64,000 nt of DNA from the NCBI GenBank assembly GCA_964017195.1, contig OZ024894.1, positions 31,212,388 to 31,276,387 on the forward strand, in the 5' to 3' direction. The notes beneath the pieces are model-generated. The model saw only the letters and a program-made list of their open reading frames with translations. It was not told the DNA's origin and did no database searches. Source of the stretch: Siderastrea radians (Eukaryota > Cnidaria > Anthozoa > Scleractinia > Rhizangiidae). Each line of letters opens with the position of its first letter. Within the stretch, counting starts at the first letter, position 1. Of this stretch, positions 1 to 64,000 are shown in pieces. The position numbers were made by a program, and so were the translations under genes.

Positions 1-120
1 ACATTTCATGGCTTAACTGCGCTAGCCAATCAGATTGCAGAAAAATATAAGGCAAAAAAGTCATTTTCGAGGGAAATTTTGCAATTTCTGTTGCCCAAAT
101 TCCCCCTTTTCCAGATAAAA

Positions 121-322
121 ATGGATGAATTCAACTGCTTACAGTTTTTAAACAACAACAGTGATCTCTTTGCGGCTGAACAATTACTGTCAGATGATTT
201 TCCAACTTTTGATGTCAGTTTTAATCAAATGGTCGCCGACTATTCTCCAAATACTGCTGCAGTTCCGCACGGTCTCGAGTCCAACGGAACCAAAACCAAA
301 ACAACAACAACAGCGACAACCC
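121..322 (+). CDS. 5' coding piece of the recombinase-like gene
   Basis: This is an open stretch of about 67 codons from the ATG at 121, beginning MDEFNCLQFL. It is rich in Asp, Asn, Phe and Ser and ends in a Thr-rich run (ACA codons) at the insertion point. Upstream in-frame codons are also open, but the ATG at 121 sits in a good context (AAAAATGG). The piece stops making sense at 323, where the inserted element begins; the few codons read beyond that belong to the element's terminal repeat. A paralogous N-terminus is not present elsewhere in the window, so the product name rests on the continuation at 4306. Confidence 0.4.
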
Positions 323-422
323 TACAGAGCTGAGCAACGTCTGCGCATGTGCGTGACAGGGAGAGGTCTGGGGTGCAGAATGGTTTCAAATTTTAAGGGA
401 TTTGTAGGGAACCGTCTGGGCA

Positions 423-1230
423 TGTGAACATTTTCCGCATTTTCAATGGCGTTTCTACATATTTAAAGGTAACATTCATAACACATGTAGTTTTTGCCAT
501 GTTTTATGTAATGCTCGTTTCTACCTTCACGATTTGTCTTCTACTTTTTGCTATAAACGTTCAAAGTTGCTAGTGATGGATTGAAATTGTTCCATCGATG
601 GAACAGTTTACCGGGCAAGTGGTATGTGAACATTTAGCGGATTTTCAACGTCATTTCTGAATATTTAAAGCTAACATTCATAACACGTGTAGTTTTTGCC
701 ATATTTTATGTAATGCTCGTTTCTACCTTCACGATTTTTCTTCTACTTTTTGCTATAAGCGTTCAAAGTTGCTCGTGATGGATTGAAATTGTTCCATCGA
801 TAGAACAGTTTACCGGGCAAGTGGTATGTGAACATTTAGCGGATTTTCAACGTCGTTTCTGCATATTTAAAGCTAACATTCATAACACAGGTAGTTTTTG
901 CCATGTTTTATGTAATGCTCGTTTCTACCTTCACGATTGTTCTTCTACTTTTTGCTATAAACGTTCAAAGTTGCTCGTGATGGATTGAAATTGCTCCATC
1001 GATAGAACAGTTTACCGGGCAAGTGGTATGTGAACATTTAGAGGATTTTCAACGTCATTTCTGAATATTTAAAGCTAACATTCACAACACATGTAATTCT
1101 TGCCATATTTTATGTAATGCTCGTTTCTACCGTGGAGATTTTTCTTCTACTTTTTGCTATAAACATTCAAAGTTGCTCGTAATGGATTGAAATTGTTCCA
1201 TCGATAGAACAGTTTACCGCGCAAGTGGAA
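423..1230. repeat. Four tandem copies of a 202-bp unit
   Basis: TGTGAACATTT starts recur at 423, 625, 827 and 1029, an exact 202-bp spacing, with a final partial end near 1230. Each unit contains a conserved ACATTCATAACAC segment, a TTTATGTAATGCTCG segment, and a self-complementary TTCCATCGATRGAAC core near its end. Copies differ at scattered positions. The array lies just inside the left end of the hAT-like element, as subterminal repeats of DNA transposons often do. Confidence 0.9.
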
Positions 1231-3180
1231 CATCAAAAACTATAGTCATTTCCCAAGAATCCTAAGGGCACAGACAATATCGGCAGTACAGGTGAATCTG
1301 TACCTGCTTATTTGAAGTGGGAGGCTATCTTGAGTATATTACCACCTTAGTTCCTTGTACAGCTGCTGCTTTAAAATTAATTGCAGCCCTGTATGTTTAT
1401 TTAGCTGGAATGCCCTACATTTCGCATTTGTGTGTATGATACTCATGAATGTCTTTAATCTTTAATCATGGTAATTGCCACTAGCGTTACAAATAATGCT
1501 AATCCGGCAATGGAGCGGCCAGCCGTCGCTCAATTACATGGTATCAGAATAAATGAAAAAACAACGATGTAAATTAAATTATTATGTTAAATATTGTTCA
1601 AACAAATGTGGAATTTTAAAATAAACATTTTAATAATACCATTTATTGTTTTGATTGATGACTTTGTTTACGGCCCGAGGCTTTCCCTCTTTTTGGTTAA
1701 CAGCATTCAGTCCCTTTAAGATATTTTTCGGCAGCAGACAACATGACGGGAGTAGTAGGCAGTAAGAATCAAGATCTCCAATAACCCCCCATCTTGAGCT
1801 TCAAGCCCCCCTCTCTATTGAGCCCCCTCCCCCCCATGGCCACACCCCCCCCCCCCCATGGCCACAAAATGACAGAAGGTACGGTGTGACATAGGTCGGG
1901 TTAGAATTGCACTATATTCTTGATCTAAACGTTTCCAACTTGCAATTTCATATGGGACAGTTTCAGTACTTTTCTATCAAGTTCTGTTTTCAGTATATCA
2001 ATGATGGTTTTGCTCATCTAGTCTCTCAAAAAGAGCTTATATGCGAAGAGACTTGTGTTCATTCAAATTCCAGGATTAGTTCCTGATTTTGGATGCAAAA
2101 CTCCTGGCTAATCATGTTATCACTTTTTTGTGGGCTACATTTCATTTCTGGTTTCAGTTTTAAGATTGTGCATGGCAAGTGCATGAGACTGTATCGCTAT
2201 CTATTAAAGCGGGCCAGCACTCCGCAGAAAAAAAAAGATTGTGTCATCTTTCATTTATGGAGAGTTTTAAATAAGCCCCCCCACTCTATTAAGTCCCCCT
2301 CCTAGTATGCCTGAAAATAAAGAAGCCCCCAGGGGGCGTAACAGAGCATTTACGGTAATCACTGTGGTAAAAGACATTAAAAAATGGTTTATCATCAGGG
2401 TCCAACAAAGGTTTGGTAACATGCAAACAACTTAACAACAAGATGGCACACTAAGAAATTTCAGAGGATAAGGGGAAAGAGTGCTATGAAGGGATGTTAT
2501 ATGTGAAAGTTAGGATGTGCTCTTTTCCGGTAGGTGGATGTGGAAAAGTATTGAAATCTTTGTGGCCTCAGAGGGACCCAACTGCTTACAGTGTGTACAT
2601 TGCAATGATATTGTATAGCAATGATGGTCTTAGGGGTGTGTACATGATACTGGTGCAACTGTCATTCTGGTATAAGTTCACCAAACTCTCTCTTGTAGCT
2701 CTTATTTGTTTACACAGTACCAGCAAAAAATCTCAGACTAGAATAAGTCATACCAGTGCACGTTCACTAAACCAGATCGAGATTTTCACTCTTGCATCAT
2801 GTAAACACAGTATCATTCTTATTGTTTCAATAATTTGATTGCAGCACAAAACTCAAACCACCAGAAAACACACTTTATGTTAACACAGTACAAGTTTTCA
2901 GCACGTATCAGAATGAAAGTTGCAGTGATACCTTGTAAACACCCCCTTTGAATCAATTCCTAATTTCACACCATTGTAAGGGACGATATGTATTATAGGG
3001 ATTCTTGGTCAATAGCATCTGCCAACACTCAGTGGAGCAGAGATTACTTCATCTGATAATAGCTCAAAAAAGGTCAGCTTATCAACTGATTGTCCCTTAA
3101 CTATACATGATCACATGCAAGTACAATGTTCAAATCCTTGGCTTTGGTATTTCCTACTTCAACACCATGACAACAACTCG
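1231..3180. other. Interior of hAT-like element without recognisable genes
   Basis: No convincing coding region is seen. There are C-homopolymer-rich stretches at about 1787-1853, and again at about 2273-2335 with a similar text (AGCCCCC...CTCTATT...AGTCCCCCTC). These look like two copies of a degenerate dispersed repeat. Short open frames here have no domain-like composition. Confidence 0.5.
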
Positions 3181-3200
3181 TTCAGCTCGATTGGCCAAAT

Positions 3201-3539
3201 GTGGAAATGCCGGGAAATTTAAAAACAAGTATATCCAACGACAAATGTGCCAAGGGAAATAACAAAGAAAATGAGAAAAACAGCAAAGTATCATGCAAAG
3301 GTGGAAAGCTATATAAGGCACAGGAGAAGTTAGCGAGAGGAGCTGGTGTGAACGTAGGAAAATATCTTTGCATTTCCCACCGTGACGAAGTAATGAGGGC
3401 AAATAATCACTGCTCTTTTCCTTCACGTAATTCAACTCAACATTCAAGGGCATTGGTGCCAACACCAAGGCATCTCTACAAGCAAATAGATAAGATAGGT
3501 GCGGGAGTTCAGGATTATCAGCCAGGCTGCAAATGGTGA
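3201..3539 (+). pseudogene. Cys/His-containing ORF fragment inside the hAT-like element
   Basis: This 112-codon open frame has protein-like composition and paired Cys/His residues: CKGGKLYKAQEKLARG, then GKYLCISHRDEV, then NHCSFPS, then a C-terminal DYQPGCKW. These could be zinc ligands. Immediately upstream, the same strand reads another KCGNAGKF-type segment in a different frame, separated by stops, so the gene looks broken. The position inside the hAT-like element suggests it is element-encoded cargo or an accessory protein, but the family is not recognised. The long minus-strand frame over the same bases (3154-3729) is probably its shadow. Confidence 0.3.
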
Positions 3540-4297
3540 CCAAATGTAAGAAAATGGAAAGAAAGTTAGATTGATACTTTGATTCAAATGAAAACTGCAC
3601 TGTGGCAAAGACAAGACTGGTAAGTGTAACCATGGAAGGCTTTTTAATAATTTTTAAATTTTTCAGACATTTAGGATTTGCTTGTGTACCCTCCCCTATG
3701 CCCAATTCGTTTACGTTGAATAAGAACAAACGGTTTACCTATGGCTGATAGATACAAATAAAGAGATACATAACTATTGAGAATTATCTACAATTTTATT
3801 ACTTTTGTCTCAACACATTAAAATGACTAACAACATTTTGAAATGTTATGAATACAACACAACTTGTTGTCATCATCATTAACATTACAAGTACAAATTG
3901 TACTGTTAATACACCTGAAATCCAAATTTCTTTCCCACGACAGGTGCAGAATTCAAGACACAATGAAAGTGGATGCTCTGGGAAAAAGGAAGTGCAACAT
4001 ACATTATTTCTCGTTCCTAAAGCGCGTTAAGAGGTTGACCGTAGGCGAAACGACCGAAAAGCACCGCTATACAGCTTGAAATAAAACCACAATTTCTACT
4101 GAATGAAAGCTTTACTTACCGTAATGATATTGCCAAAGGCATCGAATTCTTCGTTTAACATCTACCAGTACTAAATCGGCATTAAAAACAAAAAAATCCC
4201 ACAGCTTGGAACACAAAATCAGCGAGAAACTGACTCATTCACCACGAGGAGAGCAGTGACGTAACGAACATGCGCAGTGCGTTATTCAGCTCTGTCC

Positions 4298-4977
4298 GAC
4301 AACCCAACAAGACGAAGCAGCAGACGTTTCAAGATTTTCTGTAGTTTCAAACAAAGATATCGCAGAGCTTAAGTCTGTTGCAGTAAACAAAAATACCTCG
4401 GCCAGCTTGAGAAAACAGTGGAGGAATGTTTTTAATTCGTGGTGCTCCTCCCGCCATCTTGACGTTAACCGATGAAATCCGGTCAGCCGTGCCATTTCCT
4501 CTGTGAAATCACTTGCCATTCACGGGAATCTTCTTTGGATGACTACTACGAAATAAACGAAATTCAGAGAAAGGTACTTTCTCACACAATCAGTGGATTC
4601 AGCAAAGCTTAAAGCCACAATAGTGCAAGCAAATCCTCTAAAGTCACCCAAAACAGTGCCAGTGGGGACGCCTCAAATCAAGCGATTGTCGTCAAACAAC
4701 GATCTCCTCTGTCCAGTCTATTCCCCATATCCAACAACAGAGCCTGATGTATCAGACAATGGCTTTCAATCCTGTTTTTCAGCCTGCTGGTTTTCCAGGA
4801 TTCCAAACTGGTTTTGCTTCCCAGTATATGGCAGTCAGCTCCGGTTCCAGCACAAAATTACTCGGCAGGTTGTACGTTCAATTAATTTCAGTTGCTCCAA
4901 AGAAGTCCAGAAGTCTCCGAAACTACGGAACAAGCGAAGGGCTTGCATTATTCAGTCAGACGATGAGGACTAAACTC
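4298..4977 (+). pseudogene. 3' part of the recombinase-like gene: N-terminal helical module fused to C-terminal tail
   Basis: The first 8 bases (GACAACCC) are the second copy of the target duplication. 4306-4455 encodes the helical module that ends in the WCSSRHLD-like segment before a stop. From about 4510 one frame reads SLDDYYEINEIQRK-like sequence. That aligns by eye with the C-terminal exon at 55301 (SLQSYKSANEHHQRQ), both followed by a Ser-Gly. Another frame from 4593 runs to 4975 and ends in a basic then acidic tail (RNKRRACIIQSDDED), matching the 55.6 kb tail (KKRRYVIEGDDED). Frame changes between these pieces show decay. The central catalytic region is missing. Confidence 0.45.
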
Positions 4978-4979
4978 TA

Positions 4980-5694
4980 GTAGTGGACATTTTTTTAGAA
5001 AAATAAATGGCTCTCATCTGCTGTGGCTTGACAACTTTGAGTGACTGACTGATCAAAAACTGTGTTCGTTTACGCACGAGTGAGTTTGGTCACATGACAT
5101 TTATCATTTGCATAATTTATGTAACAGCGTTTCCGGTTCCGCTTGTTTAAAAACCAGGTTTCCTAAAGTGGAAAAATAAATATTAATATTTACAAAAAAC
5201 TGTGCGATTTGAAAGTGGGAGTAATAAAGTGGTAATTGAATTTCGTGTCGTGCAATTTGGTCTGAAATCATACTAAGTCTTGTGATTTCAAATCGAGCTC
5301 GCGCTGCGCGCTCGTTCGATTTTGAAATCACGCCTATGATTTCGGACCAAATTGCACTCCACTCAGTTCAGTTACCACTCAGTCAAAGGTGAGTGGTAAA
5401 GGCGAATTTTCGTGCAGAATTAAAATTAATTAACTAATTAAATTAATTTATACAGCCTGGAGGGTGAAGGGGGGGGGGACACTGCTTCCCTTCTCGTTGC
5501 TGTACGGAAGGTACTGGGATTAACTCCAGGACTCACATTTTTTTCCCATTTTTCCATGATCGTGACAAACTGAATAGAGTATAATAATTATTGACTATCC
5601 TTGACAGCCCTTCATCCTCCCACCCCAAATTACAGCTCCTCGGAACCTTCTACTGATCATTCATACTTGCTATGTTCTGTTTATTTAAAGTTAC
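4980..5694. other. Intergenic: hairpin repeat and low complexity
   Basis: It contains the foldback at 5247-5360 (annotated separately), a G-run near 5468-5480, and otherwise AT-rich sequence. No gene is seen. Confidence 0.5.
5247..5360. repeat. Foldback repeat, ~45-bp arms
   Basis: The left arm (GCAATTTGGTCTGAAATCAT) and the right arm (ATGATTTCGGACCAAATTGC) are inverted copies, with an inner TGATTTCAAATCGAGC / CGATTTTGAAATCAC pair. The centre is a GCGCTGCGCGC palindrome. It resembles a small hairpin MITE; a similar hairpin with a different sequence is at 55937-56066. Confidence 0.8.
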
Positions 5695-5771
5695 CTGTGA
5701 TTTGTTTTGCTTTGTGCTTGGCACTCGGTTGCCGGCCTTTGTCTGTGTGGCTGATATCTCCTTCGTCCGAG
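5695..5771 (-). CDS. Probable Ser/Thr/Gln-rich linker exon of the D8C receptor gene
   Basis: On the minus strand a clean acceptor (CTCTTCCTTTCAG) precedes 77 coding bases and a donor (CACAG/GTAACT). Read in phase 1, the exon encodes ARTKEISATQTKAGNRVPST and a few more polar residues, a stalk-like linker. The RVPST segment matches QVPST in the linker exon of the upstream paralogue (19092-19151), which supports common descent. It follows the D8C exon at 6244-6618. With a phase-1 start it ends in phase 0, unlike most linker exons here, so the true donor or frame is uncertain. No transmembrane exon was found between here and the window's left edge. Confidence 0.45.
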
Positions 5772-5889
5772 CTGAAAGGAAGAGAATAACTAAAAATTAG
5801 GATCCCCTGATATAACTATAACAAAGCAAACGCCTCCTTTGACCAGCATTCTATGTCATTTCGAATGTCTCTGTGCCCAACTAACTAAG

Positions 5890-6185
5890 GAAACAACTGT
5901 ACAGTTACCTATTAACCCTCAGACGTACAAGGGGGAGGGGGGTGGATGTCCCGTCATTTAGGTCTTTCTTGGATTTGTTCTAAACACTATATCGTAAGCA
6001 CCTGCCGTTTTCAGTAGCCATGTTAGACACTTTTTTCCCGGCCAGGAGAAAGGTGCAAGTTTAATGTAACGTCACAACAGATCCACTGCTTGACGAAGTT
6101 TAACTCTTCTGCGAAATAAGGTTGTCAAGCCATTTTTGAAGGAAAAAAGGCATGTTTTGACAATTTTTAGGTGAAAAAGAAACGT
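5890..6185. repeat. Dispersed repeat (AACCCTCAGACGTACAAGGG type)
   Basis: It begins TTAACCCTCAGACGTACAAG and contains GGGGGAGG, GGATGTCC and TTTTCAGTAGCC blocks. The same ordered blocks recur at about 27570-27800, indicating an interspersed element whose ends I cannot define. Confidence 0.5.
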
Positions 6186-6243
6186 AAATGTTGATCATGA
6201 ATATAAAGAGAATTTAATATTTATTATTTTTCTATTATTTTAC

Positions 6244-6618
6244 CTGGACCAGATGACATTCCGTTTCCGCAATAACGTGATTTACAAAAAGGTGTCGGCC
6301 GTACATGGTAAACGTAAAACTCTCCGCAGTTGAGGACAGTGATGTTTGTTGAATTATGGCAGCACCCTGAATAATAACTAAAGCACACTTTACGTTGAAC
6401 AACTCCATCAGCTAATGAAGAATGTCCTCCACTTAGCCAACCTGGGGCTGGGGTTCCACAATAATACATGTTGACACATGTTTCAAGCATTTGATCTCCA
6501 GTGTATCCAATGAATCTGTACCAACCAGGCAAAAGAGTGTTATCGCATGAGAAAGGAAGGTCACCATAATGCGCTTGTGCTCGGCTGAAGTCGTCGATGG
6601 ATGTGTAGTTGGAACATT
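6244..6618 (-). CDS. D8C (uromodulin-type cysteine-rich) domain exon
   Basis: This minus-strand exon runs from acceptor ...GTTCACAG at 6619 to donor CCAG/GTAAAA at 6243. It is 375 bases, symmetrical phase 1-1, and open throughout. It encodes CSNYTSIDDFSRA, then DNTLLPGWYRFIG, MLETCVNMYYCGT, APGWLSGGH, KVCFSYYSGCC, ITVLNCGEFYVYHV, and ends FCKSRYCGN. Known: this Cys/Trp pattern is the D8C domain of uromodulin, GP2 and OIT3-like proteins, an extracellular disulphide-bonded domain much expanded in corals; it does not by itself indicate a ligand. N-glycosylation motifs (NYT, NST, NIT) are visible. All expected cysteines are present, unlike the decayed paralogue at 20277-20608. A signal-peptide exon for this copy was not found between here and the next gene's tail. 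Confidence 0.75.
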
Positions 6619-6759
6619 CTGTGAACGTTTTCAAAACAAAATTATAGCCATGACACAATGTTCAAAGCACTCAATGGATCACTGGGATCTGAGCATGATA
6701 CAAACGTTCAGTGTGAAAGTCAAGGAAGTTAAAAAAATGTTAACTTGGTGTTGATACAC

Positions 6760-8370
6760 GTGCGGTTTCCACGTTTGGCTGCGTTTCTGTTTACAGTTCT
6801 TTAACTACCTAAAATCGCACATCCGTACGAAGTACACATGATGATATGAAAACTTGTTTAAAAATTTCTTTCTACAAAGGGGTATGATATCTGGAAATTA
6901 AAGGTGATGCTCCTTGACAACCAGATATCAAAACGGTTATCAATGCAAGAAGTCACGTCTGATATCAGATATCAAATTCGAAGTCAATATCTAGAAAAGA
7001 CAGAACATTTAGGAAAATACAACCCAACGGGAAAAAGACGACCAAACGACTAAAATTAGTTGTAGGACATCATTAACAACGGTCAATAATCGTTTGTTTG
7101 GGTTACGGCGACGCAATTTTCCCTTTCGTAAACGATCGTTGCCATTTTTAAGAGAAGATAATTCTTTTGTTAAATTACCGTTGTAGCCTCCAAAAAACGT
7201 TTTTTATTTTTTTTTAAACAAGGGAAACAAAAAGCTGTCTAGATTGAAACTTACAGTGAGAAGGTCATCTCATACAGTTCATGTTTGAACCATAATTCAT
7301 ATCTGTCTTTTTGTTTGGGATAGTAACCACGTCAGAAAGACAGGACGCAGAAACAGCATTGGCTGCATTTGGCAAAAAAACAGTAAGCGATCGTTGATAA
7401 TGATATGGAAACCAGGCTAAACAGTTACTTGCACTCCACGTACGCGTTGTATTTGACGGTCAATGATAACCATAATTCACACATGTTTTTTTGTTTGGGA
7501 TAGTAACCACGTCAGAAAGACAGGATGCAGAAACAACATTGGCTGCATTTGGCAAAAAAAAAAAAAACAGTAAGCGATCGTTGATAATGAAATGGAAATC
7601 AGGCTAAACAATTGCTTGCACTCTACGTACGCGTTGTATTTGACGGTCAATAGCTGAGTCGCTCCCTGTCATCTTTCCATAATGACATGATCGTTTTCCT
7701 TTTGTTTGCTTGTGGGCTTGTTTTTTTTTTTTTCAGGTACCATGCGATGGTTGCTGATCAGTATAAAGAATGATATATATCTTACGAATATGAAAAAAAA
7801 AAACACACACACACTTTGCTGCTCTATTCAGAATGAAGCCTTCTGCGGCCGGCCAAAACGGGGCGGGGGGAGGGGGAGGAAGCATCACAAAGCCCAGCAC
7901 CATGCTCCCCAGAGATCAAGCCTTGCGGCCACTGGTGAAGGTTGCATGGGTCATGGATCACATTAAGGGGGAGGGGGGGGGGGTAGGTTTAGAAATAGCT
8001 GTGGTAAGCAAAAGATATGAACTCGAAAGACAGACTGCTTGTGAACTGGCAAAAAGGAGAGGTTCAAGCGTATTTGGCCACCAGGCAAAAGAAGAATGCA
8101 TGAGACTATGTCGTGGAGAAGACAAGAGTACTTGAAATTACGGTATTGCACTTGGTGTACTCACTGGTCGATCTATATTGTGGTCCACTTTGAAGTCAGT
8201 CTACACGTGACTAGTATTTTCAGTATTTTTGCTACTACTAGTGCTAGTATTTTTTCAGTATTTTTCAGTATTTTCAGTGTTTCAGTTTTTATGTGTATTT
8301 TTTTTGCTATATATCATTTTCACTCCAGCCAAAAATGATGAACTGCAATGACACAAACAAGGCAGATTAG
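6760..8370. other. Intergenic between the two D8C genes
   Basis: It holds the 180-bp tandem duplication at 7291-7655, A- and T-homopolymers (7200s, 7720s, 7790s), G-runs near 7862-7980, and a TATTTTCAG microrepeat at 8214-8290. No coding region is supported. Confidence 0.5.
7291..7655. repeat. Tandem duplication, two ~180-bp copies
   Basis: CATAATTCA...TTTTTGTTTGGGATAGTAACC starts at 7291 and again at 7471. Both copies continue through GTCAGAAAGACAGG, GCATTTGGCAAAAAAA, GTAAGCGATCGTTGATAATG and TACGCGTTGTATTTGACGGT. They differ by few substitutions and by the length of an A-run, which suggests a recent duplication. Confidence 0.9.
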
Positions 8371-8375
8371 TTCCT

Positions 8376-8686
8376 TTATTCGTCCTCTTCATCAAGTGAC
8401 GGCACATTTTCGTAATCAGGGGTAGGTATTTGATTGACATATATGGGTGATTCAGGCTTCGCGTGCCCCGTGGAATTCTCCTGGCCCTGTGTGAGCAAGC
8501 TTACGGGTGATTTATTAATGGTTTTATCATATTCCAGCTGATTAACGAGGGCTTTAAAAACAAATTTGTTTTCATACATTTGATCTGTTTTTCCCCTGGG
8601 AACAAAGCTCCTGTAGAGGATTCTTTCAACCTTTCACCTTCGTCAGGCGCAACAAGTGATGTATATGTGCGGTCATCGTTCGTCGC
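8376..8686 (-). CDS. Cytoplasmic-tail exon(s) with YxN motifs
   Basis: An acceptor (ACTATTTACAG) at 8687 opens a frame reading ATNDDRTYTSLVAPDEGE. A second frame from about 8630 reads QMYENKFVFKALVNQLEY and runs to the stop at 8376, ending SPIYVNQIPTPDYENVPSL and an acidic DEEDE. Joining the two needs a frame change or an unseen small intron. Motifs: YVNQ and YENV fit the YxN core bound by Grb2-type SH2 domains, and YTSL fits YxxL (known motif classes; phosphorylation is inference). It is the last exon of the decayed receptor gene, and the tail is not homologous at sight to the YAVV-type tail at 29.3 kb. Confidence 0.45.
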
Positions 8687-9472
8687 CTGTAAATAGTTGT
8701 ACAGTGAAACAGAAATGTCTTCATGTTATAAGAGAGGTATATAAATGACAACCAAAAACTGGTAATCGAGAAATAATAATTCAATATTCATTTGTTTATT
8801 TTATTTATTTATTTATTCATTAATATTAAATATAAGTGATATAGAGGAAATAAGTTATTGGAAGTAATTTGCAAATAGGCCTCTCTTCTTAATGCTTAAG
8901 AACTTAGAAATATCTTTTTTTATCATATAAACGCAAAAAACTAACAAATAACAAGTACCAAGGCGTATTTTGCACAGAGTTATGTGGTTGTAAGAAATGA
9001 AGTAGGAGTTGCTTAGCTAACTTCAAAGGGCACTGTCCATCAGTTTAGACTGTCAAAAGAAGTACGTGTTTGATAGAAGCCCAAAATAATGCTCCAGGGT
9101 CGCCACAACTATAACTGGGAGTAGGGAAGTAGTGCGCATTTCAAACATAGGCCAAATTAATTGTTCATTTACCTGCAGAAGACAAAATGTTTTTGCAATG
9201 GCATCTGCAAATAGTTTATATGCCATAGAATTCAAAACGCCAGCAAGTTAACTGAATAGGCACCTGTAAAACATAAAATCTGTCTACAATGTAGAGCCAC
9301 CCCTTGCAAATCTTGTAGCATTTTCATCTGCTGTATCTAGTTGACCAGAAAATAAAAATATAACATAAAGAAGAAGAAATATTAGAAACGTTATTAGCTA
9401 AATTTGTAAGTCGGTAGATTCAACGTGCCTTTTTTTTCTAAGACAGCGCACAAACTGTGTCTGAGGATTAGT

Positions 9473-10006
9473 TTAACCCTATTTAGCCTAGAGGGGAGGA
9501 GGGGGGCACATTGTGCTCGCACTGACTTTAACGAATTATAACTTTTAAACTGCTGGACGAATAATCACCAAATATCGTAACTTTTCCTGAAATTTATCAG
9601 AAAAAATTTCCTGGGTCATGACGTGTCTATGATGATTGACGTTTCCATAGCAGCCGTCTACTCAGGAGGTGTTTTGACTATTTTTTGTCTTTTTTCAGTC
9701 CTTTTTTCAGTTTTTCCCCTTCTTTTGAAAAAAGAGGCTAATCGTTTACTTTTTTGTACTTGTTTTGATTAACTATGTTTCTTACAACAAATTCATATAT
9801 TTTTCGGTGACGTCATTGTCAACTGTATGACTGCATGCTCGGGATTCAAGATGGTGGCTCAAAATTCAAAATGGCTGCTTTGTGACGTCATTGTGACGTC
9901 ATGAAACGTCATAATGGACATGTCATAAGCCCAATATGTTAAGCTAATGGCGTACTATAAAGGTGCCAAGTTTCATCACAAGAGCGTGAATACTTTTCGA
10001 GATCTA
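9473..10006 (-). mobile_element. MITE of the TTAA-CCCTATTT family, truncated
   Basis: It begins TTAACCCTATTTAGCCT and runs through a G-rich block, GCTGGACGAATAATCACC, TGACGTGTCTATGATG, paired TGACGTCAT sites and CAAGATGGTGG, to AATACTTTTCGAGATCT. This is the reverse-complement order of the complete copies at 34192-34739 and 37014-37838. The far terminal repeat is missing. It lies in the intron between the tail and transmembrane exons. Confidence 0.75.
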
Positions 10007-10384
10007 TAAAACGTCGAACCTCGAATAAACGCCGGTCTACAAGGTAACATTTGAAATATACGCCGCGGGCGTTTATTTGAGGTACGGCGTTTATTTGGAA
10101 GCTGAACATTTATATAACTGATTCTCACTAATCAGTTATAACAATTTAAAAAGGTTCATGAACAACTGCAGTATATTACTTTTAACTTATTTTGTTACTT
10201 CCAGCTAAAGAAAGTTAGCGCAATGTAGTAAAATCGAGAAAATAGGGTAAAGTATTTTATTAAGGTATTCGTTCGGCGTAGTGTCCGTTACAAGGTTTCT
10301 GTGTACGCGTGGGATCCTTGTTGAAAATCCATGTTGAAAGGGACTGTATGAAAAAAAAATATCCCATTCGTACTTGTAAGTACA

Positions 10385-10530
10385 TAGTCCACCACAAAAA
10401 AGTCGGGAAATAACGGTAGCAATCAAGCACCCAACAAGCCCTACCATCATCCAACCCAGGAAAGAGAAATGACCCTCATGCTGGCTTTTCTTATCACCCG
10501 TATTCCACGGTGTACTTGTAGAGACAGCTG
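10385..10530 (-). CDS. Transmembrane exon of the decayed D8C receptor
   Basis: The acceptor TTTTTACTTCAG precedes a phase-1 exon encoding a polar stretch (AAVSTSTPWNTGDKKSQ). A hydrophobic segment of about 25 residues follows (FSFLGWMMVGLVGCLIATVI), then RLFCGG and a basic/aromatic start of the cytosolic side. This fits a single-pass membrane anchor in a type I receptor. The 3' boundary is uncertain: the frame stays open to 10205, but no strong donor stands out after the hydrophobic segment. Confidence 0.5.
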
Positions 10531-10773
10531 CTGAAGTAAAAAGCGGAAATGGGAATGCTTTAAAATGACCTGACTCAACACTTCTCGATCTGCAACTCAG
10601 TAGTATGGGGCAGCTAATTGATCTGACTTCTTTCTGGGAGTTAGATGTTCTCCTGGCACTTTACCTATCTCTTTAGCCGACAGCCCTTGTTCTCAGTTCC
10701 TCGTTCTAGAAGGGGAAGTTCTAAGATACTTAATCTAACTTGGTACCTTGGAAATGGTCGAAGAAAAACATAC

Positions 10774-10938
10774 CTCTAGTTGAGCTGCCATAATTAGCTT
10801 TTCCTGATTCTGTACTGACAAATTGTGTCGCTGGTTTCTTTGTTCGAAGCACTTTGCTGCCGTCCTCTGGTTGTGTAGTGAATGTCTCCTGTGTTGACTG
10901 CATCTTGAAATTAAACGCCCAAGTTGTTGCTGGCTTTG
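10774..10938 (-). CDS. 3' half of the linker exon, interrupted by the element
   Basis: Downstream (minus) of the inserted element the frame reads TTKPATTWAFNFKMQSTQET, then PEDGSKVLRTKK and VSTESGKANYGSSTR, to a strong donor (CTAGAG/GTATGT at 10774/10773) in phase 1. It is Thr/Ser/Gln-rich like the linker exons of the lectin gene. Its upstream partner is 19092-19151. Whether the two halves share one frame after removal of the element is not clear; the direct join at TA appears shifted, consistent with prior decay. Confidence 0.45.
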
Positions 10939-10940
10939 TA

Positions 10941-11091
10941 GTCAGGTGGCTTAACGCACAATAAAGGCTTGATTGTGACAAGAGCGATAAAAGCATGAAA
11001 TTTGGCACACAATTTGCTTACACCCTACCAAATAATATTAGAAGGGGTGCCCAAGTCAATCTGCTCACGATTCCGTTTTAAGGGGATATTT
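10941..11091. repeat. Left terminal inverted repeat of the 8.1-kb element
   Basis: It runs from GTCAGGTGGC to AAGGGGATATTT. It contains AAAAGCATGAAATTTGGCAC, ACCCTACCAAATAATATTAG and GGGGTGCCCAAGTCAATCTG, all found inverted at 18949-19089. Compared with the right copy it has about 10 extra bases (around CACAATAAAGG). Confidence 0.9.
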
Positions 11092-13500
11092 AGTATGCAG
11101 AATTCAAAACCGACAAAATGACTGGCGCCCAGACTTCGCTCGTCCATCCAACATGGCGGCGCCCTTGCTTTCCTGCTGTCCCTGTAAGTATCTGAACAAA
11201 ATGTTTAAGCTTCTTTGGAAATATGTTGGAGTTATGTGCAGAACATAAAAATAACATATATTTTTTTATCCATTTGAATGGTTTTAAGCCTGTTTTGAGT
11301 GAGATCGTTCGTACAGAAATGCTCCTGTTCTAGTTCGACTAGCTGCTCATCGTAAAATGGAGAGTACTGTAGACCTACTACACGCAAATACTATTCTCTT
11401 TTGTATTTTTTGCAATTGGACAAGTTTCAATCATTTTTAGCGGAGCTCGCGGAGCACCATGGGTAAGAAAATTTGGTAACCCGTTGATCCGAAAAATTTT
11501 GGTTCTGACGTCAGCGTACGTCCGTCCGTCCGTACAGACTCTGGGTGAGGGTGACGGGAGTCCCAAGACAGCCTGACCGGGGAGGTGGAATGACACTTTT
11601 TCTTGTAGCTGAAGTAAACAACATGGCGGCTGGTTCGTCGTACGGTCGTCTTTCAATACGATAATTGTAATACATTCTTGGAATGAAGACTTGTAGCAGT
11701 TCATCACGAAAAGGAAGAGGATTGCTATAACCTCGATGGCGCATATAGAAGATACTGGAGAGCTTGAAGGCAAGAAATCCTTGTTCGCGGACATACTTGT
11801 TTTTTTCAAAGCTAAGGAGATCTGGAAAGAACCCAGCGACTTTTGTTTAGATTTTCAAGGCCCTCTTTCAGTTCAGTGGTAAAGTAGATTACAGATTTGA
11901 GTGTGGATTTACATTGTAAAAATTGTTTAATCGAGCGACTTTACATGTTTAGTAAATTACGGTAATTTTCTTGAAATGTTTTAAAAACTTGTTTAAAAAT
12001 AGCTCGTAGTTCCCGTTTGCCGGCTTGCGAGTAACTTTACTCGAGGGGAAAATTGAATGCAGTTTGCTTTCCTAGGCAAACGAATGCGTCGTATGTGAAT
12101 GTCATTTCATGTTTTTGAAGGTTTCTTGTCCTTTTTCTGTGTTTATGCATTAATTTAAAGGAATTTTCATTAGTGAGCAATCTGATATTTAGGCTTCAGT
12201 TAACTTAAGCTTAATTAAGCTCAATTTCCTTTTGAACTTTAGTGCGTAGTTTTCAATATTTTTCTTAGAGGAATTCTACTGTATTTAATTCGAAAAGTGG
12301 AAATCGTGACTAGTTCTAGACTGAGTCTGTGTTGTTTTTCAATGTAGGTTGTTTTTCTTTGGCGACGCGTATTGGGTTGTTTTGACTAATTCGTATTTAT
12401 CGTATTTATTTAGTATTCAACACCTGAAGAGTCGCTCTGTCGTCATTTTTAAGTTTATAGTCTTAGTGTAAAGCTCCTTATGTTTTTTGTTCAGTTGTGG
12501 AATATTTTATCTTCCTTATATTGTTATATTTTTTAGCTTCTCCATATGAAGTGAATGACATTTCTGTCCCAATTTAGCGACTAAACTTAGACTCGCCGTT
12601 TCAGTGAGTGAGTTCAGTGTGGCATGTTTTCGTGATCGTTTTGTTTTTTGTTAAACCGCTAAGCCATTTCAGTGTGTGTTTAGTTACAGATCGAAATGAA
12701 ATCTTTATTTAAGTAACTATAAGCAAAGCATTTCTCGGTTTAAGTCTACGTGTATTTTGTCTAAAATGAGACTCTAAAACCTTCCTAAAATTTAATAGTT
12801 CAGGGTGTATTCTTGAAAGCGCCCGATTAATACTTCGCGGTTGAAAAACTTGTGCCATTTTCTCTTGATAATTATACGTGTGCTTGAAAGTTTCCGAAAA
12901 CATTTTTTGGAGAATTTTTGCCAGTAAACGGTTTGATGCCGGGAAAATATTATTTATTTTAGCAAGATAGATTTCGAGAAATGTTTCATGGTTAACAGAA
13001 CTAAGCAGCCAGAGGGATGCATTGGAATCAGTGAGAAATGTGTATTTGCATGGAAAAGTCTTTAAGTGGGTTTTAATTAGCAATTGTAGTTTTATAGGTA
13101 CTCTTCTTGAACTCTATAAGCTAGCTTTCGAAAGAATGCTACAAGAAGAGCTGTCGTTGAAAGTCGTACTGAAGTCTTCTCTTTGATGAAAAATAAGCCA
13201 GCTCACAGTTTCCTCAGCGGTCCGCATGTTTTCCTTTGCTGTTTTTCACCTCTTGGGGAATAACTGCACAACTAAAATTTACTGTATTTTACGGGCCAAT
13301 TAGCATGAAAGAGAGACGTGGAGCTCTGCTTTTAGGCTCGGCTAAATCTATATATTATAGTCTTAGGGCCTATCTTCTATATCTGTAGGTTCAACAAATA
13401 CTGTTAATTGTTTGAATTGTAGGGAGAAAAATGGCAATGTTTTTAAAGTGTTAAGAGCTCGTCACAGTGTAGCTAACTTGAAAGTCCATTTTTCTTCTAG
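11092..13500. other. Leader region of the 8.1-kb element, mostly a nested repeat
   Basis: Next to the left TIR is CAACATGGCGGCGCCC (ATG at 11153) followed by a donor-like CCCT/GTAAGTATC at 11184, a possible first exon. Joining it to the acceptor at 13500 would create a stop, so it may be untranslated leader. The rest is the nested repeat and AT-rich sequence ending in the polypyrimidine acceptor TTTTTCTTCTAG. Confidence 0.35.
11440..13362 (+). repeat. Interspersed repeat family R1, copy nested in the 8.1-kb element
   Basis: The left end TAGCGGAGCTCGCGGAGCACCATGGGTAAG... continues through AATTTGGTAACC and a CGTCCGTCCGTCC run. The right end reads GCTTTTAGGCTCGGCTAAATC and TATATATTA. The same two ends bound the copy at 24290-26396 and, inverted, the copy at 47963-48830. 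An internal TTAAGTAACTATAAGCAAAG block matches the 25.7-kb copy. No coding region is recognised. Confidence 0.75.
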
Positions 13501-15639
13501 GAGCTTTATCGGCAATGTCGGTTGATTGGAAAAGGTCTATAATTTGCCAGGAATCTACAAAAGTATCATTAAAGTGTCCATTAAACAGCCATGGACCATC
13601 TGAGGTCAACAAGGAAGCGTATGTGGCTTTCTTGCAAAATGTTAGCAGCTTTCGTGCAACAAACGCGTTACCCGTGGAGCTTAAATTTGCCGGCTATGTT
13701 CATGTAGATTGCCTTGTTCTTAATATGGCTTCCTGGCACAAGTCCTGTCACCTGAAGTTTAGTCTTTCAAAGCTAAAGAAAGCTCAAGAGCGTGCCGGCC
13801 GAAAACGAAGCGAAGACAGCAGAGCAGATAAGGAGGGAAGAACACCACCGAAAAGCAGAAAACGCCAGCCTGTTGAGCGATCGCTGTGTTTATTCTGTTC
13901 AGGAGGAGACGACAGCGATAAGCTTCACTGTTTCTCGATGCTTGAAACTGATAGGAACACCCGTCAAATGGCCCTTGCACTTGAAGATTTTGAATTGTTA
14001 GGTAGTATGTCAGATGGAGACTTAATTGCTATTGAAGCAAAATACCATTTGAAGTGTCTGATCTCGTTAAGAAATCGTTATAGATCATTCTGTGCACAAA
14101 AAACACAAGATTGAAACGATAGAGCGGAGGATGAAAAAATGGACGAGTCAGTAGCATTTGTCGAGCTGGTTGAGTACATTGAAGGATGTGTAGAAAACGG
14201 AACTCATCTGTTCAAACTTTTTGAGCTGTCGTCGTTGTACAACCAGAGGCTCGAAGATCTTGGAATTAAAAAGATCGTAAATAAAACCAGGTTAAAGAAT
14301 GCATTGTTGGAGCATTATAATGGCACTCTACAAGAACAAACTGATGGGAGAAACACTGTCTTTAAGTTTTCAGGGAGACAATAAGTAGCCTATTGAAGGA
14401 TGTCTTGAAACAACACGACTTTTCAGAAGATGCTGAAATTCTAGCGAAGGCTGCAACGATTGTAAGGAAAGACATTTTTGCTCACAAAGGATTTAATTTG
14501 TCCGGATGTTTTCCAATGGACTGCCAATCAAAATATTTACCATCTAGCTTAAAGTCTCTGGTTTCTATGATTCTAAATGGACTTAACATTAAGGATCAAG
14601 AGCATTCTGAAAGCCAAGCATGTTTAACAGTGTGTGAGACAATCATTTTGAATTCCAAGAAAAGATCCTGCAAGACCAAAGGTGGTCAGTCTCGCCAATC
14701 AGGATCTCGTGATACCTCTGTATGTTGGATTGAGCTTACATAGCTCAACAAGAAGCAAAACGGTTATTGAAAAGATGTATCAAATGAGCATTTCTACCTC
14801 CTACGATCGCATCATGGAAATAGAAGACTGGCTAGCGAGGTCTCTTTGTGAGCGCTACAGGGAAGGTGGATGCGTTGCACCTGCTTGTTTAAGAAAAGAT
14901 CTATTTTCTGTGGGTGCGCTTGATAATGTAGGTCATAACCCGAGCTCTACGACCTCACTCTCCTCGTTTCACGGAACTGGTATCAGCATCTTTCAGTTTC
15001 CAACGGAACGTGTACCCGGTGAAAGTAGGTCCCCAATAAAAGTTCCGCCGACAGCAACAGAACACGAAGGATTACCAGAAAGCTATGTAACGGTCCCTAC
15101 AGTCGCACTTAACACAAGTTCAGTTTCTGTTCCAGCCTGCAACATGACACCATGTCACGGCGACGACAATATTGACGACGCTATACAGCAAGAAGGTCAC
15201 TAGGTGAACCACGCTTTATCCAAACTCGGCAACGATGACGTAAGCGCTAAAGATTCCATCACATGGGCTGCTTATCACTCTAGAAATCAGCAACAAACGA
15301 ACGATCCGCCTGCTATAACAGCACTTCTTCCTTTGTTTTACGAAAAGGCAGATACATCTGCGATGATAAAACATGGTATGGATGTGCTAAGAGAAGCGAC
15401 ATCATTTCTCAATCCAGGTCAAGTACCAGTCATTACCCTGGACCAGCCTCTGTTTGCGAATATGGAGAAGATAGGTTCGTAGTAATGTTCGGTGCACTCC
15501 ATTTGGAAATGGCGATGTGGAGCACGGTTGGCGATCTCCTTGACGGTAGTGGCTGGACCACCATTTTAACAGAAGCGGAGGTGGCCTCTTCTGGCATTGC
15601 GCAAGGCTTACTAAAGGCATCTCATCTCACCAGAACAAG
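13501..15639 (+). pseudogene. Exon 1 of the TIR-element gene: zinc-binding N-terminus and helical region, frameshifted
   Basis: The acceptor TTCTTCTAG ends at 13500 and the first ATG is at 13515. The sequence begins MSVDWKRSIICQESTKVSLKC. It contains two CxxC/H/C-type units (ICQES... with WHKSCHLKF; LCLFCSGG... with YHLKCLISLRNR) that look like paired zinc modules. It continues as a helical region (EDAEILAKAATIVRKDIFAH, SLKSLVSMILNG), then ALDNVGHNPSSTTSLSSFHG and PVITLDQPLFA. Breaks: an in-frame TGA at 14112, a frame change near 14370, another near 14700, TAG at 15201 and stops near 15479. It ends at donor AACAAG/GTATTA. The GTAGCATTTGTCGAGCTGG stretch after the TGA at 14112 is in the same frame, so that is a single nonsense change. 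Confidence 0.6.
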
Positions 15640-15766
15640 GTATTATTATTTTAGCGACATTATCTTCATCATCATTATTTTTACTATAATTATTATTATT
15701 CGAGAATACACATTGACAGTGTTGCTAGGTTATTTATGCAAGATTTTATCTGTTATTTCACTTCAG

Positions 15767-16157
15767 ACATGCTCACCAAGTTACCTTACTGGCCATTCAC
15801 AGCATGAAGCAAGAAGCCTACATGGCTTCCGCTAGTGATGAAGCTTCACTTCCCGGTCCGAGCGCACCGCGCACGCAATTTCTCGATGTTTGTGGAGGTC
15901 CTAGAGCAACTGGTGCCATTATTCTCAGCCCTTGATCACACCAACTATGCCCGCTGGGTTCCCATTCATATCAGAGATATGAAATCTCTTCCTGAGTCCG
16001 TCAGATGTGAATTTCAGGAGCGTCATCACTGGGTTCTTTCGAAGACGGGAAACAAATTCTCTTCAATGCCGCTGGACCAAGCCCATGAACAGGAGAATAA
16101 GATGGTCAAAGGTTCTGGTGGTGCAGTTGGTCTAACTGAGAATCCTGTAGCCTTCAG
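15767..16157 (+). pseudogene. Exon 2 of the TIR-element gene: DQAHEQ/GGAVGLTENP block
   Basis: The acceptor TTATTTCACTTCAG leads in frame from exon 1 (codon split AG/A) into HAHQVTLLAIHSMKQEAY. A frame change near 15860 is followed by FVEVLEQLVPLFSALDHTNY, ARWVPIHIRDMKSLPESV, then LDQAHEQENKMVKGSGGAVG and LTENP. It ends at donor CTTCAG/GTAACG. This block is the most conserved part of the family as I remember it. The Asp, His and Glu residues of DQAHEQ are candidates for catalytic or metal-binding positions, but this is inference. Confidence 0.6.
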
Positions 16158-16498
16158 GTAACGGTACAGACAAACAATATAAAATTGTGCAACGTAATGC
16201 GTGTCTCTAAATAAACGCTGCGTCAAGAAGTGTGTACATGATGTTTTGTTTTTCGTCAGTATACACTAGATCTCGAAAAGGTATTCACATTTCGGGTTAT
16301 TTGGAACCGGGCAATAACAACAATTATCGAATAATAGAAAACTAGCCCTTATACAATTGCATGTCATTGCAAACAGATATATCATCATTACTGCTTGTAG
16401 CTATTAATACCTCCATCAATACGGAGTCATTCGCCCATTCCGTCACTTGTGATATGTAATCGAACATGCAAACATGAAAAACTACTGATTTTTTATAG

Positions 16499-17490
16499 AC
16501 GACGGATGCTGTCAGGTCCAGAGCTTTCAAGGATCATACACCAGTTCGAAGACCAGTTCCTCTCGGGTCGGGACCCGGACAACCCGAAGAACTTTCAGAA
16601 TCACGAGGCAGGCCGCGCAGCTTAGAAAACCATCCATCGGCAAGTGAAAAACCTTTGTGACGTGGTGAGACGAACCGGAAATCCCTTTCTTGACGACTTC
16701 CCTGAACTAGTCACTCTTGATAGCAGGGACTGTGCAGATATCAGTGTAGTTGAAGCAGTCGAGAAGCTTGACAAACTTGGTGAGGAGCAATACCAGAAAT
16801 ATCTAAATGGTGTAATCAAGGACCGCTCAAGTTCCATTCACAATCTGATAAAGAAGAATAATCTGCCTCTCTTAGGAAAGAACCACAAAAAGGCAACTTC
16901 AAAGCAAGGTAAAAAGATCGCAGTTCTCCAAAGCAATTTAAACCTGTTTGCCCAATTGTACGTAGCATTACAAAACCGTGAAGGAGATATGAGAGAGTTC
17001 TTCAGCCATGAAGTCCAGTCCTTTCCACCCGCACTGTCAGAGTTTGGAAACCTACGCCTTCCAAGTGCCAAGTCTGATCTCTTAAAATGTTTGCAGCCCA
17101 ATAGCGATGGACATACTAATTCACCTACTCAGTTTGACTGCAAAGTCTTGGATGGCGCAGTGATTGTCCACTGTCTCCCAACTGTCGAAGCTTCGACGTT
17201 TGATGAATACGCAGAGAAGGTATTCATTCCTCACCTCCAGCAGCAGCTCATTCAAAGCAAACGTGTCGATGTTGTGTGGGATTCCTACGTTCCTGACAGC
17301 CTAAAGGAAGCAACAAGGGAGAAACGAGGCCAAGGGATCAGAAGGAAAGTAGCTGGCCAAACGAAGCTTCCAAAGAAATGGATGATGTTTCTACGAGACC
17401 CTGACAACAAGTCTGAGCTGTTTTCCTTTCTGACGTTGAAGGTAGCGAAATTTCAATGGCCCCTCGACAGAACATTGTACATTACATCCG
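16499..17490 (+). pseudogene. Exon 3 of the TIR-element gene: long conserved middle domain
   Basis: The acceptor TTTTTTATAG at 16498 joins in phase to exon 2 and reads RRRMLSGPELSRIIHQFEDQ. One in-frame TAG (16623-16625) follows. A 284-codon open stretch then carries GNPFLDDFPELVTLD, SSIHNLIKKNNLPLL, MREFFSHEVQSFPPALSEFG and FDCKVLDGAVIVHCLP. It ends with a recurrent family motif VDVVWDSYVPDSLKEATREK, then RGQGIRRKV and KKWMMFLRDPDNKSELFSFL. It ends at donor ATCCG/GTAAGT. The open length and conservation show this exon decayed least. No match to a named catalytic domain is recognised in this part. Confidence 0.65.
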
Positions 17491-17583
17491 GTAAGTAACA
17501 GCACTAAAATGTATTTATTTATATTTGATAGTTATTACGGTGCTGTTAAATCTATAATACTCTGTTATTTATTTACGTCCCAG

Positions 17584-18173
17584 GAATATCTGTCATTTCC
17601 CATGGATCTGATTATGTTATCCGTCAGTGCAACCATGAAGAGGCCGACACCCGCATCGTCGTCCACGTACGCCACGCTCTGGAGAGGGGTGCAGAATCTG
17701 TCCTTGTCAGGACAGTTGACACCGACGTTGTCGTGATCTTTAAGTTGGAAAGTTCCATGATCTTTTAGCTTACAACCAACGTGCCAAATTGTGGGTGGCG
17801 TTCGGCATGGGGCGCCACTTTTCGCTAATGAACGTCAACGAAATCTGTTCTAACCCTTGGAGAGTCTAAGTCCCGAGCCATACCAGTTTTCCACGCATTC
17901 ACTGGGTGTGACTGTACATCGCAGTTCTGTGGCATCGGGAAAAAGACAGCGTGGAGAGCACGGGAATTAAATGGTCAAGTAACACCTGCCCTGGAGCACA
18001 TCGCGACTCATCCCTTCCAGCAGCTGACTGTCTCCTCAGAGATTTTCCAGAAGCTAGAGAGATTTACGGTCATAATGTATGACAAATCAAGTCTCCTCGA
18101 TTCAGTGAACGACACGCGACTGATGCTGTTTTCAAAGCGAAATAGAGACCTGGACAACATTCCTCCGACACAG
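17584..18173 (+). pseudogene. Exon 4 of the TIR-element gene: PIN/FEN1-like nuclease signature
   Basis: The acceptor ACGTCCCAG at 17583 joins in phase and reads HEEADTRIVVHVRHALERGA, then VRTVDTDVVVI. A frame change follows near 17740. In other frames come LWVAFGMGRHFSL and VFHAFTGCDCTSQFCGIGKK-TAW. Known: in FEN1/XPG-family PIN nucleases acidic residues (ExE, DxD) bind metal, and the second acidic cluster precedes a GCD-(x)n-GIGxKxA helix-hairpin-helix turn. The order here is the same: HEEADTR, DTDVVV, GCD, GIGKKTAW. This supports a flap-endonuclease-like fold. At least two frameshifts make this copy inactive. It ends at donor ACACAG/GTAAAA. Confidence 0.65.
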
Positions 18174-18324
18174 GTAAAACAAAGCGTTAGCGGAAGGTTA
18201 TCGATAAAAAGAAAGTACGGAGTTTTGTTTTAATTTGATTAGTTTGCAACTTGATAAGTAGGAAGAAAACACCTAAAAGAAGAAAAAGAACTTGAGCTTA
18301 CTCTCTAAACAATTTAAATTCCAG

Positions 18325-18627
18325 AATGCACTCCTGCAGCATGCTCAGAGAACAGTGTATCAGGCAGGAATTTGGACGACATCGGAGCGCTCATTGCAGG
18401 ACGTTCCTTCCCCTGCAGAGTTTTCATGGGCAAAAGGAGAGGACAACCAGTGGCAGCCAGTTTGGATGACTATCCCAAAAGTCTCAAATGTTTGCAGAGA
18501 GCTTATCAAATGTACCTGCAAAGGACGCTGCTCACGCTGCAAATGTGCAAAAGAAAAGTTGCAGTGCACGCCATTGTGGAAATGTGAATGTCCAGAGAGC
18601 AATTCTAAGAGTGATGGGCATTTCTGA
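18325..18627 (+). CDS. Exon 5 of the TIR-element gene: C-terminal CxC cysteine cluster
   Basis: The acceptor TTAAATTCCAG at 18324 opens NALLQHAQRTVYQAGIWTTS, SPAEFSWAKGEDNQWQPVWM, then a cysteine array CRELIKCTCKGRCSRCKCAK, LQCTPLWKCECPE, to the stop TGA at 18625. The spacing of CxC pairs resembles the CXC/tesmin-type zinc-binding modules; here it would be the DNA- or RNA-binding end of the element protein (inference). The frame is intact. The right TIR lies about 320 bases downstream. Confidence 0.6.
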   Translation, partial: NALLQHAQRTVYQAGIWTTSERSLQDVPSPAEFSWAKGEDNQWQPVWMTIPKVSNVCRELIKCTCKGRCSRCKCAKEKLQCTPLWKCECPESNSKSDGHF

Positions 18628-18948
18628 GGGTTTTAGCATTCAACGTGAGAATTCCCGATTCTACCAGATTTAATGTACGAAAAGACGCGATCAATTTGCA
18701 CGCATTAGTTCCGCTTTTCTGTTGCAGTTTTTTGTCCTGTGTTATCAGCCGAGCGAAGACTAGGTACTAGTAACTGTAATGTGGTTTTGTTGACACTATT
18801 TTAAATGCAATCTTTTCCAAAATAACAAAGTTTATAGAGAAGTGAGAAAAACAAGACAAAATTGCAAAAATTCATTTCAAATAGAGGCAAAATATCGGTT
18901 TTGAAAATAGAGCCACAGGTTACCCAACCCTGATATCGGTCAAAACCG

Positions 18949-19089
18949 AAATATCCCATTAAAATGGAATCGTGAACAGATTGACTTGGGCACCCCTTCT
19001 AATATTATTTGGTAGGGTGTAAGCAAATTGTGTGCCAGATTTCATGCTTTTATCACTCTTGTCACGATCAGGTCGTTAAGCCACCTAAC
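18949..19089. repeat. Right terminal inverted repeat of the 8.1-kb element
   Basis: It is inverted relative to 10941-11091. It reads AAATATCCCATTAAAATGG, GATTGACTTGGGCACCCC and AATATTATTTGGTAGGGTGT, and ends CGTTAAGCCACCTAAC. TA follows at 19090. Confidence 0.9.
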
Positions 19090-19091
19090 TA

Positions 19092-19151
19092 TTGTGCTTG
19101 GCACTTGGCTGCTGACTAGAGTTTGCGAAGTTGATGGCTCATTTGTTGAAG
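19092..19151 (-). CDS. 5' half of the linker exon, upstream of the insertion
   Basis: On the minus strand the acceptor TCTTGTCTTTTTAG precedes a phase-1 reading ASTNEPSTSQTLVSSQVPST, cut off by the element at the TA at 19090. The same VPST core occurs in the linker exon at 5695-5771. The other half of this exon is at 10774-10938, 8.1 kb away. Confidence 0.5.
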
Positions 19152-20276
19152 CTAAAAAGACAAGAATATCTCAACCATTCAAGAAATAATACAATCAGTG
19201 GCAGTAGAAAAAAAGAAAAAAACACAACTTTCACTCAATGTCAGACGATAACTAAATACTATCTTATGAGTGATTATTACTAAGCCAATCTCTGCATGTG
19301 TACTGCTGACAAAAATGCTGATTAAGGCCTTGGAGTAAAGCGACGGAGCCCTAGAGCCTCTAATTTTCCGTCTTAGAGCCCTGGAGCCGTAAGCCCCTTT
19401 GGGGTCCTGTCGAAATTAGCTGGCTAATTAAGCACGCGTGACCGGACCTGGACCAGGTTGAACGGTCAAGAATCCGTGGGAATCCTTGAAGCGATACCTT
19501 TACATACACGTATAAAGAAATTGGCTCAAATTCGTTGACGATGGGAATTCGTGTAGTTAAGCATTTTTAACCAAGCGAGGTCAAAAACGATTCAGTGTAA
19601 AACAAAGATTTACAACCCACAAGGAATTAAAGTTCAAATTGTCTGATCAGTTTTCACCGGGAGATTTGAATCTTCTTTGGGAATTAAGTAGGGATCAATT
19701 TGCATCCAGGGTAAGGTCGGGGTTATAGTTGGCATGACGAAACTTAAGACGCTGAAGTTAGGGGTGGGCGAACGTTTTGTTTGCAAGGCATACTATAGCT
19801 ATGTTGATAAGATATCATGACCGGAAAGTACTTCTTTAACAACCACACTAGTATAGTTTTCATGATGCCCTCGGTCTTGACTCGGACGGTGAATAACATA
19901 TTTATGTTTGCTTCTAGGGGATAACCTAAGCATTATTCTTAAGCGTCAGGGATGCAAACTGCAGAATTTTTTAGCCTAAGAACAGTTGTCACTTATTGAC
20001 GTTGATTTTAAAGAATCGAATACATGCAAGGTCAACATTGCCTTTCTCGCGTGGCAAGGCAACCGCTTATTAAAACATCTTTAGTTTTCGTTCACACCAT
20101 CTCAACTCGACTTCAACTTATTTGCTAATTTTGAGCGTAGCCGAATGATCGCTACACGCATATGGTTCCACATGCATGTAACGATCCCGGTCTTTGTTAA
20201 TTGGCGTATACGAAAAGGAAAACAGATATGAGTACGAAATAGTTGTTTTTAATTGGCGCAGATGATAATTACATAC
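19152..20276. other. Intron-like region of the decayed receptor
   Basis: No gene is seen. It contains a run of imperfect CGGAGCCCTAGAGCC / GGAGCCGTAAGCC words at about 19345-19410, reminiscent of a dispersed repeat, and otherwise AT-rich sequence. Confidence 0.4.
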
Positions 20277-20608
20277 GCTTCCGCAAAAGCGTGATTTCCG
20301 GCAGTACGGAATGGTGTCGGCCCAACTGAGTTCGATTGTTTACAAACATTGAACCCTCCGCAGTTACGAACAGTGATGTTCGTTACCTCATAACCGTGCC
20401 CCCAAATAATAACTAAAGCACGCTTTGCGTTGAACATGATGCATGGCCATGGGTTCCTGACAATAAAACATAGTCGACAAATGTTTCAGGCATTTTATCT
20501 CCAGTTCTTACAATGCCTATAAGAGTGTTGTCGCGTGGGAAAGGAAGGTCGCCATAATATGTTTTTATTCTACTGAAGTCGTTAATGATAGTGTTTAGTT
20601 GAAACATT
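20277..20608 (-). pseudogene. Degenerate D8C-domain exon
   Basis: It aligns by eye with the intact exon at 6244-6618: acceptor ...CTACACAG, then AATGTTTCAAC, then the shared YGDLPFPRDNTL, ETFVDYVLLSGT, NITVRNCGGFNV and VGPTPF segments. Differences: an in-frame stop and a 2-base insertion near the start, loss of the PGW segment and of several cysteines, and deletion of the central APGW...KVCF part. The donor is weak (GC/GTATGT). It is therefore a dead domain exon, next to a signal-peptide exon that is still intact. Confidence 0.65.
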
Positions 20609-20928
20609 CTGTGTAGCTTTCAAAATGAGATAATTCTTATGACATTTTATTCATGCACACAACGATGAAGGCATTAGGATCTAATCGAGTTTCACTACTA
20701 CAAAGAATCTTATTAACCTGGCTAAAACGCCCAACAATTAAAAATAAAAGAATCCAACCGAACCGACCAAAACAGATGGTCATTTTAAGGGCCAGGAGTA
20801 GTTGTAACATAATCAAGTAACAGTAGCAGCATTTTTAAAGCGCAATGAGCAATCGTTCTGGCCGTATTACAACGGTAAGATATCATTGGTTTGCATTCTG
20901 ATCAACTAATATTTGCAATCGTTTTTAC

Positions 20929-21057
20929 CTTACAATCAGAGACGATGGCAAGTTTTAAACCTAATTTTTTCAGAAGCTTAACATCGTTTCCCCGTACTTG
21001 TACGCCGAAACTTATGGCAAGAATACCCACGGTGACGATAAAACCTACTGTTTCCAT
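20929..21057 (-). CDS. Signal-peptide exon of the decayed D8C receptor
   Basis: The ATG at 21057 (minus) begins METVGFIVTVGILAISFGVQ and continues with VRGNDVKLLKKLGLK and AIVSDCK to the donor TGTAAG/GTAAAA. The hydrophobic core after an acidic start, followed by a polar VRGND stretch, is a good secretion signal. It lies about 320 bases upstream of the degenerate D8C exon, as expected for the first exon of such a gene. The phase-0 donor does not match the phase-1 start of the D8C exon, another sign of decay or of a missed small exon. Confidence 0.55.
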
Positions 21058-23064
21058 AGTGTGCAAGCTCAGTTTACCGTTTAGCGACCTTGAATAGAGT
21101 TATGACAATAAGGAAAATGTTTATTAGATGAGCATATCCGGGAAACGTATTTTAAGGCAGTGCATCAGCACTTCGGTTTCCATGTACATGAACTAGCATA
21201 AACCCAAATTCAGGGTAGAACTGTCATTTTAGAAGAATAAATTTCAATTTTTAACGGCGACTTTACTGAGTGAGACAAACAAAATAAATAAAAATAATAA
21301 ATAAATAGAAATTATATCTACAGGTCAGAGAGAAAGCTACCAATAATAAAAAGATGATAAATGAGGATCGAACGTACTGTGGAAAGCGGAAGTTATACAT
21401 AACGCTAACGCAAAGACGTCGGCCTGGTGAAACGGGAACTCTGAAAAAAGAAGTCATAATTATCAAACTTTCTTAAGATTACTCATATAAAAACCGAAAG
21501 CATTCGAAAGCGGACATCTAATTAGACTGGTCTACGTGTGTCTCTAAAACAATCCCACGCTTGATTCTAAGAAACTGTAACGGAAGGCTGGAAGCCTCAG
21601 ACTTTTTGTCTAGAACCTCCCCGTCTCAGGAATGTACATGTTGTATTTTTTGTTTTGTGACGTTCGAATCCATTTTTTGAATAGGTTGATATTCGGAGCC
21701 AGGGAGCGTTTTTGAATCTCACGTACATAAATACTAGCATTGTCTTTTCGAAACCTATCATCTCATTATTTCAAGACAAAGTAACACATTTTAAGCTTTT
21801 CCGTCTAGTCTAAGAAGTACTCTTTCTTCAAACCCAGCACAACAACAAAATGAGGTTGTAATTGCCATTTCAGTTTCCATTTTTAATGATGTCACATCCT
21901 GTTACATATATTACCCACCGCCCCCCCCAAAAAAAAACTCGGTTTGTTTTGTTTTGTATTGGTTTGTTTCCTTTTGCTTTGTTTTTTAGGCAGGCACCTA
22001 ATGTTCCAGTACTTCTCAGTCACTCGTTTGTTTGAACAAAGAATTACACATGTTGAGCTTTCTTGAACTCTAAGTAAATAGTAAATAATGTTCAATTTAA
22101 ACAACATGAAACATTATAGCCATTCTGTGCGATGTGTTCGATGAGAGAACATATACTTTGTGGATAAAGAAATAATAGAACTGTATTAGGTTGTGCAAGG
22201 TTAAACTTCTTACTCAAATGAAAATGTTTCTGGATATTAATTCGTTTTTGAAATCTATTAATTTTAACAGAAAGGCTACCTTAAAATTATTATGAACGTC
22301 ACAAAACATCGTAACAGTTTCGTAAGAGTAGTAGTTTGCGATACTTTAAGGGTGGATTCCTTTGCAGCATACGCGTATAGCAAAATTGCGACAACCCCTT
22401 TGTTTGCATCCCGTTGAGGTTACGCGTATGGACCGGTAAGCGAAAAATCAATGATCTCAGTTACCTGCACTCGTTGTGGCTCTGTGTTCCAAAAGTTCCA
22501 AATGTTCAGATATAAATCGGAGGCCAATTCAGGAGTTGAATGCTTTCCCAATTGTTTGGTTGTTGTTTTTAACATTTCGTCGTCAATCTCTAAACTGAGA
22601 ACAACTGCGTTTTGTGCTTTGCGTTTAACAAGCTATAAAGATGGTGAATTCTGACGTTCCTCACAACAGTAATCTTGTTTCTGAGCTGCATAGAAATTAC
22701 CTGTTCAAGTTCAAGTTCAAATCCTGTCTTCAGTTCGATCAAACAGGCACATGATGGCGCCGTTGTGCGAACGGATTTAAATTTGTTCGGTTCAACTCCC
22801 GCAGCTAATATGGCCGGAAATCGTACAGCCTCGATCCGCTTTGAACGATGGTTACAGCAATGTTTCAAAAAAAATCAAACACGTACTACATTTCAGAGCC
22901 AATAATTAGAAGATATTTTCCCCAAAACTTGTGCACTTCGTTTACTTCGGAGCAGTTTCATTGATTCATTCAGTTTTGGAAATAAACGCTGCCAACATGT
23001 ACACTTCGCAAGGTTTTGGCGCCTTTTTCGTTCGGTCAAGTGACCGATTCTTGTTCCCCTGTTA
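21058..23064. other. Upstream intergenic region
   Basis: This is the putative promoter side of the decayed receptor. No TATA box is obvious next to the ATG. Short ORFs lack domain-like content. A CAAGTTCAAGTTCAAATC microrepeat is near 22705. Confidence 0.4.
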
Positions 23065-23857
23065 CCGTAGAATTCCGAAAGTAACGACCCTTCTGAAAAT
23101 AACGGCTTCCCGAAAGTAACGCATAGTTTTTGCTTTTCTATTAAATCCCGAAAGTAACGACCCCCCGAAAGTAGCGATCCCCCCGAAAGTAGCGGTCCCT
23201 TCCAAAATGTGACAATTCAAACAACGAAATCTACTGTTGGTATTTAACGTGATGTTTCAGTCAAGTATTGTATTTGTTCTACATCGCTTGAATGGCCCAT
23301 GGTGTAATTTTCCAGCCCGCTGAGATTAATCTCGTCATCACGTTCCCCTGATGTTGGCAAGGCAAATCCACATTTTACGAAGGAACGACTGATTGTACTT
23401 TTCAGACGGCGAGAAAGGCGTTGCCATGCTTGCCCTGTCCATTTTGTGAAAAAGATCCTTCTTTCACTGGCAGTAACTTCTTCTGTCAGAAACTGGATTT
23501 AAGAAACTCATTGAAAAACAAGGTCTCTTCCACCTCAAGCCGATTACTGATGGAACAATGTGATCGCAAGAGTGTAATACGTGAACACTACTAGAACGAG
23601 CAATTCGGCCCTTTGTTGTTACAGTTTGCTTTGTTAAAACGGATCAGTGAATAAACTAGACATGCAACCTGAATGACCTTTTCATTTCCTGTTGAGCTTC
23701 CTCTTTGTGAAAAACGAGCGCTGAATTACGATACAAACGTTCTTCAATCATCCCAAAGTAACGGCTACCCGAAAGTAGCGGCTACCAGAAAGTAACGGCC
23801 CCTTCAGGCTTGCAAAATCCAAAAGAAACCGGGGCCGTTTCTTTCGGAATTCTACGG
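23065..23857. mobile_element. 793-bp MITE with TA flanks and CCGAAAGTAACGG microrepeats
   Basis: The left end CCGTAGAATTCCGAAAGTAACG and the right end (reverse complement) CCGTAGAATTCCGAAAGAAACG are inverted, with TA outside both (23063-23064, 23858-23859). Subterminal regions carry many copies of CCCGAAAGTAACGG-like words in direct orientation at about 23078-23210 and 23755-23810. No coding region is seen. Confidence 0.85.
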
Positions 23858-24289
23858 TATCTCTTAATTTTACAACCATTACGGTGGTTCAGTTTTTATT
23901 GAAACTAGCAATTTTACCACAAGAAAGGTTGTTTTTTTGTTTTGTTTTGTTTTGTTTTTTATGCAGTACGAGTCTACTTAAAATCGATCACAAGCATTCG
24001 CGAGAAGCATTCATGACGCGAGCCGTGGTATGGACTCTCATCTCCCACGGCTCTCGACCAATCAGAGAACCAGAAACTGATAAGATGTGGTAAAAAAAAC
24101 ATTTTAAACAATAGCCTACAGTAAAACAATAGCTAATAAAACAAAGAAAATCTTGTTAGGTTCTTACACTGAGTCAAACGTCCCAAAACAGTGTTCTTCA
24201 AAACAACTGCTATTATTTTATTTCGAAATTACATGTAAATTTTTCTTTAAATATCTCATTTAGGCAGTAAACTATCATTTACTTAATAG

Positions 24290-26396
24290 CGGAGCCTGCG
24301 GGCAAAGCCCGCCAGCGGAGCTCCATTGCTAAGGAAATTTGGTAACCTAGCAACCGAGAAATTTTGGTTGTGACGTAATAGTCACGTGACCGTCCGTCCG
24401 TACGTCCGTACGTCCGTACATCCGTACGTCCGTCCGTCCGCACAGACTCTGTGGGAGAGGGAGGGGAGTCCCAAGACAACCCGACGGGGGTAGAGAATGC
24501 CATCTTTTCTTGGCGGGAAATCGCGCGGTGCTTTTGGGCAACCTGCGTTTTTCTTGGCGGGAAATCGCATGACCATCGTTGCTTTTGAAAAAGAGGTTTC
24601 TTTAAAAGCTTAAGCTTCTTTAGCATTTAACGATTGCTCAAGAGTACTGAAGTTTTTTACTTGACAAAAAAAAACATCTAATACCTATAAATGGAAAGAA
24701 AAAGGAAAGAAAAAGTTCAAAAGAATACTGGTAGAAGGCGAAAAGTTCAAGTTACGAAAGCTGCCTTCAAAGGACTTCATCGCTTTGTTTTGTTCACGGC
24801 GGAGAGCTTGCCTTATCCTGAAATACAACCGAGTAAGTGAAGTTTTTAAAGGGTCTAAGGTACATGATTTCGAGTATTACGGTGAAAGAGATTACGTTTT
24901 GAAATGGAAATTTGATTTATGCCATTAGAAATCTCTCATTTACTTTTGACTTTAAAAAATTATTAGAAAACGCGCTTAGATTTGTGACAGATTCTTGAAC
25001 ACTTTGCCATGCTCAGCCGATTTCACTCGCGTGGACCGATCTACGATTTTGGAAGTGAAACGCGAATTGCATTTGAGTATAAACTTACGGGTTTTCGAAT
25101 GAACTTTTTTCAAAAATGATTTCTCTGTCCATTATTTTGCGTTTGTTTATTCATAACAGTAGGTCTAAGCACAGCTGCAAGACTACTGCACAAGCTTTGC
25201 TTTCAATTTTGACTGTCCGGTCCATCTCTTTGTGCAACTGTCGATTTTCTTGCCCTAGAAGTTTTCGATAGTAATAATCTTTTAAGTGAAGCAGTTGTCG
25301 GCTTAAAGCTATTTTATCCCAAAAGCTTCCGAAAACAGTTTTGTGCGTTCCTCAAGCGCCTAACTTTAGATAGGCTTACTTCACATCCGCCAAACTTATG
25401 CCGGCATAATTTAGTTAAAGCGTGTTTGGTGTTTCTTTGTTTTGAATCTTGATGGTCTCTAGTTAGAGAACGAAATATAACAGTTATTTGAAAAACTGTA
25501 AGCGAAGCAGTTGTCGGTTTAAACCTATTATATCCGAAAAGCTTCCAAAAACAGTTCTTTGCATTTTTAAAAGCGCTCGAATTTCAGACAATTTGCAGCC
25601 GCAAAACTTATGCCACAGAGTTAAGAACGTTTGGATGGTGTTTGTTTGTTTGTTTTCAATCTCGATGGTCTCAAGTTAGAGAACGAAATATAATGGTCAC
25701 TTAAGTAACTATAAGCGAAGCAGTTTTGAGCTTAAAGCTATTTTATCCGGTAAGTAATGTGTGTTCCTCAAAGTGCTTGAATTTTTTCGCGGCTGCTAAA
25801 ACCTACGCGACATTTCTTCGATAAGTTTATTACAAGTGCTTCGAAGCTCCCCAGATCCTTTCTTTGGGGTAATCCCAGTAAAATGCAGGTGAAATGTCAG
25901 TATAAATTTTTGACCAGACTAATATTTTTATTTAGTGGCAGTTCATGTTATTTGTTAACATCCGAATGCGATGAAGACAACCCATTTAAACGGTCGAATA
26001 ATTTTTGTTTTGTTTTTGTAAATGAGCGCCGTTTCAAGTTCATTCAAGCGAACAGCCAATAATCCAAAGAGATTTGACAAGCCTTGACAGTTAATGACAG
26101 GATATGGAAACATTGCAAACACCAAGCAAGACGGCTGGTGAGTAAAATAATCAAGCTGTGCTCAGCCTCTAGAATGACCTTTCGAGCTTGGTTTTACAGA
26201 ACAGATCCCCAAAATATTGGAGGACAATTCGAAACACTTTCAGGCTTTTTGAGAAACACTTTTCGAAAGCGAACTAGCCAAAAAAAGCCCCAAAATATAT
26301 TTCAGACCGAAAAGTTTCAGGACTATTTTTGAGAAACGAACACCAGTTTATTCCTTCGCGGCTCCGCTTTTAGGCTTGGCTAAATCTATATATTAT
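24290..26396 (+). repeat. Interspersed repeat family R1, longest copy
   Basis: The left end TAGCGGAGCCTGCGGGC continues with AGCGGAGCTCCATTGCTAAG, GAAATTTGGTAACC and a CGTCCGTACGTCC array. The right end reads CGGCTCCGCTTTTAGGCTTG and GCTAAATCTATATATTATTG. Both match the copies at 11440-13362 and 47963-48830. GCGGAGCC at the start and GGCTCCGC near the end are inverted, suggesting short terminal repeats. The interior contains the tandem units at 25270-25790. Confidence 0.8.
25270..25790. repeat. About 2.4 tandem copies of a ~215-bp unit inside R1
   Basis: AAGCGAAGCAGTTGTCGGTTTAAA-type starts recur at about 25285, 25500 and 25715. Each is followed by TATTTTATCC, AAAAGCTTCCRAAAACAGTT and, in the first two, CGATGGTCTCWAGTTAGAGA. 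The third copy is truncated. Confidence 0.8.
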
Positions 26397-26502
26397 TGTT
26401 GAGCACTCACTTGGCTTCACGAGACGTACCGAGACTCTGCTACGGGAAAGCTTCTTTATTGCTGCGACTTGAACTTCTACGGATCCCCTGCTGATACTAA
26501 TT

Positions 26503-27050
26503 GGGGGGCCGATTACATGAGGCGGGCTGGCTCGGTTAGCCGGGCTGGCTCGGTTTGCCGGGATCTCGGCACGTCTGTGAAACATATTAAAAATCAACTT
26601 TGCGATTACATGGACAAAATCTCAGCCCGGCTAGCTGGGATCCCGGCATCGCGATGCTGGAATCTCGGTTAGCCGGGCTGAAAATTTACCAAGTAATCGC
26701 GATTGGCGGGCCAGCCTGCTAGCCGGGACAACACTTTCTCGTCACTAAATTTCGCTTCAGAGCAAAATGGCTCACCAGAAGATCGATATTTCTCTTTCTG
26801 TATAACACACAAAGGTTTATCAGACCATGAAACTACGTAAAACAGAAAATAATACACCAAAATAATGAATTGGCGAAAATAAAAATACTTGGTTCATGCT
26901 CTTTGGTGTAGCCATCTTTTCACACGACAGCTTTGAAATTTAGCCGCAGGAGGGCTGGCTCGCCTCGTGTAATAGCGGGCTGAGCAGTCATCTCGGTACA
27001 CCGAGCCAGCCCTGCTAACCGAGCCAGCCCGGCTCATGTAATTGGCCCCT
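26503..27050. mobile_element. ~550-bp TIR element with GGCTGGCTCGG repeats
   Basis: Left GGGGGCCGATTACATGAGGC and right (reverse complement) AGGGGCCAATTACATGAGCC are inverted. Both continue with GGGCTGGCTCGGTTAGC repeated twice. The interior has further GATTACATG and AGCCGGGCTG words in both orientations. Target duplication is unclear. Confidence 0.75.
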
Positions 27051-27344
27051 AACTGACTACTAGCTACAATCAAGCTTCTTTTATGCTGTGCTGTAAACAT
27101 GTTTGCGTCCCTAACTAAGGAAGTCCAGATGAAGTCAAGAGAAGAACAGCTGACATCAAGGAACCATTTGGCAAAGGGAAGACAGATTAAGTTGGGCCAA
27201 TCAAGTATAGAAAAAAACTTAAGTGTTTGCGAAGAAATTGCCCTTGAACTCAATGTTCAAGGAGGCCTTGGCAAAGCCTTCAGGAAATCGCAAACTTGTC
27301 TACAGCACGCCCTCAGTTACGTAGACAAACAGGAAAACTTTTAG

Positions 27345-28746
27345 AAGGGAAGGCATTACACGTAGATCAACAATTACACTACCAAAATTATTTCAAGGCT
27401 CGAAAAACAACTAAATCAATAGCCTAAAATTAGCTTCACAACAATATAGAACTTCTTTCAAAAAATTTATTTTTACGTTTGTAAGGCATTATTTAAAATA
27501 CCAGAAAACTAGTAAACGATGTTCGTAATCAGGACACAAATGTGAAAAAAGTGGGCCAGCATAATCTTTTAACCCTCACGCGTACAAGTTATGGTCGAAG
27601 GGGGAAAAGGGGAGGATGTCCAAATTTGTAATGTGAATTATTTGTAAACATTTGTTGTTTTCAATAGCCGTTTCGCTATCCCTTGATAGGTGCCCGCGAT
27701 ATGATATCAATGTTAAAGCGATAAAGTTGTGTGAGGACAGGTCATTCTAAAGTAAAAGGGGGACTGTTTTTAAGGCCAAATCGATTCTTCAGTGGAAACA
27801 AATGAAAATAAAAACGGATAATTAAATAACAAAATAAGAAAATTATTTGATTTATAACATTATTAATGTCAGTTCTGAAAAACCAGCAGTTTCCACACTT
27901 TCTAGGTAAATAGACTGACTAACGTTATCTATGAAAAAAAAAAGAAAATAACTGAAAGAAAAATAAAAAAATAAATAATGATTAGTTGCAATGCTACCAT
28001 CGTAGTTAAATACTCAACAAAAAAGTGAACCCTTTTAACCAGAGAAAATTACAGGCTCTCTGATTAATGAAATGCTTTTCAAAATATGGCAAGAGGGCAA
28101 AAACTAAGGCAGTGGGGATCTCCCTTGTACAACGGTCGGGAGATGACTTCCCTTGTACGGCCGATGGTTAAAAGTAGCCGGATACAAAAATACATAAAGC
28201 AAAGGCAAATGAACCCTCATCATCATAGCCAGGTTTTGGCACTGCTTTCATGTTCTGATGCCACAAGTGACTCACAGAAATATCGTCTGACATATGTGAA
28301 ATACACATAAAATAGCAATATATAGATCCAAACAATCAATCAGAGCTATTAGCTAACTAGCAGGTATCTATTTTCATCCAAAAAAATTGAACAAAAACGA
28401 CAGCAATAGGCAGCAAAGATCGAGCTACAAACCACATCTCCACGGTTTGGTCTAAAAAAGAACGCAGTGGCGCACACGAGTCAAATTTCCCTACGTCATG
28501 CTGGTGCGTCCTAACAACAACAAAACCGGTGATGCATTATGTGGCTCTTAGATGTTATTTGAGGAATTTAACACGAATAACAGTAACAGAACGAGACAGA
28601 ACAACAAAATTCAACAAACAACAAGAAGAAAACAAGGAAGAAACGACCTAGTGTCCTCTTCACTGTCTACAAGATTATTATCGAGTTTTAATCCTTCATT
28701 TGTCTTAAAACATTACTCTCAATTAAAACAGGGGCCGTTCAGATTT
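27345..28746. other. Intergenic region downstream of the lectin receptor
   Basis: It contains a second copy of the AACCCTCACGCGTACAAG repeat at about 27570-27800, AT-rich sequence, and a CCCTTGTACAACGGTCGGG / CCCTTGTACGGCC inverted-word pair near 28110-28165. No gene is supported. Confidence 0.45.
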
Positions 28747-28935
28747 CTACACCTCAATGCTCTTCGTTGTTTGGTCCTCATTTTCCTCTGGTGCTCTTGA
28801 CTTCGCAGCATCTGTCTTAATATAGTCGATGTCAGCGTAAATAGTTGGGGGGCTGACTCTGTTGATTCTGCCAGCGTTGACGTCTGTGGCGTGGCTTAAG
28901 TCTGCATACACCATACCGCGGTAAGGGGCAGGCTT
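28747..28935 (-). CDS. Final tail exon with YADL and YADI motifs
   Basis: The acceptor ACCTGCAG at 28936 opens in phase 0: KPAPYRGMVYADLSHATDVN, then PPTIYADIDYIKTDAAKS, to stop TAG at 28747. VYADL fits the YxxL core of inhibitory-type motifs, and TIYADI fits the TxYxx(V/I) switch-motif pattern known from vertebrate immune receptors. No claim of homology is made. 62 residues, intact. Confidence 0.65.
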   Translation of the reverse strand, partial: KPAPYRGMVYADLSHATDVNAGRINRVSPPTIYADIDYIKTDAAKSRAPEENEDQTTKSIEV

Positions 28936-31900
28936 CTGCAGGTTAAAAACAAAAAAATAAACAAATAAACAAACAAAAACGCTTACAAAAGTAAATTTAA
29001 ATAAGCTAAAAAAGTAAATCAAAATGAGTACAACTTCCTATGTTCATGATAAAACCTTACGCTTATCGATCTAAATTTACTCAGTAAATGAGAAATTGAA
29101 ACGGTTGCAGCCTTAGAAATTCCATAAAAAAGAACAATCTCGTTACCAGGGTACTGAATTCGTTCCCAAATACTGATTGCACAAAATGTGATGAACCAAG
29201 GATATTTCAAAGGATAGGGATCCCCAGAAATTAATAAACTTTGTGGATATATACATCCTTACATGATAAGAAATAATAACACGCATTGAAGTTGGCGACA
29301 GGGCTAGTACCTGAGGTGTTCGTCGTTTCTTTTTTGTTTTCTCAACGACTGCATATAGGTCGTCCTTCCGCCCTGCCCCACTGTTTGGATTCTTTTCTGC
29401 TTCGGCTTTGCTGTCAATCATTTCGAATTCCTTCCCGTTTCCAAACGACGAAACGTTCACAACCTCCACAGAGTTTCCACCCTCGAATGACTGACGCGGT
29501 GTGCCTTTCATCTCCAAACTTTCTCCTTGTATCGTTGGTTCTTTGCAAACAGTGGTGTCGCCTTGTCCCGAGTTAATGTAAACAACCGCGTAAACACAGT
29601 CTTTTCCTCTCTCTTTCTGTTTGGAGTCAATCTCAGCACTCTTACATTTCTCGACAGCTTCTGCCGTTGCTGGGTGGTCTGTTGGGGTAAGGTAACCACC
29701 GCCTGACGGCGTTTGTACCCTTGCTTTTTGTACATGGGTTGATGATTCTTTCTTATCCAATCGCGATTTTCTATTGCTGCTGTCAACAACGGCGTATGTG
29801 TGCTCTTGTTTGGCCTCGTTAACCGATTCGTAGTTTCCCTCCTCTGGCCTGCTGACACCCACTATCACTTCGGTGGAGCTTTCCAGGTGCTGATTTTGTT
29901 CACCTGACTTTTGGCTTGAGCTTGAGACTTGTAAGAAAAGAACGACAACAAAGACATCGATTTTAGATAATCAAGATGGAAGGATAAAAATGAGATGAGA
30001 TGGGATGAGATGAAATGAGATGAGATGCGATGAGGTAAGGCGAGGTACAAGTGGAAGGGGGGATGAAACCTCCCCTTCGTTTGATGTGCTCTAGAAGAAA
30101 AAGAAATCTCGTGGAGTGTTGCGGGGTGTCTATCACCACTGTGTCCTATTTTTTATATACCCTTAAAATGAGAGGTTGGCGTCATATGATGGGTTAAAAA
30201 AACAAAACTTTCCATACCTGCCCGTCAATATATCATTTTTATGGAAACATCAAGTTCCAAAAATTATGAGTTGCTCACCGAAATCTTGACAGGAAAATTT
30301 TAGGAAAAGCTCCAAAGTTTTATGGCATGCCTCCATTCTTTTCCTCGCAAAGCCAGCGGTTCACGTCTTTGTCGGTGGTCAGTAGTGCGTATCTTTTCTT
30401 GGTCAGGTAAAAGGGAAGTTTATCTACCAAAGAATTAGTTACCTTGTTGTATGTCGCTCCGACGTCGATGAACAAAAAAGAACCAAAAAAGGAGCAGAAA
30501 GGCCAATATGAGAACTGCTAGCAAGACCAAGACGATCGCAGTCACATGGAAACTGTTTTTGGTTTGTGCTTCTGCAGGACCAACATGTACGGGTTTTCCA
30601 GGAGATGTAGCTGAAATACGTGCACCAAACAGATAACGATTAACACAAAAAATGATTTTTTTTTCGTTTCTTAATGTAAATAACGTAGATGCTGTAAATG
30701 TTAAGTTTTTTTTTACTGAAGTCGCTGAGTTGGTTTAGAGGAAAATGAAGATGCTGAAAACCATTGCAATGATCTGTATTAACTATTCTAATATTTAGCA
30801 GCTTTTGTGAAATTGTCGACATATAAATAAAGACATAATTTCAAAATCAAAAGCAATTAAATCGCCACATGTTACCGGTTAATGTAAATGACCAACTTCC
30901 TTTCAATTAGAAAAGTGAAGTTAAACATGCAAAGGCTTAAAGCTCTCACTGTCTCTTAGTTAAGAAACAAGGGTTCCAGCAGTTTGCCCTGTGTTTAAAA
31001 TCTTAAGAGACTCTTATAAAGACTGCTATATTACCATACCTACCTGATTGGCTTGGATTATAGACCTTCTTTGAGACATCTCTTCCAGATTGCTTTTGCG
31101 TAGTTGTTATATCTGCGAGTGAAGCTTGGGTTTCGGTGGGTCGTGCGCTTGACCGTTTTTCATCTGGAGTATTTTGGGATGATTGTGGGTTAACTGTTGA
31201 AAATGCATTGATTTTGTTTAAGTACTTTAAGAGGGAAGTTTCATAACACTAACAAATATCTATCTATACTCAATCGTTCAAAGTTTTCAAACTGAAAACA
31301 TCACTAAAACACTCGGTTATAAGACGCACCCCGAACTCTGGAAAAATGTTTCTCAAGTTTATTCCATTAATAATAAGTAAGATCTCTGAGTAAGTTAAAA
31401 TAAGTAATTTAAGACGGAATCCATTAGGAAACTGAGTAATTTTAAGTTTCAGTGGACAAAAATCTTGTACCAGAATAATTTAAAGCATATCGCATTCTTT
31501 TTTACATTTTTTGAGAGCTATGGATATAATTTGTTATCTGTAATAACCCCAAAGACAATTTCTTATGGGAGCCCGAGAAAATAAATTTCAAATTTCACAA
31601 AATGAAATCTTAACGCATAAAAATCTACCTATTTTACCCGTGTTTACACAATTCCTGTGAAATTTTAATTTTGATTTCACGGGCTCCCATAAGAAATTGT
31701 CTTTGGTGTTATTACAGATAACTAATTACGTCTATAGCTCTTAAAAAGTACAAAAAAGAATGCGATATACTTTAAATTATTCTGGTACAAGATTTTTGTC
31801 CACTGATTACTCAATTTCCTGATGGATTCCATCTTAATATCTAAGCTAACTAAGTTCTATAAGTAATTGTCTCTTTAGGAGTTTCTTAGTTAAAGTACAG

Positions 31901-34900
31901 CAGTGATTTGTTTTTAATTAAATTTTATTACATTTCAATTAACTTATTGGCTGGTGTTGTTAGTTTTCGTGGGAAGGGACGTGTGTGCCCAGGCTTTGCG
32001 TGGACGCCAGGGAGCCCGCTATTCTTGTGTTCCTTCACAAAGATCGAGTTCCTTTCTTTTTGTCTTATCAAAGTAAACAAAGGTAACGATCAACACGAAA
32101 AATGATTTTTTATTTTTCACACTGATTGAACACTTATTTTCGAATCTTAAGGTAGATAACATAGGTGCCGTAATTGCTGTTTTTTTTAATTGAAGCAGCT
32201 AAGTTGGTCTAGAAGTAAGTGAGGATGCTGGAAACCATTGCAGTGATCTGTATTGAAAAATTCAAAGATTTGTCAGCTTCTGTGAAATTGTCAACTTATG
32301 AAAAAAGACGTTTCAAAATTAAAAGCAGATAAATCGCCACATAACACCGGTTAATGTAAATGACCAACTTCCTAATTCAGTCAGGAAGGGAAGTTAAAAC
32401 GAAAAGGCGAAAGGCCCTTACTGTCTCTCAGTCAAGAAATATGGTTTCGGTCATTTCGACCGAACTTTAAAATCTACGCACAAGCAAAGCCGCGGACGTA
32501 CAAGCAAAGTCACACCCCCACCGTGGTATAAGGGGGTTGATGCGTCCCCCCCCACCTTGGGTATTCGTTATGTCATAATATTTCGAAAAGATTTCACCTT
32601 TAGTAGAAAGTATGAGTTGAGCTATGTATTATGGGTTGTGGCGCTCCTGGGGGCCTGTGAAGTTATCTAAGATGGCCGCCATCTTGGCCGCCATCTTGGA
32701 TTTTACCCAAAATTAGAAATTATAAAAAAGGGAAAAAAAGGCTTGTGCTTTTACATCTAAAAAAGGTAAAAAACCACGCATTATTCTTCAAAAATGGCTT
32801 GACACACTTGCTACTTATGACGTCATATCTCGTAGCCATAGAAACGATTCTGTGGTTACGAGGTACGTGTCTAAGGAATATGCACACAACTACTGGAAAC
32901 GGCAGGTGTGGATAATAAGTCGTCTTGAAAAATTCAAGAGAAACCTTATGGGGGTGATTCAAGAGACTGTTCGACTACTATATTAACATACCTACCTGAT
33001 TGGCTTGGGTAGACCTTCTTTGAGACATCTCTTCCAGATTGCTTTTGCGTAGAAATAGTGGTGGGTCGTGCACTTGACCGTTTTTCATCTGGAGTTTTTT
33101 GGGATGATTGTGGCTTAACTGTTGAAATTGCAATAGGTTTAATGTTGTTTAAAGACTCTCTGTCGACCACAATGCAACGCACGCCTAAACGGAGGTTTCG
33201 TGGACCACGAAACCCCAAAGTTTCGGGTTGGCGTTAGAAGGCTGCGGAAAACTGCTTTCATCCAAGTCATCCTTCAGTGGAATGGATAGAGATTTTCTTA
33301 TGGAACGATGAAATCTATCAGGGAACTATTGGAGAAGTGTTGATTTGAAGAATGTTTTATTCTTCGCGTTACAAAAGCGACATTAGGACACTCGATGTTT
33401 CGCACAGCTCTCCACCGACAAGCGAGACCCCACTGAAAGTTTTTAGTTATACCTCATGTCAGAATAATGTGACTTTGGACGATCCAGTGAGTTCATAGGG
33501 AAGAATAACAGAATTCTTATGGTTATGTGGAATTGAAATGAGAGTAAATATCAAACTGACTACAGTAATGAATGTTTCTGTAGATCAGACGTGACTGAGC
33601 ATTCAAAAAACCCCGCGGGTGACAAATCGCGGTTTTGTAACCACTGATTAGTGAGAAACTAATGTCAATTGCTTTTACTCTACACACCTTTAGACATTTT
33701 AAAGCGTGGTATGTTAAGGTATAAGTGCTGTTCAACATAAATGAATGAGCGAACTGATGAACCGATGCACTAAAAACCAAATGCGCTATGTCAATTTGAA
33801 AATATTTCTCTGTCTGCGTGACATGTAATGACAGTCTACGAGGAATCGTATTTTGTATACAGTCATCTGCAAGACATATAAACCAAAAAATTTAGCTCTT
33901 TCTATTCGCAACACGTCTACACCTAACGAAGTGAACACCTTCATTTCCTTTCTTGGCGGCTAAAGGGCTCAAATCTAGCCGTTTTTATCACAGTGTTCTC
34001 TCTCAGAAGGAATCAAAACATAAACAAACGCGTGCGTTGCATTGTAGTCGACAGAGAGTCTTTAAGTACTTTAAGAGGTAGGTTTCATAACACTAACAAT
34101 AAACTGCTTTCCTTTTCTCCTAACAATTACGGCCACGTGCTTCGTGACGACATAAATCGAAGAGAACACGGCGCTATCAAGATTGCTTTAACCCTATTTC
34201 GCATGGGCTTGTTTTGAGTTTCTCAGCCTGGGGGGGGGAGGCACAAAGTGCCCCCCACCCCCCACAGATCTCGAAAAGTATTAACGCTCTTGTGATGAAA
34301 CTTGGCACGTTTTTAGTACGTCATTAGCTTAACAAATTGGTATTATGACGTGTCAATTAGGACGAGCTGTGACGCCATAATGGCGTCACAAACCCGCCAT
34401 TTTGAATTTGAGGCTACCATCTTGGATCCCGATCCTGCAGTCACACAGTTGACACTGAAGACATCGAAACAAGCAAAGGATTATCTTTTCTTACAAACGA
34501 AGGATAAAAAACTGAAAAAAAGACTGAAAAATGACATAATATAGTCAAAATACACTCCTGAGAAGACGGTTGCTATGGAAACGTCAACCGTCATAGACAC
34601 GTCATTGACCCAGGAAAATATCCTCTGATAAAATTTAGGAAAAGTCACGAGATTTGGTGATTATTCGGCTAGCCGTTTTAAAGTTATAGTTCGTTAAAGT
34701 CTGCGCGGGCAAAATGTGCTCCCCCCAGGCTAAATAGGGTTAATTCGCCATGCGGACAAAATAACAGGAGAAAAGCGATCTATTAAAATCGTTGGTCGAT
34801 TTACATGTACCTATGCAAATGTTCTCTATTGCATAACATACGCTTTATGCAAAAAATTATACATTGGCTAGACAGAGAAGAGACTAAGCGATCTTTTTCT

Positions 34901-35571
34901 CGAAAAGAAATGTTGTTGAGTAGCTTGATAATTACGCAATCCCGGCCCTCGGGCTGCGAGTTATTTTATTATTATTTTTTTTTAATCAGCTTTCAGCTTT
35001 CAACCTACTAGTGAGTGGACGTGCTTTGCCACAAATTTAAGGTAATGTTACCAGAAAGGAGTGTTAACATGCAAACTAGTGTAGCAGCAGTTGAACATAG
35101 GAACCACCCCAAAACCCCTGTTCCTCCTCACGACATACCTTTTGTATCCTTGCACTCAACAGTTCTCTCGCAGATATATCCGATTTTTTCTCCTGCTGCC
35201 TTTCCACATTCTATGTTATCGTATACGTAACTCTTTTTTAATGCCTTATAGTACATTTTAGCACAATGTTGTGGGTTATTATTCAGATCGCTGGGTTCTC
35301 CAACCGCCCAAGGATACTCTTCATCAGTTGCATTCAGTGTGCTGTTATTGCTTATCCATATCCACTTTCCAGCGTGTTTCTTCAAGCCAATGAAGTATTC
35401 AGACTTTCCTATAGTTAGAGCTGTTTCATTAAGAAAGTTCAATTCATCCAAATTTTCAATGGAGACAAGGTTGCCTCCATTCTCCTTGCAAAGGTCCCTG
35501 CTTTGCTTCCCAGTAACTTTTGTGGAAGGAAGACGTGCTTGATGAAAAGTGTAGTTGGAACAGCCAAAAAC
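28747..35571 (-). CDS. C-type lectin receptor with tyrosine-motif cytoplasmic tail (gene span, exons listed separately)
   Basis: Six minus-strand exons join with consistent splice phases: CTLD 35139-35571 (ends phase 1), linkers 32996-33118 and 31044-31193 (both 1-1), transmembrane 30443-30610 (1-1), tail 29311-29927 (phase 1 to 0) and final tail 28747-28935 with stop. The product would be a single-pass type I or lectin-type surface receptor with an extracellular C-type lectin domain, Ser/Thr/Gln-rich stalk, membrane anchor and a ~265-residue tail with repeated tyrosine motifs. Known: CTLDs bind carbohydrates or proteins; Yxx(L/I/V) tail motifs recruit SH2 proteins. Role in recognition or adhesion is inference. 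The signal-peptide exon upstream of 35571 was not found, so the 5' end is incomplete. Confidence 0.65.
29311..29927 (-). CDS. Main cytoplasmic-tail exon with three YAVV motifs
   Basis: The acceptor TTTCTTACAAG leads into a phase-1 exon of 617 bases, open throughout and ending at donor CCTCAG/GTACTA. It reads VSSSSQKSGEQNQHLESS and then an acidic, Ser-rich tail. Within it are HTYAVVDSS, CVYAVVYIN and DLYAVVEKTKKK, three regularly recurring YAVV motifs, plus NYESV. The KTKKKRR end is basic. The repeated YAVV spacing (roughly 80-90 residues) suggests docking sites for SH2 or PTB domains. Confidence 0.65.
29990..30045. repeat. GAGAT/GATGA microsatellite in an intron
   Basis: Imperfect GATGAGATG(G/A) units, about 10 in a row, lie between the tail and transmembrane exons. 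Confidence 0.8.
30443..30610 (-). CDS. Transmembrane exon of the lectin receptor
   Basis: The acceptor GTATTTCAG at 30611 and donor CAACAAG/GTAACT at 30442 bound a 168-base, phase 1-1 exon. It encodes ATSPGKPVHVGPAEAQTK, then a ~24-residue hydrophobic segment (VTAIVLVLLAVLILAFLLLF...), then WFFFVHRRRSDIQQ. The basic HRRR after the hydrophobic run fits the cytoplasmic stop-transfer, giving an outside-in orientation for the preceding exons. Confidence 0.75.
31044..31193 (-). CDS. Linker exon 2 of the lectin receptor
   Basis: The acceptor TTTTCAACAG at 31194 and donor CAATCAG/GTAGGT bound a 150-base phase 1-1 exon. It encodes VNPQSSQNTPDEKRSSARPT, then ETQASLADITTTQKQSG and RDVSKKVYNPSQS. It is rich in Ser, Thr and Gln, a probable O-glycosylated stalk. 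Paralogue of 32996-33118. Confidence 0.65.
31409..31837. repeat. Large foldback, arms of ~180 bp
   Basis: The left arm (TTAAGACGGAATCCATTAGG... AAATCTTGTACCAGAATAAT ... CTTATGGGAGCCCG, about 31409-31595) is matched inverted by the right arm (CGGGCTCCCATAAG ... ATTATTCTGGTACAAGATTT ... GATGGATTCCATCTTAA, about 31678-31837). Loop ~80 bp. It is flanked by TTAA-like ends and has the structure of a foldback MITE or a palindromic element. Confidence 0.9.
32996..33118 (-). CDS. Linker exon 1 of the lectin receptor (duplicated copy)
   Basis: A 123-base, phase 1-1 exon between the acceptor AATTTCAACAG and donor CAATCAG/GTAGGT. It encodes VKPQSSQKTPDEKRSSARPT, TISTQKQSGRDVSKKVYPSQS. It is almost identical to the exon at 31044-31193 except for a 27-base in-frame deletion (ETQASLAD segment). 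Both exons are open with intact splice sites, so both may be included or used alternatively. Confidence 0.65.
33153..34061. mobile_element. 909-bp TIR element with TTAA target duplication
   Basis: The ends AGACTCTCTGTCGACCACAA and, inverted, AGACTCTCTGTCGACTACAA are ~32-bp terminal repeats with one mismatch. TTAA flanks both sides (33149-33152, 34062-34065). The paralogous duplicated segment at about 31217 shows the empty site TTTAAGTACTTT, which confirms the insertion. TTAA duplication is typical of piggyBac- or Kolobok-type elements (known). No transposase is visible inside; one short frame resembling nothing recognised lies at 33523-33780. Confidence 0.9.
34192..34739 (+). mobile_element. 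MITE of the TTAA-CCCTATTT family, complete copy
   Basis: The ends CCCTATTTCGCATGGGC and, inverted, CCCTATTTAGCCTGGGG are flanked by TTAA at 34188-34191 and 34740-34743. The interior has CCCCCCAC blocks, AAAAGTATTAACGCTCTTGT, TGACGCCATAATGGCG and GGAAACGTCAACCGTCAT. Two other copies are at 9473-10006 and 37014-37838. Confidence 0.85.
35139..35571 (-). CDS. C-type lectin domain exon
   Basis: A 433-base minus-strand exon from acceptor GACGCAG (35572) to donor ACAAAAG/GTATGT (35138). It reads VFGCSNYTFHQARLPST, then SRDLCKENGGNLVSIEN, LDELNFLNETAL, EYFIGLKKHAGKWIW, YPWAVGEPSDLNNNPQHCAK, YVYDNIECGKAAGEKIGYIC. Known CTLD hallmarks are present: C...LVSI, the FIGL in place of WIGL, a W-x-W, an EPS motif at the EPN/QPD sugar-specificity position, and paired distal cysteines (HC, EC, YIC). 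EPS is a variant, so Ca/sugar binding cannot be assumed. About 140 residues, normal for the fold. NYT, NET and NST are N-glycosylation motifs. Confidence 0.8.
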
Positions 35572-37009
35572 CTGCGTCTTACCTTAAATAAATTGACACA
35601 AAAGACAAATAAATATGTAAAATTGTATACTTATAATAAAGCATATAATTACATTAATTGTATTTCTTAAAGGGAGAAGGAGATTGCACTGTTGAATAAT
35701 TGCTGTCCACCCCACGGACAAGACGTGGTTGTTGCACAGGCAACCCAGGCTCACAAGCAGACAACTTTTCTGGCAAAATATAAGGATCTGTATGGAACTC
35801 GATCGCTTGTTTAGTCAGGAAACTAAACATTATGAACAATAGTCAATTAAGTCTACGCACCAGATCAAATATTGTCCTTATCTTGTTTCCTGACCGTCTC
35901 AAAGCCTTTCAACCGCATTTCAGCCAGTGTTTTGGTTTCCGAAATCGTTAACCTTCGATTAGCACACTAGAACAGCGTCTTCTTATTACATCAAAATAGA
36001 AAATCGTCTCTTCTTAAAAGAACGAATTATTCCATTCGTATTTCCTTTTTCAGTCTTGTCAAAAAAAAATCCTTTCTATGTATGTCTTGAATAACAGTCG
36101 CTAATGGACAGAAGATGCAAAAAGGTGAATTGAATGTTCCAACACAGAATTCCATTTTAAGTCACATCAGCAAAATCAAACATTGCACCATTAAAGATTA
36201 TTATCTAATCAAAATCGACTGTATCAACACAAGTATAATCACGATATGCTCCTTTCAAACCTATTCCAAAAACAGATCGCTATTTCTCTCAAGCTTACCG
36301 CAACATATTGAATATTACTGAGCGTGAACTCATTGTTGATAAACGACATTTGTTATCTCTCTTAAGGTGCCTCGATAGAAATAAATAATGCGCTTGAATG
36401 CCACTCTGAAAACTCTAATAACATGTCATTTCTTACCCTATTACCTTGAAGCTTTCGTATTTTACACGCAATTCATCGAGGGATAATTAATACGAATGTC
36501 AATATGTAGATGTACTGTTCGTTAGTTTTGCGTGATTTTGCTTCTTAACCGAGCGGCCCTGGCGCTTGATTAATAAGAAGTAAATAATTAAACCTTAGCG
36601 GGGAATTAATATGGAGACTTCTAGGCGGTTTCATTTTTTTGTTACTTTTGAAAGGAAAGTTAATGTTCTTTTGCTGCACCTGGTCGCCGATACTAAGGAT
36701 GCATGGCTTCAGTGGTGAGATGCTTAAAATTTGACGTCCGGGGTAACTTCTAACTATGATCAGACGTTCAGTCCAGTCAAAGTCACTATTTTTACGTTTG
36801 ACGTTAGCAGCTACGCCCGACGTTAGTTTTTATGCAACTCAGCCCAGGCGACTTAAGATGGCCTAAAACGCCTTCTATTGCCACAGAAATGATGATGATG
36901 ATGAAGGCGACTGAAGGCAAAATCACCTAATTTAATTAGCCAGAAATCTTGCTAGAAAATAAAGGTGATTTTAGGCAACTTAAGGCGATTTTGGGCCCCC
37001 TAGGACAAT
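35572..37009. other. Region upstream of the CTLD exon
   Basis: A signal-peptide exon is expected here or further upstream but none is convincing. An open frame at 35654-35839 (-) has no hydrophobic start. 36840-37010 contains AGGCGACTTAAGG / AGGTGATTTTAGGC words also seen near 37850 and 39100-39190: a degenerate repeat into which the MITE at 37014 is inserted. Confidence 0.4.
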
Positions 37010-37013
37010 TTAA

Positions 37014-37838
37014 CCGTATTTCGCATGGGCTTTTTTTTAGTTTCTGAGCCTGGGAGGGGGGGCACTTCTACAGATCTCGAAAAGTATTAACGCTCTTGTG
37101 ATGAAACTTGGCACGTTCTTAGCACGTCATTAGCTTAACAAATTGGTATTATAACGTGTCAATTATGACGTGTGATGACGTCATAATGGCGTGACAAACC
37201 CGCCATTTTGAATTTGAGGGCCGCCATCTTGGATCCCGAGCTTGCAGTCACACAGGCAATGACGTCATTGAAAAATATATGAATTTGTTTTAGGCAAGAT
37301 ACTTAATCAAAACAAGCACAAAAAAGCAAAGGGTTGTCTTTTTCTTACAAACGAAGGGTAAAAAAACGGAAAATAGCCAAAATACACCCCTGAGAAGACG
37401 GTTGCTATGGAAACGTCAATCATCATAGACACGCCATTGACACAGGAAAATTTTCTCTGATAAATTTTAGGAAAAGGCATGAGATTTGGTGACACAGTTG
37501 TCACTCAGTCAAACAGTTGACAATGACGACATTAAAAAATATATGAATTTGTTCTAGGAAATATACTGAATCAAAACAAGCGCAAAAAAAGCAAAGGATT
37601 GTCTTTTTCTTACAAAAGAAGGGTAAAAAAATTGAAAATAGCCAAAATACACTCCTGGGAAGACGGTTGCTATGGAAACGTCAATCATCATAGACACGTC
37701 ATTGACACAGGAGAATTTTATCTGATAAATTTTAGGAAAAGACACGAGATTTGGTGATTATTCGGCTAGCCGTTTAAAAGTTATAGTTCGTTAAAGTCAG
37801 CGCGGGCACAATGTGCCCCCCCCCCAGGCTAAATAGGG
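37014..37838 (+). mobile_element. MITE of the TTAA-CCCTATTT family, with internal duplication
   Basis: Left end CCGTATTTCGCATGGGC, right end (inverted) CCCTATTTAGCCTGGGG; TTAA outside at 37010-37013 and 37839-37842. It is longer than the 34192 copy because an internal ~260-bp segment (AATATATGAATTTGTT... to ...GAGATTTGGTGA) is tandemly duplicated at about 37255-37500 and 37515-37760. Confidence 0.85.
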
Positions 37839-37842
37839 TTAA

Positions 37843-39340
37843 GGCGACTTCAGAAGGTGTTAATGGCAATTTAACAGGAGTATAATAATTGTTCCTTGGC
37901 TAAATCCCCAACCTTGAGGTTCAGGGGCTAATCTTTGTATGTCATGCACATTCAATTGGTGTCACACTCTCCATACCCACTGCGAAGAAAGTCATTGGAT
38001 ATTCCGAGGGGAGGAAGAGCAGGTCGTGGAAACCATTTGTTATAGGAAAACAAAACTAGAGCATTCAGAGGAGAAAGGGTGGGTTTCAAGGCTACAAAAA
38101 CTGATGTAGAGGAGTTTGGGCGATTGCTTACGTAAACGAGATCCCTAATTTCGGCATTGCACAGTTGAGATCAGAGTTTTCCCTGGGGATATACTTAAAC
38201 GCTTGGTCATTGCATTCCTCAAGGGGTATGTCAGTGAAAAATTTTTCAACGTCAATGAAACCATGTAAACGAACAAATGTAAACGTGTCCATACCATAAC
38301 GAACAGATGGAATGCGAGCCGTTAAAAGTTCACATAGGTATTTGGTCAAGTCATAAGAGCAAGTAAATAAGATTTGAACAAAGAAAAACTCTTAATTTCA
38401 TCGAAATGTATTGTTTTTCAGTCAAAACTAAAGCTTTGGCCAACTGTTGTCCATGCACGAAATTTGAACTTTGAATTTGAACACATGAGCCTCACCGCCC
38501 GTGTTCAAATTCAAAGTTCAAATTTCTTCTTTGGCCTCAAGCTCTGAGAGCTTGAGGCCAAAGAAGACCGATACTTTGAACGCTCTTTCTCGTTTTGCTG
38601 ACAGTTTTAGTCGCAGCAATCATTCTCACATATAATTTAGTACACCTGTTCCCAGTGTCCATGGTTTGAGTTGGTTCAATTGGTGTCAATTTCCAACTCT
38701 AGCATTATTGGAAGTGTCCTTTCGATCTTCTCAGTGGTCAATTACAGTAATAGTTTTGACAAGGAAATGAACTGTGGTGTCAGTGCAAGGAAAGTTGCAT
38801 TGTAAGTCTGACATGTATCATATGTGTGTGTGAAAGGATAGGTGACACTTTTACAGTTACAGGAGACTCCCTCAGGGTTTAGACAGGTGTGGTATAATTG
38901 CCATTATTTTCATTATTGAGTCCTAGAATGAGTAGGTGGATGTTGAGTTAACACTTTCTGTAGAGTCACCTGGAAAGTGATGACCTAAGTGAGCACATTG
39001 CTGGCAAATAAATTGTTATAAAAAGTAATCCCTGTAGTGCATCCTCTTAGGGCAGTTTGAACGTTTCAGGCCTTTTCGGAAATAGATGATTTTTTTTTGC
39101 GACTTTAGGTGACTTTAGGCGACTTAAGGTAACTCAAGGCGGTAGGAATGACTTAAAGAAGGCAATTCTGCAGGAAAATGTCTCAAATTTAAACTGGCCG
39201 GAATAAAAACATGTCAGCCCGAACATAAGAGTTCTACTATTTACCGCTTATCCTTTCAAGATATATTTTAAAACAAAGTAAGCTAAGTAAAAGAAAACAA
39301 CAAAACAAAGTAAGACACGGCAAAGAAGATGGCGTTTTCC
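37843..39340. other. Non-coding region with palindromes and GGCGACTT repeats
   Basis: It holds the paired hairpins at 38458-38567 (listed separately) and the GACTTTAGGCGACTTAAGG words near 39100-39140. One 73-codon minus frame (38128-38349) has no recognisable domain. Confidence 0.4.
38458..38567. repeat. Two adjacent palindromic hairpins
   Basis: First: GAAATTTGAACTTTGAATTT...GTGTTCAAATTCAAAG, ~26-bp arms. Immediately after: TTCTTTGGCCTCAAGCTCT and its exact inverse AGAGCTTGAGGCCAAAGAA, a 19-bp arm with almost no loop (about 38526-38566). Confidence 0.9.
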
Positions 39341-39349
39341 GGTTCAGAA

Positions 39350-40240
39350 AACCCACGGCGAATTTACATAAAACGCGGCATTTACTAATATTTCCTGTTG
39401 TTCACCAACCGGAAAATCCAATTTTTACCAAATGTTTTCGGGTCGTTCCGTTATCCGGTAGTTTTCCTGTACCGCAAACGCCAGAAAACGCGCGTTTTCT
39501 GCCGGTTACCGGTCGGTTAACAGTCGGCAAACGCCTTGGTAACCAGCATTCACTGAAGTTTTCTTACTGAAAAACGTGGTGTTCACCGCAGTTCACAAGT
39601 GAAACCCTGCATTTTCCCTTGTTTGCCGGAACGGTTAACGCCAGTAAATGTCGGAGAACGCTCGTTTTCCAGCGTTCACCGAGCGGCTAACGCACGGAAG
39701 AAAGCCCGTATTCTGGCATTCACAGACGTTTTCGTTGTGTTTTCTACAATTTTTGGAGATGGTGAATTCAAGAAAAGGCATGTTTTCCAACGGTAAACAT
39801 TCGGTTAACTCAAGGAAGATAGCGCGTATTTCAATGTTGACAGATCGGTCAACGGAATGAAAATGGCTTGTATTCCAGTGTTCACCGATCAGCTATCGCA
39901 TGAAAAACAGTAGTTATTCCAGCGTATTTGCAGGCGTTTTTCTCGTGTTTTCTTGCATTTTTTGGGAAGGTGAATTCAGGAAAACGAATGTTTTCCAGCT
40001 TTCGTCACACAGTAAACGCAAGGAAAATAACTCGTATGCCGGAGTTTTTTTCGCATATTCTGGACTGGCGATTTCGAGTGAATTCAAGAAAACCGGTGCT
40101 TTCTTCCGGGGTTCGTGGCATTTTTCTCGCGTTTGCATTTTCTGTGGGGTTGAATATTAAGAAAAGGCGTGTTTTCTCCATTTTCTGCATTCCCAACACC
40201 ATCCGCGTTCTAGATTATTTTCCAAGTTCCATGATATAAG
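39350..40240. repeat. Degenerate GTTTTC/GAAAAC-rich array
   Basis: Repeated words such as GAAAACGCGCGTTTTC, GGTTAACGC, GTGAATTCAAGAAAAGGCATG and TGTTTTCC recur at irregular ~100-200 bp spacing. The short open frames read here in several phases are a consequence of the repeat and have no domain content. Confidence 0.6.
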
Positions 40241-40439
40241 ACTTTTGTTAACTTTCAAAGTTTGGGAGACTAAATCACATATTTCCCTTCCCAAGGAGAT
40301 AGGCGAAGATGAAAATACTTTTAAAGTAGATTTTAAAAACCTAATTTATTTAAAATGTGCAAAAATTTTACAAGTGTTAAAGGACTCACTATATCAACTT
40401 AACTTTGGTGTCCGTTTATCTGATTAAAAGTATTCAGTA

Positions 40440-41640
40440 TTTTTGACACAGGTGACCAAACCAGCCCAAATTTCCAACTTAGTTGTCATGCCCAAGGCAC
40501 CCTAGGAAAACAAACTGTAAAAAAATGACCACATCACCTAGGACGTACAACAACACCATTTATGTCTTGACTGGCCTTAACGACCAAACCAACAAAAAGT
40601 GGCCAGATCATCCAGAATGAAGAAATGGGCCTTAATGTCAAAACTGGCTTAAATATCCAAAGTTGACCACGTGGCTACACTGACAGAAATGACCACAACC
40701 AGCCCAAATGTCCAACTTAGTTGTCATGCCTAAGGCATCCTAGGCAAGCAAACTGTCAAAAGTGACCACACCACCTTACAACAACACCATTAATCTCTTA
40801 ACTGGCCTTAATGACAAAAGTGGCCAAACCATCCAGAATGAACAAATGGGCCTAATTGTCGAAACCAGTTTAAATGTCCAAAGTGGCCCATGTGGCCAGA
40901 CTGACAGAACTGACTAAACCAGCCTAAACTCAGTGGTCACGCCCCAGGCATCCTAGATGAACAAACTGTCGAAAGTGACCACACTACCTGAGAAGTTCAA
41001 CAACAGCATTAATGTCCCAACTGGCCTTAATAGCCAAACCAACCAAAATTGGCCAGACCATTCAGAATAAACAAATGGGCCTAAATGTTGAAACTGGTTT
41101 AAATGTCTAAATTGGCTCTTGACCAAACCAGCCCAGGTACAATACCAGCCGTAATGTCCTTAGTGACCAAACCGAGCAAAAGTGGTCAAACCATCCAGAA
41201 TGAACAAATGGGCCCAAATGTCGAAACCGGTTTAAATGTCCAAAGTGGCCCATGTGACCAGAATGACAGATGTGACCAAACCAGCCCAAATTTCCAAATC
41301 AGCTGTCACATCCAAGGCATCTTAGATAAGCAAACTGCCATAAGTGATCAAAACACGTGAAAGGTATAATACCAGCCTTAATGTCTCAACTGGCCTTAAT
41401 AGTTAAATCAACCAAAACTGGCCAGACTGATCCATAATGAACACATGGGCCTAGATGTTAAAACCAGTTAAAATGTCTAAATTTATTGGCCCATGTGGCC
41501 AAACTGACAGAAGTGACCAAACAAGCCCAAATTTTTAAAGCAGTTGTCACAACCAAGGCATTTTAGATAAGCAAACTGTCAAAAGTGACCAAATCACCTG
41601 AAAGGAACAGTACCAGTCTGGTCTAGAACTACTGACTACA
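40440..41640. repeat. Tandem array of ~200-245 bp units (GACCAAACCAGCCCAAAT)
   Basis: ACCAGCCCAAAT followed by TTCCAACTTAGTTGTCA and CAAGGCATCCTAG recurs at about 40460, 40700, 40920, 41280 and 41520, with a truncated unit at 41125. Each unit is itself built of short TGGCC(A)AAA/TGTCCAAA words. Strong T/A avoidance of stops gives spurious frames (for example 41103-41360). Confidence 0.85.
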
Positions 41641-42394
41641 ACAACTGTATTAGCCATATTTAACGGCGACAATCGTGCCACATACCCTGTTTAGGACAAG
41701 TTCAAACCCTGAAGTTTAATACGACAGACTATCATAAAATTCTATACCCTGTTCAGGACCGAGAGGCTAAAAACCATGCCTTGTCCAGCAGCACGTCCCT
41801 GGAGTACCCCTCTCCTCCCAAGGCGACCAAACTGGTTTGCTTGACGATGCTGTAATGTCCAAGCTTTAATAGCCGAGGGCGCGCAGAAGTGTAGCACCTC
41901 TCAAAAGCTTGAATTTTCATTGGACCGCTGTATGTAGCAGGTCTATTGTTTTTACGCCTCGTTCTTTGTTTTTTAGTTTGTTCCATTGTTTAGCGGACCA
42001 ATCGTGGAAGACCTTACGACAGCTGCTACGCCACCCAGGGCTCGAGCTATCAACAGCGCGGCAAGACTGGAGCTAGGAAAAAATAGAGAAGACACTCTCC
42101 TCCAGCCCCTCTTCGCTCGTTCGGTCAAGATTTCGCCGGCTTTTTCGGTCGGCTATTTCGTGCGCGTTCTCGACTATCCAGAAAGGGACGGCTAAAAGTC
42201 TATGCTCACATTAATATTTTGCTTGGCTCTGATTTAATTCAGCCAAATAGTGTAGCGCACGGTAGGGTATCAATGTTTTTTTTTTTGGTGGATGGCTTGG
42301 GGCACAGGAAAATTTGCAGTCGAATATCATGTTTTTCTTTTGTTAACAGTCAGCAATTGCAACTGCTAAACCTTCCCTAAATGCCACGTCCAAC

Positions 42395-43740
42395 TACTTG
42401 GGAAAACAACGAAAAATGTTTAGGAAAACAACATGTTCACTCGAAGTTTTCAAGCGTAGGAAAATTGCAAGCGAATGTCATGTTTACACGTGTTCACCTT
42501 CAACAGACACGGCTAGAAGACCTCCGGTAAACGCTGCGTTTTCCAACTCAGCAAAACAAAAGAAAATATTTAGGAAAACAGTGTGTTTTCTCGGCCCTTC
42601 CGAGCGTAGGAAAACTGCTAGAGAATATCATGTTTTCTGCCCGTTTACCTTCAACGTAATGTGGTTAGAAAACCTCCGACAAACAGCGAGTCTATCAACT
42701 CCGGCAAACAATAGACAAACATTTAGGAAAACAGCGTGTTCCCTCGGGTTCTGGAGCGCATGAAAATTGCTGGAGAACATCATGTTTTACAATACGGTTA
42801 GAAAACCTCCAACAAACGCCGCGTTGAACCACTCAGGAAAACAACAGAAAACACTTAATGAAAACAACGTGTTCAACTGGAGTTTTTCGAGAGCAGGAAA
42901 ATTGCGGGCTAACATGTATTTTCTCACGTTTAGGAATGCACGCTTGTTTGAGTGCTTCTACGGATGTGTCAGTATTTACTATGGAGTAGCAATTGTTTGG
43001 AAGCGTGCGTGACTATTTGTTATTAGGTAGATAAGGTATTTTCGCAGTAATCAAGATCACTCCACGTTATCTCTCGCTACGTTTCTGTAAATTTTCTTTA
43101 ATTTTGTTATTGTTTGTAATCAGATACATTATACTTAGACATGAAGGCTTATGTTGTCTGTAAGCGAGTATATCCAGTTTATTTAGTTACGTTTAAGTTG
43201 CTTTGGGCAAGCTCCGCTAAAACAGTCTTACGTTTGTTGTGAATTTTCTATTCGCGTGAAATGTAATTTATTCTAGCTCATTGAATAGCTTTGTATAGTT
43301 GGCAATTGTCCTCGTTATCCGTTGTACAATTATATGTATTCTGGAACATTGCCCGTGTACTTATAGTCTAGCTATCAATAAACGAGATGCCTATTCCTGA
43401 TTCTTGTCTGCGTTGTATGATATTTAGTGTGAAAATGATTTGTTCTCGTTTCACTGCAGAGTGATTAGGGAACAACTTATTTTTTCCTTGTGTTAACCGT
43501 CAACAGATACAGTGAGAAAACTTACGAAAAACGCGGCGTTCGCCCGATCGCGAAAACAAAAGAAAACGTTGCCTAAAACAATGTATTCACTGCGGTTTCT
43601 CGAGGGCAGGAAAACACTCGATGAACTTCACGTTTTTCAGGCGTTCACAGAAGGAGAACGCCGAATTCACCGGACGTTTTCCGAAGAGCAGAAAACCGAT
43701 GGCAAATCACAAATTTTCCAACAATTTCCCTGTTGGTAAA
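42395..43740. repeat. Degenerate array of ~135-153 bp AGGAAAACA units
   Basis: TTTAGGAAAACARYRTGTT starts at about 42422, 42572, 42725 and 42860. Each is followed by TCG...TTTTC and GTAGGAAAATTGC. A second cluster with the same words is at 43500-43740, separated by ~500 bp of ordinary AT-rich sequence. The 121-codon frame at 42398-42763 simply spans repeat units. Confidence 0.7.
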
Positions 43741-45077
43741 TTTACCAGTGAATGAGGGGCTTCTTGCCGTGAGACTTAAGGAAAGGAGAAAAAAGGTGTT
43801 TTGGACCTCCAGCGAAACAATGTTGGAGTTTGTACCTTTACAATTTCTTTCCGTAGTTTAGCGTGGCCATATTTCGTGCTCACACGTTCGTGTTAGCGCG
43901 TGGAGCCTCCAGAAGTGAAATTATTATATCTTGATACTCATCACGCGTGACATTACTCGGCGGCACTTTCCACTTTGATTTTGGTGAGGTTTTCAGACGT
44001 GCTCACAAGCCCTAAATTTTCTATGATCTCTTCTTAGACTTCTAAGAGCTTTTCTGAATCTTCTAACAAACAGAGCAGTTCCGAGGCCGTAGATGTTTTC
44101 GAGTGGTTCAAGACTTGTCTAACGGAAGATTGAAAGTTTGTCCATATGGCTATAATTCGCAATCTACCAGCAGAACGCAGAAGTAACAGAGAAAAGCCGA
44201 ATCCGAGAAACTTAAATTCGCAGACCACAAGAACCAGTTCCTTTAACTGTTCCGAGCTACAAGAGACTCTTGCGAAACCAATTTCCTTGCGGCAAAGCCT
44301 ACATGATATTTAGAAAGGAAACGAAAAGATCAACGAGCTGAAAAAGTCTCCATTACCGAAAAAAGCTATAAAGCTTGCTGACAAGAGCGAAACTGGTGTG
44401 CCCTCGGTTAAAAAAGCCTTTACATTATTTTTTTAGAGAAGGACAGACTTACCTAATAGTAGTTTACGGTAGATTCGTTTAGCGTAACTACATGCACATG
44501 TAGCTAGCACATTCTCAAATTTTGATGTGATTGTTTTCCAGTTTCGGATTTAGCCAAGAGAAAAATTCAGCGCATGGCTACGAAATTGAAATATTTAGTA
44601 TGGCTGTAGAAGTGAAATGTTCAGTCGATCTATGGCTTTGTTGTTAGTATACGTCCCTTACCAGCGCTCACTTGTATACTGAAGATTATAAAAAGAATCT
44701 CCGCTATCACGATAAGGTATGGTGTCTCCATCATAGTAATAAACTGTTCATCAGCGAACAAGCTTTTGTGACATCAAAATCAAAATACACACAGCTGATA
44801 GCAGTCTCAACAATTTAGGGTAGTGTTTCAGAATTACAGCTTTGTTATACTTGATACGCACTGTCATGGTGTTGGTCGGATGTCCAGAATGAAAGAAAAA
44901 AATGGGTTGGCTGAGAAATGACGAGGTCATGGGACTTATAAATGACCAACAAAGATACTCTTTCGCTCTTGCACGCATTTATAATTTTTGCATTACAGCG
45001 AGACAGGAATTTATTGCAAAAAAAAGCCAAATTTTGGCTTTCATATATCATCACAATTACAATTAGTATAGTTCAAC
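43741..45077. other. Non-coding region with a possible decayed coding stretch
   Basis: On + at about 44045-44440 several short open segments in overlapping frames (KSFSESSNKQ, VDVFEWFKTCLTED, AIIRNLPAERRSNREK, LQETLAKPISLRQSLHD) look protein-like but are separated by stops, suggesting a very old pseudogene of unknown family. Confidence 0.3.
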
Positions 45078-45085
45078 GTATAACT

Positions 45086-46082
45086 CCCGGGGGGGGGGGA
45101 AGCACTCCCGTCAATTTAGGATAGCTGTGTGCCGCCAAGGTTCTCAAACCCTGACCCTATTTAAGGACGTTGGCAATTCACTTTGCGATGTCACGCCACG
45201 TCATGCATTGAGCGCGGGCGCTGTTGAAGAAATGTGGAGATATATAGCGGTAGTGGGCACTTAAATATCTATGCACGGGTTAACTCTCTTAAATGTTCGT
45301 TGATCCCATATTTTTTTTGAAAAAATTAAAGAAAAGCTGTGTTGTGGAAGTTTTCTGCCCTTGCATTATCGAATTCTGCTACTATATTAGCTGAACGGTG
45401 TTCGTAAAAGTCCATCTTAGAGATTGAGTTTAACTAAAAGGATAATACCGTTTCAAATTATTTACTTGACAGACCCACTTAAATAAAATTTGACTTAGAA
45501 AGTGAGTCTACAGCGAATCATTTTTAATATTTTTCAACTAACAAGCACTTAGGCCATTTCAAGTTACGATTACCGATGTGTCAAAATTGGGGTAATTTTT
45601 CACGCGCTTTATTTCGAAAACGAAGTCGGCGACCCCCCATTTTTTTTTGTGCATTTCTGACATAGGTAACTCATTATCTGACTGTTTTCAAACTATGAAA
45701 AATATCTGTGTTGTAGAAGGTTTTCGCACGAACGTCCTTAAGGGTAGAAAATCGAGAATTGATTCCCTTTTGAAGGCCAAAAACCGAGAAATGGCACCCT
45801 CTTTTGCAGCAACACAAGCTATAAACGTCCTTTTAAAATCGCTTTGTTGAACTTTATAACGTGTATTCGGGCGCGTAGTACAGTTTTAACAGACCATATG
45901 TTTTTCGTTTTGCGCGTTGAGGTGGATACTGCAATTTAGTGACCCTATTTAAGGAACATTTAAGGATCACAATACCACAAATACCAAAAAGGATACCCTA
46001 TTTAAGGACTGATACCTCAAAACCCCACCCTATCGGGCGGCACATACCTATATAGGGTATATAAGGGAGTACCCCCCCGGGC
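45086..46082. mobile_element. 997-bp hAT-type MITE with perfect 8-bp target duplication
   Basis: GTATAACT lies immediately outside both ends (45078-45085 and 46083-46090). Terminal inverted repeats begin CCCGGGGGG and include ACTCCC(G/T) and TGTGCCGCC; the right end reads GGGCGGCACATACC...AGTACCCCCCCGGG. Subterminal ACCCTATTTAAGGA words occur at both ends. The 8-bp duplication fits the hAT superfamily. The interior has no convincing ORF. Confidence 0.9.
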
Positions 46083-46090
46083 GTATAACT

Positions 46091-47962
46091 AGCAGTAACC
46101 AATGGTTAGGAAGTGCGGCGGAGATGTGGGTTGGGATATGCGATTTATGTTGAGAACCGCTGTTTAGTAATTGAATAGTAGGTAATTGAATAGTGATGAA
46201 TTATTGCCCCTGCAGGGATTTTCAAAATCCCGAGGGGGCATCGGTCGCAAGTATATAAAGTAAAGGGAAGTAAAGTACTTACAGTCAAAATATACAGTAT
46301 ATCTACCAAATCAAATCTCGATTTGCCAGAACAGGGCGCCCACGGAATAAATGGGTAATGATGACGTTTCCTCACTGAACGACGGAACGGAATAAATGGG
46401 TAATGATGGCGTAGCATCAGTAAACATAAGGGTCATGTGACGGTGTCAGTAAATCAAAAATCTATATCTAGGGGGTGCACGGTATTCATAGAAAACTCGT
46501 GGGTTGTTTTGCCGTCAGTCATACTGTGAGCGCTTTCTTACCGCACATGTTTTCAGTATGTGTAAAATCCCGAAGAGCAGCTGTCTTGAAGGCGAAAGAG
46601 AAACTGTAGTTTTTATTTTCGTTTGCCTCATTTTATTCCCGTAGAAAGCCAACGTAAATTGTCAGGCCACGAGAAGGAAGAGTTCGAGTTCGAACTCGAA
46701 CTTCAGAGAGACGCTGCGTAAGACTATATATTAGACACGTATTTAATATACAGAAATCATTTGGAAACGATTTGTCAACACAGATCACTCTGGGGGACTG
46801 AGAGCCTTGGTCCATAAACAAGCAAGCATTGCTTAGCGAACGAGTGAATCTCAACACCAGTAAACCCTTCAGACATCAGTTAGGTTTTTAACTCACGAGA
46901 AATATTGCGTTACAAGATTTCATGAGGTCGCGTGGAAAGAAAACAACTCTAGAACTTGCCTTCAGAAAAAGTTCATGGAAACTGAATTTCTTGTGAAATT
47001 TCTAGGCCAATTTTTTAGTTGCAAGTCGAGCTACGACCTCACTATCTATAACTTTTCAGACATTGCGAGAAAGTTTGGGCGACTAGGAAATTCCAGCATA
47101 TTCTGTTATTTTACTTGATTGATTTCAAATTCAATTCATGTGGTTGATTGTCTCTGTGGAAAATCTCGCTTGTAATGTAAGAAATGTGTCTGAGAAAGTG
47201 CCCTTTGGATCAAAAGTCACGTTCGTGGTTCTTTGCTTACATTGCGTATAAGGAAAGTATTTCCATGTCGCTGGAAGTTGCTTTCCCGCATTTTAGTACA
47301 ATTTCGCTACAAACTTTCGACTACAATGTTTGTTCTAATAAAAAAAAACTTAGATTATCGAAGAAGAAAAGTTTTATTTCAGCAATATAGGACGAACAAG
47401 TCGTTTAAGGCACGCGACTCGCGCAATTAGCTTCACCTTTATTCTCCTGCTGCTTATTGTTCCTTTATTGTCCCTCATTTAATTGATAGGTTCGACTAAT
47501 TTGCACCCAAACAATACCCAAGCATTTACCCAAGCACAAAGAAGTTCCAGGGTTGACAGAAAAAACAGAGCTCATTTGTATAAGTGATCGACGTGTTGCA
47601 ATTGGCTTGATTCCGTACCTTCATGAAACCTCTTAGCACTGGACTGAGTGCTAATCTCAACTTGGCATTCTTCTGCAGAAACAATCTAAAACCTTAATTA
47701 TACTACAGAAAAATGAATACCACACAAAAGTGTTCCTAAGTAAATGAAGAAAAAGGAAACCTTCAAAATCAATAAATACGATCACAAAGGCTCTTTTAGT
47801 GTCAACTATTACTAGTTGTATAGCATGAAATGGTGAATGCGAGTACCCTTTATCAACTGGACTACCCTTTGAATGTTGGCTTGGAAGGAATCTATTCTAA
47901 TTGAATTATGTATAAAATTAATGAATTCCTGTCACTTTGTCATGTGACATATTTTTTAATAT
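46091..47962. other. Intergenic, no gene seen
   Basis: It includes a short hairpin (CAGGGATTTTCAAAATCCCGAG near 46213), a direct repeat GGAATAAATGGGTAATGATG (46344 and 46389), and a TTCGAGTTCGAACTCGAA palindrome near 46682. Confidence 0.45.
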
Positions 47963-48830
47963 GCAGATTTAGCCAAGCCTAAAACCGGAGCGCCCCCCTT
48001 CTGTTTTTGCTTTGTTTTTTTTGTTTTTATTTATTTTTTTATTTATTTTTAATTTTTTTTTTTGCTGCCACTTATTAATTTGCGAAAATACTCTCATTTT
48101 AGTTGTTAAATAACAAAAAAAAAAAGATGTTATCCATATCGCCGCTGGGTATCGAACTCGGCTCATTGGCGTCGTAGGCCGGCTTATAGTCCACTAGGCC
48201 ACAAGCGCTAACGTCGCTTTCATATGTTAATTTTGCTACTTAAATCTTTTTTCGTAACAAAGTACGTATCAACATGAAAATGCTGGTGTTTTCCTGCAAA
48301 CTGTTCGGACCGCCGCAAAAACCATGGTTGTGGACAGAAAAAAAACAGAAGGCACTAGCTCCGCTATATTTGGCGTCGGAACCGCTGCGAAATCCTGCGA
48401 ACTCAAGCGGTGTGTTGACCGAGTTCGCAGCAGAACTGACAACAAAGATGCAGTCCAATTAAAGGCAAATTTGAACTTCGTTCCTCAACTTTTTCGCCTA
48501 AATTGAACTTTTCGCCTTCCACCAAAAAGACAACTAAGTATTCTTTTCAACTTTTAATAAAAGTAATAAAATTGTTTTTGACTTTTGTTGTCTTTGCTCG
48601 TTTTGCTACAACGCGGGTTACCATGCGATTTCGCTCCAAAAACGCGGGATACAGCACAGAGTTATCACCTCATATTGGTGACTCTGTGGTGCGGATGGAC
48701 GGACGGACGGACGTGCACGTGACTGTTACGTCACTACCAAGATTTCTTGGCTTGATAGGTTACCGAATTTGCTTAGCAATGGTGCTCCGCTGGCGAGCTA
48801 GCACGCGGCCTCTGCTAAAAGATTTGGTCC
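47963..48830 (-). repeat. Interspersed repeat family R1, inverted short copy
   Basis: Read on minus it starts AGCTCGCCAGCGGAGCACCATTGCTAAG, CAAATTCGGTAACC and the GTCCGTCCGTCC run (48690-48710). It ends GGTTTTAGGCTTGGCTAAATCT at 47963. The centre is largely deleted relative to the 24.3-kb copy, and the SINE at 48139-48206 lies inside it. Confidence 0.7.
48139..48206 (-). ncRNA. tRNA-derived SINE head (pol III A and B boxes)
   Basis: The minus strand carries TGGCCTAGTGG (A-box consensus, 48191-48201) and, about 35 bases later, GAGTTCGATACC (B-box consensus, 48148-48159). The following sequence runs into A-rich text. The cloverleaf pairing is poor, so it is a tRNA-derived retroposon or tRNA pseudogene rather than a working tRNA. 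Confidence 0.55.
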
Positions 48831-48907
48831 TAAGAACGTTCCATTTATATTCTTTGAAAGAGCCTCCACCCATAAGATCGTGCCAGTCAATTAGCTCCAC
48901 CTGTGAA

Positions 48908-49165
48908 ATGGAAGCTACAATGTCCAGGCAAGAATTATTTCCTCCAATCCAACAACAGGTTGAACATTCGACAGCCAGCCAAGCCTTAGGCGTCCATACA
49001 ACGGAGCCATTCCAACCTGCAGATTTCAACTTTCCAAATAAGCTTTGTGGCAAAGAGAATCGTGCATCTCCATCCAAGTGGTCTTCGGAATTTCCCTGGC
49101 TTCACTATAATGAGCAAAACGATTTTGTGTTCTGTTTCATTTGCGTGCAACAAAATGCAACATAG
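48908..49165 (+). pseudogene. hAT-type transposase fragment: TTF-type zinc finger N-terminus
   Basis: From the ATG at 48908 the frame reads MEATMSRQELFPPIQQQVEH, then EPFQPADFNFPNK, SKWSSEFPWLHYNEQNDFVF and CFICVQQNAT to a stop at 49163. Known: a FP...G...W...PWLHY...D.V.CF.C pattern is the TTF-type zinc finger at the N-terminus of hAT/ZMYM-related transposase-derived proteins. Only the first half of the finger is here; the second Cys/His pair and the catalytic domain are absent downstream. The start of the frame upstream (48503-48900) belongs to the R1 repeat. Confidence 0.5.
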
Positions 49166-51865
49166 GCACGCATTGCGTGCTTGACCTATGTTGAAATGTC
49201 AAATCTCTTTCTAGCTTATTTGCAATTTTTAAGGCATACTCTGAGGACAAAACAACACACGCGAGTATTTCCCCTTCAACCATAGTACACTGAGTGCATA
49301 TTGTTGCAGTTCTTGCACTACGCTCATCTCAACTCACGCGCTGGTGATATGAACGGTGATGGAAAGTAACTGTTTTGAAAACTACTTTATCTTTTGCTCA
49401 GCAATATCCTGCTAAAAACCCAATCGGAAAATTGAGAGATAGAGTAATCATTGGGCTAGTAGGCCACAGGCTGGAAAATCAAACTGACTCTAGAACAAAA
49501 CAACTGCATAAAAATTTCAAATTAAATCTAAAACTGAAACCTCATTTAAGGTCAACTAATATGAACATAATATATTACTGAATGATATAAATCGAGGTCA
49601 CAACAAGAGGTGAAAGAAACAAGTGTGATAGATAATAATTTGAGAAGAGGACAGCCATTTTCATGCCAAATGTTCCTGTACATGATAAAACCAAGAAAGA
49701 CATCATTTCTATGTCGATTTTGATTTTCCTTACCCGCGCTTTTGCCGTTTAAAAACGTAAAATTTTACTTCCGGCCATGTCAAAAACAGCGCAAAGGGAG
49801 ACCTGGGCATAGTCATCTTGTGATGTCATACCAGGAACGGAGTCAATGCCAAAACAAACTACGTGGGCCGCATTGCGGAGATCTAATACATTTTATTTTT
49901 CTTTATACCGCAACCGCCAAATTAAGCAAGAAATTGTGTGAAACTACTGATGTTACAAGTAATCTGGGCAGTGATTTGGAGCTTTTAGAGTCCATAACGA
50001 TTCATATGCCGGACCAATGTCCCACCATATGGCAGACCATGTCCAACCTAAGATCCTACTCTCCTTGGGTCAGTTGTGTCAGACCTCAGTCCATATAGAT
50101 ATGGATATAACTGTAGAATGACATTGCACCAGTTACCCCGGGTGTTTAGTGCGTTTCCTTTTGGATTGTATTATCACCTGCATACTTAGGTTGAGATGGG
50201 AAGACGCCTCATGACCCGTGAAACTTTCCGTGGTATTGTTATTCTCTAGGTATCGAAACTCGATTAGATGTAGCATGAGGAAATTGACCTGATTTATAAC
50301 TATAATAATATTGTAATTTTTCCATTGTTTACGGTTTATGAGCAATCGGGGCTAAGTATCAAACTTTTTTGGCCAAAAATTACCACTTTACATTCAGCTT
50401 TTCTCGACAGTAAAATGTAAACCAAAACTCAGGTTAATCGTTGCACTTTTTTAACACTGAGTTGTACCGGAAAAATCGCGGTTTCAATTATAAAGGGGTT
50501 CATTTCCCATGAAATTTTGTTTGGCCTGATCATTTGCGCGCTCAATATGACGTCACTCGTCATATGCTGTTTTAATTAAATCGCGCGTGCAAACAGGCAA
50601 CGCGAGCTAAAAATTAAGACGACAAGACGAGGTAATTTTTCGCTTTGCCCTCCTTTTTTCCGCGATAAAAAGTTAATTCTTAAACTATTAGAAGCGTTCT
50701 CTAGGTCTCATTTAACAATATGTCCTTGTTAACTTGAAAACCCCTGCGTAAAACTTATCTCAAACCACAATTTACCGAGTGAAGCTGTCCTTTGGATGAC
50801 ACAGAATTATCAGAGCAGCAAATTCTAACTACTTCTAAAAAGGTACAACAAACATTTTAATTTCTAGTAAAGAGCATAGAATGATAGTTGTCAGCTCAGG
50901 CACGTAGGGCCAGCTGTGGTACCACAGTTTGAAACGAATGGTCAAAGAGTTTCACCCTAAAGTGAGAATTTATCCCCGTTGTTTACGTTATTTTTCCGTC
51001 CACGCGTTTCATTGTTTGGCGTTTTTTTAACTCTCCACCAAGTCTGTTCACTGTGTCCCTGACGAGAATGACAGATCTTCTGAGCAGACTAAACAACTTT
51101 CTCATTATCGTTCTATGCTTTGTTAAATTGAAACTTTTGGTGAGCTCACTAAAAAGGTGTAAAAAGGTTAACACTTAATTAATCTACGAATTTTATTTCA
51201 AGCCGCTTCGAAATACGAATTTTATTTCAAGCCGCTCAGAAATACTTTTCTTTGTTCTAAACCAAACTGGTTCAGTGTTTTTCCCTTCGTTTCGTAAATG
51301 AATAGGTGTATTTCAGCCATTTGTTGGGTTGCCGGGTTTGCGGGCGTTTGTCCGTGAGTAGTACTGTACGCTCACGTGGCAAGATGAGCCTCGTTTGGAT
51401 GCAAGGCCTCTGATTGGTTGAGAGGGGGTCATGTGACCTAAATACTGGCTTCTAATTGGTGGAGGCCAAACGAGGTGCGAAAGGCATGCTAGGTATCATG
51501 TGATCAGCTCTGCCGTCATAGGGAATCACCATGGCAACCAGGGTCAAAGGTCAATGGAAGGGAATGTTCAGGTAAGTCCGGAAGTGACGTCATTAGGAAC
51601 GGGAAGTGACGTCATCAAACATGGTGGACGGAGGTCACGTGGTTTGGATGGGGAAACCGCTGACCAGTAGGGAAAAAGGGATTGCGGGCTCCGAAAAACC
51701 ACTGGAAGTGAAATGAAAAACAGAATATTAATCAACCCAGACCTTATGTGACAAGTGGGAACGTGTGCGCCTTGACCCGAGGGGTCAGCGGCGCATCCCA
51801 TTTCTTTTGACAGAGTCCACAATCCAAGTGGTGGACTGCGTGGGACCTGGGTCCGAGGGAAGTCC
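49166..51865. other. Non-coding region left of the polymerase
   Basis: No gene is supported; frames at 49375-49581 and 49742-50098 have no domain features. A direct repeat TACGAATTTTATTTCAAGCCGCT occurs at 51183-51237. An inverted pair CCTCGTTTGG / CCAAACGAGG (51389-51475) encloses two ATTGGT words. TGACGTCAT-type sites lie at 51586 and 51607. Confidence 0.4.
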
Positions 51866-54400
51866 CTAGGCAGCTTGGTAACCGTAAGGGTACGTTTGAA
51901 ACGTACGGGGCTCGATGACTCTCTTGTCGTAGACCAATTGGTAACGCTTGTAGTCGGGATAGGTGTAGAGATCGTAGGTTTTGGCGTTTCTGACGATCTG
52001 ATGTGTTTTGACGACTTGGGTGTGGCACAGTTCCTTTTGGGGCTGTTGGATTTCGTCGAGGACGTTCTGACACATGACGTCATAATTCAATTGGGTTTTG
52101 CCCTCGCTGTTGAGTCGGAAACCACGAACTTTGCATTCGACTTGACCGTTCTTGGTTTTGTACCCATAATTCTTGGGACCGCCCGACACGAATTCTTCGA
52201 TGTAATTGTCGTCGTCCAATTCACTCGTAAACTCGCCGAGGTAATCTCCCAAGAGAGGACTGGGTTGATCCTCTTCCTCCTCCTCCAGGTAAACGACCGA
52301 ATCGGTGTCATAGTACAAGACGCGTTCCCCTAACAGTTGGAGGGCTTCGTAGAGACGGAGACGTGCCCAAGAGGTAGTGAAAGAGGCCACGAAAATGTTG
52401 AGGTTGGGAGACACTGGGATGTCTTCGTCTTGATACTGATAGTGCACTTCCACCATGTGGTCGTTGATGACGGACACGTGACGCACCACCAAGGTATCGG
52501 TATCCAGGAAACGGTGAAAGGCTTGGGGGTCGTCAAATTCTTGGACTTGGGTCTTGTTGAGACGTTGTCCGAATTTGCCCCACATGGAATTGAGCATCAT
52601 TTTGGCCAGGGCGCGCAGACCTTTATTCTCCTCGATCTTGTCGTACTCCAATTGGATGCCTTCGTGTTCGTAGTACTCGCGGATGTACTGTTGGCGTTTG
52701 GTTTCGTCGTCGCCTACCCATGAGGGCCACCCGCTGGCTTCTTGCTTGATTTTCAACCAGGTGTTGACGTAGTCTTGGAAGTGTCCCTCACAGGTCTGGT
52801 CGAACTGCCACACTTCGTAGAGGTACTGGATCTCGCACCCCAACTCGATGGCCTTGTGCAATTCGGGGGTGCACCACGTCCCGGTCAGGGCGCGTTGCTC
52901 GTCGGAGTCGGTGCAACGGTAAGATCTCTCCAAAGGAGGCTTGACCATTTCTTCTTTGACACAAGTGGCACAGAAAGGAAGGTGAGTTTACCGGCGTGAC
53001 GGTAAGGCAGCACGGGATGGTATAGTTCACGCGGGGGAGGACTCGGCATTGGATGACCCCAAAGTAAATGTGGATGTCTGTGTGACCCAGTTGCGAGATG
53101 AGGCGAGGATGTCCTTTGGGGTAGACGCACGTCTTGTTCACCCAGGGGTACAAGGAAGTGAAATCGATGTAATGGCTCTTTTGACCCGGGGTCACGCGAT
53201 GGTACAGCTTGACGGCATTGGTGCGACCACCACAGAAGGCGTCACGCGGGTTGAGAGGCTCTACGAATTGCACGGAATCCACGTACGTTTGGATGTCGGG
53301 AGAGGTTTCTTTGAGATGGGTCCACTCACATTCCCACATTTCAATGACATTGTACCCTAGCGCCTGAAGCAGTCTGATTCTTTGTTGGGTCTTCTCATAC
53401 ACATCATGCATGGTACGATCACAGAGACGCAGATGTTTTTCGTGATGGTTGGCATAACATTAGGGACGCCCGTGCCAAAAGCACCCATGGAATTCGTAGA
53501 TGGTGTTGGTGTCTTGACAGTAGCCATCCACGAAGAAACCCACGACGGGGACGCGATACTCGCCAGCATTGCCCGCGTGTTGAACATTATGGTGCAGACT
53601 GGGATGCGGAGGGTCTGGGTCGGCGCGGGCCATCAGCTCGTGATCTTCCAGGGCTTGCCGGCGCTGTTGGTGATCGCACCAGGTTAACCATTCGAGGGCC
53701 ACCCGCGATTGGTTGACACGGTTGCGCCATCCGTTCACGGGTTCACTGGCAATACTGTCGGGAATCATACGGTTCATGCGCAGATCACGGTTACAGGCCG
53801 AGGCGATGGTGATATGTTCAAATGGGTTGAAACCCGCTTTGGCTTCAAACAAACGTTTGAAAGTCAGACACCCTTCTTTCAAGAGGCGAACGTCCGATTC
53901 GCAGTAAGTCACCAATTCTTTTTGGAGATCAAACACCACCTCTTTGTCTCGTTGCTCTTGGTGCCATTTTTCGAAGGCTTGACGTGCTTTGGGGGACATG
54001 GTTTCGGGCATGTAGTAGTCAATGGCCGGGACGGGTCCCACGTACGTTTGGTGTTCGGGGATGTTGAATTGGTGAGGGAAGTAACCCTTTTTGAGTTCAG
54101 TGAGCCCAAAGGTTTTGGGAAAGGCCGAGAGGGGCATCTGGAAGAAGCTGAGAGAATCAATGAAACCGATGCGATCGTGTTTGACTTCTAAGAGTTTGCA
54201 CCCGTTACGGAGTTGTTCGACGATTCGGTTGTCGGTGTGGTATTGGTGGATGACAAAGTACCCATCGTACCCTTGGAAATTGTGAGCGAGGACGTTGACT
54301 CGACGGGTGTCGTTCTCCGTGAGGGTATCCAACCATTCGAGAAAATCTCGGATACAGTGTTCTCCTTGGAAACGAAAGGGTCCACTCATGTCCAATACAC
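51866..54400 (-). pseudogene. Family B DNA polymerase (Polinton/Maverick-like), broken
   Basis: The minus strand encodes, in order: an exonuclease-type region (about 54390-53900; VLAHNFQGYDGYF, LKKGYFPHQFN), VTYCESDVRLLKEGCL, an FHGCFWHG motif near 53470, then the palm motifs DFTSLYPWVN (~53170), KMMLNSMWGKFGQR (~52590) and YYDTDSVVYL (~52300), and a C-terminus ending at the stop near 51866. Known: this set defines protein-primed-type family B polymerases of Polintons and related viruses. Breaks: an in-frame TAA at 53460-53462 and a frame change near 52980. The N-terminal reading merges into minisatellite sequence beyond about 54400. No integrase, packaging ATPase or capsid gene and no terminal repeats are seen, so this is an isolated remnant. 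Confidence 0.8.
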
Positions 54401-55300
54401 CCAAACTGAGTCGAATCGTCTTCAGGCAAAGACGATTCGAGTCAGCTCGAGGATCAAAGACTTCCGACTCACCGGAAGTCCGTTTAGCGGAACTCGACTT
54501 ACCGGAAGTCAGGTCGCGAATAAATGCGCAGGGAGGTGAAAAATTTTGACGAATCGACTCGAATCGTATTCCTAAAAGTCGATTCGACTCAACGGAAATC
54601 AGGTCGTAAAGTCCTTCAAGTATGTGCGCGTGACACAATAAGACATAACAAGGAACGCATAACATTGACCTTTCTCGTTCTTAAAGCGGCACTGATGCGA
54701 CACTAAATAGGATCATTGTAATGAACCTTCTTCCTCGCTTGTGTTGTCGATCTGAAGGATTTGCACACGGAACGACAAAAAGATAACATGATCCTTCCTC
54801 GTTCTTAAAGCGTGATGCGACACTAAACAGGAAAATTGCAATGAACCTTCTCCCTCGCTTGTGTTGTCGATCTGAAGGTTTTGCACAGGGAGCGACAAGA
54901 AGATAACATGAACCTTCCTCGTTCTTAAAGCGAGTCGATTCGACCACTTTTCCTACCCTCCCTGTTCGCCTTCTTGTGTGATTTTTTTTTCTAAGTGTCT
55001 CGCAAATCGACTATCCAGTTAGTCGAACCGACTACACAATGGATGATTTGAGTCGAATCGACTCGAATCGAGTCGATTCGACCACTTTTTCTATCCTCCC
55101 TGTTCGCCTTCTTGTGTGATTTTTTCGAAGTGTCTCGCAAATCGACTTTCCAGTTAGTCGAATCGACTGCACAACGGACTCGAGGCGAGTCGATTCGACT
55201 ATCCAGTTAGTCGAATCTATCGAGTTATCGACTCGAATCGAGTCGATTCCACTACTTTTCCTACCCTCCCTGTTTGCCTTTTTGTGTGATTTTTTTAAAG
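54400..55300. repeat. Minisatellites: GAGTCGATTCGAC words, 120-bp units and intron-derived units
   Basis: Three layers are visible. Palindromic GAATCGACTCGAATCGAGTC and ACCGGAAGTC words occur at 54405-54610 and 55030-55250. A 120-bp unit (GATGCGACACTAAA...CTTGTGTTGTCGATCTGAAGG) occurs twice (54694 and 54814) plus a third partial end to 54932. A unit ACTTTTCCTACCCTCCCTGTTC...TGTGTGATTTTTT starts at about 54945, 55083 and 55254; its last copy is the intron end and acceptor of the exon at 55301. Confidence 0.85.
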
Positions 55301-55652
55301 CCTCCAATCATACAAGTCAGCAAATGAGCACCATCAGCGACAGATGTCGTATATCTTGAGTGGTTCAAATCATTCCCAAAATGCCCAGCAGATAGCTGCT
55401 CCTCCAGCCAGTTATAGTGGCCAGTTAATGTCAAGTTCCCAGCAATCACACAGCCAGCTGAGTCTCCAATACACGACAAATTCGCTCGCTGTGAATAACG
55501 CAAGCGTTCCAGCAGCTTCAAATGGTGTGTTTCCTGGAGCGAATATCAGCAGTATCTCTGGATGCCATTTTCAGATCTTCAATGGCCCAGTGAAGTTGAT
55601 CCAACAAGGGAAAAAGCGACGTTATGTTATTGAGGGCGACGACGAAGATTAA
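55301..55652 (+). CDS. C-terminal exon of a Crypton/DUF3504-type recombinase-like protein
   Basis: The acceptor ATTTTTTTAAAG at 55300 opens LQSYKSANEHHQRQMSYIL, then a Ser/Gln/Asn-rich region, then NISSISGCHFQIFNGPVKLI and KKRRYVIEGDDED, to the stop at 55650. The layout (SLxSY helix end, low-complexity middle, GC-F segment, basic then acidic tail) matches the C-terminal pieces at 4510-4975. Known: DUF3504 recombinase-derived proteins commonly end like this. The upstream exons that should carry the catalytic residues are not in the 700 bases before it, which hold minisatellites and then the polymerase on the opposite strand. It is open and has a good acceptor. Confidence 0.5.
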
Positions 55653-55936
55653 CATTCGTCGCAAATGTCACTGAAATCCCTTCAAGTTATCCCCACGTGT
55701 TCAAAATTCAATCACAAACTAGGCCTATCTTTACCTTAGCTTTTAAACTTTTTAAGAGCTAAACACTTGTAAACACAGGTCAGTGTGTTTTGTGAAATTA
55801 AAGTGGTTGAATTTGTCCTTGATCTTGACGTGATAAAGACAAAAATTGTCTCACTGTCAAAGAAACTGTTTCTTGCATCGCCAGGTTCGTTTCGGTTTAG
55901 TAAACACGACCTCGAATGACCATATAATAAATAACT

Positions 55937-56066
55937 TATTAACCTCGTCCTTTCGGTCATTACAGGGAAATCTCAGACCACGGCCTTGACGCTATCGCTC
56001 GGTCAATACATCCAGGCCTTGGTCTGAGATTTCCCTGTAATGACCTCACTCTCGGTTAATAAGTGG
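55937..56066. repeat. Foldback repeat with ~50-bp arms
   Basis: TTATTAACCTCG...GGTCATTACAGGGAAATCTC-AGACCA is matched inverted by TGGTCTGAGATTTCCCTGTA-ATGACC...GGTTAATAA. The centre is GCTATCGCTCGG. It is a hairpin-type MITE. Confidence 0.9.
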
Positions 56067-57059
56067 TATGTTTTCTGGTCTCACTTGTAATAATAATAAT
56101 AATGATAATAATAATAATAATAATAATTAAAAACAATATTATAATTATAATAAGAACCTTCCCAGAATGCTTTGCACCAGAAAAATTTCAATGCAAAATA
56201 ACTTAGTTAATTTGTGGTCGAAGAGAATGCTGTACCATGTGTTATTTACAACTTCGTGAAAGTTATCCCTCATATTAACGTTAGGGTGAGGACCTCATTA
56301 TTCACGTGACTATGGCAAAAAATATGTTTTAGCTCACTGCAACATCAGGCCTCCATCAATTCAAAAGCAGATAACGTGCCCTGATAGTCATTGGAATGGG
56401 CAATATGGAAATTGCCAGTTGACATCTAACAGTTGAAAGTTAAGGTGGCTCTGTACAAGAGCATTTCCCAGGGGACTTGTAAGGAGTCAGTAGCTATGGT
56501 AGTTTAAGGCGGAGAGAAATAAAGCTTGGCTGGTTAATAGAACTTCGCATGAAAGTAACGACCATGATATGCTCACTGTTGTGACGTCATTGGTCACGTG
56601 ACCAGAGCGCACAGAAAATTCAAATCACTTTAAAACTGCTTTAAGCTCAATAAATTCGTAATTTCTCACAGTAATATTGCAGAAAAAATTGCAAGTTATT
56701 CAAAAACGTCCATTATTATTTTTCCTTTTGAAAAAAGCACAATGAAAAATGAACCTTAAACTTTTGATAACCCCCTGTTTTGTGAGGTTTTAATATAAAT
56801 GTAAAAACGAATCAGCTTATTTGGTTTCAAACTATGTTCTTTCTAACTACGTTAACAGTTTTTTAAAAAAAATTCGTTTTGATATAGCTTAGGGATGTGA
56901 ATTTGCATGCACGCGGAGTACTGGGCACCAATGTCACGGATTGCTCAGGAAGACTGGTGCACTTTTTAGGCGCGGCGCCATAGCTAGCGACAAAAGCTGA
57001 AAAATGGGGTGAAAAGGTGTTTTAGCTTTCTGTGGTCCATTTCTGCTAAAGAATTGTTA
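56067..57059. other. Intergenic with AAT microsatellite
   Basis: An (AAT)n run with interruptions lies at 56086-56130. Otherwise the region is AT-rich. The last 130 bases before 57060 are relatively GC-rich (TTAGGCGCGGCGCCATAGC) and could hold a TATA-less promoter for the + gene. Confidence 0.35.
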
Positions 57060-57114
57060 ATGGTTTCTCGGAAAGAGGACAGCACTTCATTTTTCGCTGC
57101 ATTGCTCATGTCAG
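57060..57114 (+). CDS. Possible first coding exon of a small membrane protein
   Basis: The ATG at 57060 begins MVSRKEDSTSFFAALLMS and ends at a good donor (GTCAG/GTGCGT). It joins in phase with the exon at 58229-58278, giving an uninterrupted hydrophobic segment across the splice. A GC-rich stretch lies 100 bases upstream. The family is not recognised and later exons were not located. Confidence 0.35.
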
Positions 57115-58228
57115 GTGCGTGTAATTATAGCTTTTTATTGTCTTCGGTAAACAGCTTAATATATTAGCAGGGCTTTACCGATCGATCATTATAATATAAT
57201 GTTTCATATTTATCGTTAGTCCAGTGCTTAAATAGTTTGCCATTTTCGTTCCGGTAGCAAAAAGCCGAAAGATAGACACTTAGGTTGGTAACTAAAGTTT
57301 ATTAAGTTTCGTAAGTCTTTAAATAAACGTTATATGAAGTGATGTAGTTTTTGTACGCTCGTCTGTGAATCGTATGTTATTTGCTGGCCACGTAAAACTG
57401 TAGCATTGCATCCTTTATGTTTTCAGTAACTTTAATTACAGCGTTGCTGTTAAAATTAATGTTTCAAACAGCTATTGCTTAAAGCAAGAAGGTCAGGCTA
57501 TTCTCCTAATGTTGATACTGGCAGATAAGCTTAAATTCTTTTGTGTAGCATCATTTAAGCTTACGTGTTGTAAACATCTCATAACAACATAACATAACAC
57601 ATAACATACTTTATTTTATCTGGAACTCCATTTGTTTATTAGCTGGGCTTTTCTTCGCTGCTTGCAAATTATTTATATACATCTAATGACTCACGAATGT
57701 TTCTTAGATCAAGTGAGGTTCAAAGCTATACATGTAGTTGGTATGATTTGATGACAAACAACAAATTTAAATTTCGAATTAGGTATGATCACTTTTGGGA
57801 AAATATGCTTAAGATAATCGAGTTCAAAGCAGGTGGATGTAATTTTTTTGTACATCTCATTCTCTACTTTTACATATTATTCCATAATTTGCAGGGTAAA
57901 AAATTAACTTCAGTGCTTAAATCATTGAATTGCAACTGGGGCCAGTATCCTTGAATTCCAACCTCGTCCCCAGGGTCTTTTCACTTGCTCGCTTAGTATA
58001 GTGGACCAGGCCATTTAGATAAAGTGGCTTTCAAAATCCTCTAGTCTAAATCAAAAAATTTAAAACCATATTTACTTGAATAGACCCCTCCCACCCCGGA
58101 TGAGAAGCAAGTCTTTTATCCAGGGATTTCGCCAATAATCATGTGGAAAAATTACCACATACTGTAGAGACTGTCAATTTTTAGCCCTGAAGTTGTTGTT
58201 TTCACTGATCCTTTTTTATCTCTACTAG

Positions 58229-58278
58229 GCATGTATATGTCAGCAGTGATCAGTGTTGTAGCTTTTCTTACAGTGAAG
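58229..58278 (+). CDS. Possible second exon of the small membrane protein
   Basis: The acceptor TTATCTCTACTAG at 58228 and donor GTGAAG/GTATGC bound 50 bases. In phase with the exon at 57060 they read GMYMSAVISVVAFLTVK, continuing the FFAALLMS hydrophobic run into a likely transmembrane helix. It ends in phase 0. The next exon was not found before 63 kb. Confidence 0.35.
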
Positions 58279-59346
58279 GTATGCCAGGGAAGATATCAAT
58301 CATATAATTGTCCCAGCTAACATACTATCTTACTGTTCAGTAAAATGAACTGGGTCGGATGCAATGATCGGTTTAATCATCGCCCAGAATGCTATTGTCT
58401 TTTGCGACATGTACTTACAGCGCCTGATTTTAGGACGCGCGGCATAATAATTTGCATGTTCAGAACAAGTCGGCTGTGATTATTCAGAAGACCTTGCCTT
58501 TGGGAATACCTCGAGTCTCTTCGCGATTCCACTGCTGTCAATCAAACGGTTGGAAGTGTGAAGCAAATTTCAAGGTGCGAGAAAGTGAACAATTGGGCCC
58601 TAATTAGGCCGCGCTCTCTATTCAAACCTTTTGAATAGAGAGATTCGTCAAAGAGTTCGCGAGCAAATTTTATCATGGACTGTCTAAACGTTATCTGAAA
58701 TAGTTTATGCAAACCAAGCGGTTTTAAAGCGGTTGAGGCCAGCGCGAAGCATTACCTGCCCGCCACGAGAGAAGCGCCAAAAATTATTTCTCGCGCTTTG
58801 CAGGAATTGCATTCGCAAAAAAACCCCGGGCTGTCGGTATGTGTGTTGACTAGCGAGCTTGAAGCGCGAAAGGTTAGCCACGCGCGACTTAAAAGGGCCA
58901 AAGATTTGACTCACGCTTTGCAAAATATCATTTGCCCTGTTTGTCTACAGGCCTGTTTGTGTCTAGCGAGCTTCATCGTGCTTCATGAATCACTTCAGCG
59001 CGAAGAATTAAACCACGAGCGACTAGGCCGGTGCGCGACAAATTTTGACGCGCGTCATTTTATGACCTTACAAGCGGATCGCGGTTATTGGAAATTACGC
59101 TCGCTTCCTTAGCACCGCTTAACTGAAGTCCTGAGAACTTCAGTTTACCAAAATAATCTTATCAATGCAGGAAGACAAAGAGAAAAGTGAAATAAACAAA
59201 CCTTACTTTCTTTATCGTGTGATCATAAATAGACAAGCGCCCGCCTCAAACCGGCCCACGCCATGAATTACCCTTGTGGGAATTAACATTCTATTGTTCG
59301 CGAAAATAATTATTCAATTTTGGATCCGTTTAGATCGATCAAACGA

Positions 59347-59409
59347 TATAAAAGGTTGGCTTTGATTTCAACTCATTCAGTTGCTAAACAACTTCTTAGA
59401 GACAACATG
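59347..59409 (+). promoter_or_regulatory. Candidate TATA promoter and start codon
   Basis: TATAAAAG at 59347 is followed at +28 to +32 by an initiator-like CTCATTCAGTTGC, then a short leader and ATG at 59407 (MSN) with a donor-like AAC/GTAGGT. This is the spacing of a real core promoter with a short first coding exon. No downstream exon was identified. Confidence 0.3.
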
Positions 59410-62168
59410 TCAAACGTAGGTCGAAGCAGTAGATAAACTCTATGCGTTTGCTGTTGTCGAAAGTAACTCAAGCAAAGCGATAATGCCTTATAGTACCCTG
59501 TGTCAACAGGTGTCTATTAAAATAATGCTTTTGCGTGAACAAAGCATTTAAAAGGTTTTTATTTACGCCAATAATCATCTGGATCATACTAGAAAGGGGA
59601 ATAGGCTTCTATGCGTGGTCAATATGTGCGAGGTGTTCGTTAAGCTGTTTATGATCGCAGTTATCGTGGAGACGTAACATCTGCGTAACATACAGCGATC
59701 GCGAAAACACGTGTGTGTGTCTTTTTTTTTGGATTTTCTTTTTGCGGAATTCTGGTGTTATTATCAGTTTCTCACACTTTACTGACTCACACCGCAATAC
59801 AATGCTTAATTACAATGGCTTGCGCTCTATTGTTTATGGAGGCGGAGTTATGAATTCAGTAGAACACTCGCGGGAAGTTTAAAAGCGGTCAAATCAACTC
59901 CCGTGGGGAGCTCTGTGGGACGTATTTGCATGTAAGTTCAGTTTTGCGGGAGTTGGTTTCAGAAAAGCTGAAATCGATAATACTTCCAACTGTCAGATTT
60001 GCGCGAAAACTCGGCAAGTGAGTCTTTAAATGTCAAGCATAAATAGCCATATGAACGCTAACTTGCTTACATCTTATTTCTCGAGATTTTCAATGTAAAA
60101 GTGTCGGTCCCATACAGACGGAGCGTAAAAATAGCTACATTTGAGGTCGAAAACGATAATGCTTCCCAAACAGCTACACACCTAAGAACAGTCGCATTTG
60201 CTTTATTAACATCCCTTCTACAAAAGCCATATAAACGCTAACCAGTAAACTTAACCGTTTTCCCGTAAAATTAAAACTTCCGAGTGGTGCTGACCGGTTT
60301 TGCCCAACTTTCTTTGTTATTTTGTGTACTTTCGCCAACGAGCTTTCAAATGTTCGCGCGAGAAAGGGCGTAAAAGTCCCGGATGTGTCGCGGCATTCTG
60401 GGCGATGTTTGGGTTTGGTAGTTGAACACAATTAAACCAATAATATGCATACAGCAGTGTTTGATTCCAATTTCTGAACCCAGTCAAACATAATTAAGCA
60501 CAGTTAAACAATTTTAAAATCATTCAAATATACCAGATATTTAAACCATCTGCCTTTAAGTGTGTGAGAACTAGCATAAATTTCTGTAGTGCGGAATTTG
60601 AGCATGATCTGTTTTATATTGTCGTGTAAACACATAGAAGACTGGGTGGCTAAAACAGCCTTTTCAGAAAAAGAAAATTTGGCAATCCTAATACTCACAA
60701 AGGAAAATAAAAGTTGAACCAAGGATAAAATTAAATCACAACATTTACATGAGTGTTCCATCAAGACTTCCATTGGGGTAGGTGATGAAAACCTTAGACC
60801 CACTTAAGTTACAAAATCCATTTGTCACAGTGATGTAAGATTTATTCTTGGTGGTTAAAGTGCCTATGAACTAAAAAATTTTTCTCCTAAATATGATAGT
60901 TTATGACTCCCTTAGTCTAAATATGTAAGTTTTGCTGAGTAGAAACCTTTGCATGAGATATTTTTCCAGCCGCAAAGTTCGAATTTGGCACCCAAAATGT
61001 GTCTCCATTTTGAGCGCGGCCAAAACGATCACATTACAAGGCTGTGACGTCACAAATCGCGTAGAGGACAAGAGTGTTATGGCTGACAAGAGGGTTTCCA
61101 GAAGAGAAATTACTTTGGAGTGACTCGTGGGCCCAGGATTGTAATCTACAAGGGCAGGATTCGCACAATGAGAGCATGTGTGTGTCGTTTCTCAAAAGGA
61201 AACGAATTAGGGAGAGAAGCGGACTCATTTGAACCCGTGTTCGACTCCGTAAGAATTCGATTCGACCCGCATTACAGAGCTGCTTCTGGGAAAAGCCGCA
61301 GTATTTGAATGTCGCATTAATATCTGTAACTTCTGCTACTGGTGGATTAGTTCCACTAGCAGCAACTATCGCAATTCAAGATTAAAGACCGAGATAAAGA
61401 AGGTTTTCAATATTTGGCCACAAAACTATTGCTATCTGCATCTGTCCACCTTACCTAAAGGCATCCAAGATCTACAACACATAACTGAGCTACAAAGTTT
61501 TGTTTACATCTCCGGTTTTTTTGGAAACCACATGCAATACGGATGTTCACCATAGAGTTTGAAGTGATAACAATGAACAGAACTGTCTTGACCGACGACG
61601 ACACAAGACGTTTTAGTTAATCAGAGATAGCTATAGGAATATTTATAAATCCCTCGTGATGTTTCGTCAAATAAAAGGAAGCAGTTCAGCTCAGCATTGA
61701 TAATTGTTATTGCACGTCACTCTGCTTCCACTGCATTTGATTTATGTGGTCCTCTTTAAACACCACACATTTCAAACAGATTTGTGCCTCTCTTCTTGTT
61801 GACCCTGCTCCTGTTCTCTCAAGAGGACCATATAGTATGTAATTTCACATATCACACTTAACACTGTCTAATTGACCCTGCTGCAGTACAGTCTTGGTGA
61901 TGTAGGTTTAATTTGAATTTATGGCATAAGTTATTTAATCATTTTTATTACTGAAGGGCAGTGAAAATGTGACCTTCATTTCCCATTATTTAATTTTGTG
62001 GCAGGCTTTGTATTGGAAATTCCTCACACACTGAATTGTCTCAGTCTCTTCTTGACTCATTCCCTGTACCCAAGAAAGCTACCACACAAGCCACCTAATT
62101 CGCCAACAGAAAATCAATAATGAGGTTTCAAAATGGGCCTTTTCGATCTCGTTCTCCACCTTTAATTT

Positions 62169-62206
<38 letters not shown>

Positions 62207-62888
62207 TTTTCTGAAAATTAGCTGCATAGGCTATGTTCCCCCCATATGCATGCTATTTAGGAACATAGCATATAAACGTCTTGTACTGCTTTAATAATAA
62301 TAATGATGTGTACACAGGATAGCCCCATCAGTGTAAAAACACTGGTAACATAGGGGGTTCTGTTACTAAATAAGTGCCCAAGATAGTAAAATACATATCT
62401 TCAAACATTAATAGTGGCATGCATGGTTACGTGGCGGAAGCCTGATGCAAACACGAGAGTGTTGGGCGAATTCAAAGGATTATGCAAGCTTCATCGAACA
62501 CAGACTCTTAGACATTTGTAACTGAAGAGCATATCTCTTAACAACAAAAACGGCTAATACACGCATAATGTGTACAGTGTACTGGGAGGGTACTGTAATT
62601 TGAAGGGTTTATGGATCCAAGGGAGCTGCCTTAACCTCTCCCCACCCCAATCCCCTCCTTAAACAAAAATAACAAGAAAAAAAAAAGAAACTACACACAC
62701 AAAGAGGGCAATTTCTACTTGACACTGATTTCTGCCATACTTCATGGAATTGGAATGGGTGTATGTTTCAATGAAAATGGCACTTCAAAATGTACTTCTG
62801 GAACAAATTACATATTCATCTTAGTGTTCAGATTGACCCAAGGGAGTTATTGTCATATGAGACCAGTATACAAAGGGAGCTCAGACCA

Positions 62889-62999
62889 GGCCCCAGCTGT
62901 TCAAAAGGTGGATAAGTGTTAGGGAAACCAATTGCATTATCCACTGGATAGAGATTTATCCGGTCGATAGTGCTATCCAACTTTTGAACAACTGGGGCC
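62889..62999. repeat. 111-bp foldback MITE (GGCCCCAGYTGTTCAAAAG)
   Basis: Left GGCCCCAGCTGTTCAAAAGG and right (inverted) GGCCCCAGTTGTTCAAAAGT flank internal GGATAAGTG / ATCCACTGGATAGAG / TTATCCGG words that also pair. No target duplication is apparent. A GCAACTGGGGCCAGTATCCTTGAA fragment at 57935 resembles one end. Confidence 0.85.
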
Positions 63000-63412
63000 A
63001 GTATAACTGGACAGGTATGGTTAAGTTTATTTACATGAGACCAGCATCATGAAAGTATAAGTGATCACATAAAGCCTGTAATAACTCAATTACTTAAACC
63101 AGTTCATGTAGTCAGAAGCGACGGATTATTACAAGGACAAAGCTGAAGTCACACTAGTCTGAGTTTGCACGCGTATCATACAATGTCCATCTTTATTTAT
63201 CACAGTCATTCTCATAGCACCTCCAGGTGGAGTAAAAGACCACAAATGAGCACCATACTCAAAAATTCTTATTTATTTGCTTTGAGATGCTCCCTCATAA
63301 ATGGCTTGAAATTACAATACAAGCACTCCACTGCCATTTGAAAATCATTTGTAGCTGCTGATTATAATAAATAAAACACGCTCTTTAGAAATTACTATTG
63401 ATGGCTCAGCCA

Positions 63413-63566
63413 TTAGGCATGTAATATTTCAAGCAAATTTTGGGTATGCTTATCTTCAATGTTTAAAATCCTGCTAACTAATAAGTTTATATCAGTGTTC
63501 TCTCTGCAAAAGTCCTCATTCGAAAGAGCCGAACAACTGAGTCTATCTTTCTCTTGGCGCGAAAAC
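63413..63566 (-). CDS. Last exon of an unidentified minus-strand gene
   Basis: The acceptor TTTTCATAG at 63567 joins in phase with the donor of the exon at 63735-63782 (TG/G codon split). It reads FSRQEKDRLSCSALSNEDFC, RENTDINLLVSRILNIEDK and HTQNLLEILHA to the TAA at 63413. Helical, polar composition; perhaps a coiled-coil C-terminus. The family is not recognised. Confidence 0.4.
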
Positions 63567-63734
63567 CTATGAAAAGATGAACAAATTAAGTTACAAACAA
63601 GTACACCGTAAACTTGAGCTTGTCTGGTATCGGTTTGAGTAAAATAATTGAAGTACATACAACGACGCTCTTAACAAAAGAAGTAAAGTCAAGGCTGCGT
63701 CAATCTCTCGTTATTAACACATAAAAGTACTGAC

Positions 63735-63782
63735 CATTCAATTCTAGAAGCTTCTCCTTCAAGGCCAGTCAAGCCAGTGGAG
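63735..63782 (-). CDS. Penultimate exon of the unidentified minus-strand gene
   Basis: The acceptor GACTAATTTTCAG at 63783 and donor GAATG/GTCAGT at 63734 bound 48 bases reading STGLTGLEGEASRIE. It joins in phase to the exon at 63566. The upstream exons would lie to the right of 63.8 kb or outside the window. Confidence 0.35.
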
Positions 63783-64000
63783 CTGAAAATTAGTCAATCC
63801 CAACAATTCAATTCGCCATCTTGCTTCGCGCAAGATTGTTGTTGTCGTTGTTTAGGCCTTATCCACGGACGACAAACCCAAAAACTGCACATCTTCGAAA
63901 TCGCTTCGAGCTGAATCTTAGCGTTTTCCTCAGTCGTCGGTAGCTTTCATTGTATATCAATATTAGCAAGGAAAATGTAAGTTTCATCGCTCAAACACTT

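Follow-up and report, generated by a model that had tools for sequence, protein, structure and literature searches.

The Academ superfamily and its division into AcademH and AcademX are reportedly defined in Kapitonov and Jurka 2010 and in Kojima 2020. According to PMC10045372, AcademX elements carry a nuclease and make duplications of 3 or 4 bp, whereas AcademH elements, in the same superfamily, carry a helicase in its place and make duplications of 9 or 10 bp; the difference in length is described there as seemingly related to the presence of one or the other enzyme. Three further reports place Academ among the DDD/E superfamilies (PMC9587614), annotate Academ-1 in three reef coral genomes, at 0.17-0.23% (PMC12005156), and state that 100 curated elements of bivalves average 5,565 bp in length, molluscan Academ being almost confined to bivalves (PMC10294476). 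No paper devoted to Academ proteins was found among the literature matches listed.

The element described here lies in the window, i.e. the whole stretch of 64,000 nucleotides of Siderastrea radians DNA that was analyzed. It is read, with a probability of about 87%, as the decayed remnant of a DNA transposon that moved by cut-and-paste, was once autonomous and belongs to the AcademX lineage of the Academ superfamily: placed by published descriptions, it is filed as Academ at that probability rather than as proven. It most probably represents an ordinary new family within a superfamily already known.

Extent and ends of the window element

The whole transposon occupies positions 10939-19091 on the + strand, for a total of 8153 bp. 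Its left terminal inverted repeat (10939-11091, + strand, 153 bp) starts with TAGTCAGGTGGC; the right one (18949-19091, - strand, 143 bp) ends, when read on the + strand, with GCCACCTAACTA. The two align with 87.6% identity over 153 columns, including one 10-bp gap (E 5e-51). The sequence-only reading had described repeats of about 145 bp at 10941-11091 and 18949-19089, flanked by TA. The long repeats are indeed present, but their true ends are found 2 bp further out on each side, and the supposed flanking TA corresponds to the outermost bases of the conserved ends, which are TAGTC...GACTA in the family and TAGTC...AACTA in the window copy. The real duplication is the 3-bp sequence TTG, at 10936-10938 and 19092-19094. 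A TA duplication, and with it Tc1/mariner, was accordingly rejected: TA lies inside the conserved ends, and the 3-bp duplication outside them.

The stretch from 11440 to 13354 (1915 bp), located 5' of the coding region, is not present in the sister copy L009, which is 6240 bp long, and is therefore a later nested insertion; by eye, it shows a 3-bp duplication of its own, TTA. Because of this 1.9-kb insertion the window element measures 8.15 kb instead of 6.24 kb.

Copies, related families and target duplications

The left end, searched against the whole genome (805 Mb, 439 contigs), gave 19 matches. Of these, 11 correspond to ends of the seven copies that form the window family: the window copy itself and L009, L010, L011, L012, L013 and L014. 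For L012, L013 and L014 one end apiece is recognised, and much of the interior of L011 is missing; all seven hold the gene or part of it. The remaining eight matches (75-78% identity along some 80 bp) come from a distinct short family, L015-L022, whose members mostly start with TAGTC; the gene was not found by tblastn at any of these eight loci. Both ends were located in four of them, measuring 2,779, 2,825, 3,261 and 4,721 bp.

L009 and the window copy are separated by 0.8 Mb; alignments between the two loci that take in some 1.5 kb of flank per side show 96.7% and 96.4% identity. As the flanks are common to both loci, L009 was rejected as an independent insertion: a single insertion was later duplicated with its surroundings, and the pair is counted once.

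When the exon 3 protein was searched against the genome, at least 137 matches were obtained; 135 of 813 candidates were scored, and all counts from this search are therefore minimum values. Four families can be distinguished among the best 30 loci: that of the window, with five loci (mean identity 96.8%), a second one with 15 (99.8%), a third with six (99.4%) and a fourth with four (98.1%). Two copies of the second family, bounded end to end, are 6,777 bp each, with 99.6-99.7% identity and different flanks. One of the two has a stop within its coding stretch, as compared with the relative P0001, and no claim of intactness is therefore made for it. In a more distant relative, L083, the frame is uninterrupted for 1,466 aa. 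The average identity of 99.8% over its 15 loci indicates that the second family probably transposed recently.

A 3-bp duplication is found in 14 of the 17 insertions for which both ends were located, while a random 3-bp match occurs about once in 64. The count covers those loci whose ends were looked for, namely L083 and the members of the window, second and short families. In the window family all three two-ended insertions are duplicated (TTG, CTA and TAT; the window copy and L009 count as one), as are both second-family copies read end to end (TTT and GTA). For the other 13 loci of the second family, a short motif served to locate the ends: five of the seven with both ends feature the duplication, and in the remaining six the 201-bp pieces used lacked a recognisable end on at least one side. 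Three of the four two-ended copies of the short family, out of its eight loci, are positive as well. For L083 the duplication is CTA, with ends chosen by eye where the motif matched three times on the left and five times on the right, beside an 82-bp inverted repeat. A 4-bp duplication was absent from all of the 11 insertions checked for it by script.

These data bear on the possibility that a host gene was trapped between unrelated repeats, or that a domesticated gene family, rather than the mover of the element, is being observed. The broken state of the window copy would fit this, as would the fact that one near-identical copy, L009, derives from segmental duplication and not from transposition. 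Yet every one of the seven copies found with these ends holds the gene or a portion of it, and other families with the gene share the type of ends and the 3-bp duplications, in unrelated flanks. For the window family, a trapped host gene is thus largely refuted, and we regard it as very improbable overall. The near-identity of related copies inserted in unrelated flanks, with the same ends and 3-bp duplications, bears out the proposal of a DNA transposon with inverted repeats and a gene inside.

The gene and the enzymes it is predicted to encode

Five exons, all on the + strand, were reconstructed by alignment to P0001, with GT-AG borders read from the sequence. Exon 1 (13515-15639, broken) covers the N-terminal Cys/His modules, a winged-helix region and the first two acidic residues of the DDE triad, with motifs ALDN, LDN from 14919 and LDQPL from 15438. 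To exon 2 (15767-16157, broken) belong the glutamate of the DDE domain (DQAHEQ from 16075) and a portion of the helical insert in that domain. Exon 3 (16499-17490), with one in-frame stop, contains the end of the transposase followed by the start of a nuclease of FEN1/EXO1 fold (VLDGA from 17145, VVWDS from 17271). The rest of the nuclease, together with a helix-hairpin-helix-like stretch, is in exon 4 (17584-18173, broken; HEEADT from 17634, VDTDV from 17715, TGCD from 17901). Exon 5 (18325-18627), whose frame is open, encodes the C-terminal part, with a cysteine array from 18511. The five-exon gene anticipated between the repeats is thus recovered, with inferred borders, and the motifs quoted for it (DQAHEQ, VVWDS, HEEADT, VDTDV, TGCD and the cysteine array) are all located in it; what had gone unmentioned is that stops or frame changes interrupt exons 1, 2, 3 and 4 of this copy. 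Catalytic motifs are still legible despite this decay. The aspartate corresponding to D118 of the relative P0011, kept in 57 of 57 relatives, is a glycine in the window copy.

Predicted structures indicate two enzymes in one chain, first a DDE (RNase H-like) transposase and then a nuclease; since one or two domains take up most of every PDB fold listing, the fold comparison bears on these domains rather than on the N-terminal Cys/His modules and the cysteine array. The transposase is nearest to that of the P element, with 8% identity in the structure comparison, and its modeled core features an all-helical insert ahead of the catalytic glutamate. By the model, the same arrangement of an RNase H core with such an insert would be shared with P element, hAT (Hermes) and RAG1/Transib transposases. 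Their duplications are 8, 8 and 5 bp, respectively, against 3 bp for this element, and none of them is known to carry a fused FEN1-type nuclease. The P element was rejected in view of the 3-bp duplications, as opposed to 8 bp, the resemblance being one of fold only. The KDZ (Kyakuja-Dileera-Zisupton) group is defined by an 8-bp duplication along with a CxC transposase: it was likewise rejected, given the 3-bp duplications, the cysteine array alone being insufficient for assignment.

Residues 714-1080 of P0011 are predicted to adopt the EXO1/FEN1/XPG fold, with 11-14% identity to the human enzymes in structural alignments. Seven acidic residues, matched by eye to the FEN1 active site, are conserved, to roughly the same degree as the DDE triad, and are present in the window copy. 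In P0011 the seven are D740, D783, E873, D875, D899, D901 and D962, and the putative DDE triad is D115, D290 and E502. The FEN1/PIN-like nuclease that had been recognised in the gene product is therefore supported by its predicted fold, obtained on P0011; it is, however, not the sole enzyme of the protein, being fused here to the DDE domain that precedes it.

The joined window protein matches 353 proteins at E <= 0.001, among 7,325 candidates. Of the 120 listed, 72 span P0001 nearly from end to end, and seven carry an organism name, all of them animals: hagfish, Nematostella (two), eel, pipefish, abalone and Actinostola. Relatives are about 1,400-1,540 aa long. The abalone protein, from a gastropod, is at odds with the near-restriction to bivalves given in PMC10294476, unless the method used there missed it. 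No relative was found in plasmid records by protein search with the exon 3 frame, nor in phage records with P0011; in viral contigs, 67 pattern matches obtained with A1 included no relative by tblastn. Neither P0001 nor A1 matched any solved structure by sequence, and an Rfam scan of the window gave no matches. When the window frames and relatives were scanned against Pfam, no model that names the protein was hit, except for weak matches to DUF6589. As these fall at the end of the DDE domain, they suggest that DUF6589 may be a transposase domain; the name is not in use among the literature matches listed.

Probable placement in Academ and proposed role of the nuclease

It had been proposed, from the letters of the window, that the element is not assigned to a familiar superfamily. 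The features found (a 3-bp duplication, a predicted nuclease, a predicted DDE/D domain and terminal inverted repeats) are those of AcademX, where a DDE/D transposase and a nuclease, of XPG type, go with inverted ends and duplications of 3-4 bp, in elements of similar size; no difference between the two was found in the features tested. Since duplication length, nuclease, DDE domain and repeats all fit, the claim of an unassigned superfamily is probably wrong: nuclease and duplications of 3 or 4 bp match the description of AcademX in PMC10045372. AcademH was rejected, as the element makes 3-bp duplications and Pfam showed no helicase family either in the window frames or in the seven and five relatives that were scanned (one of them twice).

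A superfamily still to be named, standing apart from Academ and sharing its layout of DDE transposase and nuclease, appears improbable. It would be compatible with a placement resting on descriptions, with a Pfam annotation that stops at a weak DUF6589, and with a gastropod relative where molluscan Academ is reported, in PMC10294476, as nearly restricted to bivalves. The agreement of both duplication length and nuclease with AcademX (PMC10045372) argues against it, as does the annotation of Academ-1 in three coral genomes, at 0.17-0.23% (PMC12005156).

Within the AcademX reading, a cut-and-paste mechanism may be outlined. The N-terminal Cys/His modules and the winged helix would bind the element ends; the DDE domain would be responsible for cutting the element and for joining the 3' ends to target positions 3 bp apart; repair of the 3-bp gaps left after joining would then produce the 3-bp duplications. 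The nuclease would cut or trim the non-transferred 5' strand, or a flap, either at the ends of the element or at the junction formed on integration. Such a division of labour is that of TnsA and TnsB in Tn7. By analogy, the DDE domain and the nuclease may split the work as TnsB and TnsA do, a role of the nuclease that we put forward tentatively, at somewhat less than even odds, from the class of the enzyme and from the remark on duplication lengths in AcademX and AcademH (PMC10045372). In a broader and more speculative form, the protein might be a eukaryotic two-enzyme transposase in one chain, where a DDE domain of P/hAT/RAG type handles the 3' ends and a FEN1/EXO1-type nuclease the 5' strand: a counterpart of TnsB plus TnsA, derived from a repair nuclease, in which the second enzyme, nuclease or helicase, sets the duplication length.

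With the identity of the element unchanged, the nuclease might instead act outside the cut-and-paste steps, the DDE domain doing all end cutting, and raise the copy number by making or widening repair templates, restarting replication or resolving junctions; this is only slightly less probable than a role at the ends. P element and hAT, the nearest folds to the DDE part, transpose without any known nuclease of this kind. The helicase that AcademH carries in its place suggests that the second enzyme is replaceable (PMC10045372). On the other hand, its acidic residues are conserved about as well as the DDE triad, and the tie between duplication length and second enzyme, in the same source, suggests a role of the nuclease at the cut itself.

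What makes the element interesting is that one chain would combine two predicted enzymes, a DDE transposase and a nuclease of flap type, which poses a testable question on how the second strand is handled. A large set of "uncharacterized" animal genes, mostly nameless in Pfam, prove in this genome to be transposon genes, some of which belong to elements that probably moved recently; the corresponding gene models can therefore be masked, or labelled as such.

Duplicated copy and nested insertion

The window transposon lies inside a segmental duplication, spanning at least 9455-20594 of the window, whose other copy is found at G000:C8:30.43 Mb. The two copies are on one contig, 0.8 Mb apart, and share 96.4-96.7% identity over the aligned part. 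Within the transposon, a nested insertion of 1,915 bp, marked by a TTA duplication, occupies window positions 11440-13354; it is absent from L009, the sister copy. Pieces related to this insertion are also present elsewhere in the window, at 24315-26392 and 48696-48790.

Related elements

The distant relative L083 is bounded by TAGTC/GACTA ends, with a CTA duplication outside. Its gene (1871-6271, minus strand) is one open frame of 1,466 aa, unbroken across the region split into several exons in the window family.

A short family related to the window transposon, L015-L022, features the ends TAGTCCGGTCCG. Its four bounded copies range from 2.8 to 4.7 kb, three of them with a 3-bp duplication. 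The transposon gene, looked for in L015-L022, was not found; the family is probably non-autonomous.

DUF6589 and the DDE domain

In the Pfam scan, DUF6589 matches residues 745-892 of the related protein P0017 with 27.1 bits, against a cut-off of 27, and also matches at window 15808-16161; the scanned proteins other than P0017 with a DUF6589 match score below this cut-off. As these weak matches fall on the end of the DDE domain, they suggest that DUF6589 is a transposase domain.
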